A DNA stretch of 64,000 nucleotides from the NCBI GenBank assembly GCA_016125185.1, contig WGMG01000001.1, positions 310,001 to 374,000 on the forward strand. The letters run 5' to 3'. Each line of letters starts with the position of its first letter. Positions within the stretch are counted from its first letter, which is position 1. This stretch comes from Armatimonadota bacterium. GTDB lineage: Bacteria > Armatimonadota > Fimbriimonadia > Fimbriimonadales > Fimbriimonadaceae. A program made the translations under genes and the position numbers. The notes below the pieces were generated by a model, which worked only from the letters and a program-made list of their open reading frames with translations, searched no databases and had not been told where the DNA came from. This document shows, piece by piece, positions 1-64,000 of this stretch.

Positions 1-300
1 GCCGCCGCACCGACGGTGACGGGTATTCCCAAGCTCATCGCAGGAGATGGAAGCGCGTTCCAACTGCCCGAAGGCGAGACGGTGGTGGGTCGAGAATTTG
101 GCAACGGTTTGGTCGTCCCGGACGATACGGTCTCTAGAAAACACGCAACTCTGCTGAAAATGGGAACAAGTGTCGAACTGCATGATCACGGAAGCACGAA
201 CGGAACGTGGGTTAATGGCGTCAAAGTTTCCGGGTCGCAAACACTTCGACCAGGAGACTCGGTCCGATTTGGAAAAATCGAATACCGATTTGAAGGCTAA
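1..300 (+). CDS. FHA domain protein, 3' part (5' end outside window)
   Basis: The reading frame is open from base 1, so the gene almost certainly begins upstream; the GTG at 16 is internal to a linker that reads AAPTVTG. The visible part is one complete forkhead-associated (FHA) domain, which binds phosphothreonine peptides. It has the GRE strand start, the SRKHA motif, and the HGSTNGTWVNG turn, ending YRFEG at the stop. The next gene overlaps by one base (TAATG), so the two are co-translated. The PT-V motif just before the domain resembles Thr motifs in the next two genes, which suggests control by a Ser/Thr kinase. The full architecture upstream is unknown. Confidence 0.85.
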   Translation, partial: AAAPTVTGIPKLIAGDGSAFQLPEGETVVGREFGNGLVVPDDTVSRKHATLLKMGTSVELHDHGSTNGTWVNGVKVSGSQTLRPGDSVRFGKIEYRFEG

Positions 301-1805
301 TGGGAAGCATTCTATTTAAGGCAATAGCGGGAATGATCGCCGGGCTCGCGGCTTGGGCGATCGTCGAGCCGTTCAAACCAGCGCTGTACTCGGAAGCGTG
401 GGGCAACTTCGAAAGCGCCCTCATGTTCTTCTGGGCGATTTTCCTCGGCGCGACCGTCGGCTTCATGAGCGGCTACCAGCGCGGTAGTCGAACCCACGCC
501 TTAAAGGAATGCGGCCTGAGCGCCCTCTTTGCTCTGGTGGGCATCATCATTTTCAGGAGCCTGGCGGCTCCCTTTACCGCCCTCATCGGGGCGGGACCGC
601 TGACGATCATTGGCCGTATCGGCGCAATCGGCATCATCGGCGCTGGTCTGGGCGGTGGTATCGGCATCGCAACATTCGTCCCTCGACGCGGTATCCAAGG
701 TCTGGTCGGCGGCTTGATCGGTGGCGCGGTGGCGGGTGGCCTGTTCGATATCGTTGGCGCGTTTGCTAGCGGCCTCGACCTGACGCTTCACCACGTGAAG
801 CAGGGTAGCGTCGGCGAAGTCGGCGCGATTCCCCGAGCTCTAACCTCGATCATCATGTGCGGCGCGATCGCCCTTATGATCGGCATCATCGAAGCGCTCA
901 GCCGCTCGGCGTGGCTTCGCCTAGAGCTTGGACGCAACGAGGGCAAGGAATGGGCGCTGGATAAGCCGGTGATGACCATCGGCCGATTCGAGCGGGCCGA
1001 TATTCCGCTTTTCGGCGACCAAAGCGTTGCCCCTCAGCACGCCGTCATCCAAAAGCAGGGCGGCTCGTATGTTCTGATCGACCAGGGGTCGCAGATGGGA
1101 ACCGGCGTTAACGGCCAACGAGTCCAGCAAGTGATGCTGAACCCCGGCGACGCGATCCAGATCGGCGGCTTCAACCTACGGTTTTTGATGAAGAATGCGA
1201 AGGTTCCCAACCGGGGACCGGAGCCAAATCGAGGCATGGCGTTCCCAATCAGCGGTCCAGGCCAACCCGCTATGCAACCCATGCCGGGCATGCAGCCAAC
1301 CATGATGGGACCAGGCGGTCCGGTTCAACCTGTTCAGCCAATGCAGCCAACGATGATGAACCCCGCCATGCAGCCGACTATGATGAATCCGGCTATGCAA
1401 CCGACGATGATGAATCAAGCGCCGATGCAGCCAACGATGGCGGTACCCCAACAAAATTTCGATCCGACGGTCGCAGTTGCATCTCAGCCGAACTTTCAGC
1501 CGACTATGGCAGTCCAAACAAGCGGATTCGCACTGGTTGCGATGGATGGGCCGTTGATGGGGCAACGTTTCCCCCTCGGCGGGCCGTTAGAACTAGGGAG
1601 GGAGTCACAAATGGTACCGATGGGATTCGACACAAGCGCGAGCCGAAAGCATGCGCGAATTGAACCTGCGGGCGCTGGAGTGAACGTCACCGACCTCGGC
1701 AGTACGAACGGAACTTTCGTTAATGGACAACGAGTGGCTACAGCAACCGCAAAAAATGGCGATATTGTAAAAGTAGGCGCAACAAGTTTTCGCATAGAAT
1801 CCTAA
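300..1805 (+). CDS. Multi-pass membrane protein with two FHA domains and QPTM repeats
   Basis: 501 aa. Residues 1-205 form several Gly/Ala/Ile-rich membrane segments. Residues about 215-300 are a divergent FHA domain (SVAPQHA, GSQMGTGVNG in place of the usual SRKHA and GSTNGT). About 317-407 is a Met/Pro/Gln/Thr linker with repeated QPTMM units. About 410-501 is a canonical FHA domain (SASRKHARI, DLGSTNGTFVNG). The start overlaps the previous stop (TAATG), and the VWA gene follows after 10 bases. By family knowledge FHA domains read phosphothreonine, so I infer a membrane scaffold in a Ser/Thr-kinase pathway with the linker threonines as possible targets. The substrate and output are not visible. 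Confidence 0.85.
   Translation: MGSILFKAIAGMIAGLAAWAIVEPFKPALYSEAWGNFESALMFFWAIFLGATVGFMSGYQRGSRTHALKECGLSALFALVGIIIFRSLAAPFTALIGAGPLTIIGRIGAIGIIGAGLGGGIGIATFVPRRGIQGLVGGLIGGAVAGGLFDIVGAFASGLDLTLHHVKQGSVGEVGAIPRALTSIIMCGAIALMIGIIEALSRSAWLRLELGRNEGKEWALDKPVMTIGRFERADIPLFGDQSVAPQHAVIQKQGGSYVLIDQGSQMGTGVNGQRVQQVMLNPGDAIQIGGFNLRFLMKNAKVPNRGPEPNRGMAFPISGPGQPAMQPMPGMQPTMMGPGGPVQPVQPMQPTMMNPAMQPTMMNPAMQPTMMNQAPMQPTMAVPQQNFDPTVAVASQPNFQPTMAVQTSGFALVAMDGPLMGQRFPLGGPLELGRESQMVPMGFDTSASRKHARIEPAGAGVNVTDLGSTNGTFVNGQRVATATAKNGDIVKVGATSFRIES
1290..1500 (+). repeat. In-gene tandem repeat encoding MQPTMMNPA units
   Basis: A 27-base unit (nine residues, MQPTMMNPA) is repeated in tandem at 1341, 1368 and 1395, with a related copy at 1290 and decayed copies (QPTMAV, DPTVAV) to about 1500. 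Synonymous codons differ between copies, so the peptide, not the DNA, appears conserved. Confidence 0.85.
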
Positions 1806-1815
1806 AGGCAGAACC

Positions 1816-3189
1816 ATGGACCTGACACAAAGAGTAGACATCAACCGAACAGTAATGACCAGCGCACCCGTCGCAGGTGGCGGTCAGCCAACCATGGCCA
1901 TGTCCCCGACCGACATGGGTCGCACCTCGGTCATGGCGCCGATGACCGCCTTGGAAGTCGAAATCGTGCCCGGTCGAACCGTCACGATGGCCAACGGTCC
2001 AGCTCGTGAGCAATTTCTGCTGGAGCTTCGCGCCGGTGGCGGATCGGAGACGTTCGGCGGAATCGTGAGCGGAAGCCGCACGCCGATGAACCTCTGCCTT
2101 GTCATCGACCGATCCGGTTCAATGGAGGGCCAGCCGCTTGAGTTTGTGAAACAGGCGTGTTCGCACGTAGTCGATCTTCTGTCGCCGACCGACGTTCTGA
2201 GCATTGTCACCTTCGAAGAGATGGTCGAGGTTCTGATGCCGCCCCAGCAGGTGACCAATAAGGACATGGTCAAGGCGGGAATCAGCCGACTCCAAGCCGG
2301 AAACACCACCAATTTGTACGATGGCATCTCGCTGGCCATGCAGCAGATTATGCAGTTCATCGAGTCGAACCGCGCCACGCGAATGATCGTTTTGACCGAC
2401 GGCGACCCGACGGCGGGCATCAAGGACTACACCGCGCTGGTGAACCACGCGGGCGAATTGCGCAGCCGAGGAATCTCGGTCACGTTCTTGGGCTTCGGTC
2501 CCGACTACAACGAAGAGCTGTTGGCGGGCATGGCCAAGAAGGCGGGCGGTAACTACTACTTCATTCCCCAGCCTCAGCTCATCCCAGAAATTTTCCGATC
2601 CGAGCTTGAAAAGCTCATGACGACCGTCACGCGAAACATGTCGCTTGAGCTGAAGTTGGCTCGATGGGTTTCGATGCGCGCGCCTCAACAGGCGACGGAT
2701 GGCGGCTCAGTCACGATTCCGTTGGCGGACATGGAGCGCGGAAGCGTCATTCAGCAGGTCATCGACCTGGAGTTCCCCAACCACCCGCTCGGCCACTACC
2801 GAGTCCTAGGCGGCAAGCTCTCGTATGAGGACCTGCTGACCGGCGAGCACAAGGTGCTCGACCTCGACTTCGAGATGGAGTTCTCGTCCGATTCGGCCCG
2901 CTACTCGGCACCGGTGAACCCACGTGTGGGTCAAGCCGCGACGATTGTGGCTTCCAGCAAGGCGATCGAGAAGACGGTTATGGGCCTCAAGACGGGCGCG
3001 ATCACCCAGATGGGCGCGATCCAAGAGCTTCAGAAGACGCAAATGCTGTTGGTCAACGAAGGCCGAACGGCGGAAGCGCAAGAAGTCACGATGGCTCTGC
3101 GTGCGTTGCAGACTGGCGATAAGGGCGCGGCGGAGAAGACCCTCATGGGCACCTTCGTCAACCTTGACACCGGTAAGTCGAGCAAGTAA
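1816..3189 (+). CDS. von Willebrand factor A (VWA) domain protein
   Basis: 457 aa. A VWA domain covers about residues 92-270, with an intact metal-ion-dependent adhesion site: DRSGSM near residue 98, a Thr in the TTNLYDG loop, and TDGDPT. An all-beta region (about 280-370) and a helical Ala/Lys-rich tail follow. The first 45 residues are low-complexity and carry RTVM, QPTMAM and RTSVM, close to the Thr motifs in the upstream FHA protein. There is no signal peptide, so it is probably cytoplasmic. The FHA-FHA-VWA order suggests one phospho-regulated complex; VWA domains commonly mediate Mg-dependent protein binding. The partner is unknown. Confidence 0.85.
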   Translation: MDLTQRVDINRTVMTSAPVAGGGQPTMAMSPTDMGRTSVMAPMTALEVEIVPGRTVTMANGPAREQFLLELRAGGGSETFGGIVSGSRTPMNLCLVIDRSGSMEGQPLEFVKQACSHVVDLLSPTDVLSIVTFEEMVEVLMPPQQVTNKDMVKAGISRLQAGNTTNLYDGISLAMQQIMQFIESNRATRMIVLTDGDPTAGIKDYTALVNHAGELRSRGISVTFLGFGPDYNEELLAGMAKKAGGNYYFIPQPQLIPEIFRSELEKLMTTVTRNMSLELKLARWVSMRAPQQATDGGSVTIPLADMERGSVIQQVIDLEFPNHPLGHYRVLGGKLSYEDLLTGEHKVLDLDFEMEFSSDSARYSAPVNPRVGQAATIVASSKAIEKTVMGLKTGAITQMGAIQELQKTQMLLVNEGRTAEAQEVTMALRALQTGDKGAAEKTLMGTFVNLDTGKSSK

Positions 3190-3204
3190 GGCTTTCTGGG
3201 CAGA

Positions 3205-3326
3205 GGGCGTGCACTTCGTGCAAGGGCTCACTACGTTAGGGCATAGGGCTCGCTTCGCTAGGGCATGCACTGCGTGCAAGGGCAACGCTACGCTTAGGGC
3301 GTCGACTTCGTCGAAGGGCTAAGGGC
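3205..3326 (+). repeat. Array of short palindromes anchored by GGGC
   Basis: Nine GGGC tetramers (first at 3205, last at 3323) are separated mostly by 11-15 base palindromes such as GTGCACTTCGTGCA, TGCACTGCGTGCA and TCGACTTCGTCGA. The sequence between anchors varies while the dyad symmetry is kept, as in REP/BIME arrays and unlike CRISPR, where repeats are identical. It lies between the VWA gene and the four-helix-bundle gene. Confidence 0.75.
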
Positions 3327-3345
3327 ATCTATTCACTTATTTGGT

Positions 3346-3351
3346 TAAACT
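3346..3351 (+). promoter_or_regulatory. -10-like box TAAACT, leaderless start
   Basis: TAAACT ends seven bases before the ATG at 3359. It lies downstream of the alternative TTG at 3341, so it favours the ATG. Confidence 0.5.
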
Positions 3352-3358
3352 CAACCGG

Positions 3359-3721
3359 ATGAGTTATCGCAATCTGACGGCTTGGGACAAGTCGATGTTG
3401 ATGGTTGTCAAAGTGTATGATTTCTGCGCCACTCTGCCAGCGGATGAGAAGTTTGTTTTGAGTGCGCAGATGCGGCGAGCTGCCCTTTCGATTCCCTCAA
3501 ATATCGCGGAAGGCTATGGAAGGGGAACCAAACAGGATTACGCTCGCTTTCTTGATATTTCGATGGGCTCCCTCCGCGAACTCCAAACGCAACTAGAAGT
3601 GGCGCGCAGGCTTAAATTTGGGGAAACCAAGGCACTCCAAGACGAACTTGAGGAGTTGGCTCGCATCATACGTGGACTGTCAAAGTCGCTTCGCAAAGAC
3701 ACCCCTCCCGAGGGTTCGTAG
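3359..3721 (+). CDS. Four-helix-bundle protein (23S rRNA-IVS / bAvd-like)
   Basis: About 120 aa. The start MSYRNLTAWDKSM, the central SIPSNIAEGYGR and the FLDISMGSLREL segment are typical of the S23/four-helix-bundle family (TIGR02436 type). Family members are encoded in 23S rRNA intervening sequences, near diversity-generating retroelements (bAvd) or as stand-alone genes of unknown role; they form pentameric helical barrels. I chose the ATG at 3359 over the upstream TTG because of the TAAACT box and the family N-terminus. Here no rRNA or reverse transcriptase is nearby. The gene sits between two palindrome arrays in opposite orientation, which suggests a small mobile cassette. Confidence 0.85.
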   Translation: MSYRNLTAWDKSMLMVVKVYDFCATLPADEKFVLSAQMRRAALSIPSNIAEGYGRGTKQDYARFLDISMGSLRELQTQLEVARRLKFGETKALQDELEELARIIRGLSKSLRKDTPPEGS

Positions 3722-3740
3722 CTTAGCACGCGGAATCAAT

Positions 3741-3804
3741 GCCCTTTCTCTAGCACGGAGTGTGTGCCCTCGCGCAGCGTCGCCCTTCGACGCAGTCGAC
3801 GCCC
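3741..3804 (-). repeat. Inverted counterpart of the GGGC-palindrome array
   Basis: Four GCCC tetramers (3741, 3766, 3782, 3801) flank short palindromes; read on the minus strand this is the same GGGC-palindrome structure as 3205-3326, including a near-copy of the GTCGACTTCGTCGAA unit. The two arrays therefore flank the four-helix-bundle gene as inverted repeats. Confidence 0.65.
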
Positions 3805-3877
3805 TTGTTTTGATTTCATCTGTTATCATCTTTCCGATTCAAATGGCCCCGTGATAAGCTGAAATCGAGGTCCCTCG

Positions 3878-5050
3878 ATGATGATTTTGACCGCTGCCGC
3901 CGCCCTCGCTTTCCAATCCCTCGTGCCTTTGCACACCGACGGCGAGAGCCTCGTCGATCCAAGCGGGAAGAAGGTGCTTCTGCGTGGCGTGAACTTCGGC
4001 AGTTGGTTTGTCGAGGAAATTTGGATGACGCCCTGGAAGAACAAGGCAAGTGCCAGTGCGCCGGAAACGGTGCGCGACCATGATTCGCTGTGGTCCACTA
4101 TCGAGAAGCGGTTGGGGCATGAAGCGATGATCCACATTCGCGACGCGTGGCGAGATAATTGGATCACGCAAGAGGATTTTAACCGCGTGAAAGCGATGGG
4201 CCTCAACCACGTTCGTTTGCCGATTCTCCATGACTTGATCGACGAGCCGGGAGGGATGGAGCGGCTGAAGGGCGCAATTGCGATGGCGAAGAAGGCGGGG
4301 CTGTATGTGGTGCTGGACATGCACGGCGCGCCGGGCGGGCAGAGCGACGAGCATCACACAGGCAAGGAGAACCGCAACCGCCTCTGGTTCGACGTGGAGA
4401 ACATCGCGGAGATGGAGCAAAAGTGGACGAGGCTGGCGACGGCCTTTCGCGACGATCCAACCGTGGCGGTGTACGACATCATGAACGAGCCGATGGGTGC
4501 GCCAAACCCGGCAATGCTCCATCTCGTCTACGACCGCGTGATCCGCGCGATTCGAAAAGTGGATCCCAAGAAGGTCGTGCTCGTCGACGACGGCTACAAA
4601 GGCTTCGACACGACGCCGCATCCGAACGTAGCAGGGTGGACCAACGTCGCGTTTTCGCTTCACTTTTACAATTTCGACGCCAAGAAGCCTGAGGACCACG
4701 TGGCCCAACTCGAGAAGAACATCCCGAAAATCAAGGAGCTTCAGGGCTACCGCAATGCGCCGATCTACATTGGCGAGTTTCAGCTTGAACCACAGTTCAG
4801 TGCGACCGGTCTGAAGCAGTTCACGAGCGACCTGACCAAGCATGGATGGTCGTGGGCGATGTGGACATGGAAGGCGTGCAGTGCGGACGGTCCGGTGGGC
4901 AACTGGGGGCTCTATCGTCCGGCGGGCGCTATCGACGCGGCCGACCCGTTCCATGACTCCGAAGCGGAGCTGATCCGCAAAATTAAGCATTATCGTACCG
5001 AGTTCTGGACCGCGCCGAAGGATAACGTTCAGGCGCTGACCCTCAAGTAA
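3878..5050 (+). CDS. Glycoside hydrolase family 5 enzyme (cellulase-like), exported
   Basis: 390 aa with a short hydrophobic N-terminus (MMILTAAAALAFQS) that may act as a signal peptide. A GH5 TIM barrel follows: LLRGVNFGSWF at the first strand, RLPILHD, a general acid/base Glu in DIMNEPMG (near residue 204), HFYNF, and the nucleophile Glu in IYIGEFQ (near residue 300), then a WTWK strand. GH5 enzymes hydrolyse beta-1,4-linked glucans, mannans and related glycans with retention. The start follows a weak GAGG. It is the only glycosidase in this part of the window; the GH3 and GH29 genes lie elsewhere. The exact substrate cannot be told from sequence. Confidence 0.85.
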   Translation: MMILTAAAALAFQSLVPLHTDGESLVDPSGKKVLLRGVNFGSWFVEEIWMTPWKNKASASAPETVRDHDSLWSTIEKRLGHEAMIHIRDAWRDNWITQEDFNRVKAMGLNHVRLPILHDLIDEPGGMERLKGAIAMAKKAGLYVVLDMHGAPGGQSDEHHTGKENRNRLWFDVENIAEMEQKWTRLATAFRDDPTVAVYDIMNEPMGAPNPAMLHLVYDRVIRAIRKVDPKKVVLVDDGYKGFDTTPHPNVAGWTNVAFSLHFYNFDAKKPEDHVAQLEKNIPKIKELQGYRNAPIYIGEFQLEPQFSATGLKQFTSDLTKHGWSWAMWTWKACSADGPVGNWGLYRPAGAIDAADPFHDSEAELIRKIKHYRTEFWTAPKDNVQALTLK

Positions 5051-5058
5051 ACTTGAGG
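5041..5058 (+). promoter_or_regulatory. Perfect palindrome overlapping the GH5 stop and a TAAACT box
   Basis: CCTCAAG and CTTGAGG are perfect 7-base arms around TAAA. The dyad contains the GH5 stop codon and a -10-like TAAACT (5048-5053) seven bases before the next GTG start. It could be an operator or a short hairpin; no T-run follows. Confidence 0.4.
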
Positions 5059-5060
5059 CC

Positions 5061-6140
5061 GTGAAGCCCCTCCTTGCGCCGGTTCGGCTAGGCAGTCTTG
5101 AACTTAAAAATGGGTTCATCGTTGCGCCGATGACCACCTATTCCAGCCGCGATGACGGCATTATCGCCGACGACGAAATCCCGTATCTGGCGCGGCGGGC
5201 CGAGGGTGGATTTGCGGCCGTGATGACCGCGGCCTGCTACGCGCACCCCTCGGGCAAGGCGTTCTCGGGTCAGTGGGGATGCGACGCGGACGACAAGCTG
5301 GATTCGCTCCGACGAGTGGCGGACGCGATTCACGAGAAGGGTTCGAAGGCAATTCTACAGATTCACCACGGTGGCCGTCAGTGTCCGCCCGAACTCGGGG
5401 GTGGCGAATGCCTTTCGGCGAGTGCGGTCGCCAGCGAGCGGGAAGGTGCGCCAACCCCACGAGAGATGACGGATGCCGAAATCGTGCGAACACTCGGCGA
5501 CTACGCTCGGGCGGCGGTTCGAGCCAAGGAGACGGGCTACGATGCGGTCGAGATTCACGGTGCGAACACGTACCTGATCCAACAGTTCGTGAGTCCGCAC
5601 AGCAATCGGCGCACCGACAGATGGCGGGCAGACGATTTCCTTTTCCCGACCGAACTTGTGCGGCAGGTTCTGGACGCGGTGGGCGATTTTCCAGTTGGGT
5701 ATCGGTTTAGTCCCGAAGAGCCGGAGACGCCGGGTATCCGATTGGAGCGGACATTTGAGTTGGTGGACCGCTTATGCGGGTTCCCACTCAGCTTCCTGCA
5801 CCTTTCGCTCCGCAGCTACGACCAACTGAGCCTGCATGGGCACGGCGACCAGCCAATCCTGCGACAGTTGAGTGATCGGATCGCCGGGCGCTTGCCTCTG
5901 GTGGGAGTCGGATCGGTCAAATCGGCAGAGGATGTGGCGAAAGCGGTCGATTTGGGGTGCGACGCTCTGGCGATCGCCCGAGGTGCGATCTATGACCCCG
6001 ATTGGGTTGCCCATTACGCCGCGGAAAAACCCATTAGTAAAACTTTAGTACGCGAATCTTTCTCGGAGGACGTTGTTCTGCCTCGGGGTCTGACAGAACG
6101 TATTCTGAAAGTCCCTGGTTGGTTCGATTTCGCCGATTAA
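5061..6140 (+). CDS. NADH:flavin oxidoreductase / Old Yellow Enzyme family
   Basis: 359 aa, GTG start 10 bases after the GH5 gene. The FMN-binding TIM barrel is clear: LLAPVRLGSLELKNGFIVAPMTTY at the N-terminus, ILQIHHGGRQ, the conserved VEIHGANTYLIQQFVSP segment (about 165-180) with NRRTD after it, and a C-terminal PLVGVGSV and ALAIARGAIYDP phosphate-binding region. OYE proteins reduce activated C=C bonds with NAD(P)H. The usual HGAHGYL is HGANTYL here. No partner that fixes the physiological substrate is adjacent. Length fits the single-domain OYE class, without the C-terminal Fe-S/FAD extension of 2,4-dienoyl-CoA reductases. Confidence 0.88.
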   Translation: MKPLLAPVRLGSLELKNGFIVAPMTTYSSRDDGIIADDEIPYLARRAEGGFAAVMTAACYAHPSGKAFSGQWGCDADDKLDSLRRVADAIHEKGSKAILQIHHGGRQCPPELGGGECLSASAVASEREGAPTPREMTDAEIVRTLGDYARAAVRAKETGYDAVEIHGANTYLIQQFVSPHSNRRTDRWRADDFLFPTELVRQVLDAVGDFPVGYRFSPEEPETPGIRLERTFELVDRLCGFPLSFLHLSLRSYDQLSLHGHGDQPILRQLSDRIAGRLPLVGVGSVKSAEDVAKAVDLGCDALAIARGAIYDPDWVAHYAAEKPISKTLVRESFSEDVVLPRGLTERILKVPGWFDFAD

Positions 6141-6146
6141 TTCTCG

Positions 6147-6152
6147 TAGAAT
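6147..6152 (+). promoter_or_regulatory. -10-like box TAGAAT, leaderless start
   Basis: TAGAAT ends nine bases before the GTG at 6162, with no Shine-Dalgarno in between. The same hexamer and spacing recur before the RAYT gene at 25991. Confidence 0.5.
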
Positions 6153-6161
6153 AGAGTTACA

Positions 6162-7073
6162 GTGGACGATCCCCGCTACTGGCTAAACCGAGCCGAGTAT
6201 CCGTTCGCTCTTCGCGAATTCGACTCTGGAGAAGGTTGGATGAACTACGTGGACGAGGGCCAGGGGCGCACCGTTTTGTTTGTCCATGGCAACATGACGT
6301 GGTCGTTCCTCTTTCGGCGGATGATTGAGGGGTTGAGCGACCGCTACCGTTGCGTCGCCCTGGACCATTTGGGATTCGGCCTCAGCGAAAAGCCGGGCGA
6401 CGCCGACTACCGACCGGAGGGGCACTCGCGGCGGTTTGGCAAATTCATGGAGCACATGGCTCTGCGCGATGTCACGCTCGTGGTACACGACGTTGGCGTT
6501 CCGATCGCGCTGGACTGGGTGGCCGACCATCCCGATGTGGTTCGCGATATTGTCATTTTCAATTCGAACCTGTGGAATCTGGATAAGAATCTCTACGCGA
6601 TGAAGCTGGCCATGATGATGATGAACCCGATCAACCGGCTTTACTACCGCATGATCCAGTCTGCGCCAGGGTTTGTGCTTCCGGCCGCGTTTGCCGACCG
6701 ACACCGCATGCCTCGGAGCATCGAGCGGCAATATCTGAAGCCGTTTGGCTATCACGACGATCGGATCGGCGTGTATACGATGATCGAATGCTGGAAGCGG
6801 AGCGGCCCCTGGTTCGACTCGGTGGGTGCCAAGGTGGCGAGTTTGAAGGCGAAAAAGGTTCTGCTGATGTGGGGCCATAAGGACCCAATGCTAGGCGAGG
6901 AAGACTACAAGCGAATGCTCGAAATCTTTCCCAACGCTTCGACGGTTGAGTTTGCCGAGTCCGGGAAGTTTGTGCCGGAAGAACAACCGGAACGCGTGAC
7001 AGGCGAGATTCAGTGGTTCCTGATGAACAGCGGTAACCCGTCGCTGTCGCTTATTCAGCAACTCGGCGGTTAG
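6162..7073 (+). CDS. Haloalkane dehalogenase-like alpha/beta hydrolase lacking the catalytic His
   Basis: 303 aa. The fold is clear: VHGN oxyanion/halide loop near residue 45, the nucleophile-elbow Asp in VVHDVGVPIALDW (near 108), a helical cap, and GHKDPM supplying the acid Asp. Haloalkane dehalogenases and related hydrolases use Asp-Asp/Glu-His. Here the position of the conserved Gly-His-Phe reads ESGKFVPEE, so the His is Lys. The Trp that usually follows the nucleophile Asp is Val. The protein may have lost turnover, use another base, or not be a dehalogenase. The 3' end overlaps the convergent gene by 23 bases. Confidence 0.75.
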   Translation: MDDPRYWLNRAEYPFALREFDSGEGWMNYVDEGQGRTVLFVHGNMTWSFLFRRMIEGLSDRYRCVALDHLGFGLSEKPGDADYRPEGHSRRFGKFMEHMALRDVTLVVHDVGVPIALDWVADHPDVVRDIVIFNSNLWNLDKNLYAMKLAMMMMNPINRLYYRMIQSAPGFVLPAAFADRHRMPRSIERQYLKPFGYHDDRIGVYTMIECWKRSGPWFDSVGAKVASLKAKKVLLMWGHKDPMLGEEDYKRMLEIFPNASTVEFAESGKFVPEEQPERVTGEIQWFLMNSGNPSLSLIQQLGG

Positions 7074-7782
7074 GAAACGCGCTGGTGTATTCGTTGCTAA
7101 ACTGCCAGTAGTAGGTGCTGTCGTCGAGTTTGTACGCGGCGAAGTTCCCGTCAACGAAGGCGCATTTGTGGACGCCGATCGAAGCGGCCAACTTGCGGTT
7201 TCTTTCGAGAATCTCATCGGCTTGAATCTGAATACTGGGCGGCACTGCATCCCACATTTTCTTCAGTTCCTTTGACGCTATGCCAGCGGTACCCGACGAA
7301 AGCAGTCTTTGGCCATACTGGGGGAGCATCGCCGTTGCCTTACCTTGCAAGCAAGTGGCAATCCAAACTTCGGACCAGAGAGTCCATCCCGCCGATGTCT
7401 TAGCCGGGGCGAAGGCGAGCGCAAGGGTTGGATTCATCTCCGGCTCAAATCCGGTGAGGCTCATCAGATCGTTGACGATGGTGGTCGAACTGGCGTCGGC
7501 GGGGTTCGGGGCAAAAATCCGCACAAAATACTGTCGGTTTTGGTCGATCTTGGATACTCGGCCGTTCACGCAAAAATCTGTTTGGCGCAACATCTGGAGT
7601 TGTTCTGACGAGAGTGGGCTATAGTCGGCCCGGAACTCTTCGAGGGCTTTGCGCTCGCGAACGGACTTGGATGACGGGAAAAGGAGAAAAAGGGCGCATA
7701 CCGCAAAGATGGCAATCATGATGATCGCCATCGGCGAAAGCCGACGCTTCGGCTCCGAAATGGGCGGTGCGTCTGTCTGCAC
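7051..7782 (-). CDS. Single-pass membrane protein of unknown function
   Basis: 243 aa from a GTG start. After a short cytoplasmic stretch (MQTDAPPISEPKRRLS) there is one membrane segment at about residues 20-42, then a soluble domain with no family I recognise. It has scattered Trp and Cys residues (FCVNG, CLQGKA, HKCAFVDG) and ends WQFSNEYTSAFPNRRVAE. Orientation is probably N-in/C-out. It is convergent with the hydrolase gene and followed by coaBC in the same direction after a gap, so it may be a single-gene unit. Confidence 0.65.
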   Translation of the reverse strand: MQTDAPPISEPKRRLSPMAIIMIAIFAVCALFLLFPSSKSVRERKALEEFRADYSPLSSEQLQMLRQTDFCVNGRVSKIDQNRQYFVRIFAPNPADASSTTIVNDLMSLTGFEPEMNPTLALAFAPAKTSAGWTLWSEVWIATCLQGKATAMLPQYGQRLLSSGTAGIASKELKKMWDAVPPSIQIQADEILERNRKLAASIGVHKCAFVDGNFAAYKLDDSTYYWQFSNEYTSAFPNRRVAE

Positions 7783-7806
7783 TATGCTATGTAGACGCTT
7801 TTTTGG

Positions 7807-8997
7807 TTATGTTTGGTTCACGGAAAGGGCCGCGATTGCTTCGAGAAGCCACCAAGCACAGGAGAATTTCGACCGTTGACCACTGTCCAGCACTTGACCA
7901 TCGGCAAAAACCAACTGAAGACGATTGCGGTCCGATCCGAACCCGATGGCCGGATCGGAAACATCGTTGGCGGCGATGGCGGCCAAACCCTTGCGCATGA
8001 TCTTGGCTTGGGCGACGGAAACGTCCGAGGTCGGCTCGGCGGCAAAGCCGACGACAACTGCTTTGGGCGCGGCTTTGGCTAGGTCGGCGATGATGTCGGG
8101 ATTGGCAACGAGTTCGAGGTGAAGCTCGCTAGATTCGCGTCGGATCTTGCCGACGACCGGTTCTGCGACGCGATAGTCGGCGACTGCGGCCACGCCGATG
8201 ATGAAATCGCTTTCGGCGGCGAAGTCGAGGCTTCGCGCGTGCATTTCGAGGGCGGTCGTGACTCGGTGCACATCGGCACCAAGGGGGAGAGGTTCGGTCT
8301 GTGGTCCGGCGACGACAGTGACAGTCGCTCCCATCTGGAGGGCGGCCCGGGCGAGCGCCGACCCCATTTTGCCGCTCGATCGGTTAGAAAGGTAACGCAC
8401 CGAATCGATGGGCTCCTGCGTCGGGCCCGAGGTGATCAGGACCCGCTTCCCGGCGAGCAGTTGGGAAGTCGCTAAGGTTTCCTGGACAGCCTGAACAATT
8501 CCGGCAATCGAGGCGAGTTTGCCCTGGCCATGTTCACCGCAGGCGACATCGCCCTCGGCGGGTTCGACAATGCGGATGCCTCGGTCGTGTAAGGTTTGCA
8601 ACGATGCCTGTACCGTGTCGTTCAGGTACATCTGAGGGTTCATCGCCGGGGCAACGACCATCGGTCGGGTCGAGACGAGGGCGAGGGTGGTGAGCATGTC
8701 GTCGCCGATGCCCTGGGCGATCTTGTTAATGGTGTTAGCTGTGGCGGGGGCGATGACGACGATGTCGGCTTGGCGGGCCCAGTCGATGTGGGCCATGCGA
8801 CCGGGAATCGGCTCTTGGAAAGCGTCGGTTAGGCAGGGGTTACCAGTGAGAGTCTCGAATAGGACGGCGCTGACGAAGTTTTGGGCGGCGTCGGTGAGGC
8901 AAACGCGCACACTGTGCCCGCTCCGCATCAACTCACGCGCCAGATCGGCGGCGCGGTAGGCGGCGATTGAGCCGCTTACTCCCAGCAGAACGTTCAC
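7807..8997 (-). CDS. coaBC: Phosphopantothenoylcysteine decarboxylase / phosphopantothenate-cysteine ligase (CoaBC)
   Basis: 396 aa, the usual length of the bifunctional enzyme of coenzyme A synthesis. The N-terminal CoaC flavoprotein half begins VLLGVSGSIAAYRA and carries APAMNPQMY, ACGEHGQG and the TANTINKIAQG FMN segment. The C-terminal CoaB half starts about residue 190 (VLITSGPTQEPIDSVRYLSNRSSGKMG) with the FAAEP and NDV motifs. It ligates Cys to 4'-phosphopantothenate and decarboxylates the product. Its ATG overlaps the gmk stop by four bases (ATGA), so the two are translationally coupled. The omega subunit gene rpoZ, often between them, is absent. Confidence 0.95.
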   Translation of the reverse strand: MNVLLGVSGSIAAYRAADLARELMRSGHSVRVCLTDAAQNFVSAVLFETLTGNPCLTDAFQEPIPGRMAHIDWARQADIVVIAPATANTINKIAQGIGDDMLTTLALVSTRPMVVAPAMNPQMYLNDTVQASLQTLHDRGIRIVEPAEGDVACGEHGQGKLASIAGIVQAVQETLATSQLLAGKRVLITSGPTQEPIDSVRYLSNRSSGKMGSALARAALQMGATVTVVAGPQTEPLPLGADVHRVTTALEMHARSLDFAAESDFIIGVAAVADYRVAEPVVGKIRRESSELHLELVANPDIIADLAKAAPKAVVVGFAAEPTSDVSVAQAKIMRKGLAAIAANDVSDPAIGFGSDRNRLQLVFADGQVLDSGQRSKFSCAWWLLEAIAALSVNQT

Positions 8998-9539
8998 TCT
9001 ACGATCCTCTCCAGCATGGCCACCGTCATTCCTACGTCCATGTTGACCAGTCGATGCTGATACTTGGGGGCGACGGCGAGTTCGTCGGCGGCGTTCTGCA
9101 GGCGCTTCTCGATCACGGCTTCGTCGTCGGTGCCTCGTCCGCGAATGCGTGCCTCTAGCTCGACCATGGATGGCGGCAAGATGAAGACGGTGATGGCATC
9201 CTTGCGTAGCGTCATGGCGTGGAGTGCCCCTTGGACGTCGATTTTGAGGATGGCGATACGGCCAAGCTCCAGCATCGTTTCGAGGTCAGTGAGGGGCGTG
9301 GCGTACCAGTTGCCATGGACCTCTTTGAATTCGAGGAAGTCGCCGCGCGAGGCCATTTCTTGGAAGTCTTCGATGGAGACGAAGTGGTAGTCGATGCCAT
9401 CGACTTCACCGGTCCTCGGGGCACGAGTGGTGTAGGCGACGACCCGCTGGACGCGGGGATTGACGGCCCGCCATGCGTCGATGACGGTGTCTTTCCCGAC
9501 CCCGCTTGGGCCACTCAGAATCACGAGCTTCCCACTCAT
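8994..9539 (-). CDS. gmk: Guanylate kinase
   Basis: 181 aa. The P-loop GPSGVGKDT at residues 9-17, the GMP-binding YTTRAPRTGEVDGIDYHFVS and DFLEFKEVHGNWYATP, and ILKIDVQGA are diagnostic. It phosphorylates GMP and dGMP to the diphosphates. It is slightly short compared with the usual 200-210 aa, with the tail ending TVAMLERIVE. It heads a two-gene unit with coaBC. A TACAAT box nine bases before the ATG suggests a leaderless message. Confidence 0.95.
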   Translation of the reverse strand: MSGKLVILSGPSGVGKDTVIDAWRAVNPRVQRVVAYTTRAPRTGEVDGIDYHFVSIEDFQEMASRGDFLEFKEVHGNWYATPLTDLETMLELGRIAILKIDVQGALHAMTLRKDAITVFILPPSMVELEARIRGRGTDDEAVIEKRLQNAADELAVAPKYQHRLVNMDVGMTVAMLERIVE

Positions 9540-9548
9540 TCAAAAGAA

Positions 9549-9554
9549 ATTGTA
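9549..9554 (-). promoter_or_regulatory. -10-like box TACAAT for gmk
   Basis: On the minus strand TACAAT ends nine bases before the gmk ATG at 9539. A second TACAGT lies directly upstream of it. Confidence 0.45.
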
Positions 9555-9559
9555 CTGTA

Positions 9560-9592
9560 CCGATAGGGCTTCAGGAACGAGCGCCCTATCGG
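9560..9592 (-). terminator. Hairpin between the chemoreceptor gene and gmk
   Basis: Perfect 10-base arms (CCGATAGGGC / GCCCTATCGG) around a 13-base loop lie 13 bases after the chemoreceptor stop at 9606. The T-run is poor, so it is a terminator or a dyad in the gmk promoter region. Confidence 0.5.
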
Positions 9593-9605
9593 ACAGCGGG
9601 CCACG

Positions 9606-11555
9606 TTAGGCGGCCATTTGGTATGTAGCCTGTGTCGAAGCGTCGTCGACCGTCACCTTGAACTGATCGACATGATGCTTCAGGCTGATCGCCAGGTTGC
9701 TCAATTCGCCCGCCGAGGCGCTGACGTTGCGAACTCCGCTGCTCAGTTCTTCGGCACAGGCGGCCGACTCCTCGCTGATCGAAGCGACTTCGGTGATAGC
9801 TTTCGACACCTTTTGGGTTCCTATCTGCATCTCGTTGGACGACGTCAAATTATAAGCGGCGGACTCGGCGACATTCTTCATCGCCCTGGTTGCTTCGCCC
9901 GTTACTTGCTCGACCTCTCGCGAGTAGTTGACCACTCGCTCGACGGCCTCTAGGATGTCTTCGAGCGCTTGACCAGCAATCGCCGTCTTCTCTACGCCAT
10001 CTTCGGCGTTTGCGGCGGTGGATGTGATGGAATCGACGGTTTCCTTGACGATCTCACGGACACTTTCGATGATGGCCGTGATCTCCTTCGTCGCGCTGCC
10101 AGACTGTTCCGCCAGCTTCCGCACCTCGTCGGCGACGACGGCAAATCCGCGTCCGTGCTCACCTGCTCGGGCCGCCTCGATGGCAGCATTGAGAGCAAGA
10201 AGATTTGTCTGGGCGGCAATGCTATCAATCGTATTGACGATGTCGCCTATTTTTTCGCCAGCCGAGTTGAGCTCCATCACTTTACTAGCGGAGAGTTCGA
10301 TCTGAGCCTTGAGTTTATCCATAGCCTCGACGGTCTGACCGACGGCTTTGCCGCCGTTATTGGCTGAAGACGCCATGTCTTTCGCGGCTTCGTCGACCTT
10401 CTGAATGCCAAGCACGGCTTCATCGAGCGCACCGGATGCCAGGGTGACGGCGGCAGCCTGCTGTTCGCTGCTTTGACCGACTTCGTTGACTTGGGCTTCG
10501 AGCTCCTCGACGATTGCGGCGGCCTCGGTTGCGCTGGTTGCCAGGGACTGACTGCCAGCGGCGATTTGGCTCGCGCTCGCACTGATTTGCTCGGCAGTCG
10601 CGGCGAAATGCTCGCTATTTTCGGAAACAGTCTGGCTGCCCACGCCGACTTGGCCGATGAGTCCAGTGAGATTGTCGTTGGCTTGATTAAACGAGCCGAT
10701 GGCGGACTGAATGCCCAAGAGCATCTTGTTGAAACTGCGGCCCATGTCGCCGAGTTCGTCGTTTGCCGAATAGTTAACGGGCGTGGTTACTGGTGTCACT
10801 CGATAGGTCAGGTCGCCTCTTGCAAGGGCTTGCGCGCCCTCGCCAAGCCATGTAGCGCACTTATCGGCAACGGACTCCAACCTATTCGAGACTTCGGCAA
10901 TCGGCTTTGTGACGGCACGGGTCAGGAAAATGGCAAGCAAGCAGGAGACGCAGAGTGCGATGAAAACAACGATCCCAACGATTTGGCCAACTTGACCAAA
11001 CATGCGTTCGGAGATTGCCACCATCTGATGGCCATGATCGGCGTTGTAATGGAAGAGACTGTCCGCCGCGTCGTCACACTTCGCAAAGTCGGCATCAATC
11101 TTGGCAAGGTCGTCTTCGAGGTCGGCCATTTTGGCTCCGGCCTTGAACTTGTCCAAGCACGCGTTGGCGTCGACGACCAAGACTTTATGCACTTCTTGGA
11201 AGTGGTTGTATTTGTCTTGATCTTCCCTCGTCGTGATTGTGCTTTCATATTCCTTGGCATAGTCCTGCGTCTCTCGGAGAGCTTCTTCGAATCCCTTGAT
11301 CTTGGCGGAAGCGGTGGCGGTACTTCCTTTCCCGATCGCTTGATTGAAGTAGATATAGGACTTCATCATCGCATCGTCGATCTCGCCAGATTTGGTGAGG
11401 CCGGGCACGACATCGATCTTAAATATCCGAAATTTCGTCGCAAGCAGGTGAATTGAGTCAAGTGCCGCAAATCCTAGCGTGATGGTGAGCAGAAGCGTAA
11501 TGCCAAACGAAAGTCCGAACTTCTTGGACAATCGCAAATTGTTCCACAATCTCAT
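9606..11555 (-). CDS. Methyl-accepting chemotaxis protein (first of four paralogues)
   Basis: 649 aa. TM1 at about 12-34, a helical periplasmic sensor of about 150 residues (4HB-like), TM2 at about 190-213, a HAMP-like stretch ending [12 protein letters not shown], and a long cytoplasmic coiled coil. The signalling tip is intact: [34 protein letters not shown], which contacts CheW and CheA. No NWETF-type CheR tether ends the protein (it ends ATYQMAA). It shares layout with the three receptors that follow. The ATG is preceded by a terminator-like hairpin that may act as an attenuator. The ligand is unknown. Confidence 0.95.
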
Positions 11556-11565
11556 TTTGTTGCCT

Positions 11566-11592
11566 AAAAAATAAGGGCATCGCGGATGCCCT
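11566..11592 (-). terminator. Terminator-like hairpin just before a chemoreceptor start codon
   Basis: A perfect 8-base stem (AGGGCATC/GATGCCCT, 3-base loop) followed on the minus strand by TTATTTTTT. Only ten bases separate the T-run from the ATG at 11555. It is either a second terminator of the upstream receptor or an attenuator of the downstream one. Confidence 0.65.
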
Positions 11593-11628
11593 GTAAGGAT
11601 GATCGGTAAACGGTCTCACGAAACTTAT

Positions 11629-11660
11629 AAAAAAACCGGGCCAACGTTTTATTGGCCCGG
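11629..11660 (-). terminator. Intrinsic terminator of the second chemoreceptor gene
   Basis: Nine-base GC-rich arms (CCGGGCCAA/TTGGCCCGG) followed by seven T on the minus strand, 20 bases past the stop at 11680. Confidence 0.85.
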
Positions 11661-11679
11661 CTTCTGGTGTGGTAATTGT

Positions 11680-13617
11680 TTAGGCGACTTTGAGGTTTGG
11701 TCGATCGTTGGAGACGACCTTGAATTTTCCGATGCGTTCGCGGAGATCGGCAGCCATCAGGTTGAGTTCTCCAGCCGACTGACTCACTGACGCGATACCT
11801 TGGCTCAGCTCTTCGGCACAAGCAGCGGACTCTTCGCTGACCGAGGCGACCTCGCCGATGGCGCGAGAGACCTTATGGGTGCCGACTTCCATTTCTTTAG
11901 CGGAACTGAGATTGTATTGAGCCGATTGGGCGACATTAGCCATGGCCTTCGTGGCTTCACTGGTGACAGAGTCGACCTCCTTGGCATAGCTGACCACACG
12001 ATCGACAGCTTCAAGGATATTGGCGAGGGCTTGGCCGGCGGCTTCACTCTTTCGAACTCCATCGCTGGCGTTGACGGCGGTCGTCGACATCGATTCGACG
12101 GCTTCCTGAACGATGTGCCGCACCGACTGGATGATCGTCGCGATTTCTTTCGTGGCATGGCCCGACTGCTCCGCCAGCTTTCGAACTTCGTCGGCGACGA
12201 CGGCAAATCCGCGTCCGTGCTCCCCGGCTCGGGCGGCTTCAATAGCCGCGTTAAGGGCCAGAAGATTGGTCTGGTCGGCAATGCTCTCGATCGTGCTGAC
12301 GATGTTGCCGATTTCTTCGCTCGCCTGATTGAGTTCGAGAACCTTGGATGAGGAAACTTCGATCAGCTCCTTCAGGCTTTCCATCGCCTGAACGCTGTCC
12401 ACGACGGCGCTATTGCCTTGCGAGGCAAATTGCGACATTTCCTTTGCGGCCTCGTCGACCTTCTGGATTCCCAAAGCCGCTTCGTCAAGAGCGCCGGATG
12501 CTTGGGTCACGGCGGCGGCCTGCTGCTCGCTACTCTGGCTTACTTCGTTCACCTGAGCCTGAAGCTCTTCAACGATGGCGGCAGCTTCGGTGGCGCTGAC
12601 AGCCAGCGATTCGCTTCCAGCCGTAATTTGGGTTGCGCCAGCGCTCACCTCGGTTGCAGAGGAGGCGACGTGGTCGCTGTTACCGGAGACGGTTTGCACG
12701 CTGGAGTCGACTTGGGAAATGAGATCGCTCAGATTGTCGTTGGCTTGGTTGAAGCCGGAGATTGCCCCCTTCACTTGCTCAAGCATTTCGTTAAACACGG
12801 TTGCCATCTGACCGATTTCGTCCTTCGAAGGGTTCTCCACGGCTTTGCTGACGGGAGTGATGCGCTTGGTGAGGTCTCCCTGGGCCAGCGAGGAAAGCCC
12901 TTCGTTTAACCACGGTACGCATTTGGTGGCCAGCGAACGAAGCCCTTCGGCCACTTGAGCGATCGATCCGGTAATCAACCTTGTCATCTTGATGGCAAAG
13001 AAGAGACCAACTGCAATCGCAAATAGAAGCACACCGGCCATCTGCTTCAGCGTGATATCGGACCGATGTTCGGCATGCGCGATTTGGCTAAAGCCGTGAT
13101 CACGGTTCCAGTCCACGATTTGGGATGAAATTGCGTCGATATCTTGGTAGGAGGCTTCGAGAGTCGCGTATTCATCCTTGAGTTGAGCCTCCGGGGTGCC
13201 AGCCTCCACGTGGTCGACAAATTTCGTCGCTGCCTTGGAAAATACGTCGTACCTTTGTTTGAATTCATCGAAATTCTTTCGATCGTCAGGGAGCGTAATT
13301 GTGACGTCGTAATCCTTGAGAATCTTGTCTTCGCGCCCAATCGCCTCGCGGAATTTTCTGATCGCTTCCTCTTTATGGACGCTATTGTAGTTTGTTGTTG
13401 CGACGTTGAGCGCCACGTAGATATCCATCACTGAGTTGTCGAGACCTGCGGCTGCGGCCTGACCAGGCACGATATCGACTTTGAATACGTTAGTATTGGC
13501 TGCTAGTCGGGAGAACCCATAGAACGCCGTTCCGCCTAGAATGCCCATCAGGCCCAACATCGCCCCAAAAGAAACCCCGAACTTCTTAGAGAGTTTGAGA
13601 TTGTCGAAAGTCTTCAT
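11680..13617 (-). CDS. Methyl-accepting chemotaxis protein (second paralogue)
   Basis: 645 aa from the ATG at 13617. A longer open frame reaches 13797, but the chosen start has an AAGGAAGG Shine-Dalgarno and gives [18 protein letters not shown], matching its neighbours; the longer frame would cross the upstream terminator. TM1 about 14-36, periplasmic helical sensor, TM2 about 190-212, HAMP-like region, and the conserved hairpin tip ([18 protein letters not shown]). It ends [13 protein letters not shown]. The cytoplasmic half is close to identical to the neighbours over long runs while the sensors differ, so these are duplicates with diversified input. Confidence 0.95.
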
Positions 13618-13783
13618 CTTTGTTTTCCTTCCTTTGCTGGGCGGGTGTGAGATGAGGTCCCGCCTCTGAGATGATTCCTTCCACGCTATTTCGATAAGTT
13701 GCTGGGAATTCACGCTTAGTCCACATAAACGATGACATTCCTCACTTTGGTACGATTGGTGCAGGATCCCGGGGGCCGGACAC

Positions 13784-13812
13784 AAAAAATGGGCCACTCA
13801 TGAGAGTGGCCC
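13784..13812 (-). terminator. Intrinsic terminator of the third chemoreceptor gene
   Basis: Nine-base arms (GGGCCACTC/GAGTGGCCC, 4-base loop), then ATTTTTTG on the minus strand. Nearly the same hairpin follows the fourth receptor gene, consistent with duplication of gene plus terminator. Confidence 0.88.
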
Positions 13813-13836
13813 TATCGCTTCTTCTTTTGTTTCCCG

Positions 13837-15786
13837 TTAGGCTGCCTTTGGCAAATCTTGTGCGTGTTCTTTCGTCGATTCAAGGAGCTTGAATTTGCGA
13901 ATCTGCTGCTGCAAATCGTCGGCCAAGCGGCTGAGATCGCCAACCGATCCCGTGACTGTATGGACGCCACTGCTCAGTTCCTCGGCGCAGGCCGCAGACT
14001 CCTCGCTGATCGAGGCGACATCGGTGATCGCACGCGAAACCTTTTGCGATCCGACCTGCATCTCGCGAGATGAGGTCAGGTTGTATTGCGCCGATTCGGC
14101 CACGTTCTTCATGGCCAGCTTGACCTCGCCAGTGACTCCTTCGACCTCTTGGGCATAGTTGGCGACAAGGACGACAGCTTCCAGAATTTCGTCTAGGGCT
14201 TGACCAGCGGCCGAGCTCTTCTCGACCCCATCTTCGGCTTTACTTGCGGTCGTCGTGATCGAATCGACGGTCTCTACTACGTTCTCACGAACGCTTTCGA
14301 TGAGGTGGCGGATTTCTTGGGTTGCGTGGCTCGACTGCTCGGCGAGTTTGCGGACTTCATCCGCAACGACGGCAAAGCCTCGTCCATGCTCGCCAGCTCG
14401 GGCGGCTTCGATCGCTGCGTTGAGGGCCAACAAATTGGTCTGCGCGGCAATGCTATCGATGGTTCCGACGATGGCGCCGATCTTTTCTCCGGCGGCGTCG
14501 AGCTCCTGGACCTTGGTCGAAGCCTTTTCGATTTGAACCTTCAGTTCCTGCATGGCTTCGACGGTCTGGCTGACCGACTCGTTGCCCTTTTGGGCGGACT
14601 TGGTCATTTCTTTCGCGGCTTCGTCGACCTTCTGGATTCCAGCGGCGGCCTGAGCCAAAGCGGCAGAAGCCTGATCGATGGCGGCGGCTTGCTTTTCGCT
14701 TCCTGCGCCAACTTCATTGGCTTGGGCCTGCATTTCTTCGACGATGGCGGCGGCTTCGGTCGCGCTGGTGGCGAGCGAAGTACTTCCCGACGAGATTTGG
14801 CTAGCGCCCGCGCTGATCTGCTCCGCCGAGGACGCGACGTTATTGGCGTTGTCGGCCACGTTATAGCTGCTGGCTCCGACTTCGCGGACAAGGTTGCAAA
14901 GGCCGTCCGTTGCTTGGTTGTAGCCGGCGATAGCGCCCTGGATCTGTCCGAGCATTTCGTTGAACGTCGTCGCCATTTGGCCGATCTCGTCCTTGGTTGG
15001 ATTCTGGACGGCCTGGCTGACCGGCACGATGCGACGAGTGAGATCGCCTTGAGCCAAGGCGGAAAGTCCATCGTTCAACCAGGGGACACACTTGGTGGCC
15101 AGCGAACGAAGACCTTCGGCGACCTGCGCAACCGGTCCCGTGATCGATTTCGTGAGTTTGATTGCGAAGAGAAGCCCGATGGCAACGGCGACAATGGAGG
15201 CCCAGAGCATTTTCGCTTCGGTCCTGTTTGTGTCCGCCTCGGACTCGGCTACGACTTTATCGCCATGAGTGGCCGTGTACTCAACGATTTTGTCGGCCTG
15301 CTCGTTCGTGGTGTTATAGCCGGTTACAACGGCCTGAAAGTCTTTGGTTAGCTGATCCTCTGAGGCACCTGCGCTGTGGTCCGCCAAGTACTTCTTACAC
15401 GCGACAACATAGTTGTCCCAATCCTTTTTGTACGCTTCGAAAAGATCGCGAGCCTCCTGAGTGGTGACCGTCTTCTCAAAGGCATCGATATCCTCTTGCT
15501 TGGCTTTCATCTCGTCTTCGAACTGATCCGATCCTGCTTTGGCATTCGCCTTGTTATAGGAGATGGTAGCGAGAGTCAGGGCAATGAAGTCGTCCTTGGG
15601 AGACGCGGTGAGTTCGACACCGGCGGTTTGCCCAGGAAGGATGTCAGTCTTGATCGTGTGAATGTGCTTTCCGAGCCTTCGGTTACCGGCGTAACCCGAC
15701 CAACCAAGAAAGCAAAGCAAGCAAAGAATGATGCCGAACGAAACAGCAAATTTATGAGAGAGCTTCAAATTGTCAAATTTTTTCAT
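13837..15786 (-). CDS. Methyl-accepting chemotaxis protein (third paralogue)
   Basis: 649 aa ([18 protein letters not shown] start). TM1 about 14-34, a highly charged helical sensor (many Lys, Asp, Glu between 40 and 185), TM2 about 190-212, HAMP-like region ending [13 protein letters not shown], then the coiled-coil signalling domain with the intact hairpin tip. It ends [12 protein letters not shown]. The signalling half is closest to the fourth receptor: the [10 protein letters not shown] and [11 protein letters not shown] segments match almost exactly. No Shine-Dalgarno is obvious. Sensor composition suggests a different ligand from its neighbours. Confidence 0.95.
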
Positions 15787-15934
15787 GCGTCGTTTGTCCC
15801 ATCGACCGACTGTGACTTCGCTTCACTCGGCCCCAAACCCCGTGGAAATCTTTTTCCACCGTACTTATATCGGCAAGTTGCCCACCGATTTTCGATGTCT
15901 TTGTTGCAGATTTCGCGAATTGCAGAGCCTTAGC

Positions 15935-15963
15935 AAAAAATGGGCCACTCTTTCGAATGGCCC
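15935..15963 (-). terminator. Intrinsic terminator of the fourth chemoreceptor gene
   Basis: GGGCCA/TGGCCC arms with extra pairing toward a TTTCGA loop and a six-T tail on the minus strand, 22 bases past the stop. Confidence 0.85.
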
Positions 15964-15985
15964 CATCGCTTTTTCTTGTTTCCCG

Positions 15986-17935
15986 TTAGGCTGCCATTGG
16001 CAAATCAACGGCGTTGTCTTCGGAGGACTTGTTAAGTTTGAATTTCCGGATTTGACGCTGCAGGTCGTCTGCTAGCCGACTGAGGTCACCGACGGAGCCA
16101 GTCACGGCGTGGACGCCACTGCTCAGCTCTTCGGCGCATGCCGCGGATTCTTCACTAATAGAGGCCACTTCGGTGATCGCCTTGGATACCTTGTTTGTGC
16201 CGACCTGCATCTCTTTGGACGACGTGAGGTTGTACTGCGCGGATTCGGCTACATTCTGCATGGCGACCGTGACTTCGCTGGTGACCCCGTCGACCTCTTG
16301 GGCGTAGCTGGCCACTCGCTCTACGGCTTCGAGAATCTCGTCGAGAGCCTGACCTGCGATCGAGCTCTTTTCGACGCCGTCTTCGGCCTTGCTTGCCGTC
16401 GTCGTGATCGACTCGACGGTCTCTAAGACGTTCTCGCGAACATTTTGGATGAGAAGACTGATCTCCTTGGTCGCCAGGCTCGACTGCTCGGCAAGTTTGC
16501 GGACTTCGTCGGCGACGACGGCAAAGCCTCGGCCGTGTTCTCCAGCCCGTGCAGCCTCGATGGCGGCGTTGAGGGCTAGCAGATTGGTCTGAGCGGCGAT
16601 GCTGTCGATCGTTCCGACAATGGCGCCAATCTTTTCTCCAGCCGCATCGAGTTCCATGACCTTACTCGAAGCCTTTTCGATTTGAACCTTGAGTTCTTGC
16701 ATGGCCTCGACGGTCTGGCTAACCGACTCATTGCCCTTTTGGGCCGACGTTGTCATCCCTTTCGCGGCTTCGTCAACTTTTTGAATGCCGATGGCGGCTT
16801 CGGCGAGCGCGGCGGATGCCTGCTCAATCGCAGCAGCCTGCTTTTCGCTGCCGGCTCCAACTTCGTTGGCCTGAGCCTGCATCTCTTCGACGATGGCGGC
16901 GGCTTCGGTAGCGCTGGTGGCGAGCGAAGTGCTTCCGGCCGATATTTGATTGGCTCCGGCGCTGATCTGCTCTGCCGAAGAAGCGACATTGTTGGCGTTG
17001 TCGGCAACATTCTGGCTGCTGGCTCCGACCTGACTGACGAGAAGGCAAAGATTATCTGTCGCTTGGTTGTATCCCGCAATGGCGGCCTTGACCTCTTCCA
17101 GCATCGAATTGAATGTCCGGGCCATCAGACCGATTTCATCCTTCGAAGGGTTGGCGACCGGGGAAGTGACCGGCGTAATTCGGTGGGTGAGGTCGCCATC
17201 TGCGAGCGCGCCAAGGCCTTGTCGAAGCCAGGGAACGCATTGTGTGGCGAGAGAGTCGAGCCGCGAGCCAACCGCGGCGACGGGACCAGTAATCGCCTTT
17301 GTCAGCTTCCAAGAGCAGACGATTCCGATCACGATGGCGAACAAGGTAGCGATCCACATGGACTTGCGCGAACTGGCCACCTGCTTGGCCGAGGAATCCA
17401 TTACGTCGTTGCCATACTTCTTGTTCCAGTCAACGATGGTGTTGGATGATTCCTTCAGAGCCTGAAAGGCCTTATCGACGTTGACATAGGAGGCCATAAG
17501 CTGATCGTTGCCGACGCCACTTTCAACTTTGGACACAAAACCCTTCGCTGCTTGTGCGTAGTTAGCCCATGCCTCTTTGAACGCCTGGAAATTCTTTTGA
17601 TCTTCCGGCTCCTTCACCTTTTCGGCATACTTTGCGATGAAGCTGTCTTCCTGAGCAACGAGATTATCAAAGGCTTCAACCTTCTTAGAGATATTGTCAC
17701 GGTCGAACGTGGCAGCGGTTAACGCCAGTGCATTGTTGACGTCCTTAATCGAAGAACGAAGTCCGGCGGCCCCGGTGAGGCCGGGGATCGTGCCTAACTT
17801 TATGCGGTCGATGTCATGCGAAAGGTTGGAAAGACCGGCAAAGCCCGCCGAAGCAAGATTGCCCATCAATACGATAAGAATTCCGAAGCTGAGCCCAAAC
17901 TTTCTAGAAAGCTTCAGATTGTCGAAAAAAGCCAT
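15986..17935 (-). CDS. Methyl-accepting chemotaxis protein (fourth paralogue, promoter-proximal)
   Basis: 649 aa ([18 protein letters not shown]). TM1 about 14-36, helical sensor with Trp-rich spots ([22 protein letters not shown]), TM2 about 188-210, HAMP-like region ending [14 protein letters not shown], and the signalling domain with an intact tip. It ends [17 protein letters not shown] lies six bases before the ATG. Each receptor has its own terminator, so the four appear separately transcribed. No cheA, cheW, cheR or cheB is in the window, so signalling must go to a kinase encoded elsewhere. Confidence 0.95.
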
Positions 17936-18110
17936 ATACCCTCATCCGGCAAAATATTTGCCTGGCAGGTTGATTCTCGGCACCTCGAAAACCACTCTTT
18001 ACGAATCCAATTAGAGAAATTGGCTAGGCGCAGGATTTGTAACGGAAAACTGCGTCAGATTGTCTAATCTGCCCACCAAATTGTACATGTCTGAGACCAG
18101 GATTGAGGGT

Positions 18111-18122
18111 GAGAACGTTCTC
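18111..18122. promoter_or_regulatory. Perfect 12-base palindrome in the receptor upstream region
   Basis: GAGAACGTTCTC lies in the 267-base gap (17936-18202) between the fourth receptor start and the YvcK-like stop. It could be an operator. It does not fit a LexA site, which has spaced half-sites. The rest of this gap shows no gene. Confidence 0.35.
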
Positions 18123-18202
18123 GTAAATAGCATCTTGAACTCGCTTGGAGCTTAACGCTAACTCATTACTCTTCCAAATTTAGGTACTTAAGTCTTGCTC
18201 GA

Positions 18203-19510
18203 TTAGAGCCCGAGAATCGTCATGAGTTTGCTGACGACCTTGACAGGATCATGTCGGACGTAATCGGTGTCCGACATGAAGTTGCCGGGAATGACTCGGA
18301 GGCCCATCGCTTTGATACGGTCGATGTCGGGATCGACGAAGATTTGGCCGAACGCGCGGTACTTTTCCAACGAGGCATCCGACGGGACGCCGGTATTGAC
18401 GAGGACGTAGTCGAATACTCGCTCGCGCACCTGCTGCATGATGGCGCCGACGTGCTCACTGGCGCTGAAGGTGTCGCTTTCGCCCTTTTGGGTCATCACG
18501 TTACAGATATAGACCTTGATGGCCTTGCTGCTCTTGAGCGCTTCGGCCACGCCGGGGATCAGTAGATTGGGGATCACCGACGTGTAGACGCTCCCGGGGC
18601 CGATACAGATGAGGTCGGCGTCGGCGATGGCGTCGAGCGCCGGTTGGTAGGGGTGTACGTTTTCTGGCGCGAGCTTCAGTTCGCGAATCTTGCGACCGGC
18701 TTCGACGATGGCGGTTTCGCCGGAGATTTCGACACCGTCGTCGAGAAGGGCCCGCAAGCCGACGTGGTCGAGCGTGGACGGCATCACCTGCCCGCGGATA
18801 GCGAGAACCTTGGACGCGTAGTTAATGGCTTTCTCGAAGTCGCCATGGGCGAGGTCGACGAGGGCGGCGATGAGCAGGTTGCCAAGCGAGTGCCCGCTGA
18901 GTGCGCCGCTATCCATAAAGCGGTGTTGGAAAAGGTCAGTCATCGCCTTTTCGGCGTCGGCCAGCGCGACCAGGCAGTTTCGAATGTCGCCGGGCGGGAT
19001 CATCCCTTTTTCCTGGATGAGGCGTCCCGACGACCCGCCGTCGTCGGTAACCGTCACGATCGCGGTGATGTTCGATGAATGCTTCTTCCATCCGCGCAGG
19101 AGCGTGGAAAGACCGGTGCCGCCGCCGAGGGTGACGATGCGCGGACCTTGGGCCAGTTGTTGACGTTGGAGGAAAAGGTCGACGCGGCCCGCCTTGAGGT
19201 CGGGGTCGAGGGTTTCAACGACGTGGATGAAGACGCCTCGGATGGCGAACACGATGAGGGCGATGCCGAGCAGGAAGAGGGTTGCGCCGGTCCAGTGGAT
19301 AACCGCGTCGGTGGCGTCCGGTCCCAGAGTTGCCTCGATGATCGACGACATCATGTCGTTGAGCACCCGGATCGACCCCTGAATCTGCGTGTTGAACGCC
19401 ATCAGCGCGCCGATGACGACCGACACGATGCCGAGTAGGCTGAGGAGAACTCCCTTGACGAGTCCTCTGGTTGGGGCAATTGCGTTACGCAGTCGGTGTC
19501 GCCGGGTCAC
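18203..19510 (-). CDS. YvcK/GlmR-like (CofD-fold) protein with membrane anchor
   Basis: 435 aa. The core, from about residue 115, has VTLGGGTGLSTLLRGWK, TVTDDGGSSGRL, PPGDIRNCLVALAD, SGHSLGNLLIAAL and the GPGSVYTSVIPNLLI motif of the YvcK family. YvcK (GlmR) binds UDP-GlcNAc and affects central carbon use and wall precursor supply in Firmicutes. Classical members are about 320 aa and soluble. This one has an extra N-terminal region with two membrane segments (about 20-42 and 70-92), which would place it at the inner membrane. Its ATG overlaps the preceding small membrane gene by four bases, so the two are coupled. Confidence 0.88.
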   Translation of the reverse strand: MTRRHRLRNAIAPTRGLVKGVLLSLLGIVSVVIGALMAFNTQIQGSIRVLNDMMSSIIEATLGPDATDAVIHWTGATLFLLGIALIVFAIRGVFIHVVETLDPDLKAGRVDLFLQRQQLAQGPRIVTLGGGTGLSTLLRGWKKHSSNITAIVTVTDDGGSSGRLIQEKGMIPPGDIRNCLVALADAEKAMTDLFQHRFMDSGALSGHSLGNLLIAALVDLAHGDFEKAINYASKVLAIRGQVMPSTLDHVGLRALLDDGVEISGETAIVEAGRKIRELKLAPENVHPYQPALDAIADADLICIGPGSVYTSVIPNLLIPGVAEALKSSKAIKVYICNVMTQKGESDTFSASEHVGAIMQQVRERVFDYVLVNTGVPSDASLEKYRAFGQIFVDPDIDRIKAMGLRVIPGNFMSDTDYVRHDPVKVVSKLMTILGL

Positions 19511-19899
19511 TCTTTGTCATCGGGCAAAAAGACACCCAATACTCCGTTAATCAAGGATATGAGCAAGGACGCGACGAATGCGGCAAGGAAACCCTGCGTT
19601 CCGGAATTCTTAATCGAAAAGCCTAAATTGAAGCTCGCGGCAAAGTAGAGAACGGCGGCGTTCACGACGAGCGAGAACAGTCCCAGCGTCAGGCAGCTCA
19701 GCGGAAGCGTAATGAATTTCAGGAATTTTCCGAGCGTCGCGTTGAGAAAGGCTAGCAGAGCGACTCCGATCATGAGCACGATCCATTGTCCGACGTCCTT
19801 CGCGAAGACCTGAAAGCCCAGCCCCAACGCCTGGCACAGAATCGACGTGGCGAAGACCGAAACTGCCAATAAAACCCACCGGAGTCCTAACCGTTTCAT
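19507..19899 (-). CDS. YvlD / phage-holin-family-4-like small membrane protein
   Basis: 130 aa with four hydrophobic segments. The TLPLSCLTLGLFSLVVNAAVLYFAA block and the C-terminal FVASLLISLINGVLG are typical of PF04020 (YvlD-like). Despite the holin label, these are chromosomal membrane proteins of unknown role. It is the first gene of a two-gene unit with the YvcK-like protein, and divergent from mutS with about 44 bases between starts. Confidence 0.8.
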   Translation of the reverse strand: MKRLGLRWVLLAVSVFATSILCQALGLGFQVFAKDVGQWIVLMIGVALLAFLNATLGKFLKFITLPLSCLTLGLFSLVVNAAVLYFAASFNLGFSIKNSGTQGFLAAFVASLLISLINGVLGVFLPDDKE

Positions 19900-19943
19900 C
19901 TTTGCTCAGATTCATTATGACGCGAGTCATACTTTTGAAGGGC

Positions 19944-22505
19944 ATGACCGCAAAAACGCCGATGCTGCAGCAATACTTCACCGCCAAAGCCGAACACCCC
20001 GGGGTTCTCTTGGCCATGAGGGTCGGCGACTTCTATGAATTTTACGGCGAAGATGCAGAAACCGCTGCATCGGCCCTCGAAATAACCCTCACGGCCAAGG
20101 CAGACGGTGGGGACAAAATCCCTATGGCGGGGGTGCCGTTCCACTCTGTGGAGCGCTATCTGGCCCGCTTGCTCCAAAAGGGATACAAGGTCGCCATTTG
20201 CGATCAGCTTGAGGATCCCAAAACCGCCAAGGGGCTGGTGAAGCGCGGCATCACCCGCGTCATGACTCCCGGCACGGTGCTTGAAGACTCCCTATTGGAG
20301 TCGGGCCGGAACAACTTTTTGGCCGCGCTCTGCGTCAGCGATGGGAATCTGGGCCTGGCGATTTTGGACCCCTCGACCGGCGAATTTCAGGTGACCGAGA
20401 TCACGGGTTCGGAGTCGCAGGAGCGTTTGTTGCAGGAACTAGCCCGGCTTCGGCCTACCGAACTTCTGCTCGGGAAGGACTTAGAGGCGTACGGCGAGGT
20501 CGCACGGTCGGCCCTGGGAACGATGACCACCGATTTCAACCAGCCGAGGCTGGATCAGGCGACGCGCAAGCTTTCCGAGGTCCTGCATGTGTCGTCGCTG
20601 AGCGGGTTTGGCTGTGCGGATAAGCCAGCGGCGATCACGGCGGCGTCGATGATCGTGGCGTATGCGGAGCGAAACCACGTTTCATTAGATCACCTTCAAG
20701 GGTTGGCGACGTACTCGGTCGACGGCTTCATGCGGCTGGACCCAGCCACGCGGCGGTCGCTGGAGCTGACGCAGAACCTCGCCGACGGTTCGCGCAAGTA
20801 CACGCTGTTGGGCGTGCTGGACACCACGCGCACCCCGATGGGTGCACGGCTATTGCGGCGATGGGTCGAGCAACCGCTTCTGGATCGGGACGAGATCAAG
20901 CGGCGGCACGACGCGGTGGCGCGGTTCATGGGCTCGTCGATCCATCGCGGCGATCTTCGGGATGCGCTAGCCGGATTGTCGGATATCGAGCGGTTGGTGT
21001 CGCGATGCTCGGCCAATTTGGCGGGGCCGCGGGACTTGGCGGCGTTGCGGCAGACGCTGATCAACCTGCCGAAAGTGCTCCAACCAGCCGAGAAGCTGGG
21101 CTTCGGCCGGATTCAAGAGCTGATCGAGCAGGTGCAATCGCACGGCGACCTATCGAAGCTGTTGACCCAGTCGATCGTGCCTGAGCCGCCGCACACGGTG
21201 CGCGACGGCGGCGTCATCCGTGAGGGTCACGACCACGAACTCGACAAACTGCGCGAGCTATCTCGAAACGGGAAGGGCTTCATCGCCGCCCTAGAGGCCA
21301 AGGAGCGCGAGACGACTGGCATCGGCAACCTCAAGATTGGCTTCAATTCGGTCTTTGGCTACTTCATCGAGGTGACCAAGACTAATTTGGACAAGGTGCC
21401 AGAGCATTACATCCGCAAGCAAACGACTGCGAATGCCGAACGGTACATCACTGCCGAGCTAAAGGACCAGGAGGCCCAGGTGCTGGGGGCGGAGGAGAAG
21501 GCGACGGCGCTGGAGTCCGACCTGTTCCACCGGGTGCGCCTGCGGGTGGCCGAACATGCCGGTTCACTTTTGCAGACGGCCCGCGCGGTGGCGGAGATCG
21601 ACGTGCTGTCGAACTTTGCCGACGTGGCGGTTCAGCGGCAGTACGTGCGACCCGAGGTCGTCGAGGACGATGTGCTTGGCTACCATTCGGGGCGACACGC
21701 GGTGGTCGAGGCGAACACGTCGAATTTCGTGCCGAACGACCTCGATCTCGGCGAGGAGTCGCCTCGGTGCCTCATCATCACGGGGCCGAACATGGCGGGC
21801 AAATCGACCTTCCTGCGCCAGACGGCGCTGGTGACCCTGATGGCGCAGATTGGGGCATACGTTCCGGCGAAGGATGCGCGGGTCGGAATCTGCGACCGCA
21901 TCTTCGCGCGCATTGGCGCGAAGGATGAACTGGCCCACGGCCAAAGCACGTTCATGGTGGAAATGGTCGAGTCGGCGAACATCTTGAACCACGCGACTGA
22001 GAGGAGCCTTGTGATTTTGGATGAAGTCGGACGAGGAACCTCGACTTATGATGGTTTGGCTATCGCGTGGGCGATGATCGAGCATTTGGTCGGCGTTCAG
22101 GCCAAAACGCTTTTTGCCACCCACTACCACCAGCTCAACGAGTTGGAGAAGGATATGCCGACGGTGCGAAATTTTCGCGTGGCGGTGGAAGAGTTTGGCG
22201 ATGAGATTGTGTGGACGCACCGGGTCCTGCCCGGCGGGGCGGATCGCTCGTATGGCATCCACGTGGCACGCATGGCCGGGGTTCCTTCACCCGTGTTGAT
22301 TCGGGCGCAGGAGATTTTGGGCGAGTTGGAAGAGACCAAACCGCCTCAGGCGGTGCCCGTGACGACGCAGAGATTGCAGATGACGCTGTTTGAAGCCGAG
22401 CGTCCGCCGGTGCTGGATGAACTAGAGAAGGTGAACGTCAACGCCCTCACGCCGCTTGAGGCGCTGAAACTGTTGGACGATTGGAAGCGGAAGTTTAGCG
22501 GCTGA
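19944..22505 (+). CDS. mutS: DNA mismatch repair protein MutS
   Basis: 853 aa from the ATG at 19944 (MTAKTPMLQQYF). In-frame TTG 19902 and ATG 19917 lie upstream, but family N-termini begin near TPMLQQY, and a TACTTT box ends eight bases before 19944. Domains in order: mismatch-binding (GDFYEFYGEDA with the Phe-X-Glu motif), connector, core/lever, clamp, and the ATPase with Walker A GPNMAGKSTF (near 614), Walker B VILDEVGRGTSTYDG and the FATHYHQLNEL switch. It recognises mispairs and recruits MutL, which is not nearby. The C-terminal helix-turn-helix dimer region is present (LTPLEALKLLDDWKRKF). Confidence 0.96.
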   Translation: MTAKTPMLQQYFTAKAEHPGVLLAMRVGDFYEFYGEDAETAASALEITLTAKADGGDKIPMAGVPFHSVERYLARLLQKGYKVAICDQLEDPKTAKGLVKRGITRVMTPGTVLEDSLLESGRNNFLAALCVSDGNLGLAILDPSTGEFQVTEITGSESQERLLQELARLRPTELLLGKDLEAYGEVARSALGTMTTDFNQPRLDQATRKLSEVLHVSSLSGFGCADKPAAITAASMIVAYAERNHVSLDHLQGLATYSVDGFMRLDPATRRSLELTQNLADGSRKYTLLGVLDTTRTPMGARLLRRWVEQPLLDRDEIKRRHDAVARFMGSSIHRGDLRDALAGLSDIERLVSRCSANLAGPRDLAALRQTLINLPKVLQPAEKLGFGRIQELIEQVQSHGDLSKLLTQSIVPEPPHTVRDGGVIREGHDHELDKLRELSRNGKGFIAALEAKERETTGIGNLKIGFNSVFGYFIEVTKTNLDKVPEHYIRKQTTANAERYITAELKDQEAQVLGAEEKATALESDLFHRVRLRVAEHAGSLLQTARAVAEIDVLSNFADVAVQRQYVRPEVVEDDVLGYHSGRHAVVEANTSNFVPNDLDLGEESPRCLIITGPNMAGKSTFLRQTALVTLMAQIGAYVPAKDARVGICDRIFARIGAKDELAHGQSTFMVEMVESANILNHATERSLVILDEVGRGTSTYDGLAIAWAMIEHLVGVQAKTLFATHYHQLNELEKDMPTVRNFRVAVEEFGDEIVWTHRVLPGGADRSYGIHVARMAGVPSPVLIRAQEILGELEETKPPQAVPVTTQRLQMTLFEAERPPVLDELEKVNVNALTPLEALKLLDDWKRKFSG

Positions 22506-22541
22506 CTTTCCCCTCTCCCGGCCTAGCGGCCGTACTCTCCC

Positions 22542-22567
22542 CAATTTTCGCTTTGCGAGAAATTGGA
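22542..22567 (+). other. Dyad in the mutS-alaS gap
   Basis: The 242-base gap 22506-22747 has no gene. It holds a CT-rich CCCCTCTCCCGG stretch resembling the palindromic insert in alaS, then this hairpin (CCAATTT..CGC / GCG..AAATTGG, 3-base loop) without a T-run, and near 22698-22725 an imperfect direct repeat of ACTGCC/ACTGC. It may be a weak mutS terminator or repeat debris. Confidence 0.45.
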
Positions 22568-22747
22568 GAAAGAGTCCTAATCGCCTTCAATGGCCCTGTT
22601 TGATTATGGTAGGAGTATGTCTTCCCATAAAATGAATCGTCTTTCCGGTGGCTTGCCCGTTCATCATCGTGAACTAGATCAGGGCATTCTTCTGCCAACT
22701 GCCGACTGCCAACTGCTGACTCTTGGCTGATCTGTCAAAATGATCCA

Positions 22748-25700
22748 ATGACCGTTCGCGAACTACGCGAGAAATATTTGCGCTTCTTCGAGAGCAAGGG
22801 GCACACGATCCACGATTCTGGGTCGCTGATCCCCGTCGACGTCACCGGACGCCTGGACGAAACCCTGCTCTTCAACGGCGCCGGAATGGTGCAGTTCAAG
22901 CCTTATTTCCGCGGCATCGCAACGCCGCCCAACAAGCGGCTGGTCACCGCCCAGAAGTGCGTGCGAACGGGCGATATCGACGAGGTCGGCGACGACAGCC
23001 ACCTGACCTTTTTCGAGATGCTGGGCAACTTCTCGTTTGGCGATTATTTCAAGAAGGATGCGATTGCGTACTCATGGGAATTCCTCACGAGCAAGGAGTG
23101 GTTGGGGCTCGACCCGAAGCGGCTCTCCTTTACCGTTTTTGAGGAGGATGACGTGGCTTTCGAGTGCTGGTCCTCCCATTTGAAACAAGCGGGCATTGAC
23201 CCGTCGACGCGAATCTTCAAGCTGGACGAAGAGACGAACTACTGGCCGGCGGGATCGTTCACCAAAGGTCCCCCGGGGCCGTGCGGGCCGAACTCGGAGA
23301 TGTTCTATTGGACGAACCCTTCGACCGTGCCCGGAACGCAGGCGGGTGACTACTCGCGTGAGCAGTGGATCGCCGACGACGAGGCGAAGAACTGGCTGGA
23401 GATTTGGAACGACGTGTTCATTCAGTTCGAGTGGCAAGGCGTGCACCGCAACCCCGACCGGCCGTCGGATGGCTACGAAAAGACGGGCATGCCCGATCTT
23501 CCGTTCCAGTCGATCGACACGGGTATGGGTATGGAGCGCACGGTGGCGGTGCTGTCGGGCAAGACGACGGTGTACGAGACCGATGCTTTCCTGCCGATTT
23601 TGGGCAAGATTGACGCGCTTCGAAGCTTTCAGCCCTCACCCGATTCGTCCCTCACCGGCCTCTCCCAAGGAAGAGTCACGACTGGAGATACCTCTCCGGA
23701 TGGAGAGGTCGGTGAGAGAGGTACGAACGAACCGGGTGAGGGGAACTCTTCTCATCGAGAGGCATCCGGCTCTTCTACCCCTCCATCCCCAACCCCTTTG
23801 CTCCCCGAGGAGGAAGGGGCCATCAAGAATGCTAAACGCATCATCGCCGACCATATTCGGACTTCTTGCTTCTGCATTGCGGACGGCGTGCTTCCCGCTA
23901 ACAACGGTCGCGGTTACGTATTGCGACGCCTCATTCGTCGCGCCGTGCTGAAGGGTCAGCGCGTCCTTGGCTTCAATGACCTCTTCATGCACGAGGTGGC
24001 CGAGGCGGTGTTCGACACGTTTGGCGATCATTACACGGAGTTGATCACACGACGTGAGGTCATCGAAGAGACGCTGAAGAGCGAGGAGGCGTTGTTTAGG
24101 AAGACACTCCAGAATGGGGTTGACGCCCTGTATGAGGGATTCATCAAGTGGGCGATGGATCTCTATCCAACATATGTTGATGCCGTCGAACGGGCGCTTA
24201 TCCGCAAGCCTATTGATCAATACCTAATTGATCTAGTTAACAAGTTCCCATCGAACACGTTTTCAAGTTCGGAGTCAAATTTCCGCACTGGTATGCAACA
24301 AATGGAGCGAGTCATTACTTCAGGCGAGTTAGGTCGTGTTCTATCTTCGATCGCCTCTGAATTGAGAGCTCAGGTCTTGCCAGATGAACTCAAACATTAC
24401 GCGTCAAAGACGTACGTATTAAGCGGAAAGCGCGCATTCTTCTTATATGACTCGCTTGGCTTCCCATTGGAAATAACTCAAGAACTCTGCGCAGAGTCCG
24501 GCATCCCCGTCGACATCGACGGCTACGAAGCCGCAATGAAGGAAGCGCAGGAGCGCTCGCGCGGCGCCCAAGGCGAAAAATCGGCCTACTCTGGTATGTC
24601 GGCGGAAAATGAACAAGCGACTGACGACGCTCCATCCGAGACAACGTTTACCGGTTACCATGACGTACAAGAATCTGCAACGCTCGTCCGCATTCGACCC
24701 GTTGCGGCCGGAAAGTACAAAGTCGCGCTCGATCGAACGCCGTTTTACGGCGAATCGGGTGGACAGATTGGCGACACCGGCGAGATTCGAGTCAACGGCA
24801 CCAGCCTGATCGTGGAGAACACGACGAAGAGCGCGGGCACGTGGTGGCACGATGTCATCGGTCAAGGTGTGGAGAGCCTGCTGGGCAAGCCGGTCGAGGC
24901 GATCGTCGATGCAAAGCGGCGCGCGCGAATCAAGCGCAACCACACGGCCACTCACCTGCTTCAGGCCGCCTTGCGGCAGGTGCTGGGTACGAGCGTGACC
25001 CAGGCCGGCTCGTACGTCGGTCCCGACAATCTGCGCTTCGACTTCACGCACGGCAAAGGGATGACGGCCGAGGAGATCGCCGAGGTCGAGCAGATTGTCA
25101 ATGACGAAATCCTGAAGAACATCGACGTGACGACGTACGTGGATCTGCCCATCGACGAGGCTCGAGCGCGGGGCGCGATGGCGCTCTTCGGTGAGAAGTA
25201 TGGCGATAAGGTTCGCATGGTCGAAGTGGGAGATTTCAGCCGCGAGCTGTGCGGCGGCATCCACGTTCGAACGACGGGCGAGATCGGGCTGTTCAAAATC
25301 GTAAGCGAAAGCTCGGCGGCAAGCGGGGTGCGGCGCATCGAGGCGATCACCGGTGAAGGCGCGTACGAGTTTGTCCGCGAGGAAACCGAAGCGGTGAAGG
25401 AGGCGGCGAACCTGTTGAAATCGTCGCCGCGGGACTTGGTGCAGGCCGTCGAGCGAGCCCTGGAGCAACTGAAGGACGAGCGAAAGCGGCGCGAAAAGGC
25501 CGAGATGGCCGCGATGTCGGGCGGTTCGACTGCGAGCGACACCGTGGATGTTGGCGGCGTGACGCTGTGGGTGAAGAACTTTGGCGACGCCGACTCGAAG
25601 ATCGCCAGCCAGGCGGTGGATAACGAAGCGAACGGCAAGCCGAACCAGGTCACTCTGGCGGCGGTGGTTGGCGACAAGGTGACGTTTATTTGCAAGGTCG

Positions 25701-25876
25701 GACCCGATGCGGTGGCCAAGGGTGCCCACGCGGGGAACTTGGTGCGCGAGATCGCCAAGATTGCAGGTGGTGGCGGTGGTGGCCGACCAGACTTCGCGAC
25801 GGCGGGCGGAAAGGATCCCGGGAAAGTCGAAGGAGCCCTCGCGGCGGCGGAAGGTCTGCTGAAGGCTCAGTTGTAG
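22748..25876 (+). CDS. alaS: Alanyl-tRNA synthetase with two internal insertions
   Basis: 1042 aa against a usual 870-890. Class II catalytic domain (ELREKYLRFFESKGH, FNGAGMVQFKPYF, CVRTGDIDEVG, LPFQSIDTGMGMER), tRNA-recognition helices, editing domain with HxxxH in NHTATHLL and the CGGIH zinc/editing motif, and C-Ala (GGGGGGRPDFATAGG) are all present, so the enzyme should be active. The excess is in two places: about 60 Pro/Ser/Glu-rich residues at 297-358, encoded by a palindrome (23633-23743) plus flanking CT-rich DNA, and about 90 residues at 465-554 encoded by AT-richer DNA. Both lie between conserved blocks and keep the frame. Confidence 0.95.
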   Translation: MTVRELREKYLRFFESKGHTIHDSGSLIPVDVTGRLDETLLFNGAGMVQFKPYFRGIATPPNKRLVTAQKCVRTGDIDEVGDDSHLTFFEMLGNFSFGDYFKKDAIAYSWEFLTSKEWLGLDPKRLSFTVFEEDDVAFECWSSHLKQAGIDPSTRIFKLDEETNYWPAGSFTKGPPGPCGPNSEMFYWTNPSTVPGTQAGDYSREQWIADDEAKNWLEIWNDVFIQFEWQGVHRNPDRPSDGYEKTGMPDLPFQSIDTGMGMERTVAVLSGKTTVYETDAFLPILGKIDALRSFQPSPDSSLTGLSQGRVTTGDTSPDGEVGERGTNEPGEGNSSHREASGSSTPPSPTPLLPEEEGAIKNAKRIIADHIRTSCFCIADGVLPANNGRGYVLRRLIRRAVLKGQRVLGFNDLFMHEVAEAVFDTFGDHYTELITRREVIEETLKSEEALFRKTLQNGVDALYEGFIKWAMDLYPTYVDAVERALIRKPIDQYLIDLVNKFPSNTFSSSESNFRTGMQQMERVITSGELGRVLSSIASELRAQVLPDELKHYASKTYVLSGKRAFFLYDSLGFPLEITQELCAESGIPVDIDGYEAAMKEAQERSRGAQGEKSAYSGMSAENEQATDDAPSETTFTGYHDVQESATLVRIRPVAAGKYKVALDRTPFYGESGGQIGDTGEIRVNGTSLIVENTTKSAGTWWHDVIGQGVESLLGKPVEAIVDAKRRARIKRNHTATHLLQAALRQVLGTSVTQAGSYVGPDNLRFDFTHGKGMTAEEIAEVEQIVNDEILKNIDVTTYVDLPIDEARARGAMALFGEKYGDKVRMVEVGDFSRELCGGIHVRTTGEIGLFKIVSESSAASGVRRIEAITGEGAYEFVREETEAVKEAANLLKSSPRDLVQAVERALEQLKDERKRREKAEMAAMSGGSTASDTVDVGGVTLWVKNFGDADSKIASQAVDNEANGKPNQVTLAAVVGDKVTFICKVGPDAVAKGAHAGNLVREIAKIAGGGGGGRPDFATAGGKDPGKVEGALAAAEGLLKAQL
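23633..23743. repeat. Palindromic (REP/MITE-like) element inserted in frame in alaS
   Basis: The left arm begins CCCTCACCCGATTCGT and continues CTCACCGGCCTCTCC; the right arm is its imperfect reverse complement ending GGGTGAGGGG, giving a fold-back of about 111 bases. A second GC-rich half-palindrome continues to about 23820. It encodes low-complexity Pro/Ser/Gly/Glu residues in a region where other AlaRS have a short linker. Confidence 0.75.
24141..24411 (+). other. Base-composition island inside alaS
   Basis: From just after ..GVDALYEG to just before TYVLSGKRAFFLYDS the DNA is visibly AT-richer than the surroundings and uses codons rare in neighbours (TTA, ATT, TCA, AAT). It encodes a helical segment (ISSIASEL-type pattern, VDAVERALIRKPIDQYL) absent from typical AlaRS at this point. 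Confidence 0.6.
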
Positions 25877-25900
25877 GCGAGCGGTCTTTCAAAGGAGGGT

Positions 25901-25962
25901 GGACTCTTTGGGAGTGCGCGAACCTGTTCGCGCTTTGAGACTGCGAAGCTTGCTTCGCTGAA
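25901..25962 (+). repeat. Left REP-like repeat of the RAYT unit
   Basis: Double hairpin, outer end CTTTGGGAGTGC and inner end GCTTCGCTGAA, directly before the RAYT promoter box. Confidence 0.8.
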
Positions 25963-25975
25963 TTCGAGCAGTGGT

Positions 25976-25981
25976 TAGAAT
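25976..25981 (+). promoter_or_regulatory. -10-like box TAGAAT for the RAYT gene
   Basis: TAGAAT ends nine bases before the ATG at 25991; no Shine-Dalgarno is visible. Confidence 0.45.
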
Positions 25982-25990
25982 GAAGACGTC

Positions 25991-26515
25991 ATGCATTCGT
26001 GGCCACATGCGCCGAGCAAGTCCGTTACGGAGCCAGGAACGTACTTTGTGACGGCGGCGACCTACCAAAAGGAACACTGGTTTCGTAGCGACGAGAAGTT
26101 GGAATTGCTTCAGAGCATCATTTTTGAAACCTGTCTAGAGTTCGACTTCGAGTTGCAAGCGTGGGCAATATTTGCCAATCACTATCATCTGATTGGTTTC
26201 AACCCGGCAGACATGGGAGTCAAGAAGCTCACTGAGAAGATCCACGGAGTCTCAGCGCGCGAATTGAATCGTCTTGACAACGCCGTCGGGCGAAGGGTTT
26301 GGTACAACATGCGAGATACACGGCTTTCTTTCGAAAAGTCCTATTTGGCCCGCCTGAACTATGTGCATAACAACCCTACGAAGCATGGGTTCGGACCCGC
26401 GCTGAGCTACCCATTCTGCAGTGCCCATTGGTTTGAAACCCACGGTGATCGCTCGTTCATCGAAACGGTCAAGTCGTTTAAGTACGATCAACTCGATATC
26501 GACGACGATTTCTAA
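25991..26515 (+). CDS. REP-associated tyrosine transposase (RAYT, Y1_Tnp family)
   Basis: 174 aa. Single-domain HUH-type nuclease: GTYFVTAATYQ at the first strand, the metal-binding HUH motif in FANHYHLIGF (near residues 63-67), and the catalytic Tyr helix YLARLNYVHNNPTKHGF (Tyr near 122), which matches the usual YIHxNPV pattern. RAYTs cut single-stranded REP hairpins and are thought to spread them. All catalytic residues look intact, and the matching inverted repeats are at both sides, so the unit may still be active. It lies in the alaS-GH3 gap without breaking a gene. Confidence 0.92.
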   Translation: MHSWPHAPSKSVTEPGTYFVTAATYQKEHWFRSDEKLELLQSIIFETCLEFDFELQAWAIFANHYHLIGFNPADMGVKKLTEKIHGVSARELNRLDNAVGRRVWYNMRDTRLSFEKSYLARLNYVHNNPTKHGFGPALSYPFCSAHWFETHGDRSFIETVKSFKYDQLDIDDDF

Positions 26516-26517
26516 CT

Positions 26518-26580
26518 TTCAGCGAAGCAGGCTTCGCAGTACGAAAGCTAACGCAGGCGTTAGCACTCCCAAAGAAGTGG
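26518..26580 (-). repeat. Right REP-like repeat of the RAYT unit (inverted)
   Basis: Reverse-complement copy of 25901-25962 starting three bases after the RAYT stop; its innermost hairpin could also serve as the RAYT transcription end. Confidence 0.8.
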
Positions 26581-26583
26581 GGC

Positions 26584-26589
26584 TAAACT
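26584..26589 (+). promoter_or_regulatory. -10-like box TAAACT for the GH3 gene
   Basis: TAAACT ends seven bases before the ATG at 26597, immediately beyond the right REP-like repeat. Confidence 0.45.
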
Positions 26590-26596
26590 GACAATC

Positions 26597-29134
26597 ATGC
26601 TTCTCGCCTGGACCGTCGCCGTTGCCGCCTCCCAATCCAAGATGCCTTACCTCAACCCCAGCCTCTCGGTCGAGGTGCGGGCAAAGGACCTGGTCGGGCG
26701 GATGACTCTCGCCGAGAAAGTCTCCCAAATGGTACACGGAGCGAAGGCAATTCCCCGCCTTGGTGTCCCAGCCTATAACTGGTGGAACGAGGCATTGCAC
26801 GGTGTGGCTCGCAACGGAACCGCCACCGTGTTTCCCCAGCCGATCGGCCTCGCCGCCACCTTCCAGCCCGACCTCATCCATCAGATGGGCGTCGCCACAT
26901 CGGACGAAGCGCGCGCCAAGTTTCACGACCAATTCCGCAAAACCGGCTCGTCCGGAAACTACCAAGGCCTCACCATGTGGGCTCCCAATATCAACATTTT
27001 TCGCGACCCGCGCTGGGGCCGCGGCCACGAAACCTACGGCGAAGACCCCTTCCTGACTTCGCGAATGGGCGTGGCATACATCACCGGCATGCAGGGCGAC
27101 GATCCGAAATACCTGAAGACGGTCGCGACGCCGAAGCACTACGCCGTGCACAGCGGCCCCGACCCCTTGCGCCACCAATTCAACGCCACTCCGACTAAAC
27201 GCGACCTTTGGAACACCTATCTGCCCGCCTTCGAGGCGTGCATCACCGAGGGCAAAGCATGGTCGATCATGTCGTCGTACAATCGCGTGGACGGCGCACC
27301 CTCGTCGGCGAACACGGTCCTACTGGAGGACATTCTTCGCAAGAAATGGGGCTTCCAGGGGTACGTCGTGTCGGATTGCGGGGCGATCAACGACATCGTG
27401 AATGGCCACCATTACGCCAAGACATACGCCGAGGCTTCCGCCGATGCGGTCAATGCCGGGTGTGATCTAGAATGCGGCGGCGCGTACCACGCTCTGGTTC
27501 AAGCCGTGGACGAAGGGCTGATCAAGGAAGCCGAGATCGACAAATCGCTGACGCGATTGATGGAAGCAAGGATCAAACTCGGCCTCTTCGACCCACCGTC
27601 GATGGTCAAATACGCCCAAATTCCGATGTCGGTGGTCGAGAGCCCAGCCCATCAGAAACTGGCGCGAAACCTGGCCGAGAAGTCGATCGTTCTGCTCAAG
27701 AATAGCGGCACTCTGCCCCTCAAATCCAGTGTCAAATCGATCGCGGTGATCGGTCCGAATGCGGATGTCAAAGAGACGCTGTGGGGCAACTACAACGGCA
27801 TCCCGACCTACACGGTGACGCCACTGGCGGGCATCCGAAAGCTGGCCGAAGCGCGAAAGATCAAGATCAACTACGCTCGCGGGTGTACGATCACCGGTGT
27901 CGATAATGTCGAGGTTGTGCCTGCTTCGGCCTTTGCCGGACCGCTGAAGCGGGAACTGTTCCGCAACAAAACGCTGGAAGGAACGCCCGAACTCGGCGAG
28001 GCGAAGAACATCGACGAGAATTGGGGCGAAGATGGCCCGGCAAAGGACCTGAAAGACAACTTTTCGATCCGATGGACGGGCAAGCTGAAGGCCCCCACGA
28101 CCGGCGTTTACAACATCGGCCTTAAGGCCGACGACGGTGCGCGGCTGTGGATCGACGGCAAATTGCTTGAGGAAGATTGGACAAACGGAGCGGCGCGTCT
28201 GAAGTCGGGCCAGGTGACGCTCCAAGCGGGCCAAGTGGTCGATATCAAGGCCGAGTACTTCGAATCCGAACAGTATGCCTCTTGCCAACTGATGTGGACC
28301 ACTCCCGGGCAATCCAAGTTCGCCGACGCGGTCGAGGCGGCTAAATCTTCGGACGTGGTAGTCGCGTGCATGGGTCTCTCGCCCGCCCAAGAGGACGAGG
28401 AAGGCGACCGAACCTCCATCGAGCTTCCGGCGGTCCAAACCGAGCTCTTGAAGGCGCTGAAGGCGACGGGCAAGCCGGTGGTGTTGGTCCTTGTCAACGG
28501 CGGACCAGTTTCATCGACGTGGGCCGACGGTAACCTCTCGGCCATCATGGAGTCCTGGTACGGCGGGCAAGAGGCGGGTACCGCCATTGCGGAATCCCTG
28601 TTTGGACTCAACAACCCGGCTGGACGCCTGCCGGTGACGGTGTACCACTCCACCAGCGAACTGCCCGATTTCTCGGACTACCACATGACCAACCGGACCT
28701 ACCGCTACGATGCCCGCAAGCCGCTGTACCCGTTCGGGTTCGGCCTCAGCTACAGCAAGTTCGTGTACAGCGGATGGAAGGGGCCGAAGAAGCTGGCTAT
28801 CGGCAAGGACTTTGTGGGTCGGGTGAAGGTCACCAATATGTCTAATCGAGACGGTGACGAGGTGGTGCAGTTCTACCTCTCGCGGCACGACAAGGATGCG
28901 GCGATTCGCGAACTGCGCTGGTTCAAGCGGGTGAGTGTGCCCGCCAAGAAGAGCGTTTGGGTTGACGTGCGCCTCTCGGCCAAGGACCTGGCCGAGCATG
29001 ACGACAACGGCAAGCATGTGCTCATTCCCGAGAAGCTGACGGCGACGATCGGCGGATGCCAGCCGGGCACGCCTGGGCTTAGCGCGCCGCTGAACCTCAG
29101 CTTCGAGCTGACGGGCCAAGCCAAGAAGTGGTAG
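26597..29134 (+). CDS. Glycoside hydrolase family 3 (beta-glucosidase/xylosidase) with PA14 domain, exported
   Basis: 845 aa. Short hydrophobic N-terminus (MLLAWTVAVAASQS) suggests export. GH3 N-terminal barrel: LAEKVSQMVHGA, NWWNEALHGVAR, DPRWGRGHETYGEDP, KHYAVHSGP, SYNRVDGAPS and the nucleophile Asp in GYVVSDCGAI (near 257). A C-terminal alpha/beta sandwich starts about 365 and is interrupted by a PA14 carbohydrate-binding insert (about 455-590). A fibronectin-III-like domain ends the protein. The NWWNEALHG pattern is nearest the beta-xylosidase/arabinosidase branch. It probably finishes plant-polymer breakdown. Its stop is four bases from the convergent ALDH stop. Confidence 0.92.
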   Translation: MLLAWTVAVAASQSKMPYLNPSLSVEVRAKDLVGRMTLAEKVSQMVHGAKAIPRLGVPAYNWWNEALHGVARNGTATVFPQPIGLAATFQPDLIHQMGVATSDEARAKFHDQFRKTGSSGNYQGLTMWAPNINIFRDPRWGRGHETYGEDPFLTSRMGVAYITGMQGDDPKYLKTVATPKHYAVHSGPDPLRHQFNATPTKRDLWNTYLPAFEACITEGKAWSIMSSYNRVDGAPSSANTVLLEDILRKKWGFQGYVVSDCGAINDIVNGHHYAKTYAEASADAVNAGCDLECGGAYHALVQAVDEGLIKEAEIDKSLTRLMEARIKLGLFDPPSMVKYAQIPMSVVESPAHQKLARNLAEKSIVLLKNSGTLPLKSSVKSIAVIGPNADVKETLWGNYNGIPTYTVTPLAGIRKLAEARKIKINYARGCTITGVDNVEVVPASAFAGPLKRELFRNKTLEGTPELGEAKNIDENWGEDGPAKDLKDNFSIRWTGKLKAPTTGVYNIGLKADDGARLWIDGKLLEEDWTNGAARLKSGQVTLQAGQVVDIKAEYFESEQYASCQLMWTTPGQSKFADAVEAAKSSDVVVACMGLSPAQEDEEGDRTSIELPAVQTELLKALKATGKPVVLVLVNGGPVSSTWADGNLSAIMESWYGGQEAGTAIAESLFGLNNPAGRLPVTVYHSTSELPDFSDYHMTNRTYRYDARKPLYPFGFGLSYSKFVYSGWKGPKKLAIGKDFVGRVKVTNMSNRDGDEVVQFYLSRHDKDAAIRELRWFKRVSVPAKKSVWVDVRLSAKDLAEHDDNGKHVLIPEKLTATIGGCQPGTPGLSAPLNLSFELTGQAKKW

Positions 29135-29138
29135 CGGG

Positions 29139-30650
29139 CTAGTCGAGGTCGAACTTGATGCCTTGGGCGAGGGCGGGCTTTTCGCGACCGAAGAAGGTCG
29201 TGCTCGTCTGTCGTCGCATGTAGGCCTTCCAGGCGTCAGAGCCGGATTCGCGTCCGCCACCGGTCTCCTTTTCGCCACCAAACGCGCCGCCGATTTCGGC
29301 TCCCGAGGTGCCAATGTTGACGTTGGCGATCCCGCAGTCGCTGTGCTGCTTAAAGTATTCGGCGTCGCGGACGTCGGTCGTCATGATCGCCGAACTGAGG
29401 CCCTGCGGAACGGCGTTGTGAATCTCCAGCGCTTCGTCGAGCGAATCGAATGGGATGACGTAGGTGATCGGCGCGAAGGTCTCGGTGAAGATCGTCTCGC
29501 TCTGGCCGGACAGCTTGACCAAGGCCGGGCGTACGTAGTATCCGCCGGGATACTGGTCGGCCAATGCTCGCTCGCCGCCCACGACTTCGGTGGCTTCGGT
29601 GCGAATGCGATCAAGGGCACCCTGCATGCCATTGAAGGAGGCTTCGTCGATGAGAGGCCCAACCAGAGTTCCGGCTTCTAGTGGGTTGCCGACTTTGGAG
29701 TTGCCGATGGTGCCGTACGCCTTTTTGAGGATATCGAAGACGCGATCGACCAAGGATCGGTGGACGATAACGCGGCGAGTGGTGGTGCATCGCTGTCCGG
29801 CGGTGCCGACGCTTCCGAACAGGATCGACGGGATGGCGACATCGAGGTCGGCGGACTCGGTGACGATGATGGCGTTGTTGCCCCCGAGCTCGAGCAGGGC
29901 TCGCCCGAAGCGCCCTGCTACGCGCTGACCAACGGCCGCACCCATGCGCGTCGATCCGGTGGCCGAGATCAGGGGGACGCGAATGTCATCGACCAGCCGC
30001 GAGCCGACCGATGCATCGCCGATGATCACTTGGCTTAGGCCGGCCGGAATGCCGCCGACTTCCTGCGCGGCCTCATCAAAGATGGCTTGGCAGGCCAAGG
30101 CCGTCAGCGGAGTCTTCTCGCTGGGCTTCCAAAGACAACTATCGCCGCACACGAGGGCCAGGGCCGCATTCCACGACCAGACGGCGACGGGGAAATTGAA
30201 CGCCGAAATGATGCCGACCGGCCCGAGCGGCAACCAGTTTTCCTGCATCACGTGGTTCTTGCGCTCGCTGGCGATGGTCAGGCCATAAAGCTGGCGGGAG
30301 AGTCCGACCGCGAAGTCGCAGATGTCGATCATCTCCTGTACCTCGCCGCGACCTTCTTCCAGAATCTTTCCGCATTCAAGGGTCACCAGCTTGGCGAGGT
30401 CCTCTTTGCGTTCCCGGAGCTTGTTGCCTAGGACGCGCACCAGCTCGCCTCTTTTGGGGGCTGGGACTTCTCGCCATTGCTTGAATGCCTCGACCGATTT
30501 GGCGATTTTGGCATTGACGGAAGCTGGCGTATCCACCCTCAAGCGAGCGAGGATGGAACCGTCGATCGGCGAGGTCACCACCAGGTCGGTGCCCTGCAGT
30601 CCGCTGATGTCGGGAATCACGTTCGAGACGAGCTCGGCGTTGGAAGTCAT
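29139..30650 (-). CDS. Aldehyde dehydrogenase, ALDH7-like (alpha-aminoadipic semialdehyde type)
   Basis: 503 aa. The NAD-binding region has AFNFPVAVWSWNAALALVCGDSCLWKPSEKTPL, the general-base Glu in LELGGNNAI and the catalytic Cys in GTAGQRCTTTRR. Those two signatures, plus the NWLPLGPVGIISAFNFP start, are typical of ALDH7 (antiquitin), which oxidises alpha-aminoadipic semialdehyde in lysine breakdown and also betaine and lipid aldehydes. No lysine-catabolism partner is adjacent. A CATAAT box lies six bases before the ATG. The gene is convergent with GH3 and divergent from pepF. Confidence 0.9.
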   Translation of the reverse strand: MTSNAELVSNVIPDISGLQGTDLVVTSPIDGSILARLRVDTPASVNAKIAKSVEAFKQWREVPAPKRGELVRVLGNKLRERKEDLAKLVTLECGKILEEGRGEVQEMIDICDFAVGLSRQLYGLTIASERKNHVMQENWLPLGPVGIISAFNFPVAVWSWNAALALVCGDSCLWKPSEKTPLTALACQAIFDEAAQEVGGIPAGLSQVIIGDASVGSRLVDDIRVPLISATGSTRMGAAVGQRVAGRFGRALLELGGNNAIIVTESADLDVAIPSILFGSVGTAGQRCTTTRRVIVHRSLVDRVFDILKKAYGTIGNSKVGNPLEAGTLVGPLIDEASFNGMQGALDRIRTEATEVVGGERALADQYPGGYYVRPALVKLSGQSETIFTETFAPITYVIPFDSLDEALEIHNAVPQGLSSAIMTTDVRDAEYFKQHSDCGIANVNIGTSGAEIGGAFGGEKETGGGRESGSDAWKAYMRRQTSTTFFGREKPALAQGIKFDLD

Positions 30651-30738
30651 GCATCTATTATGAAAGCTGGGAAACCGCGAGACCCGGTGTGGGCGTAGAG
30701 ATGGTTAATTGGGGCGGCCCCGCCTCATAATCTAAACT

Positions 30739-32541
30739 ATGTCCACCGAAGTTTTGCCACCGCCGGTACGCTGGGACCTCAGCGCACTCTTCGCCTCGAT
30801 CGATGATCCGAAGATCGAAGCCACTTGGAAAGAGGCCAACGCTCGCGCCGACGCTTTCGCCACTCAGTACCGAGGCAAAATCGACGATCCGGCCCTCACG
30901 GCGGATACGCTCGCCAGCGCCCTCACTTCGCTGGAAGAGCTGACGACCGACGTTGCCAAGCCGCTTTCTTTCGCCAACCTTCTCTTTGCCGGCGATGCCA
31001 GCAATCCGACCATCGGTGCGTTTATGCAGGCGCAGATGGAGAAGGCTACCGAGCTTCAGGTCAAGCTGATGTTCTTCGAGCTTGAACTGCAGGCCGCTTC
31101 GGGCGAGGTGATCGACCGACTGCTCGCCGATCCCAAGCTCAGCAACTACGTACACCACGTCACGGTTGCGCGAACCTACAGCCCGTACCGCCTCAGCGAG
31201 AAGGAAGAGGTGCTGATGGAAGAGATGGCCAATACCGGCTCGCGGGCATGGAATCGGCTGTTCGACGAGGTGACCTCGAACTACGTCTTCAAGGTGGACA
31301 AAGACGGCGAAACCGAGGAAATGAGCCAGCAGGAAGTGCTGGCCCTGCTTCGCCACGAAGACCGAGCGACCCGACAGGCAGGAGCCGACGCTCTGACGGC
31401 TGGCCTCAAGGACCAGGAGCGGGTGCTCACTTTCATCTTCAACACGATGCTCCAGGATAAGTCGATCGAAGACCGCGTTCGGGGCTTTGAGTTCGCCCAG
31501 CAGTCGCGCCACATGGCCAACGAACTCGACCGGGAGACGGTCGATCTCGTCGTCCGGCTATGCCGCGAATACTATCCGATGGTCGCGCGTTACTACGCCG
31601 TCAAGCGACAGATTCTCGACCTTCCCGAGCTCACTCACATCGACCGATACGCACCGCTTTTCGCGGCTGAAGAAAAGGTCAGTTGGGAGCGGGCGCAAGG
31701 CATCGTCCTCGACGCCTTCGGCGAGTTCTCGGGCGAGATCCGCAGTCGAGCCGCCGAATTCTTCGATAAGAATTGGATCGATGCCGAGCCGCGAAAGGGC
31801 AAGACCGGTGGCGCATTTTGTAGCTACAACACGCCGGACACGCACCCGGTTATCCTCCAGTCGTTCCTGAACAAGATGGACGACGTGATGACGCTTGCTC
31901 ACGAGTTGGGGCACGGCGTCCACGCATCCCTTAGCCGCGCGCAGACGTACTTCAACTACCATGGCACTCTGCCGCTGGCCGAACTCGCCAGCACCTTTGG
32001 TGAGATGCTGGTGTTCGAAAAGCTCGTGTCGGGAGCATCGACCAAGGACAAGTTGGCCTTGTACGCCGAAAAGATCGAGGGCATTTTTGCGACGGTCTTC
32101 CGTCAAGCGGCGATGTACCAATTCGAGATGCGCATCCACGAGGCGCGACGCACCGAGGGCGAGCTAACCTCCGACGAATATGGTGAAATTTGGCAGGAAG
32201 AACTCCAGGCGATGTTCGGCGACTCGGTGAAGTTGGGCGATCAGCACCGATGCTGGTGGATGTACGTCAGCCATTTCATGGCGGTGCCGTTCTACGTGTA
32301 CGCCTACTCGTTCGGCGAACTCCTGGTTCTCAGCTTGTACGAAATGGCCAAGAAGCAAGGTCCTTCGTTTGCCGACGACTACATCGAGGTTTTGCGCCTT
32401 GGTGGCTCGAAGTCGCCGACCGAACTGATGGCAATGGTCAACGTCGACCTCAAATCCGAAGCCTTCTGGCGCGGCGGATTCGCGGCTATGGATCAGTTCT
32501 TGGTCGAGTTCGAGCGACTGTGGGCGGAGTACAACGCCTAA
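30739..32541 (+). CDS. pepF: Oligoendopeptidase F, M3 family
   Basis: 600 aa, the usual family length. An N-terminal helical domain precedes the M3 catalytic domain with the zinc motif LAHELGHGVHA (near 388-397) and downstream Glu ligand in ELASTFGEML. The CSYNTPDTHPVILQSF and YQFEMRIHEARR segments are typical. It cleaves short cytosolic peptides. Overlapping TAATCT and TAAACT boxes lie just before the ATG. The stop codon overlaps that of the convergent M4-like gene by four bases. Confidence 0.93.
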   Translation: MSTEVLPPPVRWDLSALFASIDDPKIEATWKEANARADAFATQYRGKIDDPALTADTLASALTSLEELTTDVAKPLSFANLLFAGDASNPTIGAFMQAQMEKATELQVKLMFFELELQAASGEVIDRLLADPKLSNYVHHVTVARTYSPYRLSEKEEVLMEEMANTGSRAWNRLFDEVTSNYVFKVDKDGETEEMSQQEVLALLRHEDRATRQAGADALTAGLKDQERVLTFIFNTMLQDKSIEDRVRGFEFAQQSRHMANELDRETVDLVVRLCREYYPMVARYYAVKRQILDLPELTHIDRYAPLFAAEEKVSWERAQGIVLDAFGEFSGEIRSRAAEFFDKNWIDAEPRKGKTGGAFCSYNTPDTHPVILQSFLNKMDDVMTLAHELGHGVHASLSRAQTYFNYHGTLPLAELASTFGEMLVFEKLVSGASTKDKLALYAEKIEGIFATVFRQAAMYQFEMRIHEARRTEGELTSDEYGEIWQEELQAMFGDSVKLGDQHRCWWMYVSHFMAVPFYVYAYSFGELLVLSLYEMAKKQGPSFADDYIEVLRLGGSKSPTELMAMVNVDLKSEAFWRGGFAAMDQFLVEFERLWAEYNA

Positions 32542-33554
32542 AGATCGACGCGCTTCCAGCCAAGGTCGATCGACTGATACACCTTGGCTGAGTAGCCCAC
32601 TCGGGCGATGTCGCGCGTGAGTCCGGCAAGATCGGAAAACTGGGCGGTGCGATCAAGTCGTTGCATCGCCTGGTACCAGACATTGCCGATGGTGTCCCAC
32701 GAGTACCCGCCGATCTCTTTTGCCGCCAAGTAGAAAGCGTGGTTGGGAATGCCGGAGTTAACGTGGACCTCGTTTGGACCGGAGTAGAGGTCCTGCATGC
32801 GGCACCTTTGGGGATCAGTCCCGAGAAAAGGGTCGTTGATGAACGCTGTGCCAGGAGCCATCAGACTTCGGATGGCGAGACGAGTCTCGGCCCGGGTCAC
32901 GATATCCCGACCGATCAGCCAGTCGGCTTGGCTAAAGCGCTGCTTGCGCGCATATTGCCGAGCCATGCTGCCAAGGACGTCGGCAAAATGCTCGTGGAGG
33001 GCGCCAGATTGCCCCGAGGGCTCCAGTTCGCAGTCGATGCTGACGATGCGGTGAGCCAGACCCAAGGCAATGACGTCGACACCCGACGTGAAGTGGTGAA
33101 ACGCTTTGCCGTCTCCGTCGCCACAGATCAGTTGGTTGCCGTTCCATAGGCTGTTGGAGAACCCGGGACCCTCGCAAATAGTCACCGCGATTGGCATTCC
33201 CTTGTTGTCGATCGAGTCGCGGTCAAACTTTTCCTTGAAGAATCGATAGGTCGCGCCGACTCCGCCGTAGGCTTCGTCGATGAGGGGATCACCGGTCGGC
33301 GGATCGCCTTCGGACCGTCTCAAGTCGCCAGGCAGTTCGCCACCATCGCCGCAGATGCAGAAAATTTGGCGGCAGAGACCAGAATCTGCTTCGAAAGTAG
33401 TTGGTTCAGGCTCGATTGACGGGAGAGAGCGCAGGGCGGCGGTTAGTCCCGCGGTTCGCTGTGCGCAAACTCGAATTGCCGGATCGGCCGAATTTGCCAT
33501 ATGTTCGAGGATGTAAGGCGGGAGAAGGCAATAAGGTCGATTCTGTTCGCGCAT
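32538..33554 (-). CDS. Thermolysin/protealysin (M4) homologue with degenerate HExxH
   Basis: 338 aa from the ATG at 33554 (MREQNRPYCLLPPYIL), which matches the protealysin-type start; a GTG at 33599 gives a 15-residue extension. The M4 fold is recognisable: GPGFSNSLWNGNQLICGDGDG, GQSGALHEHFADVLG (third zinc ligand Glu kept), and NEVHVNSGIPNHAFYLAA (active-site His kept). Where thermolysins have HELTH, the sequence reads LGLAH, so the first zinc His and the catalytic Glu are gone. No signal peptide is visible. It is probably a non-proteolytic M4 fold with a binding or regulatory role. Perfect dyads lie upstream. Confidence 0.85.
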   Translation of the reverse strand: MREQNRPYCLLPPYILEHMANSADPAIRVCAQRTAGLTAALRSLPSIEPEPTTFEADSGLCRQIFCICGDGGELPGDLRRSEGDPPTGDPLIDEAYGGVGATYRFFKEKFDRDSIDNKGMPIAVTICEGPGFSNSLWNGNQLICGDGDGKAFHHFTSGVDVIALGLAHRIVSIDCELEPSGQSGALHEHFADVLGSMARQYARKQRFSQADWLIGRDIVTRAETRLAIRSLMAPGTAFINDPFLGTDPQRCRMQDLYSGPNEVHVNSGIPNHAFYLAAKEIGGYSWDTIGNVWYQAMQRLDRTAQFSDLAGLTRDIARVGYSAKVYQSIDLGWKRVDL

Positions 33555-33614
33555 GACAGCTTGAAAGACCAAATAATACGCCGCCGCCCAATCTATCACG
33601 AACGGTAAAAAAGA

Positions 33615-33641
33615 TGACCAAAAAGTATAACTTTTTGGTCA
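33615..33641. promoter_or_regulatory. Perfect 12-base-arm dyad upstream of the M4-like gene
   Basis: TGACCAAAAAGT and ACTTTTTGGTCA flank three bases, about 60 bases before the ATG at 33554. With no GC-rich stem or T-run on the gene's side, an operator for a dimeric repressor is more likely than a terminator. Confidence 0.55.
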
Positions 33642-33645
33642 AATT

Positions 33646-33662
33646 ATTGACTTTAAGTCAAT
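33646..33662. promoter_or_regulatory. Second perfect dyad, ATTGACTT/AAGTCAAT
   Basis: Eight-base arms around one base, four bases from the first dyad, in an AT-rich island. Both half-sites begin with TTGAC, as in 33615-33641, so one regulator may bind both. Confidence 0.5.
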
Positions 33663-33663
33663 A

Positions 33664-33708
33664 AAAAAAGCTCCTCGATCAAATGTAGCCCGTCAAGGAA
33701 GCTTTTTT
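33664..33708. terminator. Bidirectional terminator after the STAND ATPase gene
   Basis: AAAAAAGCTCCT pairs with AGGAAGCTTTTTT (one bulged A), a stem with A and T runs on both sides. The 376-base gap 33555-33930 holds this terminator, the two dyads and about 220 bases (33709-33930) in which I see no convincing gene. Confidence 0.7.
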
Positions 33709-33930
33709 CCCCACATGCAATCCGAGAGCGAACGCGAAAACCCCATACGTTGCACGTTTCGACTTTCTCAAAGCTGGCTTTAAGCCGAGATCGGGCGAGC
33801 GAACCCGCCCGAATAATGGCGCGAAGAGCCCTCGGCAGCCGGGCGATGAGAACCCAGATCGCAATATCAAACGATTGATCGCATGCGAATCTATCACCCG
33901 GCATCAAATATTTCGAGAAATTTCTGAACC

Positions 33931-36165
33931 TTAACTGGAGAGCCGCTTCGCAAGCTGCATCCAGCCACCCGGCGTGGCCTGCAGCCGCGGATCGGTCTCA
34001 GCAATTTGGTTGGCCTCGCAGAGTTCGGCGAGTCGCGTTCGGCACCTGCCGAGGTCCCTGGTTTGGTACTCGTTGAGCGCGTCGATGGCGGAAACCAAGC
34101 ACTCCAGAGCCAGCGAGACTTCGCCTTTGCGTTCATAAAGGCTTGCCAAGCTGGCGAGGGTTCGCGCAGAGTGGATGACCCGATGCCCTTCGGAGACCAA
34201 TTTGAGCTGGGTTCGAAGCGTTGAGATTGCCAACTCGGTTTCGCCGAGCTTGTCGTAGCTTCGTGCCAAACCTTGGTATACGAAAGGCAGCATTTTGAGG
34301 TCTCGGCAGGACTCCAGACTAACATTGGTCTTGTCGATCCAGGCTCGAGCTTCCGCTTGGTCACCCGCTTCCAGGTGCATCTGCGCTCGGATGATCTGGG
34401 CGGTGGCTTCAAGCTCGATCAAGCCGTGCTCTCGGCACAACGCCTCGGACTGCTCCAGATAGTCGTACGCCTCTTCATGGTTGCCTTCCTCGAACGCTTG
34501 CCAAGCAAGGTCGGTCAGGGTGTCTGCGCCGGCTTCGAAGTCGCCGATCTTGTTGGCAATGGCGAGCCGTTGACCCCAAAGATCGCGGCAGGTCCGATTG
34601 TCTTGCTTGATCGAGGCGAGGGCGCCACGCAGGCCGAGCATTCGGATGGAAAGCTCTTCGCGGCGGAGCCCGATTGCCGCGTCGCACAGCGCCTCAAAGT
34701 CGGCCAAGCGACCCGATTCAAAGTAGGTGCGGCAGAGCCCATCGGCGAAGGTCTGAATTTCGTTTCCGTCGCCGGACTCGATGGCAAGGCGGCTGGCCTT
34801 GCGAAGCTGAGCCTGGTTGCTCAGCAATTCCGTCGTTCCCGCCACCCAGCGGTCTGCCGCCATCGCCTGTCCGATCGATGCCGCTCGGTGCGCAAAGAGA
34901 GAAACAAAGCGGTCGGTGGTAGGTTCGCCCAGCTTTGGTTCGCCCAAGTATTCGATGACTGAATCTGCGACTTGATACCCTTGGCGACCCTCATGCGAAA
35001 CCGACGCGATGAGTGCGCATTGGTGAAGCCGAATGAGAGAGGACGAAAAGTCTTCGTCGTTGAGGTCGGAAACGATTCGACCGTCGTCGTAAAGGAATGG
35101 ACCGGAGAAGTTCGAGAGCGCTCGAAGGGCTGATTGGTCCTGGTCCGCCAGCATGCGGAAGCAGCCATCGACCGACGAGTGGACAACGCCACCGGAGTAC
35201 GCCTGTCGCGTCGTCGCTTCGGCGAGTTGGTGGGAAAGGTTGCCGATTTCCTGGGTCCGAAGGCACCCGGCCGAGATGGCGATGGCGAGGGGAACGCCCT
35301 GAGTCAGTCGGCACAACTGGATGATTGCGGCTCGATGGTCTTCGATCTTCTCTAACCACGGCTTGGCCAATCGCGTGAAGAGCGAAATGGCCGGCGAGTT
35401 AGGTGACTCATCGGACAGATCGAACGGCTTGAGCTCGAAGTTCTCAATGGCGCTGTTCTCCGAAAGGGCGCGACATGATGTAACGATCGAAAGATTTTCG
35501 CCGCTGGCAATCAGACTCTTGAGTTCTTGTTCGATAAAATCAAGGCCGTCGATCCGGTCGAGGATTAGAACAGTTGGAACTTCGTGCAGAGTACGTCGAA
35601 CCGCGCTTTCGACATCGGAATCGGTCTCAATTTGGAGCGCATTCTTCAGTTTGTCGGTGAAGTCGGCCTTGCTGATGACGGTCGTGCAGGAGAGGTAGGC
35701 CACCCTTCGGTTACTTCTCAGCTTCTTGGCCAATGCACCGAGCAGAACCGTCTTCCCGATGCCGCCGATGCCGGTGATGGCGAGGAGGCGGCTTTCGCCA
35801 TTCAAGACTTTGTTCTCGATCTCGCCGATTTCTCGATCCCGCCCGATTACGACGCAGTCAGGCTCCGATTCAACTACGGTCCCTTCGCCCAACGCCTCGG
35901 CCCAGAGCGTGTAGACGGCTTCCAGGAATGGGTTGGTAAAGGGTTGGGGCTGACTGCCCTTGCGAAGGGAGTCGATGGCCCGACCGGTTTTGACAAGCCG
36001 CGCACGAACCTCAGATCGCTCGATCGACTGGCGTTCGACGAAGTCGATCAAGGGGGCGTCGCCCTTGCCAGAAGCGTAAAGGACGAGGTCCCTCAACAGC
36101 ACTGGCGGTACGGTAATGCGGTGCTCAGCGTCGAGCGCCGCCAAAAAGTAAATCAAATCATCCAT
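33931..36165 (-). CDS. STAND/NB-ARC ATPase with TPR-like C-terminal repeats
   Basis: 744 aa. Residues 1-95 are a helical N-terminal region of no known family. The nucleotide-binding STAND module runs about 105-330: an initial VVIGRDREIGEIE, Walker A GIGGIGKT (about 132-139), Walker B VLILDRID, sensor TSCRAL and the GVPLAI motif. A winged-helix-like stretch follows, then helical TPR-like repeats from about 430 to the end (AWQAFEEGNHEEAYDYLEQSEALCREHG, GLARSYDKLGETELAISTL). STAND proteins are ATP-switched scaffolds or regulators that sense through such repeats. The start overlaps the upstream sigma-like gene by eight bases, so they form one unit. The target is unknown. Confidence 0.88.
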   Translation of the reverse strand: MDDLIYFLAALDAEHRITVPPVLLRDLVLYASGKGDAPLIDFVERQSIERSEVRARLVKTGRAIDSLRKGSQPQPFTNPFLEAVYTLWAEALGEGTVVESEPDCVVIGRDREIGEIENKVLNGESRLLAITGIGGIGKTVLLGALAKKLRSNRRVAYLSCTTVISKADFTDKLKNALQIETDSDVESAVRRTLHEVPTVLILDRIDGLDFIEQELKSLIASGENLSIVTSCRALSENSAIENFELKPFDLSDESPNSPAISLFTRLAKPWLEKIEDHRAAIIQLCRLTQGVPLAIAISAGCLRTQEIGNLSHQLAEATTRQAYSGGVVHSSVDGCFRMLADQDQSALRALSNFSGPFLYDDGRIVSDLNDEDFSSSLIRLHQCALIASVSHEGRQGYQVADSVIEYLGEPKLGEPTTDRFVSLFAHRAASIGQAMAADRWVAGTTELLSNQAQLRKASRLAIESGDGNEIQTFADGLCRTYFESGRLADFEALCDAAIGLRREELSIRMLGLRGALASIKQDNRTCRDLWGQRLAIANKIGDFEAGADTLTDLAWQAFEEGNHEEAYDYLEQSEALCREHGLIELEATAQIIRAQMHLEAGDQAEARAWIDKTNVSLESCRDLKMLPFVYQGLARSYDKLGETELAISTLRTQLKLVSEGHRVIHSARTLASLASLYERKGEVSLALECLVSAIDALNEYQTRDLGRCRTRLAELCEANQIAETDPRLQATPGGWMQLAKRLSS

Positions 36166-37204
36166 CGTTTTTTGCCCTCCAAGACAAGATGTCGTCCAGC
36201 AGTCGGTTGGCTATCCAAGTGTTGATGTTGCGGATTCGATAGCCGGCCACGTCGGCGGCGGGCGAGATCCGCTCCAAAATGTCGTCCTGGGGTAGTTCGT
36301 GCAGGACGTAATACTGGAAAACGAGTCGTTTCCAGAGGGAGTTTGCCCCTAACGCCTGATCTCGAAACGGAATTCCTTCCGTCCGGCCCCAAAGGTTTAT
36401 CATCTTTTTAACAAAGGGATATCGCGAACGACATCTATCATGAATTTCCAAGCCTCTTTCCCGGGATAGCGGTTTTGCAGTTTTTGCTAGTGCAAGCGAG
36501 AACGGAATTCCGGCTCGGTAACGCATCAAAATAAAATCGACTTCTATACATGTCCAGTCGCCGATGGCCACTAATTCGGGATCGTTGCGCTTGGCGTGAA
36601 GCCAGATTCGGTCGAACTCGTCGTTGCTCCAAGATTCCAGGCCAAGGATCTCTGCGCAAAGCCTATCGCTGGAAATATAGAGCTCGTTGAAAGCGACCTT
36701 TCTTAGTACCCAGGGCGAAGAAATCCATTCCAAAAAGTCATCTGGTTGGATGGGTGGTGGTTGTCCGGCCGCGACAACCTTGAGCGCTTCTTCCGGCGAA
36801 AGTCCGTCGATGAAATGGAGTTGGGCGGCCAGGCAACGCTTATGGCCGTCTTCGGGCTCGACTCCCAGCCAGACTTCGTCAGCGACACTGTAAAGCCTTT
36901 CTCGGTCCAAGACCTTCGCGATGATCCCATGAACATCGATTCGATGGTCTTCGGTTTCGCGCAGGGGGCTGCTCGGGTTAGGGTTCTTGGCTGCGTGGCG
37001 GATGCCGTTGCGACACGATTCGTATAGGTATCCGTACCAAGCGGAGGCGGAATTGAACTGGAGTCGGGACCAGTGGTTGAGGATTCCGACAAACAGATTT
37101 TGGACGATTTCATCGCTTTCGTCTTCGGAGACGCCGCGCGAAAGGAGAAACTTCTGAAGAACCCGGCGACCGTCATCATACAGGACGGAATAGGACTCCT
37201 GCAT
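36158..37204 (-). CDS. ECF sigma-70-like protein with unusual C-terminal region
   Basis: 348 aa. Residues about 5-80 resemble sigma-70 region 2 (YDDGRRVLQKFLLSRG, EDESDEIVQNLFVGILNHW, SASAWYGYLYESCRNGIRH). The rest is not a normal region 4: about residues 105-345 hold Trp-rich helical segments (DDFLEWISSPWVLRKVAF, DRIWLHAKRND) with repeats of a Leu-rich pattern. It is longer than ordinary ECF factors (170-220 aa). Gene order and an eight-base overlap with the STAND ATPase suggest the ATPase controls or partners this factor. It could also be a sigma-derived adaptor without promoter binding. Confidence 0.65.
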   Translation of the reverse strand: MQESYSVLYDDGRRVLQKFLLSRGVSEDESDEIVQNLFVGILNHWSRLQFNSASAWYGYLYESCRNGIRHAAKNPNPSSPLRETEDHRIDVHGIIAKVLDRERLYSVADEVWLGVEPEDGHKRCLAAQLHFIDGLSPEEALKVVAAGQPPPIQPDDFLEWISSPWVLRKVAFNELYISSDRLCAEILGLESWSNDEFDRIWLHAKRNDPELVAIGDWTCIEVDFILMRYRAGIPFSLALAKTAKPLSRERGLEIHDRCRSRYPFVKKMINLWGRTEGIPFRDQALGANSLWKRLVFQYYVLHELPQDDILERISPAADVAGYRIRNINTWIANRLLDDILSWRAKNDG

Positions 37205-37336
37205 TTCTTCGCCGGTAGTACCGAATTTCGTCAGGGCTCGTTCGATCCGTCGTTTCGATTCCTTATGGTTCGGCCAAGAATTTTCTATTGGGCGATTATA
37301 CAGTTTTATCCAGATTGACTCCTAGTGACTTCCGTA

Positions 37337-37362
37337 CCGGGTTTTGACCTCAAGACCCCCGG
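37337..37362. promoter_or_regulatory. Hairpin in the divergent intergenic region
   Basis: CCGGGTTTTGA pairs with TCAAGACCCCCGG (one G-T pair, one extra C). It lies in the 328-base region 37205-37532 between the divergent sigma-like and Cys-rich genes. A further GC-rich region (37400-37440) with CCGCAAAG follows; I see no gene or known riboswitch. Confidence 0.4.
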
Positions 37363-37532
37363 CTAACCCCACCAGGTTGTTCGAGAACGAAACGGATGGG
37401 TCGGCGGACCTAGCCGCAAAGACGGAGCCGTGCGCGGCATATTAGAGACGATCTGACTAAGAAAGCAAGGATTGTGTTAGATCGATCTCGCGAATGGGGT
37501 TTGGTGGGGTAATCCTCATTTGGACTAATAGC

Positions 37533-38321
37533 ATGGAAAACCCCCGATTCATTCCCCTTACTTCTGACGACACGCTGTGGGTCTACGACACGGATGACAT
37601 TCAGCCGCTGATCAACGGAAACCTCGAGCAATGGTACGACGAGACAATCAATCCGCTATCGAACTGTCCTCGGCCCGACAGCGGTTTGATCCTGAAGTCG
37701 ATGCCTCAAGGACCGACCGGCTACGCATACCAAGTGGTCGGTGTGTGCGGCACGCCCTTGGTGCTGGTGGCTGGCCTCGAACAAGCCACTTCGAAGCCGC
37801 AGGCAGGTGGCTTGGTCGAACTTGAGAAGCCGCAGGGATTTTGGGACTGGTTCGAGCAAGCGCTCTCGACCCAGCCGGGACAATATGGAGGAATTGAGTT
37901 CTTTTTCCTGACCAAGGAGATGCAGCTGTACGTTCATCTCCAACTGGGACGCGACCACAACTTTGCCCTTCAGTACCTCAACGGGGTTGTCTCGCAGCCG
38001 GGCTACGCTCAGTGGATGTTGTACGGTAGTTCAACGCAAGGGTGCCTTATCGACCGAACCTTCTGGACTGTTGATTCCAACGGAGACAAAACTCCGCTCG
38101 ACGTGAGCAAAATCACGTTTGCCCTCGACGATGCCAACGTCCAAACAACCGAGGCGGGCACTCAGGATATGTGCCCGGCTGACTGCTGCTATCTGGCCTG
38201 CGGCGTGACCGCCTGCTGCCTCAGCAAGTTCGAACCGGACAGCGGAACCGTGATCGGAAGCGTGGACATGGCTCTGGTCAAGACGTACTGCGACGATTGT
38301 CACGGCGGGCCCTGCCTGTAA
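37533..38321 (+). CDS. Orphan protein with Cys-rich C-terminus
   Basis: 262 aa from the ATG at 37533 (MENPRFIPLTSDDTLWVYD); an ATG at 37494 would add 13 residues and has a TAGATC box nine bases before it. No signal peptide. The body is a soluble alpha/beta-looking domain with Trp and aromatic residues (GFWDWFEQAL, IEFFFLTKEMQLYVHLQLG). The last 60 residues hold nine Cys: CPADCCYLACGVTACC and YCDDCHGGPCL. This may bind metal or a cofactor. I know no family. It is divergent from the sigma-like/STAND pair and ends in a strong hairpin. It is a candidate target or sensor of that pair. Confidence 0.7.
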   Translation: MENPRFIPLTSDDTLWVYDTDDIQPLINGNLEQWYDETINPLSNCPRPDSGLILKSMPQGPTGYAYQVVGVCGTPLVLVAGLEQATSKPQAGGLVELEKPQGFWDWFEQALSTQPGQYGGIEFFFLTKEMQLYVHLQLGRDHNFALQYLNGVVSQPGYAQWMLYGSSTQGCLIDRTFWTVDSNGDKTPLDVSKITFALDDANVQTTEAGTQDMCPADCCYLACGVTACCLSKFEPDSGTVIGSVDMALVKTYCDDCHGGPCL

Positions 38322-39739
<1,418 letters not shown>

Positions 39740-39740
<1 letters not shown>

Positions 39741-40780
39741 TGCGGGAAGACGTTTTCGCCCACTCGACCGGCACCGGCGACAAGCCAGAATGGCTTCGTG
39801 AGCGGCTGAAATGGTTCCAAAGCCTGAAGTTTGGAATCATCCTGCATTGGGGCGTCTATTCGTTTTGGGACTGCTGCGAAAGCTGGCCGTTGGTGCCAGA
39901 TTGCGACTGGTCGCGGCGCGACGAGATTCGGTGTTGGACCGAGCGAAATAAAGACATCGATTGGTTTCAGCGGGACTACCGAAACCTGCATAAGCAGTTC
40001 AACCCCACCGGCTTCGATCCCGACCAATGGGCGAATCTGTTTGTTGAGGCGGGAGCCAAGTACGTGTGCTTCACCACTAAGCATCACGACGGCTTTTGCA
40101 TGTGGGACACCGAGACCACCGACTACAAAATCACCGGCGAGGAGTGCCCGTTTCACACGAACTCCAATGCCGACGTAACAAAAGCGCTGTTCGAAAGCTG
40201 TCGTCGGGCGGGGTTGGCCGTTTCCGTCTACTTCAGCAAAGCGGATTGGCATTGCCCTTATTACTGGTCGCCAGAACCTCGTCCGATGTCGCAGACCGCC
40301 AACACGGTCGACGATCCAGAAACGTGGGAGAAGTTTGTCCAGTACACCCATCGGCAAATTCGCGAGTTGATGACCAACTACGGCAAGGTCGATATTCTCT
40401 GGCTCGACGCCGGATGGGTTCGGGGCAAAGAGGACATCCGAATGGCGGAAATGGTCGCGATGGCCCGCGAGCTTCAGCCTGGGCTGATCGTCGCCAATCG
40501 AGCCGTCGGGGACGAATTCGAAGACTTTGTCACTCCCGAACGGGAAATCCCCGACGACCAACTGCCGGATGTGTGGGAAGCGTGTCTGCCTCTCGGCCCG
40601 GATTGGAAGTACGTCGAAAACCAGCCACTCAAATCGGCGGCTCAGGTGGTCGAGGAGATCGAAACGGCCAATCGTCGGGGCGGAAACTTTCTGTTGGGAA
40701 TCGGACCGAAGTACGACGGAACTATCCCCGATAGGGATACGGAAATCCTGCTTGAGATCGGTCGTCTACGGCGTAATTAG
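39740..40780 (+). CDS. Glycoside hydrolase family 29 (alpha-L-fucosidase)
   Basis: 346 aa, barrel only. The core matches GH29: LKFGIILHWGVYSFW, FDPDQWANLFVEAGAKYVCFTTKHHDGFCMWDT, and the nucleophile Asp in DILWLDAGW (near 224). It ends with GNFLLGIGPKYDGTIPDRDTEILLEIG, which is characteristic of the family. No signal peptide is visible, so it would be cytoplasmic. The usual C-terminal beta-sandwich domain is missing. It is translationally coupled to argG, a pairing with no obvious metabolic logic. Confidence 0.9.
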
Positions 40781-40875
40781 CAGATTCACGCCGACTTCAT
40801 ACACGCAATACGCCTTTTCTGCCAAAATTGATTGAACCCTTTTCGTGTAAAAGGTGTACCTATTGGAGAAAGAGA

Positions 40876-41442
40876 TTGGCAGATACGAGCGATTTTAAGA
40901 CTGGAATGGCGTTTCAAATGGACGGCGATATTTGGACGCTCCTGGAATTCCAGCACGTAAAACCCGGCAAGGGTGGCGCATTCGTAAGAACGAGGCTCCG
41001 AAAAGTAAAATCCGGGCAAGTTTTGGAAAAAACCTTCCGATCGGGCGAAAAAATAGACCCAGTATTTCTTGAGAAGGTTAAAATGCAATTCTTATACAAA
41101 CAAGGATCAGAAGCGATTTTGATGGATTTGGACTCATACGAGCAGATTCCCGTCGAAATGGCGACCCTTGGCGACCAGGCTGAATACCTGAAGGAAGACA
41201 TGGAAATCATCTCTCTCCAGGTGCGGGAAGAAGTTTTGGGCTATGAATTGCCGAACTTTGTCGAGCTTGAAGTCGTTGAAACTGATCCAGGGGAACGGGG
41301 TAATACGGTGAGTGGTGGCGCAACAAAGCCCGCTAAACTCGAATCGGGTGCCACTGTACAAGTACCGTTCCATATCAACATCGGAGACGTCTTAAAGATT
41401 GACACTCGCGAAGGCAAGTATCTTGAGCGCGTAAAGAAGTAG
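40876..41442 (+). CDS. efp: Elongation factor P
   Basis: 188 aa from a TTG start at 40876, with GGAGAAAG four bases upstream; this fits the family length, while a longer frame from 40828 adds an unrelated Cys-rich tail. The three beta-barrel domains are recognisable: FKTGMAFQMDGDIWTLLEFQHVKPGKGGAFVRTRLR, the conserved Lys in PGKGG (modified in many species), EYLKEDMEI, and the C-terminal GATVQVPFHINIGDVLKIDTREGKYLERV. It rescues ribosomes stalled at polyproline, relevant here given the Pro-rich segments in alaS and the FHA protein. Confidence 0.95.
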   Translation: MADTSDFKTGMAFQMDGDIWTLLEFQHVKPGKGGAFVRTRLRKVKSGQVLEKTFRSGEKIDPVFLEKVKMQFLYKQGSEAILMDLDSYEQIPVEMATLGDQAEYLKEDMEIISLQVREEVLGYELPNFVELEVVETDPGERGNTVSGGATKPAKLESGATVQVPFHINIGDVLKIDTREGKYLERVKK

Positions 41443-41449
41443 AAACACC

Positions 41450-42517
41450 ATGAAGCCAGGACCCAAAAAGGACCCGACCGAGTTTCAACCGGATTTCCTC
41501 GGTGAAATCCCGTATGCAATCGCTCGGTACTCTTTTTGGGGCGGCGTCATCGCTCTGGTTTTGGGCATCGCGGCTGCGGTGTACCTAATGACGGCTGCCG
41601 CCGAGCCTGCTCGGGTCAAGGCGATCACTGGCACCATGGACTTCCTGCAGAAGGAGATGCTGGTCGCCGTGATTTGCACGGTGGCGGGATCGGCATGGCT
41701 CTTCTGGGAGGAAGAGATCATGGTCGCCCTCAATCTGATGGGGGCAGCGCTGCTGTTCGCATCTGGCTGGCTGTTGCCAAACGTCATTTCGACGAGTCCC
41801 GATTCCAATACTGCCGTCAAGGCGGGTTACGACGCACTGGGGGTAGCCGGGCAGCTCTATCTTGCTCTTGCAGTCTTGGTCCTTATCATCGACCTTAGCC
41901 TGCGAATCCGTCAGAGGGCGATTCAGGGCGCGAAAAAGGACAGCTTGCGCTACGGCAAAGGCGTCACTGAGGAAAGCGACCGTAAAAACGTCTTCATGGG
42001 CAAGTGCTGGCAACTGCCCTATTGCCGAAAGTTCGTTCGCGAAAAGTGCCCGATTTACCACGCTCAGCGAACCTGCTGGCGGGAGCTTGTGGGCTGTATG
42101 TGCGAAGAAGCCGTCATCCGCGTCGCGATGGAAGGCAAGCCGATTTCCAAGGAAGCCCTGCTGTCTGGTGCGGCGATTCCCCGTAACAGCAAGCTTCCCG
42201 ATAGCGCTAAGCGCGAGCGGTGCCGCAACTGCGTCATCTACAACGAACACCAAAAGCACAAATACCGCTTGGCGATGCCGGCGGCGTTGATCTTTTACGT
42301 CCTGGTGTACGTTTTGTTTAAGGGCCCGCTGGCGGACATGATCAATACCTTCTTGTCCCGTGGCAGTAAGATGGTGACCGACAGCACAGGTGGCGCGGTA
42401 AAGAACGTCCACACCGGCGACTTCTTCACGCAGTTCCTCGTTCTCGCCGTCGTGGTGGTCCTGTGGGCGTACACGATCAAGATGATCGAGTACGCGCTGT
42501 TCAAACTCAAGATCTAA
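41450..42517 (+). CDS. Membrane protein with a Cys-rich cytoplasmic loop
   Basis: 355 aa, seven bases after efp. About five membrane segments: 31-52, 74-92, 98-114, 135-155, and two near the C-terminus (about 275-295, 320-345). Between them, about residues 178-262, is a soluble loop with eight or more Cys: GKCWQLPYCRKFVREKCPIYH, TCWRELVGCMCEE and RCRNCVIYNEHQKHK. The C..C..C..C spacing suggests zinc or Fe-S binding. I recognise no family. The next gene's ATG overlaps its stop (TAATG), so efp, this gene and the RtcA-like gene form a unit. Confidence 0.7.
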   Translation: MKPGPKKDPTEFQPDFLGEIPYAIARYSFWGGVIALVLGIAAAVYLMTAAAEPARVKAITGTMDFLQKEMLVAVICTVAGSAWLFWEEEIMVALNLMGAALLFASGWLLPNVISTSPDSNTAVKAGYDALGVAGQLYLALAVLVLIIDLSLRIRQRAIQGAKKDSLRYGKGVTEESDRKNVFMGKCWQLPYCRKFVREKCPIYHAQRTCWRELVGCMCEEAVIRVAMEGKPISKEALLSGAAIPRNSKLPDSAKRERCRNCVIYNEHQKHKYRLAMPAALIFYVLVYVLFKGPLADMINTFLSRGSKMVTDSTGGAVKNVHTGDFFTQFLVLAVVVVLWAYTIKMIEYALFKLKI

Positions 42518-43566
42518 TGTCGGGCCTTATTCGACTGGATGGCTCCCATGGCGAAGGCGGCGGGGCGTTGCTGCGGTCGGCCCTGTCGATGTCCGTTCTC
42601 ACCCAACAAGGATTCCAGATCGAGCACATCCGGACCGGAACCAAATATCCAGGTCTGGATGTCGAAGACATCACGCTCCTGAAGGCGCTGGCCCATGCGT
42701 GCGATGCCGACACGTCCGACCTTGCGCCGGGCGCGCTTTCGCTTCTATTCGTGCCCAAGAAGGCGGTCAAACCGATCAAGGGGCGCATTAAGACGGAGCG
42801 TAACATGGCTGGTCGCGGTTCAAATGCGCTGGTGTTATCGGCCGCCCTTGCGCCGATCCTTTCTCGGAGCGGCGGGTATTCGGACTTCGAAATCGAGGGC
42901 GAGACGTTCTCGAATAACTCGATGACCTTCGACTATTTCAATCAGGTGCTTGGGTCATTTTGGCGGAAGCAGAACCTGCACATTCAGGCCGAAATTCTGA
43001 AGGCGGCCTACTCCCGCGATGGCGAGGGCCTCTGTCGGATCGAGGTGGAACCGTCGCCCTTTGCGGGCATAAAGTACGTGGAGCGGGGGCGGGCCAAGCT
43101 CCTGCAGGCATCGGTGAGTTTCTCCAAGCTCAGCTTTGCCGTCGCCGACCGAGCGGTTTCCCACCTGCAAAAGCTGGCCCACTCGGTGCGGGCCAACTTC
43201 GACTGCGACGTGCACGAGGTTCCAAGCGATGGACCGGGCATGCAGATCACGGTTTGGATGCAGTACGAACACGGAATCGGCGGTGGGAGCGCGATGGGCG
43301 CTAAGAAGATTCCCGCGGAGCAAGTTGCCCAAGAAGCATTCGAAAAGTGCTTCGACTGGATCGCCGACGAAGCTCCGCTCGATGCGATTTTGGCGGAACA
43401 TGCGCTATTGCCAGCCTGCTTTGCCGACGATGAGACCGAATTCCGCGTATCAGAATTGACGTCTCGCTTCACGACCATTTCCTGGGTGATCAAGCAGTTT
43501 TCGCCAGTCCGAATCATGATCAAGGGCAAACAGGGGGAGTCTGGCGTGGTGAAGGTCAGTCGTTAG
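42517..43566 (+). CDS. RNA 3'-terminal phosphate cyclase-like protein (RtcA family), catalytic His replaced
   Basis: 349 aa from the ATG overlapping the upstream stop. RtcA-type features: LIRLDGSHGEGGGALLRSALSMSVLT at the start, a central RGSNALVLSAALAPIL strand, and a C-terminal SWVIKQFSPVRIMI. RtcA adenylates itself on a His in a HLLTNIWVIE motif (His309 in E. coli) and turns RNA 3'-phosphates into 2',3'-cyclic ends. By hand alignment that His is Arg here (SRFTTISWVIKQF), and the HLADQ motif reads ILAEH. It may be an inactive RCL1-like member. No rtcB or rtcR is nearby. Confidence 0.75.
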   Translation: MSGLIRLDGSHGEGGGALLRSALSMSVLTQQGFQIEHIRTGTKYPGLDVEDITLLKALAHACDADTSDLAPGALSLLFVPKKAVKPIKGRIKTERNMAGRGSNALVLSAALAPILSRSGGYSDFEIEGETFSNNSMTFDYFNQVLGSFWRKQNLHIQAEILKAAYSRDGEGLCRIEVEPSPFAGIKYVERGRAKLLQASVSFSKLSFAVADRAVSHLQKLAHSVRANFDCDVHEVPSDGPGMQITVWMQYEHGIGGGSAMGAKKIPAEQVAQEAFEKCFDWIADEAPLDAILAEHALLPACFADDETEFRVSELTSRFTTISWVIKQFSPVRIMIKGKQGESGVVKVSR

Positions 43567-43569
43567 AGG

Positions 43570-43575
43570 TATTGT
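43570..43575 (+). promoter_or_regulatory. -10-like box TATTGT
   Basis: Ends six bases before the ATG at 43582, just after the RtcA-like stop. Confidence 0.4.
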
Positions 43576-43581
43576 CTACAC

Positions 43582-44190
43582 ATGCGGGGATGGGCTTGTT
43601 TACTGGTTGTTACGATGGTTGCTTCGGCGTTTGCCGACCGAGTGATTGACGTTCCAACCGGCCACACACTACCCCAATACACCTTCGAATACTCCTTCCT
43701 GGAATCGACCAACGAGAAGGGCAGCCGCGACCGCTACATGGTCTACTCGCCGCTCAAGGGCGTCGAAGTCGGCTTGCGACAGCGGTTCCGGCCGAACGAG
43801 AACGGCCACACCACCGCTGATTTCTCTTACAACGTCGTTAATCCGATTTCTTCCGTCTCGCCCGGTATTTCGGTTGGGATGCTCGATGCCATGGATCAGA
43901 CGGTCGACGGTCGCCGAACGTACATCGCCTTCACATTCCGTGAACTCCTGCAGGTCGGAGAACGAGGCGAGCACGGCGAGGCAACCCTTGGCGTGCAGTT
44001 TGGCCACCTCAATTCCGGCTTTGTCGGAGTGACGTTGCCGCTTGGCGAACGATTTCAACTGCTGACCGAGCACAACGGCAACCGAATTTCGGCTGGGTTC
44101 GAGATCGAGCCTTCGGCCGACATCAAGGCGCGGGTTGTGACTCAGGATGGGACGCTTCTGTTTGGTCTGAACTTGTCTCGCCGCTTTTGA
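43582..44190 (+). CDS. Exported protein of unknown function
   Basis: 202 aa. Clear signal peptide (MRGWACLLVVTMVASAFA, cleavage after AFA). The mature part has alternating polar/hydrophobic strands (VEVGLRQRFR, TADFSYNV, TLGVQFGHLNSGFVGVTLPLG) and ends with a terminal Phe (LFGLNLSRRF), as outer-membrane beta-barrels often do. I infer a small outer-membrane or periplasmic beta protein; no family recognised. Its last 68 bases overlap the convergent acyltransferase gene. Confidence 0.65.
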   Translation: MRGWACLLVVTMVASAFADRVIDVPTGHTLPQYTFEYSFLESTNEKGSRDRYMVYSPLKGVEVGLRQRFRPNENGHTTADFSYNVVNPISSVSPGISVGMLDAMDQTVDGRRTYIAFTFRELLQVGERGEHGEATLGVQFGHLNSGFVGVTLPLGERFQLLTEHNGNRISAGFEIEPSADIKARVVTQDGTLLFGLNLSRRF

Positions 44191-44839
44191 TCATAAATCC
44201 GTGCTCGTTGCACAGACTCGCAATCCGGTCGGCTAATACTCGGGCAAACGTCTCGCGGTTCTTCTTCTCGTTCGAATCCTGGCAGACTTCGGCATAGGTG
44301 AACGGCTTTCCGTAAACAACCAAGACCTTGCTTCGCTTCGGCTTCGATGCGCCCTTTGGCCACCGTTTCACGGTGCCGATAAGGGCGACGGGCACCACTT
44401 GGGCATTAGTCTTCTTGGCCAACATGCTGACGCCGCGCTGAACAGGCAACATGGTCTTACCATCGCCCCGAGTGCCTTCGGGAAAGACCAATACCGCTTC
44501 GCCGCTGTTTAGGAGGGCGATCGTGACCTTGACCGATTCCGTGTCGCCTTCCCCGCGGTTGACGGGAAACGCGCCAAGCGACCGGATCAGGCCGCCGAAG
44601 AACTTGTGGTCGAAGAGGTCGGCTTTGGCCATGAATCGAAGCCGACGCTTACAACCACATGCCACGGCTGGAGGATCAACGTGGCTGACGTGGATGGGCG
44701 CAAAGATGACTGGTCCCGTCATCGGGATGTTCTCAGTTCCGGTCGAGTCGAATCCACCGCCCAGCCGGAAAAAGAAGACGCGGGTGAACCAACGACAGAA
44801 TGCGAACCAGGTTGGATGAGCCTTGGGGACGACGCTCAT
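44123..44839 (-). CDS. plsC: 1-acyl-sn-glycerol-3-phosphate acyltransferase (PlsC family)
   Basis: 238 aa. The acyltransferase signatures are in order: block I HVSHVDP (HX4D), block II MAKADLFDHKFFGGLIRSLGAFPVNRG, and block III VFPEGTRGDG, followed by VVPVALIG. It transfers a second acyl chain to lysophosphatidate at the inner membrane. The last 25 residues (SSDQTEASHPESQPAP) are a polar tail encoded antisense to the end of the exported-protein gene. It overlaps the upstream gene by four bases and ends a three-gene unit starting at 45776. Confidence 0.88.
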   Translation of the reverse strand: MSVVPKAHPTWFAFCRWFTRVFFFRLGGGFDSTGTENIPMTGPVIFAPIHVSHVDPPAVACGCKRRLRFMAKADLFDHKFFGGLIRSLGAFPVNRGEGDTESVKVTIALLNSGEAVLVFPEGTRGDGKTMLPVQRGVSMLAKKTNAQVVPVALIGTVKRWPKGASKPKRSKVLVVYGKPFTYAEVCQDSNEKKNRETFARVLADRIASLCNEHGFMIKSGETSSDQTEASHPESQPAP

Positions 44840-45423
44840 TCGGCGTGCTTCGCCATCTCTCGCATCAGATCGTAAGCCATGTGGTCGAGGAAGATCTGCT
44901 GGATAAAGAGGCGAATCTTCTGCTCGTCTGTCATCTTGTCCGTCTTTCCGCCTACGAACGACGGGTCGATCAGGTTCTTGATGACGTTCATCTGACCTTC
45001 GTTCAGAGTCTTTTTGCAGACTTCGTAGATCATGTCCACCATCTCGTTGGTGGCGATGCGGCGGCGCGTAACCAGGGCGTCTTGAACCTTGATCAGTTTC
45101 TCTTGAAGCTCTCGACTGGGGTACTTGCCATCATTGGTGGCCCCGCTGAGCGCGGTGTCGATATCGCCCTCGACCTTTTTCAATTCTTTGGCATCGAGGT
45201 CTTTAATATCGTTTTCTTTAGCCCGACATCGCTCGATCACCGTGAGGAGGTCGTTGTACTGCGACTTCTTGAGGAGAATCGGCTGAATGAACTTAATAAG
45301 ATTGAGCTGCTGGATTTTATACAGAATCTTATCGACGTCGGCTGATCCCTGCGTCGGTGCAGAAGCAAAAGCGGCGAATGGCGCGGCCATCGCAATCATG
45401 GCAACGAGAACTTTGATTTTCAT
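44836..45423 (-). CDS. Exported helical protein of unknown function
   Basis: 195 aa from the ATG at 45423 (MKIKVLVAMIAMAAPFAAFA), a clear signal peptide; a longer frame to 45612 would add an improbable Cys/Arg-rich leader. The mature protein is helical and highly charged (KILYKIQQLNLIKFIQPILLKKSQYNDLLTVIER) and probably periplasmic. No family recognised. It starts 15 bases after the small membrane gene stop and overlaps plsC by four bases, so an envelope role is likely. Confidence 0.7.
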   Translation of the reverse strand: MKIKVLVAMIAMAAPFAAFASAPTQGSADVDKILYKIQQLNLIKFIQPILLKKSQYNDLLTVIERCRAKENDIKDLDAKELKKVEGDIDTALSGATNDGKYPSRELQEKLIKVQDALVTRRRIATNEMVDMIYEVCKKTLNEGQMNVIKNLIDPSFVGGKTDKMTDEQKIRLFIQQIFLDHMAYDLMREMAKHAE

Positions 45424-45437
45424 GGCAATCCCTATGA

Positions 45438-45776
45438 TTATGAACGTTTCGTATTTTCGTCCGTTTCTGACGTTGTGGCAAGGCTTACGAAAGAAAGCAT
45501 CGCCAGGACTTGCAGCCCAACAAAGATCATCATAAACAGCAGAATTCCGACGAGATGGAGGACATCGGGAGCCTGCCAGTTGCGAACACCATCGGCAACT
45601 CGTAGCGCGCAAAGGGCAGAACCAAAGGAGGTTAGGCTCGCCAGCAAACCCATCACTATCCGCTTCCGTCGATCGATCTGGGTGAAAAAGTCTCGATTTC
45701 TTGCGGAATTCCTATACAGCCAGAAAGAGAAAAAAGCAACAAATACCAGAAAAACGATTCCAAAGTCCCAGAGCAT
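45438..45776 (-). CDS. Small three-segment membrane protein
   Basis: 112 aa from the ATG at 45776 (a TTG at 45779 is also in frame). Membrane segments at about 4-20, 42-60 and 73-98 separated by a basic loop (RNSARNRDFFTQIDRRKR). The C-terminal tail is polar. No family recognised. It heads the unit with the exported helical protein and plsC. Confidence 0.6.
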   Translation of the reverse strand: MLWDFGIVFLVFVAFFSFWLYRNSARNRDFFTQIDRRKRIVMGLLASLTSFGSALCALRVADGVRNWQAPDVLHLVGILLFMMIFVGLQVLAMLSFVSLATTSETDENTKRS

Positions 45777-45799
45777 CAACGCAATTCCTTTCTAGACGG

Positions 45800-45805
45800 T
45801 AAATT
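45800..45805 (+). promoter_or_regulatory. -10-like box TAAATT
   Basis: Ends six bases before the GTG at 45812. Confidence 0.45.
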
Positions 45806-45811
45806 AGCTCG

Positions 45812-46717
45812 GTGGTTCTGGTCTTCGGCACAATTTGTGTCGACCGCATACGGCGTATCGACAGCCTGCCTAAGAAGGGGGGGTATAGTCCCGTCGAAGA
45901 CCAAGTCGAGCTCCTCGGCGGCGAAGCCGCCAATACTGCTTGTTATCTTGTCATGTGGAGACAAGAAGTTGCACTAGCGGGCAACGCCTTAGGGACGGGA
46001 TTCGAGGGCGAGAACCTACGCATGAAGGTGTTAGAAAAAGGTCTCGACGCCTACCTTCTTCAGAAAGCGGGAGCCACGCCGGTCTGCGATGTTTACGTAA
46101 CGCCCGACGGCGACCGAACGATGTTCGGATACGGGTTTCACCAAGAGGGCAACCACACGCCGTTCGACATGCTCCCTTTTACGCGAAACTCTTGGTTCAC
46201 GGCCGATCCCAACATGCCCATCGCCAGCCGTTTGGCGGCGAAATTGGCGCACGGTCACGGAATGCACCTGTACCTCATGGACTTTTCGCGCGATGACGAA
46301 ATTGTTCCGCCGGACGCCGTTTGCCAGTTCGGGACGGATACGATCGGCGAGCGGGGCAATCCAGATATCAATTTGGCTTGGGTTGAGGCCTGGACGAAGA
46401 AGCATCGGTGCCGCACGATCCTGACGGACGGCGCGTATGGCCTTTACTGTGGGTGTCCCGGGGAAAAGGCTAAGCACCTTCCTTCCTTTCCGGCCGAGGT
46501 TGTCATCGACTCGACTGGTGCGGGCGATGCCTTCCGCGCTGGGGTGCTCTACGGGCTCATCAACGACCTTCCTTTTGGCCAGTGCCTGCGACTGGGAGCC
46601 TCTTCGGCTTCGCTCAAGGTCGCCAGCCTGGGAGCCACTGAAAGCGTGCCGACGATTCAGGAAGTTCGGGCCCACATCAAAGCCCACCCGGATATCGCGC
46701 AAGCGTATGAGTTTTGA
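45812..46717 (+). CDS. PfkB-family sugar kinase
   Basis: 301 aa, GTG start. VLVFGTICVDRI and the LGGEAANTACYL segment mark the PfkB N-terminus; the second signature, DSTGAGDAFRAGVLYGL (near 235-250), carries the catalytic Asp and anion hole. PfkB kinases phosphorylate ribose, fructose, adenosine, 2-keto-3-deoxygluconate and others; substrate cannot be set from sequence. A TAAATT box precedes the GTG. uvrC follows after 16 bases, but with its own -10-like box. Confidence 0.88.
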   Translation: MVLVFGTICVDRIRRIDSLPKKGGYSPVEDQVELLGGEAANTACYLVMWRQEVALAGNALGTGFEGENLRMKVLEKGLDAYLLQKAGATPVCDVYVTPDGDRTMFGYGFHQEGNHTPFDMLPFTRNSWFTADPNMPIASRLAAKLAHGHGMHLYLMDFSRDDEIVPPDAVCQFGTDTIGERGNPDINLAWVEAWTKKHRCRTILTDGAYGLYCGCPGEKAKHLPSFPAEVVIDSTGAGDAFRAGVLYGLINDLPFGQCLRLGASSASLKVASLGATESVPTIQEVRAHIKAHPDIAQAYEF

Positions 46718-46720
46718 TCG

Positions 46721-46726
46721 TATAAC
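46721..46726 (+). promoter_or_regulatory. -10-like box TATAAC for uvrC
   Basis: Ends seven bases before the uvrC ATG at 46734. Confidence 0.5.
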
Positions 46727-46733
46727 TAAGTGA

Positions 46734-48596
46734 ATGCCCATTCGCGCCGTGACGGATAACGTCGCAGAGAAGCTCAAGAAGCTCCCCAAATCGCCAGGAT
46801 GCTATATCTATAAGGACGATAAGGGCGAGGTGCTGTACGTGGGCAAGGCGGTCGTCCTCCGCAATCGAGTTCGAAGCTACTTCCAGACCTCGACTCGGCA
46901 CAGCATCCGTATCGAGCGGCTGGTCTCCAAGATTCGCGACATCGAATGGATCGTCGTGGACTCCGAACTGGAGGCGCTGGTGCTGGAATGCAACCTCATC
47001 AAACAGCACCGCCCGCCGTACAACGTGCGCCTGCGGGACGACAAAAGCTATCCGTACATCGTGATCACCAAAGAGGCCTTTCCCAGAGTGATGTTCACGC
47101 GAAAGGTGCGGAAAGACGGGGGGCAGTATTTCGGGCCGTACACGAGCTCGTACAACGTACGCGACACGCTTCAGCTTTTGCACAAGGTGTTTCCGTTGAT
47201 CCCGTGCGGAAAGAGTTGGACCGGTGAGGAAGAACAGCGTCCCTGCCTGTACTACCATCTCAAGCGGTGCCTTGCGCCGTGCGCGGGAATGGCGGACAAG
47301 AAGGAGTACGCCGAGGTCATCGGCCAGGTGAGCCAGGTTCTGCGGGGTAAGGAAGACTCGCTCATCGAGGACCTGAAGACCAAGATGGAGAAGGCAGCCG
47401 AGGATCTTGATTTCGAGAAAGCGGCCCAGTTCCGCGACCAGGTTTATGCCATCGAGCACACGCTTCAGCGCCAAAAGGTGGTGAACGCAGACGGCACCGA
47501 CCAGGACGTCATCGCGGTGGTGAAGGACGAGCGCGGTGCCGCGATCCAGATGCTGTACATTCGCAACGGCAAACTGATCGGCCAGAACCAGTACATGCTG
47601 GACGGAGCGGCCGACGCGCCCCCAGGTGAGGCCGTGCAGGAGTTCGTCAAGCAGTACTACTCGAATTCGCCCGAAGTGCCGAAGGAGATTCTGTTGCCGG
47701 TCGAAATTGACGAGATCAACATCGTTCAGTCGTGGCTGAGGCAGAAGCGCGGCTCGGCTGTCACCCTCGAAGTTCCGCGTGGCGGAGAGAAGCTGAGGAT
47801 GCTGGAGATGGCGGCCAACAACGCCGAACTCGCGCTCAATGCGATGAGCCAAGAACTGGCGGCGAAGGAAAGCTGGGCCGAAGAAGCGCTGGCACAGCTT
47901 CAGGAGGAGTTGGAGCTTCCATCCCTGCCGTACCGGATCGAAGGCTACGACATCTCAAACATCCAGGGAACCGCGCCGGTGGGCTCGATGGTGGTGACCG
48001 AGAACGGCGAAGCGGCCAAGGCCGAGTACCGGCGGTTCAAGATCAAATTCCTGCAGGAGACGCCCAACGACTTTGCAATGATGAACGAGGTCATTATGCG
48101 TCGCCTGCGCAACTATCTGGACGGGAATGAGAAGTTCACGACCCTGCCCGACTTGTTCATGATCGACGGGGGCAAGGGCCAGCTTGGCGCCGCCCTGAAG
48201 GCGCGCGACGATCTCGGGCTCTCGGTACCGATGGTCGGGTTGGCCAAGAAGCAAGAGATCGTGTTCGTGCCGACCCACAAGAACCTCGACGGCTCTTACA
48301 GCTTCCGTGAAGTCGTTCTGCCGCTGACCGCGCCGGGGCTGATGCTCCTGCGCAAGCTCCGCGACGAAGCCCACCGATTCGCACTGACCTTCCACCGCAA
48401 GATTCGCGACAAGCGCATGAACGGCTCGATCCTCGACGAAGTGCCCGGCATCGGTCCCCGCCGCCGCCGTCTGCTGCTACGAACCTTCGGGTCGGTCGAG
48501 GGCATTCGGCGAGCCAGCGTGGAGGAAATCGCGTCAGTACCGACGCTGACTCGGGCGGTGGCCGAGAAGATTAAGGAATATTTGGTCGAGACGTAA
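46734..48596 (+). CDS. uvrC: Excinuclease ABC subunit C
   Basis: 620 aa. GIY-YIG nuclease at the N-terminus (SPGCYIYKDDKGEVLYVGKAVVLRNRVRSYF), the UVR/UvrB-binding motif (EDLDFEKAAQFRDQV near 222-236), the C-terminal RNase H-like nuclease (EGYDISNIQGTAPVGSMVV, DLFMIDGGKGQLGAA) and the terminal helix-hairpin-helix (DEVPGIGPRRRRLLLRTFGSVEGI). It makes both incisions in nucleotide excision repair with UvrA and UvrB, which are not in the window. mutS is about 24 kb away. Confidence 0.96.
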   Translation: MPIRAVTDNVAEKLKKLPKSPGCYIYKDDKGEVLYVGKAVVLRNRVRSYFQTSTRHSIRIERLVSKIRDIEWIVVDSELEALVLECNLIKQHRPPYNVRLRDDKSYPYIVITKEAFPRVMFTRKVRKDGGQYFGPYTSSYNVRDTLQLLHKVFPLIPCGKSWTGEEEQRPCLYYHLKRCLAPCAGMADKKEYAEVIGQVSQVLRGKEDSLIEDLKTKMEKAAEDLDFEKAAQFRDQVYAIEHTLQRQKVVNADGTDQDVIAVVKDERGAAIQMLYIRNGKLIGQNQYMLDGAADAPPGEAVQEFVKQYYSNSPEVPKEILLPVEIDEINIVQSWLRQKRGSAVTLEVPRGGEKLRMLEMAANNAELALNAMSQELAAKESWAEEALAQLQEELELPSLPYRIEGYDISNIQGTAPVGSMVVTENGEAAKAEYRRFKIKFLQETPNDFAMMNEVIMRRLRNYLDGNEKFTTLPDLFMIDGGKGQLGAALKARDDLGLSVPMVGLAKKQEIVFVPTHKNLDGSYSFREVVLPLTAPGLMLLRKLRDEAHRFALTFHRKIRDKRMNGSILDEVPGIGPRRRRLLLRTFGSVEGIRRASVEEIASVPTLTRAVAEKIKEYLVET

Positions 48597-48633
48597 CCGG
48601 GACCTTTTGCAATACGGGGCGCGCTCTGACTCG

Positions 48634-48639
48634 TATGAT
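48634..48639 (+). promoter_or_regulatory. -10-like box TATGAT
   Basis: Ends six bases before the ATG at 48646 and supports that start over 48607. Confidence 0.45.
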
Positions 48640-48645
48640 ATGAAT

Positions 48646-49080
48646 ATGAGAGTTTCTCGTACGGCAAAAGTCGTTGCTCCCCTCGTCGTCACCGCCCTCC
48701 TCGCTCCCTTCGCGGTGGCTCAGATCGGGCAACTGGTCAAGCTCGTGGGTATTTGGGAGGTCACCAAGCGCTACGGAAACGACATCAACAAGGCTTTCAA
48801 CAAGCTGGTGAAGCGCGACGAAGCGTCGGCCAGGCTGACCAAAGTCGTGCCGATCATTTCTGGTGGCGTCGGAAGCCGAAAGGCGGTCGGAATGGTGCAG
48901 GTCTCTGGGCCCAAGCGGTACCTCGACACAGTTAAGTCCGTCGCCCAGTTGGACCAAGACTTGTTCGGTAAGGAAGTGAAGATTCGGGCGATGGTGCCGA
49001 TCGATCAGGATACGATCGGCAAGACCATCACGCCGGTTCCAGAAGTCGGAATCACCGGCATCGTCGACTTTAAGCTTTAA
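48646..49080 (+). CDS. Small exported protein of unknown function
   Basis: 144 aa from the ATG at 48646. Signal peptide MRVSRTAKVVAPLVVTALLAPFAVA. The mature part begins QIGQLVKLVGIWEVTKRYG and has repeated Val/Lys-rich strands (KVVPIISGGVGSRKAVGMVQVSGP, FGKEVKIRAMVPI) ending ITGIVDFKL. No family recognised. The stop overlaps that of the convergent R3H ATPase by four bases. Confidence 0.6.
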   Translation: MRVSRTAKVVAPLVVTALLAPFAVAQIGQLVKLVGIWEVTKRYGNDINKAFNKLVKRDEASARLTKVVPIISGGVGSRKAVGMVQVSGPKRYLDTVKSVAQLDQDLFGKEVKIRAMVPIDQDTIGKTITPVPEVGITGIVDFKL

Positions 49081-50678
49081 GTCGGCATACGCGTCGGGAG
49101 GATTCGAATTCGACGATTCGGGTCCTCTCCGATGGCTTCACTGGCCAGTCGGCGCGCCTCGATCATCTGAAATTGAACCTTCCGCACCGGGGCTGGTTGC
49201 GGACTCAACTCGAACGGCTTCCCGCTCTGCAGGACCGTTTCAATCCCCGCCTGAACTTCGGTCAGCGCCTTATCGTCGAGCTTCGAAGCCCCGCCTGGGT
49301 TCTCGGGAGGATCCTTGATAATGTCCTCCAGGGCCGAGGCGATGTTGGCAAAGGTGTTCGACCGCACCACCACCGTTTTGACGTTGCGACCGGCGAGGTC
49401 GCGAATCTTTCGCGGTTTGTTCTGATATGTCGAGCGGATCGCCATGACGGCGTCGGCGCTCTCGATATCGCCGGTGACCACGGCGTTGACCTTCTTCTCG
49501 CGGATGGCCCGCTCTAGCCGAGTTCGGGCGATGCCGTACGGGTAGATGCGCACGAGGCTGGACGGTTGGGCGGGAACCCGCGGTTCGCGCGGCTCCTTGG
49601 GCTCTTTTACATCCTTGCTGCTGTTGCGAGCGAGGGCCGGGAACTTCTGGTTGAACGACGGATCGGGCAGTTCGGCGGTCTGCTCTTCCTGCACGACCTC
49701 GACCTTGCCGACGTCGGTGCGGACGCGGATTTCCGGTCGCGGCGGGACGCCGCGCAGGATCATGTCCACCGTCTTTTGGACGTTGTGGTGGACGGCCAAC
49801 CGGTCGTAGTCGAGTAGTTCGATGACGACGTCGAAGGTCGGAGGCGCTTTGCGCTCCAGAACCGTCTTTTGGGTGCCCCGGCGCTGGGCCTCGGCGTCGG
49901 AGAGGGTGACCGCCTGAATGCCGCCGATCAGGTCCGCGAGCGACGGGTTGAGCATCAGGTTCTCCAACGTCTGACCGTGGGCGGTGCCGATGAGCTGAAC
50001 GCCGCGCTCCGCGATGGTGCGGGCGGCGAGGGCTTCCGCCTCGTTTCCGATTTCGTCGATGATGATAACTTCGGGCATGTGGTTCTCCACTGCCTCGATC
50101 ATCACGTTATGCTGTTCCGCCGCGATGCGAACCTGCATGCGTCGGGCAAAGCCGATGCCAGGGTGGGGCACGTCGCCGTCGCCAGCGATTTCGTTTGAGG
50201 TGTCGACGATCACCACGCGCTTGAGCACCTCGTCCGCCAAAACGCGGGCCACTTCGCGAAGCTTGGTGGTCTTACCCACGCCGGGTTTACCCAGGATGAG
50301 GATCGACTGACCCGAGCGAACGATGTCGTCGATGATGTCGATGGTGCCTTCGAGCGCGCGTCCGACACGGCAGGTTAGGCCGACGATTTTGCCATGCCGA
50401 TTGCGGATCGCCGAGATACGATGAAGTGTGCGCTCGATTCCAGCGCGATTATCGGTGCCAAATTCACCGAGCGACTTCCCCACGAAGTCAATATCAAGAT
50501 CGGAGACGACAACGTCATGAAAACGTTCGACCCGATCGGTAAAACGAGCTTCCGCAGGACGGCCGTAGTCAAGGACTACTTCTACAAGACCGGACGTGCC
50601 GAGATCTTCGAGCCGCTGGCGGACGATACCGGGAAGGACATTGAGGAATTCGTTGATTCCGTCCGAATAACGAGCCAT
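49077..50678 (-). CDS. R3H domain ATPase related to SpoIIIAA / Ycf45
   Basis: 533 aa from the ATG at 50678 (MARYSDGINEFLNVLPG); a longer frame to 50762 crosses the htrA terminator. The N-terminal AAA-type ATPase has Walker A ILGKPGVGKTTKLREVARVLADE (near 131), DTSNEIAGDGDVPHPGIG, and EVIIIDEIGNEAEALAARTIAERGVQLIGTAHG, diagnostic for the SpoIIIAA/Ycf45 family. A linker and a second domain (RIYPYGIARTRLERAIREKK) lead to an R3H single-stranded nucleic-acid-binding region at the end. The family is common in Cyanobacteria and plastids; its role is unknown. Confidence 0.9.
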   Translation of the reverse strand: MARYSDGINEFLNVLPGIVRQRLEDLGTSGLVEVVLDYGRPAEARFTDRVERFHDVVVSDLDIDFVGKSLGEFGTDNRAGIERTLHRISAIRNRHGKIVGLTCRVGRALEGTIDIIDDIVRSGQSILILGKPGVGKTTKLREVARVLADEVLKRVVIVDTSNEIAGDGDVPHPGIGFARRMQVRIAAEQHNVMIEAVENHMPEVIIIDEIGNEAEALAARTIAERGVQLIGTAHGQTLENLMLNPSLADLIGGIQAVTLSDAEAQRRGTQKTVLERKAPPTFDVVIELLDYDRLAVHHNVQKTVDMILRGVPPRPEIRVRTDVGKVEVVQEEQTAELPDPSFNQKFPALARNSSKDVKEPKEPREPRVPAQPSSLVRIYPYGIARTRLERAIREKKVNAVVTGDIESADAVMAIRSTYQNKPRKIRDLAGRNVKTVVVRSNTFANIASALEDIIKDPPENPGGASKLDDKALTEVQAGIETVLQSGKPFELSPQPAPVRKVQFQMIEARRLASEAIGEDPNRRIRILPTRMPT

Positions 50679-50694
50679 ATTCTTGTTTAAGAGA

Positions 50695-50730
50695 AAAGGC
50701 TCCTCAATCGTTGGTCGGTGAGGAGCCTTT
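50695..50730. terminator. Terminator between htrA and the R3H ATPase gene
   Basis: Twelve-base arms AAAGGCTCCTCA/TGAGGAGCCTTT with a 12-base loop, then TTCTCTT on the minus strand. It lies 45 bases past the htrA stop. Confidence 0.75.
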
Positions 50731-50774
50731 CCTTTATTGTATGACGCTTCTATTGGCGTCAAAGTTGGTTAATT

Positions 50775-51947
50775 TTAGATGTTTGTCGGCATTTCTTCCA
50801 AGGTCACCGAAGTTTGCTTGGTTTGACCGTCGTGCCAGTACTTTACGCTGACCTTATCGCCAACCTTCTTAGGCAGAAGAACCTTGTTCAGATCGAACGA
50901 AGAGTCGATCTTTTGGCCGTCGACTTCGAGAAGAATGTCGTTGGCGGCGATGCCGGAGTTCTGGGCCGGGCCGCTGACCGATCGGACGAGCAAACCGTAG
51001 TTCGGGTAGTCGTCTCGCTTCAGCACTTCTCGGCTCAGGTAGTCACGAGCGTAAGGGTTGTCCATCTGGCCAACCAACTGCGGGTCGTACGAGATACCAA
51101 GCATCGGGTACTTGGCGTGGCCGAACTTGACGATATCGTTGACAATCTTCTTGGCGCGGTCGATCGGGATCGCGAAGCCGATACCTACCGATTCGCCGGT
51201 GCCCGACGCGATGGCCGAGTTGATGCCGACCAACTGACCTTGCGCGTTGCAGAGTGCGCCACCCGAGTTACCCGGGTTGATGGCCGCGTCGGTTTGGATG
51301 CCTTCGACCAGTCCTTGGTCGCCGACCGGCAAGTTGCGCTTGGTCGAACTGACGACGCCGACGCTGACGGTGTTGTCGAAGCCGAGCGGGTTACCGACGG
51401 CCATGACCCATTCACCGACTTCGAGGTTGCTGCTGGAGCCAAGCTCGATTGGGTGGAGGTCTTTTGCTTCGATCTTCAGGACCGCGATGTCGGATCGCTC
51501 GTCGGTGCCGAGGACCTTCGCCGCGACCGATCGACCGTCGTAAAGTCGAACCTGGACGCGAGGGTAGACGATGTCGCCGCCGCGCGTTTGGGTGCCTTTG
51601 ACAACGTGGTTGTTGGTGACGACGATGCCGTCACTGCTCACAATAACGCCAGAACCGGTGCCGGTTTCGCGTTCGGTCGCCTGCGAATCGAAGAATCCGC
51701 GGGTTTTGTCGTACCGATCGACGGAGACGACGCTCGGCATGGCGCGTTTGGCGGCTTCACGGAAGTCGAACGCGGGGGTTGGGAGCGTCTCGCCCGTCGT
51801 TTGGGTGATCTTAGCGTAGCTGGGCTTCGATTCCAGGAAGATGTCATCCGGCTTGTTATGTGCGGAAATCCACTTGTCGGCCTGGAGGGCGCCGAAGACG
51901 CCAACAAAGCATGCAGCGAAAGTAAGGATGAAACCTGTCTTTTTCAT
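50775..51947 (-). CDS. HtrA/Deg-type serine protease (S1C) with PDZ domain
   Basis: 390 aa. Membrane anchor or signal at residues 3-22 (GFILTFAACFVGVFGALQA). Trypsin-like domain with the triad His in VVTNNHVVKG (near 113), Asp in RSDIAVLKIE (near 152) and Ser in NPGNSGGAL (near 227). A PDZ domain (about 275-385) includes YGLLVRSVSGPAQNSGIAANDILLEVDGQKI. HtrA proteases degrade misfolded envelope proteins and sense stress by PDZ. Single PDZ resembles DegS or cyanobacterial HhoA. The upstream gap to the divergent acyltransferase is 100 bases. Confidence 0.92.
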   Translation of the reverse strand: MKKTGFILTFAACFVGVFGALQADKWISAHNKPDDIFLESKPSYAKITQTTGETLPTPAFDFREAAKRAMPSVVSVDRYDKTRGFFDSQATERETGTGSGVIVSSDGIVVTNNHVVKGTQTRGGDIVYPRVQVRLYDGRSVAAKVLGTDERSDIAVLKIEAKDLHPIELGSSSNLEVGEWVMAVGNPLGFDNTVSVGVVSSTKRNLPVGDQGLVEGIQTDAAINPGNSGGALCNAQGQLVGINSAIASGTGESVGIGFAIPIDRAKKIVNDIVKFGHAKYPMLGISYDPQLVGQMDNPYARDYLSREVLKRDDYPNYGLLVRSVSGPAQNSGIAANDILLEVDGQKIDSSFDLNKVLLPKKVGDKVSVKYWHDGQTKQTSVTLEEMPTNI

Positions 51948-52047
51948 AGCTTGTTTTTTCCGATTTGAACTAAAAGTAATAACGTCACCTTCGGCCAGAA
52001 GTTCCTGGACCTGGGACTAGTCTTGGGATTTTGAGTCTGAATGTGGA

Positions 52048-53133
52048 ATGAACCAAGTGGTGGCGAAGGGGCAACGCTGGCAGTTTTTGGATGCGATCCG
52101 GGGAATCGCCGCTTTGGCGGTGGTCCTTCAGCATTCGCTATGGTTCGCATCGCCGCACCTCGAAACCTTCTTTGCCACGCTCTGGAGCCCGGGTCGGTTT
52201 GGCGTGGTCGCCTTCTTCATCGTCAGCGGCTTTATCGTTCCCCGCAGTCTGGAACTCAAGGGCGACGTCAAGGGATTCTGGATTTCGCGCTTTTGGCGGC
52301 TCTTCCCCGCCTATTGGTTCAGCCTGTTCGCATTTGCGTTCCTGGCCGCCATCGGGGTCGAGACCTACACCCAGGCGAACCTGCATAGCCCCATTCACTG
52401 GATCGCCAATCTGTCGATGATGCACGGGCTGATTCGCATCCCGGACATCAATCCGGTTTCGTGGACGCTGGGCCTGGAGATGGTGCTGTACGGGGCGATC
52501 ACGATCGCTTTCGTGCGGGGCTTTATCCACCGCACGTGGGCGATCTCCCTTTCGATTTTGGGTCTCATCGTCGTAAGCTCGGTGCTGTTCCCGATGTTCC
52601 TGCACATCCGTTTCCCCGCTGGAGCGTCGGCGGTGTTCGGTTCGATTTTGGCGGGACTGGCGCTGTACCGATGGTTTTCGGGGTCGGCATCGCGGCGCGA
52701 TGCGATTGCGATTACCTTTCTTTGCATGGCGGTGACGGTCGGCTCGTCGATCATCAACTATAGCCCGGTTCGAGTCTCCGGCGACCCGCTCCAGCCAACC
52801 CAGTTTTGCGCGATTTCGAGCGTGATTACCGGCTACGCGTTCTTTCTCGCCTTTTTGGCGATGAAGGATCGAAGCTTTCCTAACGCGTTCTTGTGGTTGG
52901 GAAAGATCAGCTATTCGCTGTATCTCCTGCATCCGCTGGCGTTGGTGATCATTCCGGCGGGCGGCAACCCGTTCGTCACGGTTCCGTCACAGGTTGGACT
53001 TTCGATTCTGCTGGCATGGCTCGGTTACCGTTTTGTCGAGGTTCCCAGTTTGGAGATCGGTAAGCGGTCGCTGGCGAAACGGAAAGCGCCGCAAGCCGAG
53101 CCCGAAAGAGACGTCGTCAAGGCCGTCGCGTAA
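52048..53133 (+). CDS. Acyltransferase 3 family membrane protein (OafA/YrhL-like)
   Basis: 361 aa with about ten membrane segments. The N-terminus QRWQFLDAIRGIAALAVVLQHSLWF carries the conserved Arg and His of the acyltransferase-3 family, and FFIVSGFIVPRSLE and GKISYSLYLLHPLAL are also typical. Such proteins O-acetylate surface sugars or polysaccharides. There is no C-terminal SGNH domain. It is the first of a rightward run, but rlmN has its own -10-like box. The acceptor is unknown. Confidence 0.9.
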   Translation: MNQVVAKGQRWQFLDAIRGIAALAVVLQHSLWFASPHLETFFATLWSPGRFGVVAFFIVSGFIVPRSLELKGDVKGFWISRFWRLFPAYWFSLFAFAFLAAIGVETYTQANLHSPIHWIANLSMMHGLIRIPDINPVSWTLGLEMVLYGAITIAFVRGFIHRTWAISLSILGLIVVSSVLFPMFLHIRFPAGASAVFGSILAGLALYRWFSGSASRRDAIAITFLCMAVTVGSSIINYSPVRVSGDPLQPTQFCAISSVITGYAFFLAFLAMKDRSFPNAFLWLGKISYSLYLLHPLALVIIPAGGNPFVTVPSQVGLSILLAWLGYRFVEVPSLEIGKRSLAKRKAPQAEPERDVVKAVA

Positions 53134-53164
53134 CCCAAATCGTCGGATTTATTTAAGTTCAAAG

Positions 53165-53170
53165 TAAACT
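53165..53170 (+). promoter_or_regulatory. -10-like box TAAACT for rlmN
   Basis: Ends six bases before the GTG at 53177. It would start the rlmN-lpt run. Confidence 0.5.
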
Positions 53171-53176
53171 CATAGG

Positions 53177-54253
53177 GTGGAGACTCGCAAGACACCGTTG
53201 ATCGGCCTCGATCGGGCCGAGCTTGCCGAGTTGTTCGCGGACCGGAAAGACGCGAAAATACGGGCCAAGCAGCTTGCTCACCACATCTACGCCCGAGCGG
53301 AGACGGATTTCGACGCCATGCTCGACCTGCCGCAGGAGTTCCGCGAATTCCTAAAGGCGAACTACCGCATCTCTCCGTTGGAGGTGGCGACGCACCGAAC
53401 CTCAACCGACGAGGTGGAGAAGCTGCTGGTCCACAACGGCGACAACCAGGTGTACGAGTGCGTGTTGCTTCCTTACAAGGACCGCGTGTCGTGCTGTATC
53501 TCTAGCCAAGTTGGATGCCCGATGGGCTGCACTTTCTGCGCGACGGGCCTGGGCGGATTCGACCGCAACCTTACCGCCGGAGAGATCGTCGGCCAATACC
53601 TACTCTTGCAGTCGATCTCGGAACGCCGCGTCTCCCACGTCGTCTTCATGGGAATGGGCGAGCCACTATTGAACCTCAAGAGCATTCGCAAGGTCCTGCG
53701 TCTGATGCACGACGAAATCGGCCTTTCGTACCGCCACCTCACCATTTCGACCGTGGGCTTGGTGCCGCAAATCTACGAACTGGCGAAGGACAATCTGCCG
53801 ATCCACTTGGCGCTCTCGCTCCACTCGCCGCTGGACGAGGTTCGCGACCGCCTGATGCCGGTGAACCACAAGTGGCCGGTCAAGGAGGTCGTTCAGGCGA
53901 TGAAGGACTATCAGAACACGACCGGGCGCAAAGTGACCTTCGAGTACCTGCTGATCAAGGAAGTGAACGACACGCCTGAGCAGGCCAAGGCGCTGATACC
54001 GCTCCTGAAGGGAATGCCGAATGTGATCAACCTGATTCCTTTCAACTGGGTCGATACGGGCCAAGGTTTTGCACGTCCAGAAAGAGAGCGGGTTCGCGCT
54101 TTTCGTCGCATTTTGGAGCAGGCGGGGCTCAACGTGACCGAACGGGTCGAGCGGGGACACGACATCGCGGCGGCCTGCGGTCAGCTTGCGGGCCAACATA
54201 AAGGGAAATTTTCAAGGAGGAACCTATCCGAACCATTGCCGCTACACTCGTGA
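53177..54253 (+). CDS. rlmN: 23S rRNA (adenine2503-C2)-methyltransferase, radical SAM
   Basis: 358 aa, GTG start. The radical-SAM cluster CPMGCTFCATG (near 115-122) follows SCCISSQVGC; VVFMGMGEPLLN, LALSLHSPLDEVRDRLMPVN, the S-adenosyl-binding YLLIKEVND and the second active Cys in DIAAACGQL are present. RlmN methylates A2503 of 23S rRNA and A37 of some tRNAs. The stop overlaps the later GTG of the next gene, and an AAGGAGG for the LptC-like gene lies inside its 3' end, so the two are coupled. Confidence 0.96.
   Translation: METRKTPLIGLDRAELAELFADRKDAKIRAKQLAHHIYARAETDFDAMLDLPQEFREFLKANYRISPLEVATHRTSTDEVEKLLVHNGDNQVYECVLLPYKDRVSCCISSQVGCPMGCTFCATGLGGFDRNLTAGEIVGQYLLLQSISERRVSHVVFMGMGEPLLNLKSIRKVLRLMHDEIGLSYRHLTISTVGLVPQIYELAKDNLPIHLALSLHSPLDEVRDRLMPVNHKWPVKEVVQAMKDYQNTTGRKVTFEYLLIKEVNDTPEQAKALIPLLKGMPNVINLIPFNWVDTGQGFARPERERVRAFRRILEQAGLNVTERVERGHDIAAACGQLAGQHKGKFSRRNLSEPLPLHS
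54214..54220 (+). promoter_or_regulatory. Strong Shine-Dalgarno before an ATC start
   Basis: AAGGAGG lies five bases upstream of ATC at 54226, ideal spacing for a start there, and 29 bases upstream of the next GTG (54250), too far to serve it. Confidence 0.65.
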
Positions 54254-54783
54254 TCGCTCTCGCATTGGCAGGGTGCGCGAAGTCGGGCGGCAAGAAGCAG
54301 GTTTCGGCGGCCAACAACGAGGCATCGGCGGCGAATAAGCCGGACGACATGGCCATCGAGGTCACCGCAGGCAACAACACTCGCAACAGCGAAAAGGACC
54401 ACAAGCCGGTCTGGGAAGTCAGTTGGCAACGAGCCCACTTGCTGGTCATCAACGGCCGACAGTCGGGCACGATGCTGACCGTCACCGGCAAGCTATATGG
54501 CAAGGACGGCGTGGCTTCGACGTTTTCCGGTGAGCGAGCCGAAGCAGATCAGGCTCAAGATCGTCTTATTATTGAGGGGAGCGTCAAGATCACGTCTTTG
54601 GACTCGCCCAAGGCGGTGCTGACAGCGAAAAAAGTGGAATGGATTCCAGACCTACAAGTGTTAAAGGCTAGTGGCGATGTCACCGTGGAAGGCGATAATG
54701 GTGTCGTCGGACCAATCCAACAGCTTTACGCAAGTTCCGACCTCAAAAAGGTGGGAACGTCGCAAGACTATTTCAAGAAATGA
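54226..54783 (+). CDS. LptC/LptA-like lipoprotein, probable ATC start
   Basis: 185 aa from ATC 54226, or 177 aa from GTG 54250. The ATC start gives (M)RTIAATLVIALALAGCAKSG, a complete lipoprotein signal with basic n-region, hydrophobic core and LAGC lipobox; the GTG start leaves only MIALALAGC, too short for export. The AAGGAGG fits only the ATC. The mature part has OstA/LptC-like strands (GERAEADQAQDRLIIEGSVKITS, GDVTVEGDNG). I infer a bridge protein of lipopolysaccharide transport. Its stop overlaps the following ATG by four bases. Confidence 0.75.
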   Translation: MRTIAATLVIALALAGCAKSGGKKQVSAANNEASAANKPDDMAIEVTAGNNTRNSEKDHKPVWEVSWQRAHLLVINGRQSGTMLTVTGKLYGKDGVASTFSGERAEADQAQDRLIIEGSVKITSLDSPKAVLTAKKVEWIPDLQVLKASGDVTVEGDNGVVGPIQQLYASSDLKKVGTSQDYFKK

Positions 54784-55643
54784 AACCACTTCGATACGCT
54801 TCCATTCTCGGCTTCACTGTGGCTTTGGCTATGGCGGGCTTGGCCGTCTCCAAACAGCAAATTAACTTTCGGGACCGGAAGGTCAATCCGCGAGTCGAGT
54901 TGGTTGGAGATCATGGCTTCTTCGTTCCAGAGAAGTCTTTTGAACTCAAAGGAAACGTTATTCTCAAGCAGAACGAGCAGAAGCTGACCGTGACCTGCGC
55001 TAGCGCAGTCGGCGACATTGTGAAGGTGGATCAGAAGACGGACGTCGATAACGTGCATCTGACCGGCGGCGTTCGCGCCGAGCAGATCGGTAAGAAGGGC
55101 AAGACGATCGCGACCGGCAATAAGGCCGATTATGGAATTAAAGGCGCGCTTCGCTATTTGAATCTGACCGGCTCGGTTCGAGTCGATTTTGCCGGATCCG
55201 AAGAGGTCGAAGAGAAGCCGGGCCAAAAGAGCACGAAAACATCGAATACGGTCTTCACCGCATCGGCGGGAGAGCTGACCTTCCAGAAGGCGAAGGGGAG
55301 CGACGGAAACGAAACGTACGAAGTGCAGACCGCCGACGTGACCGGACCGATCCAGTTCGACGGGACCCAAGTCACCACCACGGGCGGCAAAATAACCCAC
55401 CAGAAGCTGTCGGTCAGCGCCAAGCGACTCACTTTCGAACGAAAGGACGGCGGAGCCGAAATCAAGCTGAGCGGCGACCTGGTGATCCACCAGGAAGACG
55501 ATGGCGAAGGACCCGAGATCACCGGCGCTCAAACCTTGGTCGCTACGCTCAACGAGAAGAACGAGATCGTGAAGCTGGTCTTTTCTTCCGAAGGCATCGG
55601 CAAGATCAAGACGGTGTACAAGGGCGGCAAGGGTGGCGAGTGA
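54780..55643 (+). CDS. LptA/OstA-like periplasmic protein
   Basis: 287 aa. Signal peptide MKPLRYASILGFTVALAMAGLAVS. The mature part is a beta-jellyroll-type repeat: FELKGNVILKQNEQKLTVTCASAVGD, VHLTGGVRAEQ, LNLTGSVRVDFAG and IKLSGDLVIHQEDD, typical of OstA/LptA proteins that shield lipid A across the periplasm. It is longer than E. coli LptA (185 aa), with about two repeats more. It overlaps both neighbours by four bases and precedes lptB, which fixes its role. Confidence 0.85.
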   Translation: MKPLRYASILGFTVALAMAGLAVSKQQINFRDRKVNPRVELVGDHGFFVPEKSFELKGNVILKQNEQKLTVTCASAVGDIVKVDQKTDVDNVHLTGGVRAEQIGKKGKTIATGNKADYGIKGALRYLNLTGSVRVDFAGSEEVEEKPGQKSTKTSNTVFTASAGELTFQKAKGSDGNETYEVQTADVTGPIQFDGTQVTTTGGKITHQKLSVSAKRLTFERKDGGAEIKLSGDLVIHQEDDGEGPEITGAQTLVATLNEKNEIVKLVFSSEGIGKIKTVYKGGKGGE

Positions 55644-56386
55644 AGATCACCGCCGAACACCTCGAAAAACGCTATAAAGGTCGGCAAGTCGTCCGCGGTG
55701 TTTCCTACACGGTCAACACCGGCGAGATCGTCGGTCTGCTGGGGCCGAACGGCGCGGGCAAAACCACGTCGTTCTATATGACGGTCGGCCTAGTGAAGCC
55801 GAACGCCGGCCAAGTGTTCCTCGATGACCAAGACATCACGAAGTGGCCGATGTACCGGCGAGCGCGGGCGGGGCTAGGATATCTGCCCCAAGAAACCTCT
55901 GTCTTCCGCAAGCTGTCGATCCGTGACAACATTCTGCTCGTGCTGGAGTTGGCCGGAAAATCCAAGAAGGAACAGCACGCCAAGGTCAAGGAACTGGCCG
56001 AGGAGCTTCACATCGCCGATAAGCTCGACGCCACCGCGGGTGTCCTATCCGGGGGTGAGCGGCGACGGGTGGAGATCGCCCGCGCGATGGCCACCGAACC
56101 GAAGTTCATCCTGCTCGATGAACCATTCACGGGCATCGACCCGGTGACCATCGAAGAAATTCAAGAAATCCTCTTCAAGCTGAAGGATCGCGGGATCGGC
56201 ATCCTCATCACCGACCACAACGTGGCGGCGACGCTTCGAATCACCGATCGCAACTACATTCTCATCGACGGCCAAATCGTGGCGGAGGGCACGAGCAAAG
56301 AGATTTCGGAAAACGACCACGTACGCAAGCGCTACCTGGGCCAGCAGTTCGGCACCGATCTATTCGAAGACAATGAAGAGAATTGA
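55640..56386 (+). CDS. lptB: Lipopolysaccharide export ATPase LptB
   Basis: 248 aa, GTG start overlapping the previous stop. Walker A GPNGAGKTTSFYM (about 36-48), Q-loop YLPQETSVFRKLSI, signature LSGGERRRVEIARA, Walker B FILLDEPFTGIDP and switch His in ITDHNV. The SVFRKLSIRDN and GERRRVEIAR motifs are specific to LptB. It powers extraction of lipopolysaccharide with LptF/G. It overlaps the following permease by 14 bases. Confidence 0.95.
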   Translation: MKITAEHLEKRYKGRQVVRGVSYTVNTGEIVGLLGPNGAGKTTSFYMTVGLVKPNAGQVFLDDQDITKWPMYRRARAGLGYLPQETSVFRKLSIRDNILLVLELAGKSKKEQHAKVKELAEELHIADKLDATAGVLSGGERRRVEIARAMATEPKFILLDEPFTGIDPVTIEEIQEILFKLKDRGIGILITDHNVAATLRITDRNYILIDGQIVAEGTSKEISENDHVRKRYLGQQFGTDLFEDNEEN

Positions 56387-57491
56387 CCGCCTGATTGTGG
56401 GCGAGCTTTTCGGCCCATGGCTTTTCGGAGTCGCGATGTTCACCTCGCTGTTGTTGGCGGCGACCTACCTTGGCCGCATCGCCGACTACGTGGTGCAGGG
56501 CCTGCCGCCGGCGAAGATTCTCGAAATCACGTTCTTGCTTCTGCCGCCGATCCTCGTCAAAACGTTCGCGATGGCGACTCTGCTGGGCGCGCTTTTGGCG
56601 TTCGGACGGCTCTCGGGTGACTCCGAAGTCGTAGCCCTGCGGGCGGGCGGCGCCAGCATCTACCGCATCATCTTCCCGGTCGCGTGCTTCTCGTTCGCGG
56701 TGGCGGTCCTGACGTTCATCCTGAACGACACGCTGGTGCCGAACTCGGCTAAGCAGGCGAAGACGATGACCGACTCGATCGGAAAGGAGATTAAGAACAA
56801 GAAGGCTCAACCAACTTTCCAGACGATCATCGAAAACGGCCAACTCAAGGCGATGATCATGGCTCGGGACTTCAATCTGGGCGATCAGACCCTCAGCGGG
56901 GTCACGATCAAGGCCCTGGATAAGGAAGGGCATCCAACCTTCTTCATGGAGGCCAGCAAGCTGAAGTATCAAGGCGACAGCGCGAAGGGATGGCGGATTG
57001 AAAATGGGGCAACCCTGTTCAGCGCCGACGGCCGCGACTATAGCCAGATCACGGGCGAAATCTGGCCCGGCGAGGTGCCCAAGATCAACAAGGACCCGCA
57101 GGAGATGAGCGTCCACCTGAGCACCGATCCCGACTATTACACAACCGGCGAACTGCGCGAAGCGCTGTCGAAATCGAACCTCGATAAGTCGATTACGACC
57201 GAGCAGTACCGCAACATGGAGTACTGGCTTTGGAACAAGTACGCGGTTCCGATGGCGGCCTTCGTGTTTGGGGTGCTGGGCGCGGCGTTGGGAATTCGAT
57301 CCCATCGCGCAGGAACCGCAACCGGATTCGCCTTAGCCGTGGCAATAATGTTTGCATACATGACGCTCGCCAACTTCATGAATGTTTGGGCGATGGGAGG
57401 AGTCATTCCCCCATATGTGGCGTCGCTGACGCCGATCGCGCTTGGGCTGATCGCGTCCTTCATCATCATGTGGAGGAGGAACACCGGCTAG
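56373..57491 (+). CDS. LptF/LptG-family permease (YjgP/YjgQ)
   Basis: 372 aa. MKRIDRLIVGELFGPWLFGVAMFTSLLLAATYL, then VLRAGGASIYRI-like coupling region (EVVALRAGGASIYRIIFPVAC) and a large periplasmic jellyroll between the third and fourth membrane segments, with three membrane segments at the C-terminus. It is the membrane half of the lipopolysaccharide extractor. Only one copy is in the cluster, so either it works as a homodimer or its partner is elsewhere. Confidence 0.9.
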   Translation: MKRIDRLIVGELFGPWLFGVAMFTSLLLAATYLGRIADYVVQGLPPAKILEITFLLLPPILVKTFAMATLLGALLAFGRLSGDSEVVALRAGGASIYRIIFPVACFSFAVAVLTFILNDTLVPNSAKQAKTMTDSIGKEIKNKKAQPTFQTIIENGQLKAMIMARDFNLGDQTLSGVTIKALDKEGHPTFFMEASKLKYQGDSAKGWRIENGATLFSADGRDYSQITGEIWPGEVPKINKDPQEMSVHLSTDPDYYTTGELREALSKSNLDKSITTEQYRNMEYWLWNKYAVPMAAFVFGVLGAALGIRSHRAGTATGFALAVAIMFAYMTLANFMNVWAMGGVIPPYVASLTPIALGLIASFIIMWRRNTG

Positions 57492-57492
57492 G

Positions 57493-59037
57493 ATGGATCC
57501 TCAATCCGTTTTCTTTGTTCTGCTGATGTCCGCCGTGGGCGGCATCTGCGCCTATGTGGCCGACATCCTCGGCTACAAGATCGGCAAGAAACGGATTTCG
57601 TTCAAGCGTATTCGACCAAAGTACATCGCCCGCATCAGTGTCGTGGTCGCGGGAATGTTGATTCCGCTCGTCACCATCGCGCTGATCTATGCCGTGAGCG
57701 CCGACTTTCGCACTTGGCTGACCAAGGGGCAGCAGTTCGTACGCGAACTGCAAGAGAAGTCGGAACAACTGAACGGCCTGAACGACACGCTGGTCAAGAA
57801 GGAAACGCAAAACGCCGAACTGACCAACAAGAATCACCTCTACGACGCGGACCTCAAGAAGAAGCAGGACCAGGTTAAAGAGCAAGAGAAAAAGATTCAG
57901 GAACAGAAAGACAAACTGGCCTCGCTGGAGGCAAGCAGTCGGCAGCTTCGCGACCAGTTCGAATCGGCCAAGACTCGCCTGTCGGAGGCCAAAGGTCAGC
58001 TAGAGGCAAAGCAAAAGCAACTCCAGGCTGTGACCGACAATTATGCGTCCGCGAAATCCAAGTACGACATTGCGAAGCAGTCCTACGACGAGATTTCTAA
58101 GCGGAACCTCGAATTGACCAGTCAGAACTCGAAGCTGACCAACGATAATGCCGACCTTGCGACCAAGGCGAAGCAGCTTCAGACGACCTTGACTGACCTG
58201 CAGGCCCAAATGGGTGGGCTGAACAAGGAAATCGAGTCGCTGAAGAAGGACAAGGAGGACGCTCAGCAAGAAGCCGCCACGGCTCAGACCGACGTTGCCA
58301 GGTATAGCAAGGACCTCGAAAACCTGAGAACGCGCATCGAATCTGCCCGGGCCCTGCTCACCAAGTCGCTCGAGGTCGTACGCCAAACCACGATCAACTT
58401 CCTGAACGGCGAGGAGATCGCCCGAATGCCGATCGATCACGAGATTTCGACCCGCGAAGCAACCAACGCCTTTCGGAGCTTAATGCGGACGGCGCGGTCA
58501 GTGGCGACCGAGCGTGGCTCGACCACCGATATCACCTACCCGTTCTACAGTCAGGCGGGCTTTGAAATCCCCGACAAGACCGGCCAGAACTATCTGAATG
58601 CCGACCAAGTCGAGAAGTATTGGGTCGACCGATTCGTCCGCGTCCCTGATAATCAGGTCGCCGTGCTGACCGCCAGTGGAAACCGGTTCGTGGGAGAGCC
58701 GCTTTCCCTCCAAATGCAGTTGTATCCGAACCCGATCGTATTCCGAAAGGGTGAAATCATTTCCGACTACCGGCTGGATGCGCGGAACAGCGATTCCGAC
58801 ATCCGAAGTTCGATCCGCGAATTCCTGCGGACATTCGTCAACACGCGGGCCCGGTCGCGGAAGATGATTCCCGTCGTCTCTCGCGATGGCGAATCCTTCG
58901 GTCAGTTCTCTGAGGATCAGTTCTTCGAAGCCTTTGCCCGAGCCAAGACCATCCACCGACTCGTGCGCATCGTCGCCGTCGCCCACGATGACATTCGCGC
59001 GGGCGATCCGCTCGCGATCGACCTGGAGTTCCGATGA
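57493..59037 (+). CDS. DUF3084 membrane-anchored coiled-coil protein
   Basis: 514 aa. Two membrane segments (about 5-25 and 48-72) flank a basic loop (GYKIGKKRISFKRIRPKY). A long coiled coil follows, about 80-290 (heptads rich in Lys, Gln, Glu). A C-terminal globular region begins VVRQTTINFLNGEEIARM and ends DDIRAGDPLAIDLEFR. This layout matches DUF3084, known mostly from Cyanobacteria, function unknown. It follows the permease by one base and overlaps the nuclease-like gene by four, so it may work in the envelope. Confidence 0.85.
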   Translation: MDPQSVFFVLLMSAVGGICAYVADILGYKIGKKRISFKRIRPKYIARISVVVAGMLIPLVTIALIYAVSADFRTWLTKGQQFVRELQEKSEQLNGLNDTLVKKETQNAELTNKNHLYDADLKKKQDQVKEQEKKIQEQKDKLASLEASSRQLRDQFESAKTRLSEAKGQLEAKQKQLQAVTDNYASAKSKYDIAKQSYDEISKRNLELTSQNSKLTNDNADLATKAKQLQTTLTDLQAQMGGLNKEIESLKKDKEDAQQEAATAQTDVARYSKDLENLRTRIESARALLTKSLEVVRQTTINFLNGEEIARMPIDHEISTREATNAFRSLMRTARSVATERGSTTDITYPFYSQAGFEIPDKTGQNYLNADQVEKYWVDRFVRVPDNQVAVLTASGNRFVGEPLSLQMQLYPNPIVFRKGEIISDYRLDARNSDSDIRSSIREFLRTFVNTRARSRKMIPVVSRDGESFGQFSEDQFFEAFARAKTIHRLVRIVAVAHDDIRAGDPLAIDLEFR

Positions 59038-59450
59038 CGAAAAAGACCGTCCTCTCTGTGGACCCTGGCACCGAAAAGTGCGGTATGGCCTTGGTCCAAC
59101 GCGACGAAAACGGCAATATCAAACTGCTTTGGCACGATGTGGTCCCAGCTGATGCCGTCATTGTGAAGCTCCATGAGGCCTATATTGTCGAGGAATTTCA
59201 CCTCGTCATTCTCGGGGATTCTACGGGATCGAAGCAGGTGAAGACCGCTCTACGGCGGCACTTGCCGAGCATGGGTTTGTTGGTCGTGGACGAGACAGAA
59301 ACCACGATTCAGGCTCGCGAAAGGTACTGGGAGCATAACCAACGCAAGGGTTGGCGAAAGATTTGGCCGGCCACCCTCCAGGTTCCGCCGGAGCCTTACG
59401 ACGACTACGCGGCGATGGTGCTGGCCGAGCGTGTATTGACCGAAGCTTAA
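59034..59450 (+). CDS. RNase H-fold nuclease-like protein (YqgF/RuvC superfamily)
   Basis: 138 aa. The first strand TKKTVLSVDPGTEKCGMALV carries the DxG motif of the YqgF/RuvC fold; the second acidic strand is HLVILGDSTGS and the last is PYDDYAAMVLAERV, supplying Asp residues. TETTIQARERYWEHN matches the YqgF-type helix. YqgF proteins process pre-16S rRNA; this one is divergent and may act elsewhere. It overlaps DUF3084 by four bases, an association also seen in Cyanobacteria. Confidence 0.75.
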   Translation: MTKKTVLSVDPGTEKCGMALVQRDENGNIKLLWHDVVPADAVIVKLHEAYIVEEFHLVILGDSTGSKQVKTALRRHLPSMGLLVVDETETTIQARERYWEHNQRKGWRKIWPATLQVPPEPYDDYAAMVLAERVLTEA

Positions 59451-59480
59451 CTTTCCGAAAGGTCTATCTAGCCTAAACGG

Positions 59481-59491
59481 TAAACTATAAG
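59481..59491 (+). promoter_or_regulatory. Overlapping -10-like boxes TAAACT/TATAAG for typA
   Basis: TAAACT (59481-59486) and TATAAG (59486-59491) share a T; the second ends six bases before the ATG at 59498. Confidence 0.45.
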
Positions 59492-59497
59492 CGATAT

Positions 59498-61330
59498 ATG
59501 TCCCCCAAGATTCGGAATATCGGCATCATTGCGCACGTCGATCACGGAAAAACCACACTCGTCGATGCAATCTTTAAGCAGGCGGGTCTCTTCCGTGAGA
59601 ATCAGCACATGGCCGACCGAGTCATGGATAGCAACGATCTCGAGCGCGAAAAAGGCATCACCATCCTCTCGAAGGTTGCTTCGGTCAACTACCTCGGCAC
59701 GAAGATCAACATCGTTGATACGCCAGGCCACGCCGACTTTGGCGGCGAAGTGGAGCGCGTACTCAGCATGGTCGATGGTGTTCTCCTCGTCGTTGACGCC
59801 AACGAAGGACCGATGCCGCAAACGCGCTTCGTCCTCAAGAAAGCTTTCCAAAACGGCCTGAAGCCGATTGTGTTCGTTAACAAGATCGACCGCGAGAACT
59901 CGCGTCCGGCTTATGCCTACGACAAGACGCTCGACCTGTTCATCGACTTAGGTGCCGAGGAAGACGATCTGTTCTTCCCGGTCCTGTACGGATCGGGCGC
60001 GGGCGGCTATGCCCGCACCAAGCCGGAAGATGACAACACGGACATGCGGCTTCTGTTCGAAGCCATCGTGGCCAACGTTCCTGAGCCGCGCGTCGAGCAG
60101 GAAGGCCCATTCCGACTTCAGGTCAACAACCTCGACTACAGCGAATACCTGGGCCGAATGTTCGGTGGAAAGGTCTTGCGCGGGAGCGTGAAGATCGGCG
60201 ACCGCGTCGAGATGCTTCGCGAGGAGAGCACCAAGAAGACGGGATTCAACGTCACCAAGCTCTGGACCTACGAAGGGCTCCAGCTTAAGGAAGTCGAATC
60301 GATTTCTGCGGGTGAAATCGCCATGCTGGCCGGACTCGACAACGTCCTCATCTCGGACACCATCGCCCTCGTCGATACCAGCGAGGCTCTGCCTGCGATC
60401 AAGGTCGAGCCGAGCACCCTGTCGATGAACTTTTACGCCAACAACTCGCCTCTGTCGGGCAAGGATGGCGGCAAGTTCCTGACGATCCACAAGATTCGTG
60501 AGCGGGTGGAGAAAGAGGAGGCCGTTTCGGTCTCCATCAAGATCGACCCGAGCACGGCGGCCGATACGGTGAAGGTCAAGGCGCGAGGCGAGCTCCAGCT
60601 TGCGATCCTCATCGAGACGATGCGCCGCGAGGGCTACGAAATGCAGATTTCGCGACCGCAGGTCATTTTACAACGCGATGAGAACAACCAGGTCCAGGAA
60701 CCCAACGAACTGGCGGTGCTGGAAGTGCCGGAAGACGGCGTGGGCGCCGTCATGGAAGAGCTTAGCCGACGAAAGGGCGATCTGCTAAACATGAAGACCA
60801 ACGATAACGGCTCGACGACGTTGGAATACTCGATTCCGACCCGAGGTCTCATCGGCTTCCGATCGACCTTCCTCACGCTCACGCGCGGACTCGGTCTTAT
60901 CGGCTCGCTGTACGACGGATACAAGCCGTACAAGGGCGAAATCGCCTTCCGAACCCAGGGCTCGCTCATCTCGAAGGATCCAGGCAAGCTGACCAGATAC
61001 GCCTACGAAGACGTGATGGAGCGGGGCACGCTGTTCTACCCGGTGGGAACCGACGTGTACGGTGGCATGATCGTCGGCGCTTGTAGCCGCGACGAAGACA
61101 TGATCGTCAACGCGACCAAAGAGAAAGCGGCCAACAACATTCGCTCGGCAACGTCTGAGCAGACGACGGCCCTCGATCCTCACCGCGAATTCTCGCTGGA
61201 GCAGGCGCTATCCTGGCTACGGGACGACGAACTTCTGGAAGTCACGCCCAAGCAGTTGCGATTCCGCAAGAAGATTCTCGACCATAGCGAGCGCCGCGTG
61301 GCCGAGCGACGAAGCGAAGTCGTCGTCTAA
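59498..61330 (+). CDS. typA: GTPase TypA/BipA
   Basis: 610 aa. G-domain motifs: [12 protein letters not shown] (G1), [10 protein letters not shown] (G2), [12 protein letters not shown] (G3), VNKIDR (G4). Then domain II, an EF-G-like domain III, and the C-terminal BipA-specific domain ([29 protein letters not shown]). It is a ribosome-associated translational GTPase linked to stress and large-subunit assembly. It has its own -10-like boxes and a strong terminator. Confidence 0.96.
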
Positions 61331-61363
61331 AAAAAGCCCCGGAGCGTTGCGCCGGGGCTTTTT
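61331..61363 (+). terminator. Bidirectional intrinsic terminator after typA
   Basis: AAAAAAGCCCCGG / CCGGGGCTTTTTT with a seven-base loop, starting at the typA stop. It also lies 22 bases past the convergent PEP-CTERM gene stop and can serve both. Confidence 0.93.
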
Positions 61364-61384
61364 TGTGTTTGAAGGTTGGATTTC

Positions 61385-61975
61385 TTACTTGCGTCGTCGT
61401 CGGGCAAGAGCGAGAACGCCAAGGCCGAGAGCCGCGATGGATGCGGGCTCCGGAACCGGGTCGTCGGCGTGAATCTTGTAGGTGACGATACCGGAATCGT
61501 AGGTATTGTCGATTGCATTCGGTGCATCGTCAAAGACTTCCCAAAGGTGGAAATAGACGGTGTCATCGCCTAAAGCATGGACGGGACCTGCGGAAATGAA
61601 TCCGCCCGACGAAAGAGGTCCATCCGAACCGCTTGCATCTAGCGAAGATGGAGCTACGTCGATGTATTCGCTGGCGTCCGTGTTTTCCAATGAGAAAACC
61701 GAGTCCGAGCACCAACTGCCCGGGGCAACCGTGTGGAGTACGACATTATCCCACGAAACATCGGTGACTACGTAGTTGCTGTAGTCGTGCGCAAAGTAGG
61801 AGTCCAAATTGATGAAGACGGCGTAATTGTCCGGATCGTAGACGTTTGGGTTGTTCGGATCGTAAAGCCCATCCACGCTGTTCAGCCCAGTAAGGTCAAA
61901 GGAGATCGTGAGGTCCGTAGCGTGCGCCCCCGCTGCTAGGACGCCGAGCGCCCCAATCAAGAGTAGTTTTTTCAT
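61385..61975 (-). CDS. PEP-CTERM exosortase-substrate protein
   Basis: 196 aa from the ATG at 61975 (MKKLLLIGALGVLAAGAHA, signal peptide). The end is a textbook PEP-CTERM sorting signal: PVPEPASIAALGLGVLALARRRRK, with VPEP, a membrane segment and a basic tail. The mature part is acidic, Asp/Ser/Tyr-rich, without recognised domain (NVYDPDNYAVFINLDSY). Exosortase would process it for surface or matrix display. No exosortase is in the window. Confidence 0.9.
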   Translation of the reverse strand: MKKLLLIGALGVLAAGAHATDLTISFDLTGLNSVDGLYDPNNPNVYDPDNYAVFINLDSYFAHDYSNYVVTDVSWDNVVLHTVAPGSWCSDSVFSLENTDASEYIDVAPSSLDASGSDGPLSSGGFISAGPVHALGDDTVYFHLWEVFDDAPNAIDNTYDSGIVTYKIHADDPVPEPASIAALGLGVLALARRRRK

Positions 61976-62217
61976 AGATTGCCCAAGTGCGAGCAGACAC
62001 AATCTCTGCCCGACCCCTACATCCTATCACTGATCTGCTAATTTGAAAACCTCTTCAAAAGGTTTAGCAAAGATTATCAAGCATATTTACTGGGAAAACT
62101 AGGTAACTCTACCGAGCGACGATCGGCTCTTCTACCCACCAGTGCCGAATTCATCCTTACAAGCGCAGGGCTAAGTATAAGTTCCTTTTGAATTAACCTT
62201 AAACGATTCGCGGCTAA

Positions 62218-62898
62218 TCAAACTAAGACTTTGGGCTGGATCGGAGTCTCCTCACCAACCTCGACTCGATAGGCCATTGCGGAGGGTCTCGACGACACGA
62301 ATTGATAAAGATTTTCGTCGATGTAATGCGCTGCGACTCCATCGTCACAGGCAAATCCAGGGCCCATTTCCCCCTCATCTAGCATCCGTTTGAGCGATGG
62401 TCGTCGATCCGATTCCCCGTCATAGTGAGGGCAAAAACTTCCGTTCAGCCAGCCTAGTCCTTTCCAGGGTGCGAGAGGACCCATCGAGTCCGTACTGAAC
62501 TCCTCGAACCAGCAGTTGGCTCCGGCGCTGATGCCTGCCAACACCGTACCGTTCTCGTACGCCTTTCGGATGGCCGAATCTAGTCCCCAGTCTTTCCAGA
62601 GCAGGAGCAGATTTCGGGTGTTGCCTCCACCGACGTAGATCACGTCCTGGGCCATCATGAAGTCGTCGAAGTCCAGCCGATGCGGCCAAAATAAGCTCAG
62701 GTGCGATGCTTCGCATCCAAGGCCTTCAAACGCCTCATAGAACCGGCGTGTGTAGTCTTCGCTATCGGCGCTGGCGGTCGGAATGAAGCAGACCTTCGGC
62801 TTGTCGGCTTCCACCAGCGACAGCACGTATCGATCCAAGGCCAGATTGTCCGGCTCCATGCTAAATCCGCCTCCACCCATCGCTACGATATGCCGCAT
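62218..62898 (-). CDS. Peptidase E (S51 family, aspartyl dipeptidase)
   Basis: 226 aa from the ATG at 62898 (MRHIVAMGGGGFS). PKVCFIPTASADS, the VGGGNTRNLLLLWKDWGLD helix and the nucleophile Ser in GISAGANCWFEEF match S51 peptidases, which cut N-terminal Asp dipeptides; cyanophycinases share the fold, but the length fits PepE. The conserved His follows in CPHYDGESDRRP. A CAAAAT lies eight bases before the ATG. It is divergent from the next gene, 54 bases away. Upstream of the PEP-CTERM gene, 61976-62217 shows no gene. Confidence 0.9.
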   Translation of the reverse strand: MRHIVAMGGGGFSMEPDNLALDRYVLSLVEADKPKVCFIPTASADSEDYTRRFYEAFEGLGCEASHLSLFWPHRLDFDDFMMAQDVIYVGGGNTRNLLLLWKDWGLDSAIRKAYENGTVLAGISAGANCWFEEFSTDSMGPLAPWKGLGWLNGSFCPHYDGESDRRPSLKRMLDEGEMGPGFACDDGVAAHYIDENLYQFVSSRPSAMAYRVEVGEETPIQPKVLV

Positions 62899-62938
62899 AT
62901 CCGTCCATTTTGCCTGAACCTGCCGCCGCTTTCCACCG

Positions 62939-62944
62939 TATCCT
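62939..62944 (+). promoter_or_regulatory. -10-like box TATCCT
   Basis: Ends eight bases before the ATG at 62953 and supports that start. Confidence 0.4.
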
Positions 62945-62952
62945 GTAGTGAA

Positions 62953-63819
62953 ATGAGCGCGCGGTACACGCCGAAAGAAATCCATCCGTCGATTTTCGAG
63001 CAGGTGCTTTCGGTCACCGGCGGGTACATGAGCGGCAACGTAACAGACTCGAAAGTCACGGCCGCCGGCAACAAGCACACCCAGGTTTGGATGGCCGAAT
63101 ACTGGAAGGGCATTTTGCTGTGGCTCGTCCTGATCATCCCCGTCATTGCCATGCTTCCGTGGCTGAAGGAGCATGTGGGCAAACCGGCTGTGCTGGCCGC
63201 CTTTTTCAGTGGAATCATCGCTTGGCTAAGCCTCGGCTATTGGGGCCTCCAGAAGAATCGTGGCCTGCTCACCTGGGAGGAAATCGAAGCGGTTCGATCT
63301 GCCTTGGATCTGAACGAGAATCAGACCCTCTATCTCGACTGCCTGCGGTACATCGAAGAGTGTTCGATCCTCGACAATGAGCAGAAGAAAACGTGGCGCG
63401 CCGCTCTGTACCAAGCGCTGGATCAGGCCGTGACGCTCGAAAAGCTTTCCAGCGAAATGACGCACTCCGCAGGAGGCAAGGATCACGCCGAGTCGCTCGC
63501 CGAAATCGAGCGACTGGAAGCATTAGCAGATCGAAGCTCTGACCCGGTCGCCCAGAAAGCATATACCGAAAGCGCCAATTTGGCCAGGGATCGAATGGCG
63601 AAGTGGGATGGTGTGGCCGTCCAAGCCGAGCGGACCGAGGCGCATCTGGAATTGACTCGCCAAACTCTGCTCAAGACCCGCGACACGCTGAAGAGCCTCA
63701 GCCTGGAACAGCAACGCACGGTCTACGTCGACCTCGAACCGCTACGCGCCAACCTTGGGCGAATTCAGTCGGATGCCTTCGAAATTCAGCGGGCGATTGA
63801 AGAACTCAGGGAAATCTGA
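62953..63819 (+). CDS. Membrane protein with C-terminal coiled coil, unknown function
   Basis: 288 aa from the ATG at 62953; the longer frame to 62701 runs antisense through peptidase E and is unlikely. Two membrane segments (about 52-72 and 79-98), then a cytoplasmic helical region with coiled-coil stretches (about 150-285, ELTRQTLLKTRDTLKSLSLEQQ). The region ENQTLYLDCLRYIEECSIL may bind or dimerise. No family recognised. Confidence 0.7.
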   Translation: MSARYTPKEIHPSIFEQVLSVTGGYMSGNVTDSKVTAAGNKHTQVWMAEYWKGILLWLVLIIPVIAMLPWLKEHVGKPAVLAAFFSGIIAWLSLGYWGLQKNRGLLTWEEIEAVRSALDLNENQTLYLDCLRYIEECSILDNEQKKTWRAALYQALDQAVTLEKLSSEMTHSAGGKDHAESLAEIERLEALADRSSDPVAQKAYTESANLARDRMAKWDGVAVQAERTEAHLELTRQTLLKTRDTLKSLSLEQQRTVYVDLEPLRANLGRIQSDAFEIQRAIEELREI

Positions 63820-63852
63820 GCCGAGCGCATGAGACCTTGCTCGCTTCACCCG

Positions 63853-64000
63853 CTACTCGGGCTTCTTGCCCGTCTCGCAAGTTACCACCGAGTGAATTCC
63901 GCCACGGGCGCTGAAGTTTCCAACCACGCGCATCCAGCGCGGCTTACACGCCGCCGCCAGTTCGTCCAGCATCTGGTTGATCACCGCTTCGTAGAAAATG
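63853..64000 (-). CDS. queF: NADPH-dependent 7-cyano-7-deazaguanine reductase, C-terminal part
   Basis: The last 48 codons of a minus-strand gene cut by the window edge. They read IFYEAVINQMLDELAAACKPR and continue WMRVVGNFSARGGIHSVVTC, the conserved C-terminus of QueF. QueF reduces preQ0 to preQ1 in queuosine synthesis. The rest of the gene and any linked queuosine genes lie to the right. Confidence 0.88.
   Translation of the reverse strand, partial: IFYEAVINQMLDELAAACKPRWMRVVGNFSARGGIHSVVTCETGKKPE

Follow-up and report, generated by a model that had tools for sequence, protein, structure and literature searches.

A dispersed two-hairpin repeat inserted in frame in alaS of an Armatimonadota bacterium, and its likely DUF559 partner

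The insertion of short palindromic repeats into bacterial genes is not a new finding. Di Nocera et al. (2013, PMC3733652) reported GTAG and CGTC REPs inside ORFs, tRNA synthetase genes included, and noted that two Xanthomonas species carry different REPs at roughly the same position in recB. According to the same authors, CGTC REPs are defined by a terminal CGTC, a single stem of 8–9 bp, A-T at the first two positions and a CCA tail, and seem to be without a dedicated transposase (PMC3733652). Rickettsia palindromic elements (RPE) are likewise in-frame, protein-coding palindromes in unrelated genes.

The repeat described here was found in frame in alaS, within a window of 64,000 nucleotides of a Fimbriimonadaceae (Armatimonadota) genome, the named close relatives of which are Fimbriimonadaceae/Armatimonadota metagenome genomes. 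Like the GTAG and CGTC REPs of ORFs (PMC3733652), it belongs to a family of short, dispersed palindromes, mostly head-to-head dimers, that lie in frame in housekeeping genes; it differs from them in having two helices and neither a GTAG nor a CGTC tag. The consensus has no unpaired GTAG at its foot or end, and none of the RAYT genes of the genome is immediately flanked by the unit, as would be the case for GTAG REPs. Its helices measure 7 and 5 bp, with C-G closing the first, and its tail is GTGAGG, which also places it outside the CGTC definition, the one that covers RPE-4/6. The first-pass annotation had drawn a parallel with RPE, and in terms of mode of action the parallel is sound, as copies are in frame in alaS, trmD and nrdJ and orthologues of the first two are found without the repeat; the two-helix architecture, however, fails the stem, loop and tail of the published definition, so that the two, which also come from different phyla, are set apart by definition rather than by sequence. 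Because in-frame REP insertion is known (Di Nocera 2013), the alaS insertion alone would be another case of a known phenomenon, and to call it unexpected in an essential synthetase, as had been done, was too strong given the REPs already on record inside tRNA synthetase genes (PMC3733652). As far as the literature that we found shows, the new part is the likely partner of these repeats, DUF559, where GTAG REPs have RAYT and CGTC REPs no enzyme, and a DUF559-linked, REP-like system would be a more interesting result than the insertion itself.

The insertion in alaS

The alaS gene (22748–25876, + strand) encodes an alanyl-tRNA synthetase of 1042 aa with the Pfam domains tRNA-synt_2c, tRNA_SAD and DHHA1, and its frame runs through the insert without interruption, as the first-pass annotation had stated. 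A genome search found no second full copy in the 4.52 Mb of this genome (hereafter the own genome, G000), and a duplicate, non-essential alaS as host was rejected on this ground. The fold-back noted earlier at 23633–23743 is real: its single-stranded DNA has a folding energy of -34.1 kcal/mol, with z about -5.3 to -5.7, and none of 200 shuffles folded as well. Together with the family copies counted below, this rules out a chance palindrome. A covariance model of the unit (R1) resolves the palindrome into two copies placed head-to-head, namely a left unit, inverted and degenerate, at 23632–23676 on the - strand (36 bits, E 9.4e-10), a spacer of 14 bp with no strand, deduced from the unit coordinates, at 23677–23690, and a right unit at 23691–23743 on the + strand (72.3 bits, E 4.6e-21), also placed by the family alignment (A1) and by pair covariation. 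The right unit consists of a hairpin CCTCTCC-GGAT-GGAGAGG, a second hairpin TCGGT...ACCGG and the tail GTGAGGGG.

About 37 residues (aa 296–332) are encoded by the palindrome. The earlier figure of some 60 Pro/Ser/Glu-rich residues is reached only if about 25 further Pro/Ser-rich residues are added from the adjoining 23744–23820 (+ strand), whose codons are missing in relatives, whose DNA folds at chance level (z -0.5) and which gave one weak repeat match. There are weak signs of a possible remnant of another hairpin at about 23793–23819; a third repeat there was not supported, as nothing rose above chance folding. Mapped onto AlaRS 9jc7, the insert site is bounded by residues 262 and 268 and lies between two conserved blocks, in the loop that joins the catalytic and tRNA-recognition parts. 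In the AlphaFold2 model the insert forms a disordered loop with well-folded parts on either side, with pLDDT below 50 at residues 301–343 and about 97 in the helix directly after, and the plain reading of this model is that the insert would be a tolerated, disordered loop.

Other features of this region were also recorded. The gap between mutS and alaS, which the first-pass annotation took to hold similar DNA, does contain a hairpin, with nested hairpins at 22508–22585 (z -4.1), but these belong to another family; R1 gives no match there, and the gap is ruled out as the same element. A tandem CTGCCAACTGCCGACTGCCAACTG-like tract lies near alaS at 22697–22735, and such a tract also flanks the repeat inside trmD (L187), where it is translated. 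A second AlaRS insert of about 90 aa (24125–24440, aa about 466–556) is more AT-rich than the remaining alaS and has no palindrome; this site is also extended in genomes G002 and G023, not in G009, and some Chloroflexota AlaRS have extra residues in this region too.

The repeat family and its in-frame copies

Searching the own genome with the palindrome DNA, a check that the first-pass annotation had proposed, returned more than 50 pieces, and 28 copies could be aligned into one unit, the consensus of which reads as a hairpin CYTCTCC-GGAT-GGAGARG, YCGGTGAG, a variable spacer, CGAACCGG and the tail RTGAGG. The covariance model detects at least 92 copies of the alaS-type repeat in this genome (E <= 0.1). 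Both helices are kept, with 98.8% of cells pairing, and covariation is higher than in any of the shuffles by both measures, paired cells and score. Where units of opposite orientation are neighbours, they are arranged [-][+] in 10 of 11 cases, as in alaS. With its many dispersed copies and a conserved fold, this is a dispersed palindromic, REP-like family. Two subfamilies, CCTC/GGGTGAG and CTTC/GGATGAG, can be seen in the alignment, distinguished at columns 2 and 17 and at the base after CCGG; the base in the stem and the base in the tail change together, which hints that one factor might read both stem and tail. Counted with R1 across the genus, copies number at least 84 in the own genome, at least 72 in G009 and at least 27 in G002, and 0–11 elsewhere.

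Among the 77 copies whose surroundings were read, those in alaS, trmD and the class II ribonucleotide reductase gene (nrdJ) are bordered on either side by coding sequence of a single open frame; the identity of the latter two hosts was confirmed by Pfam, and same-strand units in the three genes are read in the same frame. The trmD orthologues readable across the site are without the repeat, and some differ in loop length; in this comparison the G009 locus stops before the insertion site.

The AlaRS loop is short in most of 29 relatives, the flanking AlaRS sequence being kept, and since the inserted DNA is moreover that of a dispersed repeat, the claim of a palindromic element inserted in frame stands. 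Four other genomes have palindromes in frame in this loop, and a low-complexity segment devoid of palindromic DNA in all relatives, the outcome that would have spoken against an insertion, is therefore not what was found. In G009 the loop holds one unit of the same family, in the same frame, as in the own genome; because G009 is a separate genome, an assembly error at alaS is unlikely. In G002, G018 and G023 the palindromes are of kinds other than the own-genome family. In the tree, the own genome, G002 and G009 group together, and G018 and G023 are placed elsewhere, among relatives without inserts; at least three histories of AlaRS insertion are therefore needed, and the insert shared by the own genome and G009 may be ancestral to their clade. 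The nrdJ linker, too, is filled in frame by other palindromes, in G009 (CTCCCTCG..CGAGGGAGTCGGTGAG..GCGAACCGGTGGGAG) and in G018 (CTCCCCCTCTCC..GGAGAGGGGGCTAGGGGGTGAGG).

DUF559 genes between inverted palindromes

The available part of one report (PMC12907096) describes DUF559 as a family of Vsr-like PD-(D/E)XK nucleases and links Caulobacter VsrA, a DUF559 protein, to mismatch repair. The repeat-flanked genes studied here belong to the same Pfam family; VsrA is described in that part as a mismatch-repair enzyme, with no mention of palindromic flanks or mobility. In the openly available literature, a search for a connection of DUF559 to palindromes, repeats or mobility came up empty. The nearest solved sequence to the DUF559 protein is 3hrl.

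The own genome has six DUF559 genes, and an alaS-type unit is present within about 250 bp of three of them (C6:447291-447605, C6:1495666-1495983 and C2:250838-251155). G009 has complete elements, about 560 bp long, in which DUF559 lies between two units, [unit-] DUF559 [unit+] (C107 and C59), and the alaS pair has the arrangement of these elements minus the gene. The alaS pair thus shares its ends with a gene-bearing, presumably autonomous element, as a MITE does; inspection by eye showed no target-site duplication at alaS or at either G009 element. DUF559 genes number 6 in the own genome, 8 in G009 and 11 in G002, and 0–6, mostly 0–3, elsewhere in the genus; the three genomes with the highest unit copy numbers are thus, along with G010, those with the most DUF559 genes.

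We then asked of each gene whether its up- and downstream flanks contain inverted copies of each other that score above 100 dinucleotide shuffles, measuring the flanks from domain boundaries, since the repeats extend the ORFs and stop-to-stop boundaries undercount. Such flanks were found for 21 of 26 DUF559 genes in the genus and 15 of 24 across the phylum. On plasmids, which came from Alphaproteobacteria, Deinococcus, Cyanobacteria and one Photobacterium, the count was 12 of 15, the Photobacterium case being negative. Among the called genes of the window only 1 of 45 had them (Fisher p 2e-12 vs the genus DUF559 set), as did 6 of 200 and 2 of 150 random segments, and the RAYT genes, used as a positive control, scored 11 of 13. 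DUF559 genes are, in other words, commonly placed between inverted palindromic repeats, and these are unrelated to each other between lineages and phyla. When the AlaRS inserts are compared with the DUF559 loci, each one matches best a repeat that flanks a DUF559 gene: L168 for the own genome, L225/L168 for G009, L337 for G002 (27/27 bases), L229 for G018 (38/42) and, the weakest match, L207 for G023. The two repeat copies of L337 are both found to one side of the DUF559 gene, within about 330 bp.

RAYT/REP systems (REPtrons, REPINs) are similar in that a small nuclease-type gene is found between inverted palindromes with many non-autonomous copies elsewhere; the gene here, however, is a Vsr-like PD-(D/E)XK nuclease, and theirs a HUH/Y1 transposase. 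On plasmids of Sphingomonas parapaucimobilis, DUF559 interrupts operons, between pntAA and pntAB (L342) and between sufB and sufC (L352); single DUF559 genes that, with their inverted palindromes, break conserved operons are what would be expected of mobile units. The orientation of the units varies by family, tails pointing outward in the G009 elements and inward in others (Sphingomonas), so this does not appear to be a classic terminal-inverted-repeat transposon.

Possible origins of the insertion

Our explanation, which we hold to be probable, is that the alaS insert is a tolerated, non-autonomous copy of a two-hairpin REP-like family whose mobility enzyme is likely DUF559, and not RAYT. 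It might be objected that this is an in-frame REP insertion of the known sort (PMC3733652), moved in trans by a RAYT of the genome, and that the DUF559 link is incidental. There are in fact 13 Y1_Tnp/RAYT genes in the own genome, 11 of them flanked by inverted repeats, and one (25991–26515, + strand, PF01797) begins 115 bp downstream of alaS. The repeats at these loci, however, are different from the alaS type: no alaS-type unit is close to a RAYT gene at any of the 13 loci, the one locus that has a unit having it more than 1 kb away, and the unit has no GTAG foot. The other repeats at RAYT loci are the reason for setting RAYT aside as partner of the alaS-type family, and we consider the objection unlikely to be right. 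The alaS-type repeat was not found in the RAYT locus adjoining alaS, and that gene is probably not the partner of the insert. This RAYT region (25905–26575) has its own 58-nt inverted repeats, and a hybrid of that repeat with an alaS-type tail was seen at another locus (L061).

DUF559 genes could also be mobile themselves and use the palindromes, spread by something else, as landing sites between head-to-head units. Some IS elements take REPs as their targets, according to the title and abstract of one paper (PMC1525189); two whole units on either side of DUF559 are what insertion between units would leave; and the location of DUF559 between operon genes such as those above fits as well. It is, however, difficult to reconcile with this that the flanking palindromes are different and unrelated in each lineage and phylum, and that in the closest clade more DUF559 goes with more repeats, which makes such an account improbable. 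Far more doubtful still is the reading of the insert as a selected feature, either a regulatory mRNA hairpin or an AlaRS extension with a function, and not as a mobile copy that is tolerated. Repeated filling of the AlaRS loop in related species, and retention of the insert in both the own genome and G009, could be taken in its favor, but the sequence, length and repeat family of the insert vary by species, most of the genus is without it, the segment is modelled as disordered, and the same family is found in trmD and nrdJ linkers.

If the palindromes and DUF559 do form one REP-like mobile system, DUF559 may be the enzyme that moves the alaS-type repeats. In such a system it would recognise and cut the hairpin units at the ends of an element, repair would then copy the element into new sites, and repeat pairs without the gene could move in trans. 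Insertions into unstructured loops that cause no frameshift or stop would survive selection even in essential genes, and the one in the AlaRS loop would be translated as a disordered, tolerated segment. It is also possible, as a more tentative proposal, that DUF559 Vsr-like endonucleases are the movers of a large class of palindromic repeats without RAYTs, and hence a second kind of REP system, present in several phyla, that rewrites loops of AlaRS, TrmD and class II ribonucleotide reductase repeatedly through non-autonomous copies.

REPs are among the commonest repeats of bacteria, and for those without a link to RAYTs no mover is known. A small nuclease gene that is widespread and lies between such palindromes would be a concrete and testable answer to this question, and the parallel, recurrent in-frame filling of AlaRS and nrdJ loops would represent a natural experiment in which mobile DNA adds new protein segments to essential enzymes.

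Follow-up and report, generated by a model that had tools for sequence, protein, structure and literature searches.

A three-gene cassette in a 4.5-Mb Armatimonadota genome combines a divergent ECF-type sigma factor, a STAND ATPase whose N-terminus is predicted to hold an anti-sigma-like domain, and an orphan protein. On the evidence of sequence comparison and structural modelling, the best explanation of this arrangement is a sigma/anti-sigma switch gated by the STAND protein, a reading to which we assign a probability of about 0.64. The cassette lies in a stretch of 64,000 nucleotides, hereafter the window, that was analysed as a whole. The sigma gene (P0001, 348 aa; 36158..37204) and the STAND gene (P0002, 744 aa; 33931..36165) are both on the minus strand and overlap by 8 bases (36158-36165), and the orphan gene (P0003) diverges from the pair on the plus strand; the first-pass annotation had described the three open reading frames, the overlap and the divergent orphan exactly so. 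That the three genes are real and belong together is confirmed. The listed orphan reading frame spans 37494-38321 (275 aa), and its true start is probably the ATG at 37533, which gives a gene of 37533..38321. At the other divergent start, the profile of the P0001 family begins to match at 37264, and the residues IERAL align, so that about 20 codons of family homology precede the P0001 ATG at 37204, with no ATG, GTG or TTG in frame. This segment (37205..37264, minus strand) is a probable coding extension, for which a rare start codon and a lost start are the alternatives.

The recognition of P0001 as a sigma factor requires family-level comparison. By itself the protein scores below threshold against Pfam Sigma70_r2 (16.1 bits, E 0.0099; cut-off 24), it is absent from the 37 Sigma70_r2 matches of its genome, and it matches NCBIfam TIGR02985 at E 2e-4. 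When the sigma2 part of the family profile (aa 1-75; 36980..37204, minus strand) was aligned by hhalign with 11 ordinary Armatimonadota ECF sigmas, the match reached P 7.7e-17; a profile from the 28-row family alignment also matched ECF sigma sequences in the PDB with E-values down to 2.5e-8, and the family profile retrieved ordinary ECF sigmas in nearly all of the 291 genomes searched. The AlphaFold2 model of P0001 (mean pLDDT 89) superposed on CnrH with a VIA Z of 8.8 and an rmsd of 2.1 over 75 aa; a plain Foldseek search with the same model returned no significant E-value. The family retains the sigma2 core, of which an EIVQ-LF motif resembling region 2.2 is part. Profile and predicted structure thus confirm P0001 as a divergent ECF sigma, and the earlier designation of its N-terminus as sigma-region-2-like stands, with similarity to sigma-70 region 2 that does not fall below background.

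The C-terminal 240 residues had been described as unlike region 4, and this proved too strong. They are better read, from sequence comparison, as degenerate, duplicated HTH-like units with weak similarity to sigma4. The first unit (D1, aa 105-192; 36629..36892, minus strand) scored 22.5 against ECF sigma4, compared with 14.2 for the best of 20 column shuffles, and a possible middle unit (D2, aa 196-276; 36377..36619, minus strand) gave a marginal 15.7 against a shuffled maximum of 12.0. The C-terminal unit (D3, aa 280-348; 36161..36367, minus strand) repeats D1 with P 8.9e-7, a test in which D3 was taken as aa 262-348, the HTH part being 280-348; this block (LWKRLVFQY...) is the most conserved in the sigma family. 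The recognition helix region is altered in the sigma4-like part of P0001. Because sigma4 is degenerate, promoter recognition by the protein is uncertain, and a search of the sigma and orphan upstream regions for a common promoter motif, a weak test, found none above shuffles.

P0002 has the features of the STAND/NB-ARC class, a P-loop NB-ARC module followed by a repeat-containing C-terminus. The NB-ARC NTPase (aa 106-316; 35218..35850, minus strand) scores 27.2 bits against a Pfam cut-off of 23.5 and includes the P-loop GIGGIGKT (aa 132-139; 35749-35772, minus strand), and profile matches place a TPR-like region, the presumed sensor, at aa 526-718 (34012..34590, minus strand). These elements of the first-pass annotation hold; what it missed is that the N-terminal ~95 residues contain a recognisable module. 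As a single-sequence search with the STAND N-terminus found no homologues, profiles were needed to see it. The module is related to the N-terminus of gene X, a gene of about 370 aa that accompanies the sigma gene at most sister loci: with the window and loci L039 and L051 combined, hhalign gave a score of 53 (P 2.5e-9), the best of 40 column shuffles reaching 16, and the window N-terminus alone scored 30. The resulting anti-sigma-like domain covers aa 4-72 (35950..36156, minus strand). Its similarity to zf-HC2 (score 26.6, shuffled maximum 15.5) is weaker than that of the X N-terminus.

The X N-terminus itself matched zf-HC2 with a score of 31.6 (prob 73), compared with a shuffled maximum of 15.8 and scores of at most 19 for ten other families; both X and the STAND N-terminus lack the HxxxCxxC zinc ligands. 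A remote relationship of X to zinc anti-sigma domains, with the zinc ligands missing, is suggested. Run over the 291 genomes, the X profile gave three weak matches outside X genes and fused STANDs. Two were zf-HC2 anti-sigma-like proteins, one of which (L180 3494-3988) is encoded directly downstream of an ECF gene; the third (L178 3299-4540) was an ordinary ECF sigma, with regions 2 and 4 both above Pfam cut-offs, that bears an X-type domain C-terminal to region 4. Since the X profile retrieves zf-HC2 proteins and an ECF-fused domain, an anti-sigma role is the best reading of the X-type domain, as far as such remote homology can suggest it. X matched nothing significant in the PDB. X-like genes also occur without a sigma gene in two genomes (L181 6419-7492 and L182 1628-2746), where they sit between an aminotransferase gene and a folC-like gene of the Mur-ligase family.

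Searches for relatives of P0001 were positive in 16 of 101 close genomes and, over 291 genomes of the phylum, at about 30 places, with Armatimonadetes, Abditibacteriales, Chthonomonadaceae and Fimbriimonas as the named relatives; the 28 aligned rows are all from Armatimonadota and share 18-34% identity. Among the 26 loci with usable flanks, X follows the sigma gene in 19 and a STAND gene does so directly, without X, in seven, the window included. A STAND gene belongs to the cluster in 24 of the 26, the X-type loci L048 and L054 having none nearby. The earlier proposal that sigma factor and STAND ATPase form one unit is thereby upheld, and homologues of the window genes do co-occur. At X-type loci the STAND protein begins with a CHAT domain, a caspase-like protease (in the six proteins scanned, Pfam E-values run from 1e-23 to 1e-31), with the His (HFxGH; HLSGH in L056) and Cys positions kept in 17 of 17 aligned proteins. 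The CHAT-STAND gene of L053 (12379-15513) is broken up into three ORFs, probably through sequencing errors or because it is a pseudogene. No CHAT domain was found at the window locus, and window-type STANDs lack it; the sole CHAT protein of the window genome is encoded elsewhere, with neither X nor sigma beside it. The X-type loci are spread over several families of the phylum and in the sigma tree the window-type loci group together (the labels change twice, compared with a mean of 6.5 changes for shuffled labels, in a test that counted contig-end loci such as L102 and L105 as X-type without evidence for that label), and for these reasons the CHAT-less form is probably derived. An anti-sigma-like domain at the STAND N-terminus is not universal among the seven CHAT-less loci: by sequence, four have a shorter N-terminus, in which the X-type domain is weak (L044) or not detectable (L052, L055 and L058).

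The orphan is the third conserved member. A profile search of the 291 genomes found 15 strong relatives, and all 15 adjoin a sigma-family gene; they generally lie downstream of the STAND gene in convergent orientation, and the window copy is divergent. Among the weaker relatives, which occur elsewhere, two are beside other STAND genes: L138 and L139 lie directly downstream of BTAD-STAND and guanylate-cyclase-like-STAND genes. The orphan had no match in Pfam, NCBIfam, PADLOC or the PDB sequences, and its predicted structure (pLDDT 75) had no significant Foldseek match and a VIA Z of at most 3.1. H148, C236, K263 and Y265 are invariant among 18 relatives. The first-pass annotation had characterised the protein as Cys-rich; its link to the sigma factor is borne out, and its Cys cluster turns out to be mostly specific to the window copy, C236 being the sole invariant Cys. 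Most likely, the orphan is either a product of the regulon or a partner that the complex senses or uses. Outside Fimbriimonadaceae, the gene after CHAT-STAND encodes a protein of 400-500 aa (L045, L101, L103, L104, L108, L109 and L110) that, judged by eye from its sequence, appears to be exported and barrel-like, and this family has no match in Pfam.

The cassette is accessory. The M3 peptidase gene and argG, which flank it in the window at a distance of 5.9 kb, lie close together in two close relatives (0.19 kb in G009 and 1.1 kb in G002), and the cassette is absent from that site in both, their own sigma-family loci being located on other contigs. Comparison with these relatives delimits an inserted segment (32542..38414) that holds the cassette and an M4 protealysin/thermolysin-like gene (32538-33599, minus strand; Pfam E 5e-35). 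The HExxH motif of the M4-like protein reads LGLAH, which would make it probably a dead enzyme; it was considered as a cassette member and rejected, since none of the other sigma loci has a relative of it. No relative was found in a plasmid search, nor in viral contigs with one degenerate pattern. A role in stress or conflict (defence) is suggested by a distribution that is patchy, by rapid divergence and by the variable site at which the segment is inserted.

We propose that in the resting state the anti-sigma-like domain borne by the STAND protein would bind and mask the sigma factor. A ligand of the TPR part, together with ADP/ATP exchange, would open the ATPase, and the sigma factor released in this way could then transcribe a small regulon; at the sister loci, an activated CHAT would instead cut X. 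The window form may have arisen by fusion of the anti-sigma domain to the STAND protein, with loss of CHAT and of the C-terminal part of X. That the pair constitutes a transcriptional switch had been anticipated from the sequence; the X-homologous STAND module now offers it a concrete route, and the CHAT domain of the sister loci had escaped notice. More tentatively, and with odds somewhat short of even, these loci may represent a CRISPR-free family of conflict switches built on an NLR-like ATPase that carries the anti-sigma domain, so that ligand recognition directly frees a dedicated sigma factor, with CHAT-STAND as the proteolytic form and the orphan as the conserved output.

Several other accounts of the cassette deserve consideration. 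P0001 might no longer recognise promoters and instead act as an adaptor or RNA polymerase-binding decoy that docks through sigma2 under control of the STAND protein. The degenerate, rearranged sigma4 units, the single-sequence sigma2 score under the Pfam cut-off and the negative promoter motif search all point this way, but the sigma2 core with EIVQ-LF is kept family-wide, the fold superposes on ECF sigmas and the anti-sigma-like partner is conserved, and we consider such a loss of function unlikely. The same switch chemistry could also serve an ordinary ligand-responsive regulator, in which a metabolite-sensing STAND protein controls a housekeeping sigma factor and plays no part in conflict. 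Metabolite-responsive STAND regulators such as MalT exist, and BTAD-STAND and cyclase-like-STAND genes have distant relatives of the orphan as neighbours. Against such a housekeeping function stand the patchy distribution in the genus, the insertion at a site that lacks it in relatives and the low identity within the family, and we give it little credence.

The cassette could, finally, be a regulated cell-death or defence module in which the sigma factor merely boosts expression and the executioner is the orphan in the window or CHAT in the sister loci. CHAT and STAND proteins are characteristic components of bacterial conflict systems (PMC8195603), and the unit is patchy, accessory and fast-diverging, with a strictly linked orphan. 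However, comparison of the orphan with known toxin and effector families and with known folds gave no match, outside Fimbriimonadaceae the apparently exported barrel-like protein takes its place, and PADLOC finds no system at the window locus; of the readings considered here, direct execution strikes us as the least probable. The STAND-gated switch would, if correct, join two fields, those of NLR-like STAND receptors and of sigma/anti-sigma switches. It would mean that the logic of protease-freed sigma factors in type III CRISPR modules also exists where the sensor consists wholly of protein, and that fusion of the anti-sigma domain with the receptor can dispense with the protease step. As both forms occur in one phylum, the mechanism is testable by comparison. 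In the open-licence literature, which takes in few subscription journals, we found no paper on a sigma factor with its anti-sigma domain on a STAND protein.

Elements of the proposed switch are recognisable in several described systems. Pairs of ECF sigmas and ZAS anti-sigmas such as SigW/RsiW share with it the sigma2 domain and an anti-sigma-like domain encoded beside the sigma gene; in contrast to them, P0001 has a duplicated sigma4-like C-terminus, and the anti-sigma-like domain lies within the STAND protein and lacks HxxxCxxC. MalT-like STANDs are metabolite-responsive regulators, and MalT and the SARP-type NB-ARC-TPR proteins may be compared with P0002 as NB-ARC modules with a TPR sensor that control transcription, but the window STAND would act through a separate sigma factor and not through a DNA-binding domain of its own. 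CalpT and CalpS have their roles in the sigma logic of the Calp module. The likeness of that type III CRISPR module, with its SAVED-Lon protease CalpL (PMC11417357), would be in the protease-released sigma factor; it differs in sensing cyclic oligonucleotides, in using a Lon protease and in having no STAND protein. The EACC2-caspase systems, a putative conflict system in which ECF sigmas occur near caspase-like proteins and DUF1822 (Kaur et al. 2021, PMC8195603), likewise link a caspase-like protein genomically to an ECF sigma, but X has no DUF1822 (no match at E up to 10 in 13 X proteins), CHAT-STAND replaces the EACC2-caspase and the sigma architecture is different. The closest described logic is that of CASP/Craspase in type III-E CRISPR, where Csx30, which binds and inhibits the ECF sigma CASP-sigma, is cleaved by Csx29, a CHAT protease of TPR-CHAT architecture (PMC10028731). 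ECF sigma, inhibitor and CHAT are also combined at the sister loci, and release of the sigma factor by the sensor part is the likeness that we propose. The sensor is Cas7-11 in Craspase and a STAND ATPase fused to CHAT at the sister loci, where the putative inhibitor X has a zf-HC2-like N-terminus; in the window there is no CHAT, and the STAND protein itself carries the putative inhibitor domain as a fusion. By this analogy, the cassette looks like a putative CRISPR-free counterpart of the protease-freed sigma factors.
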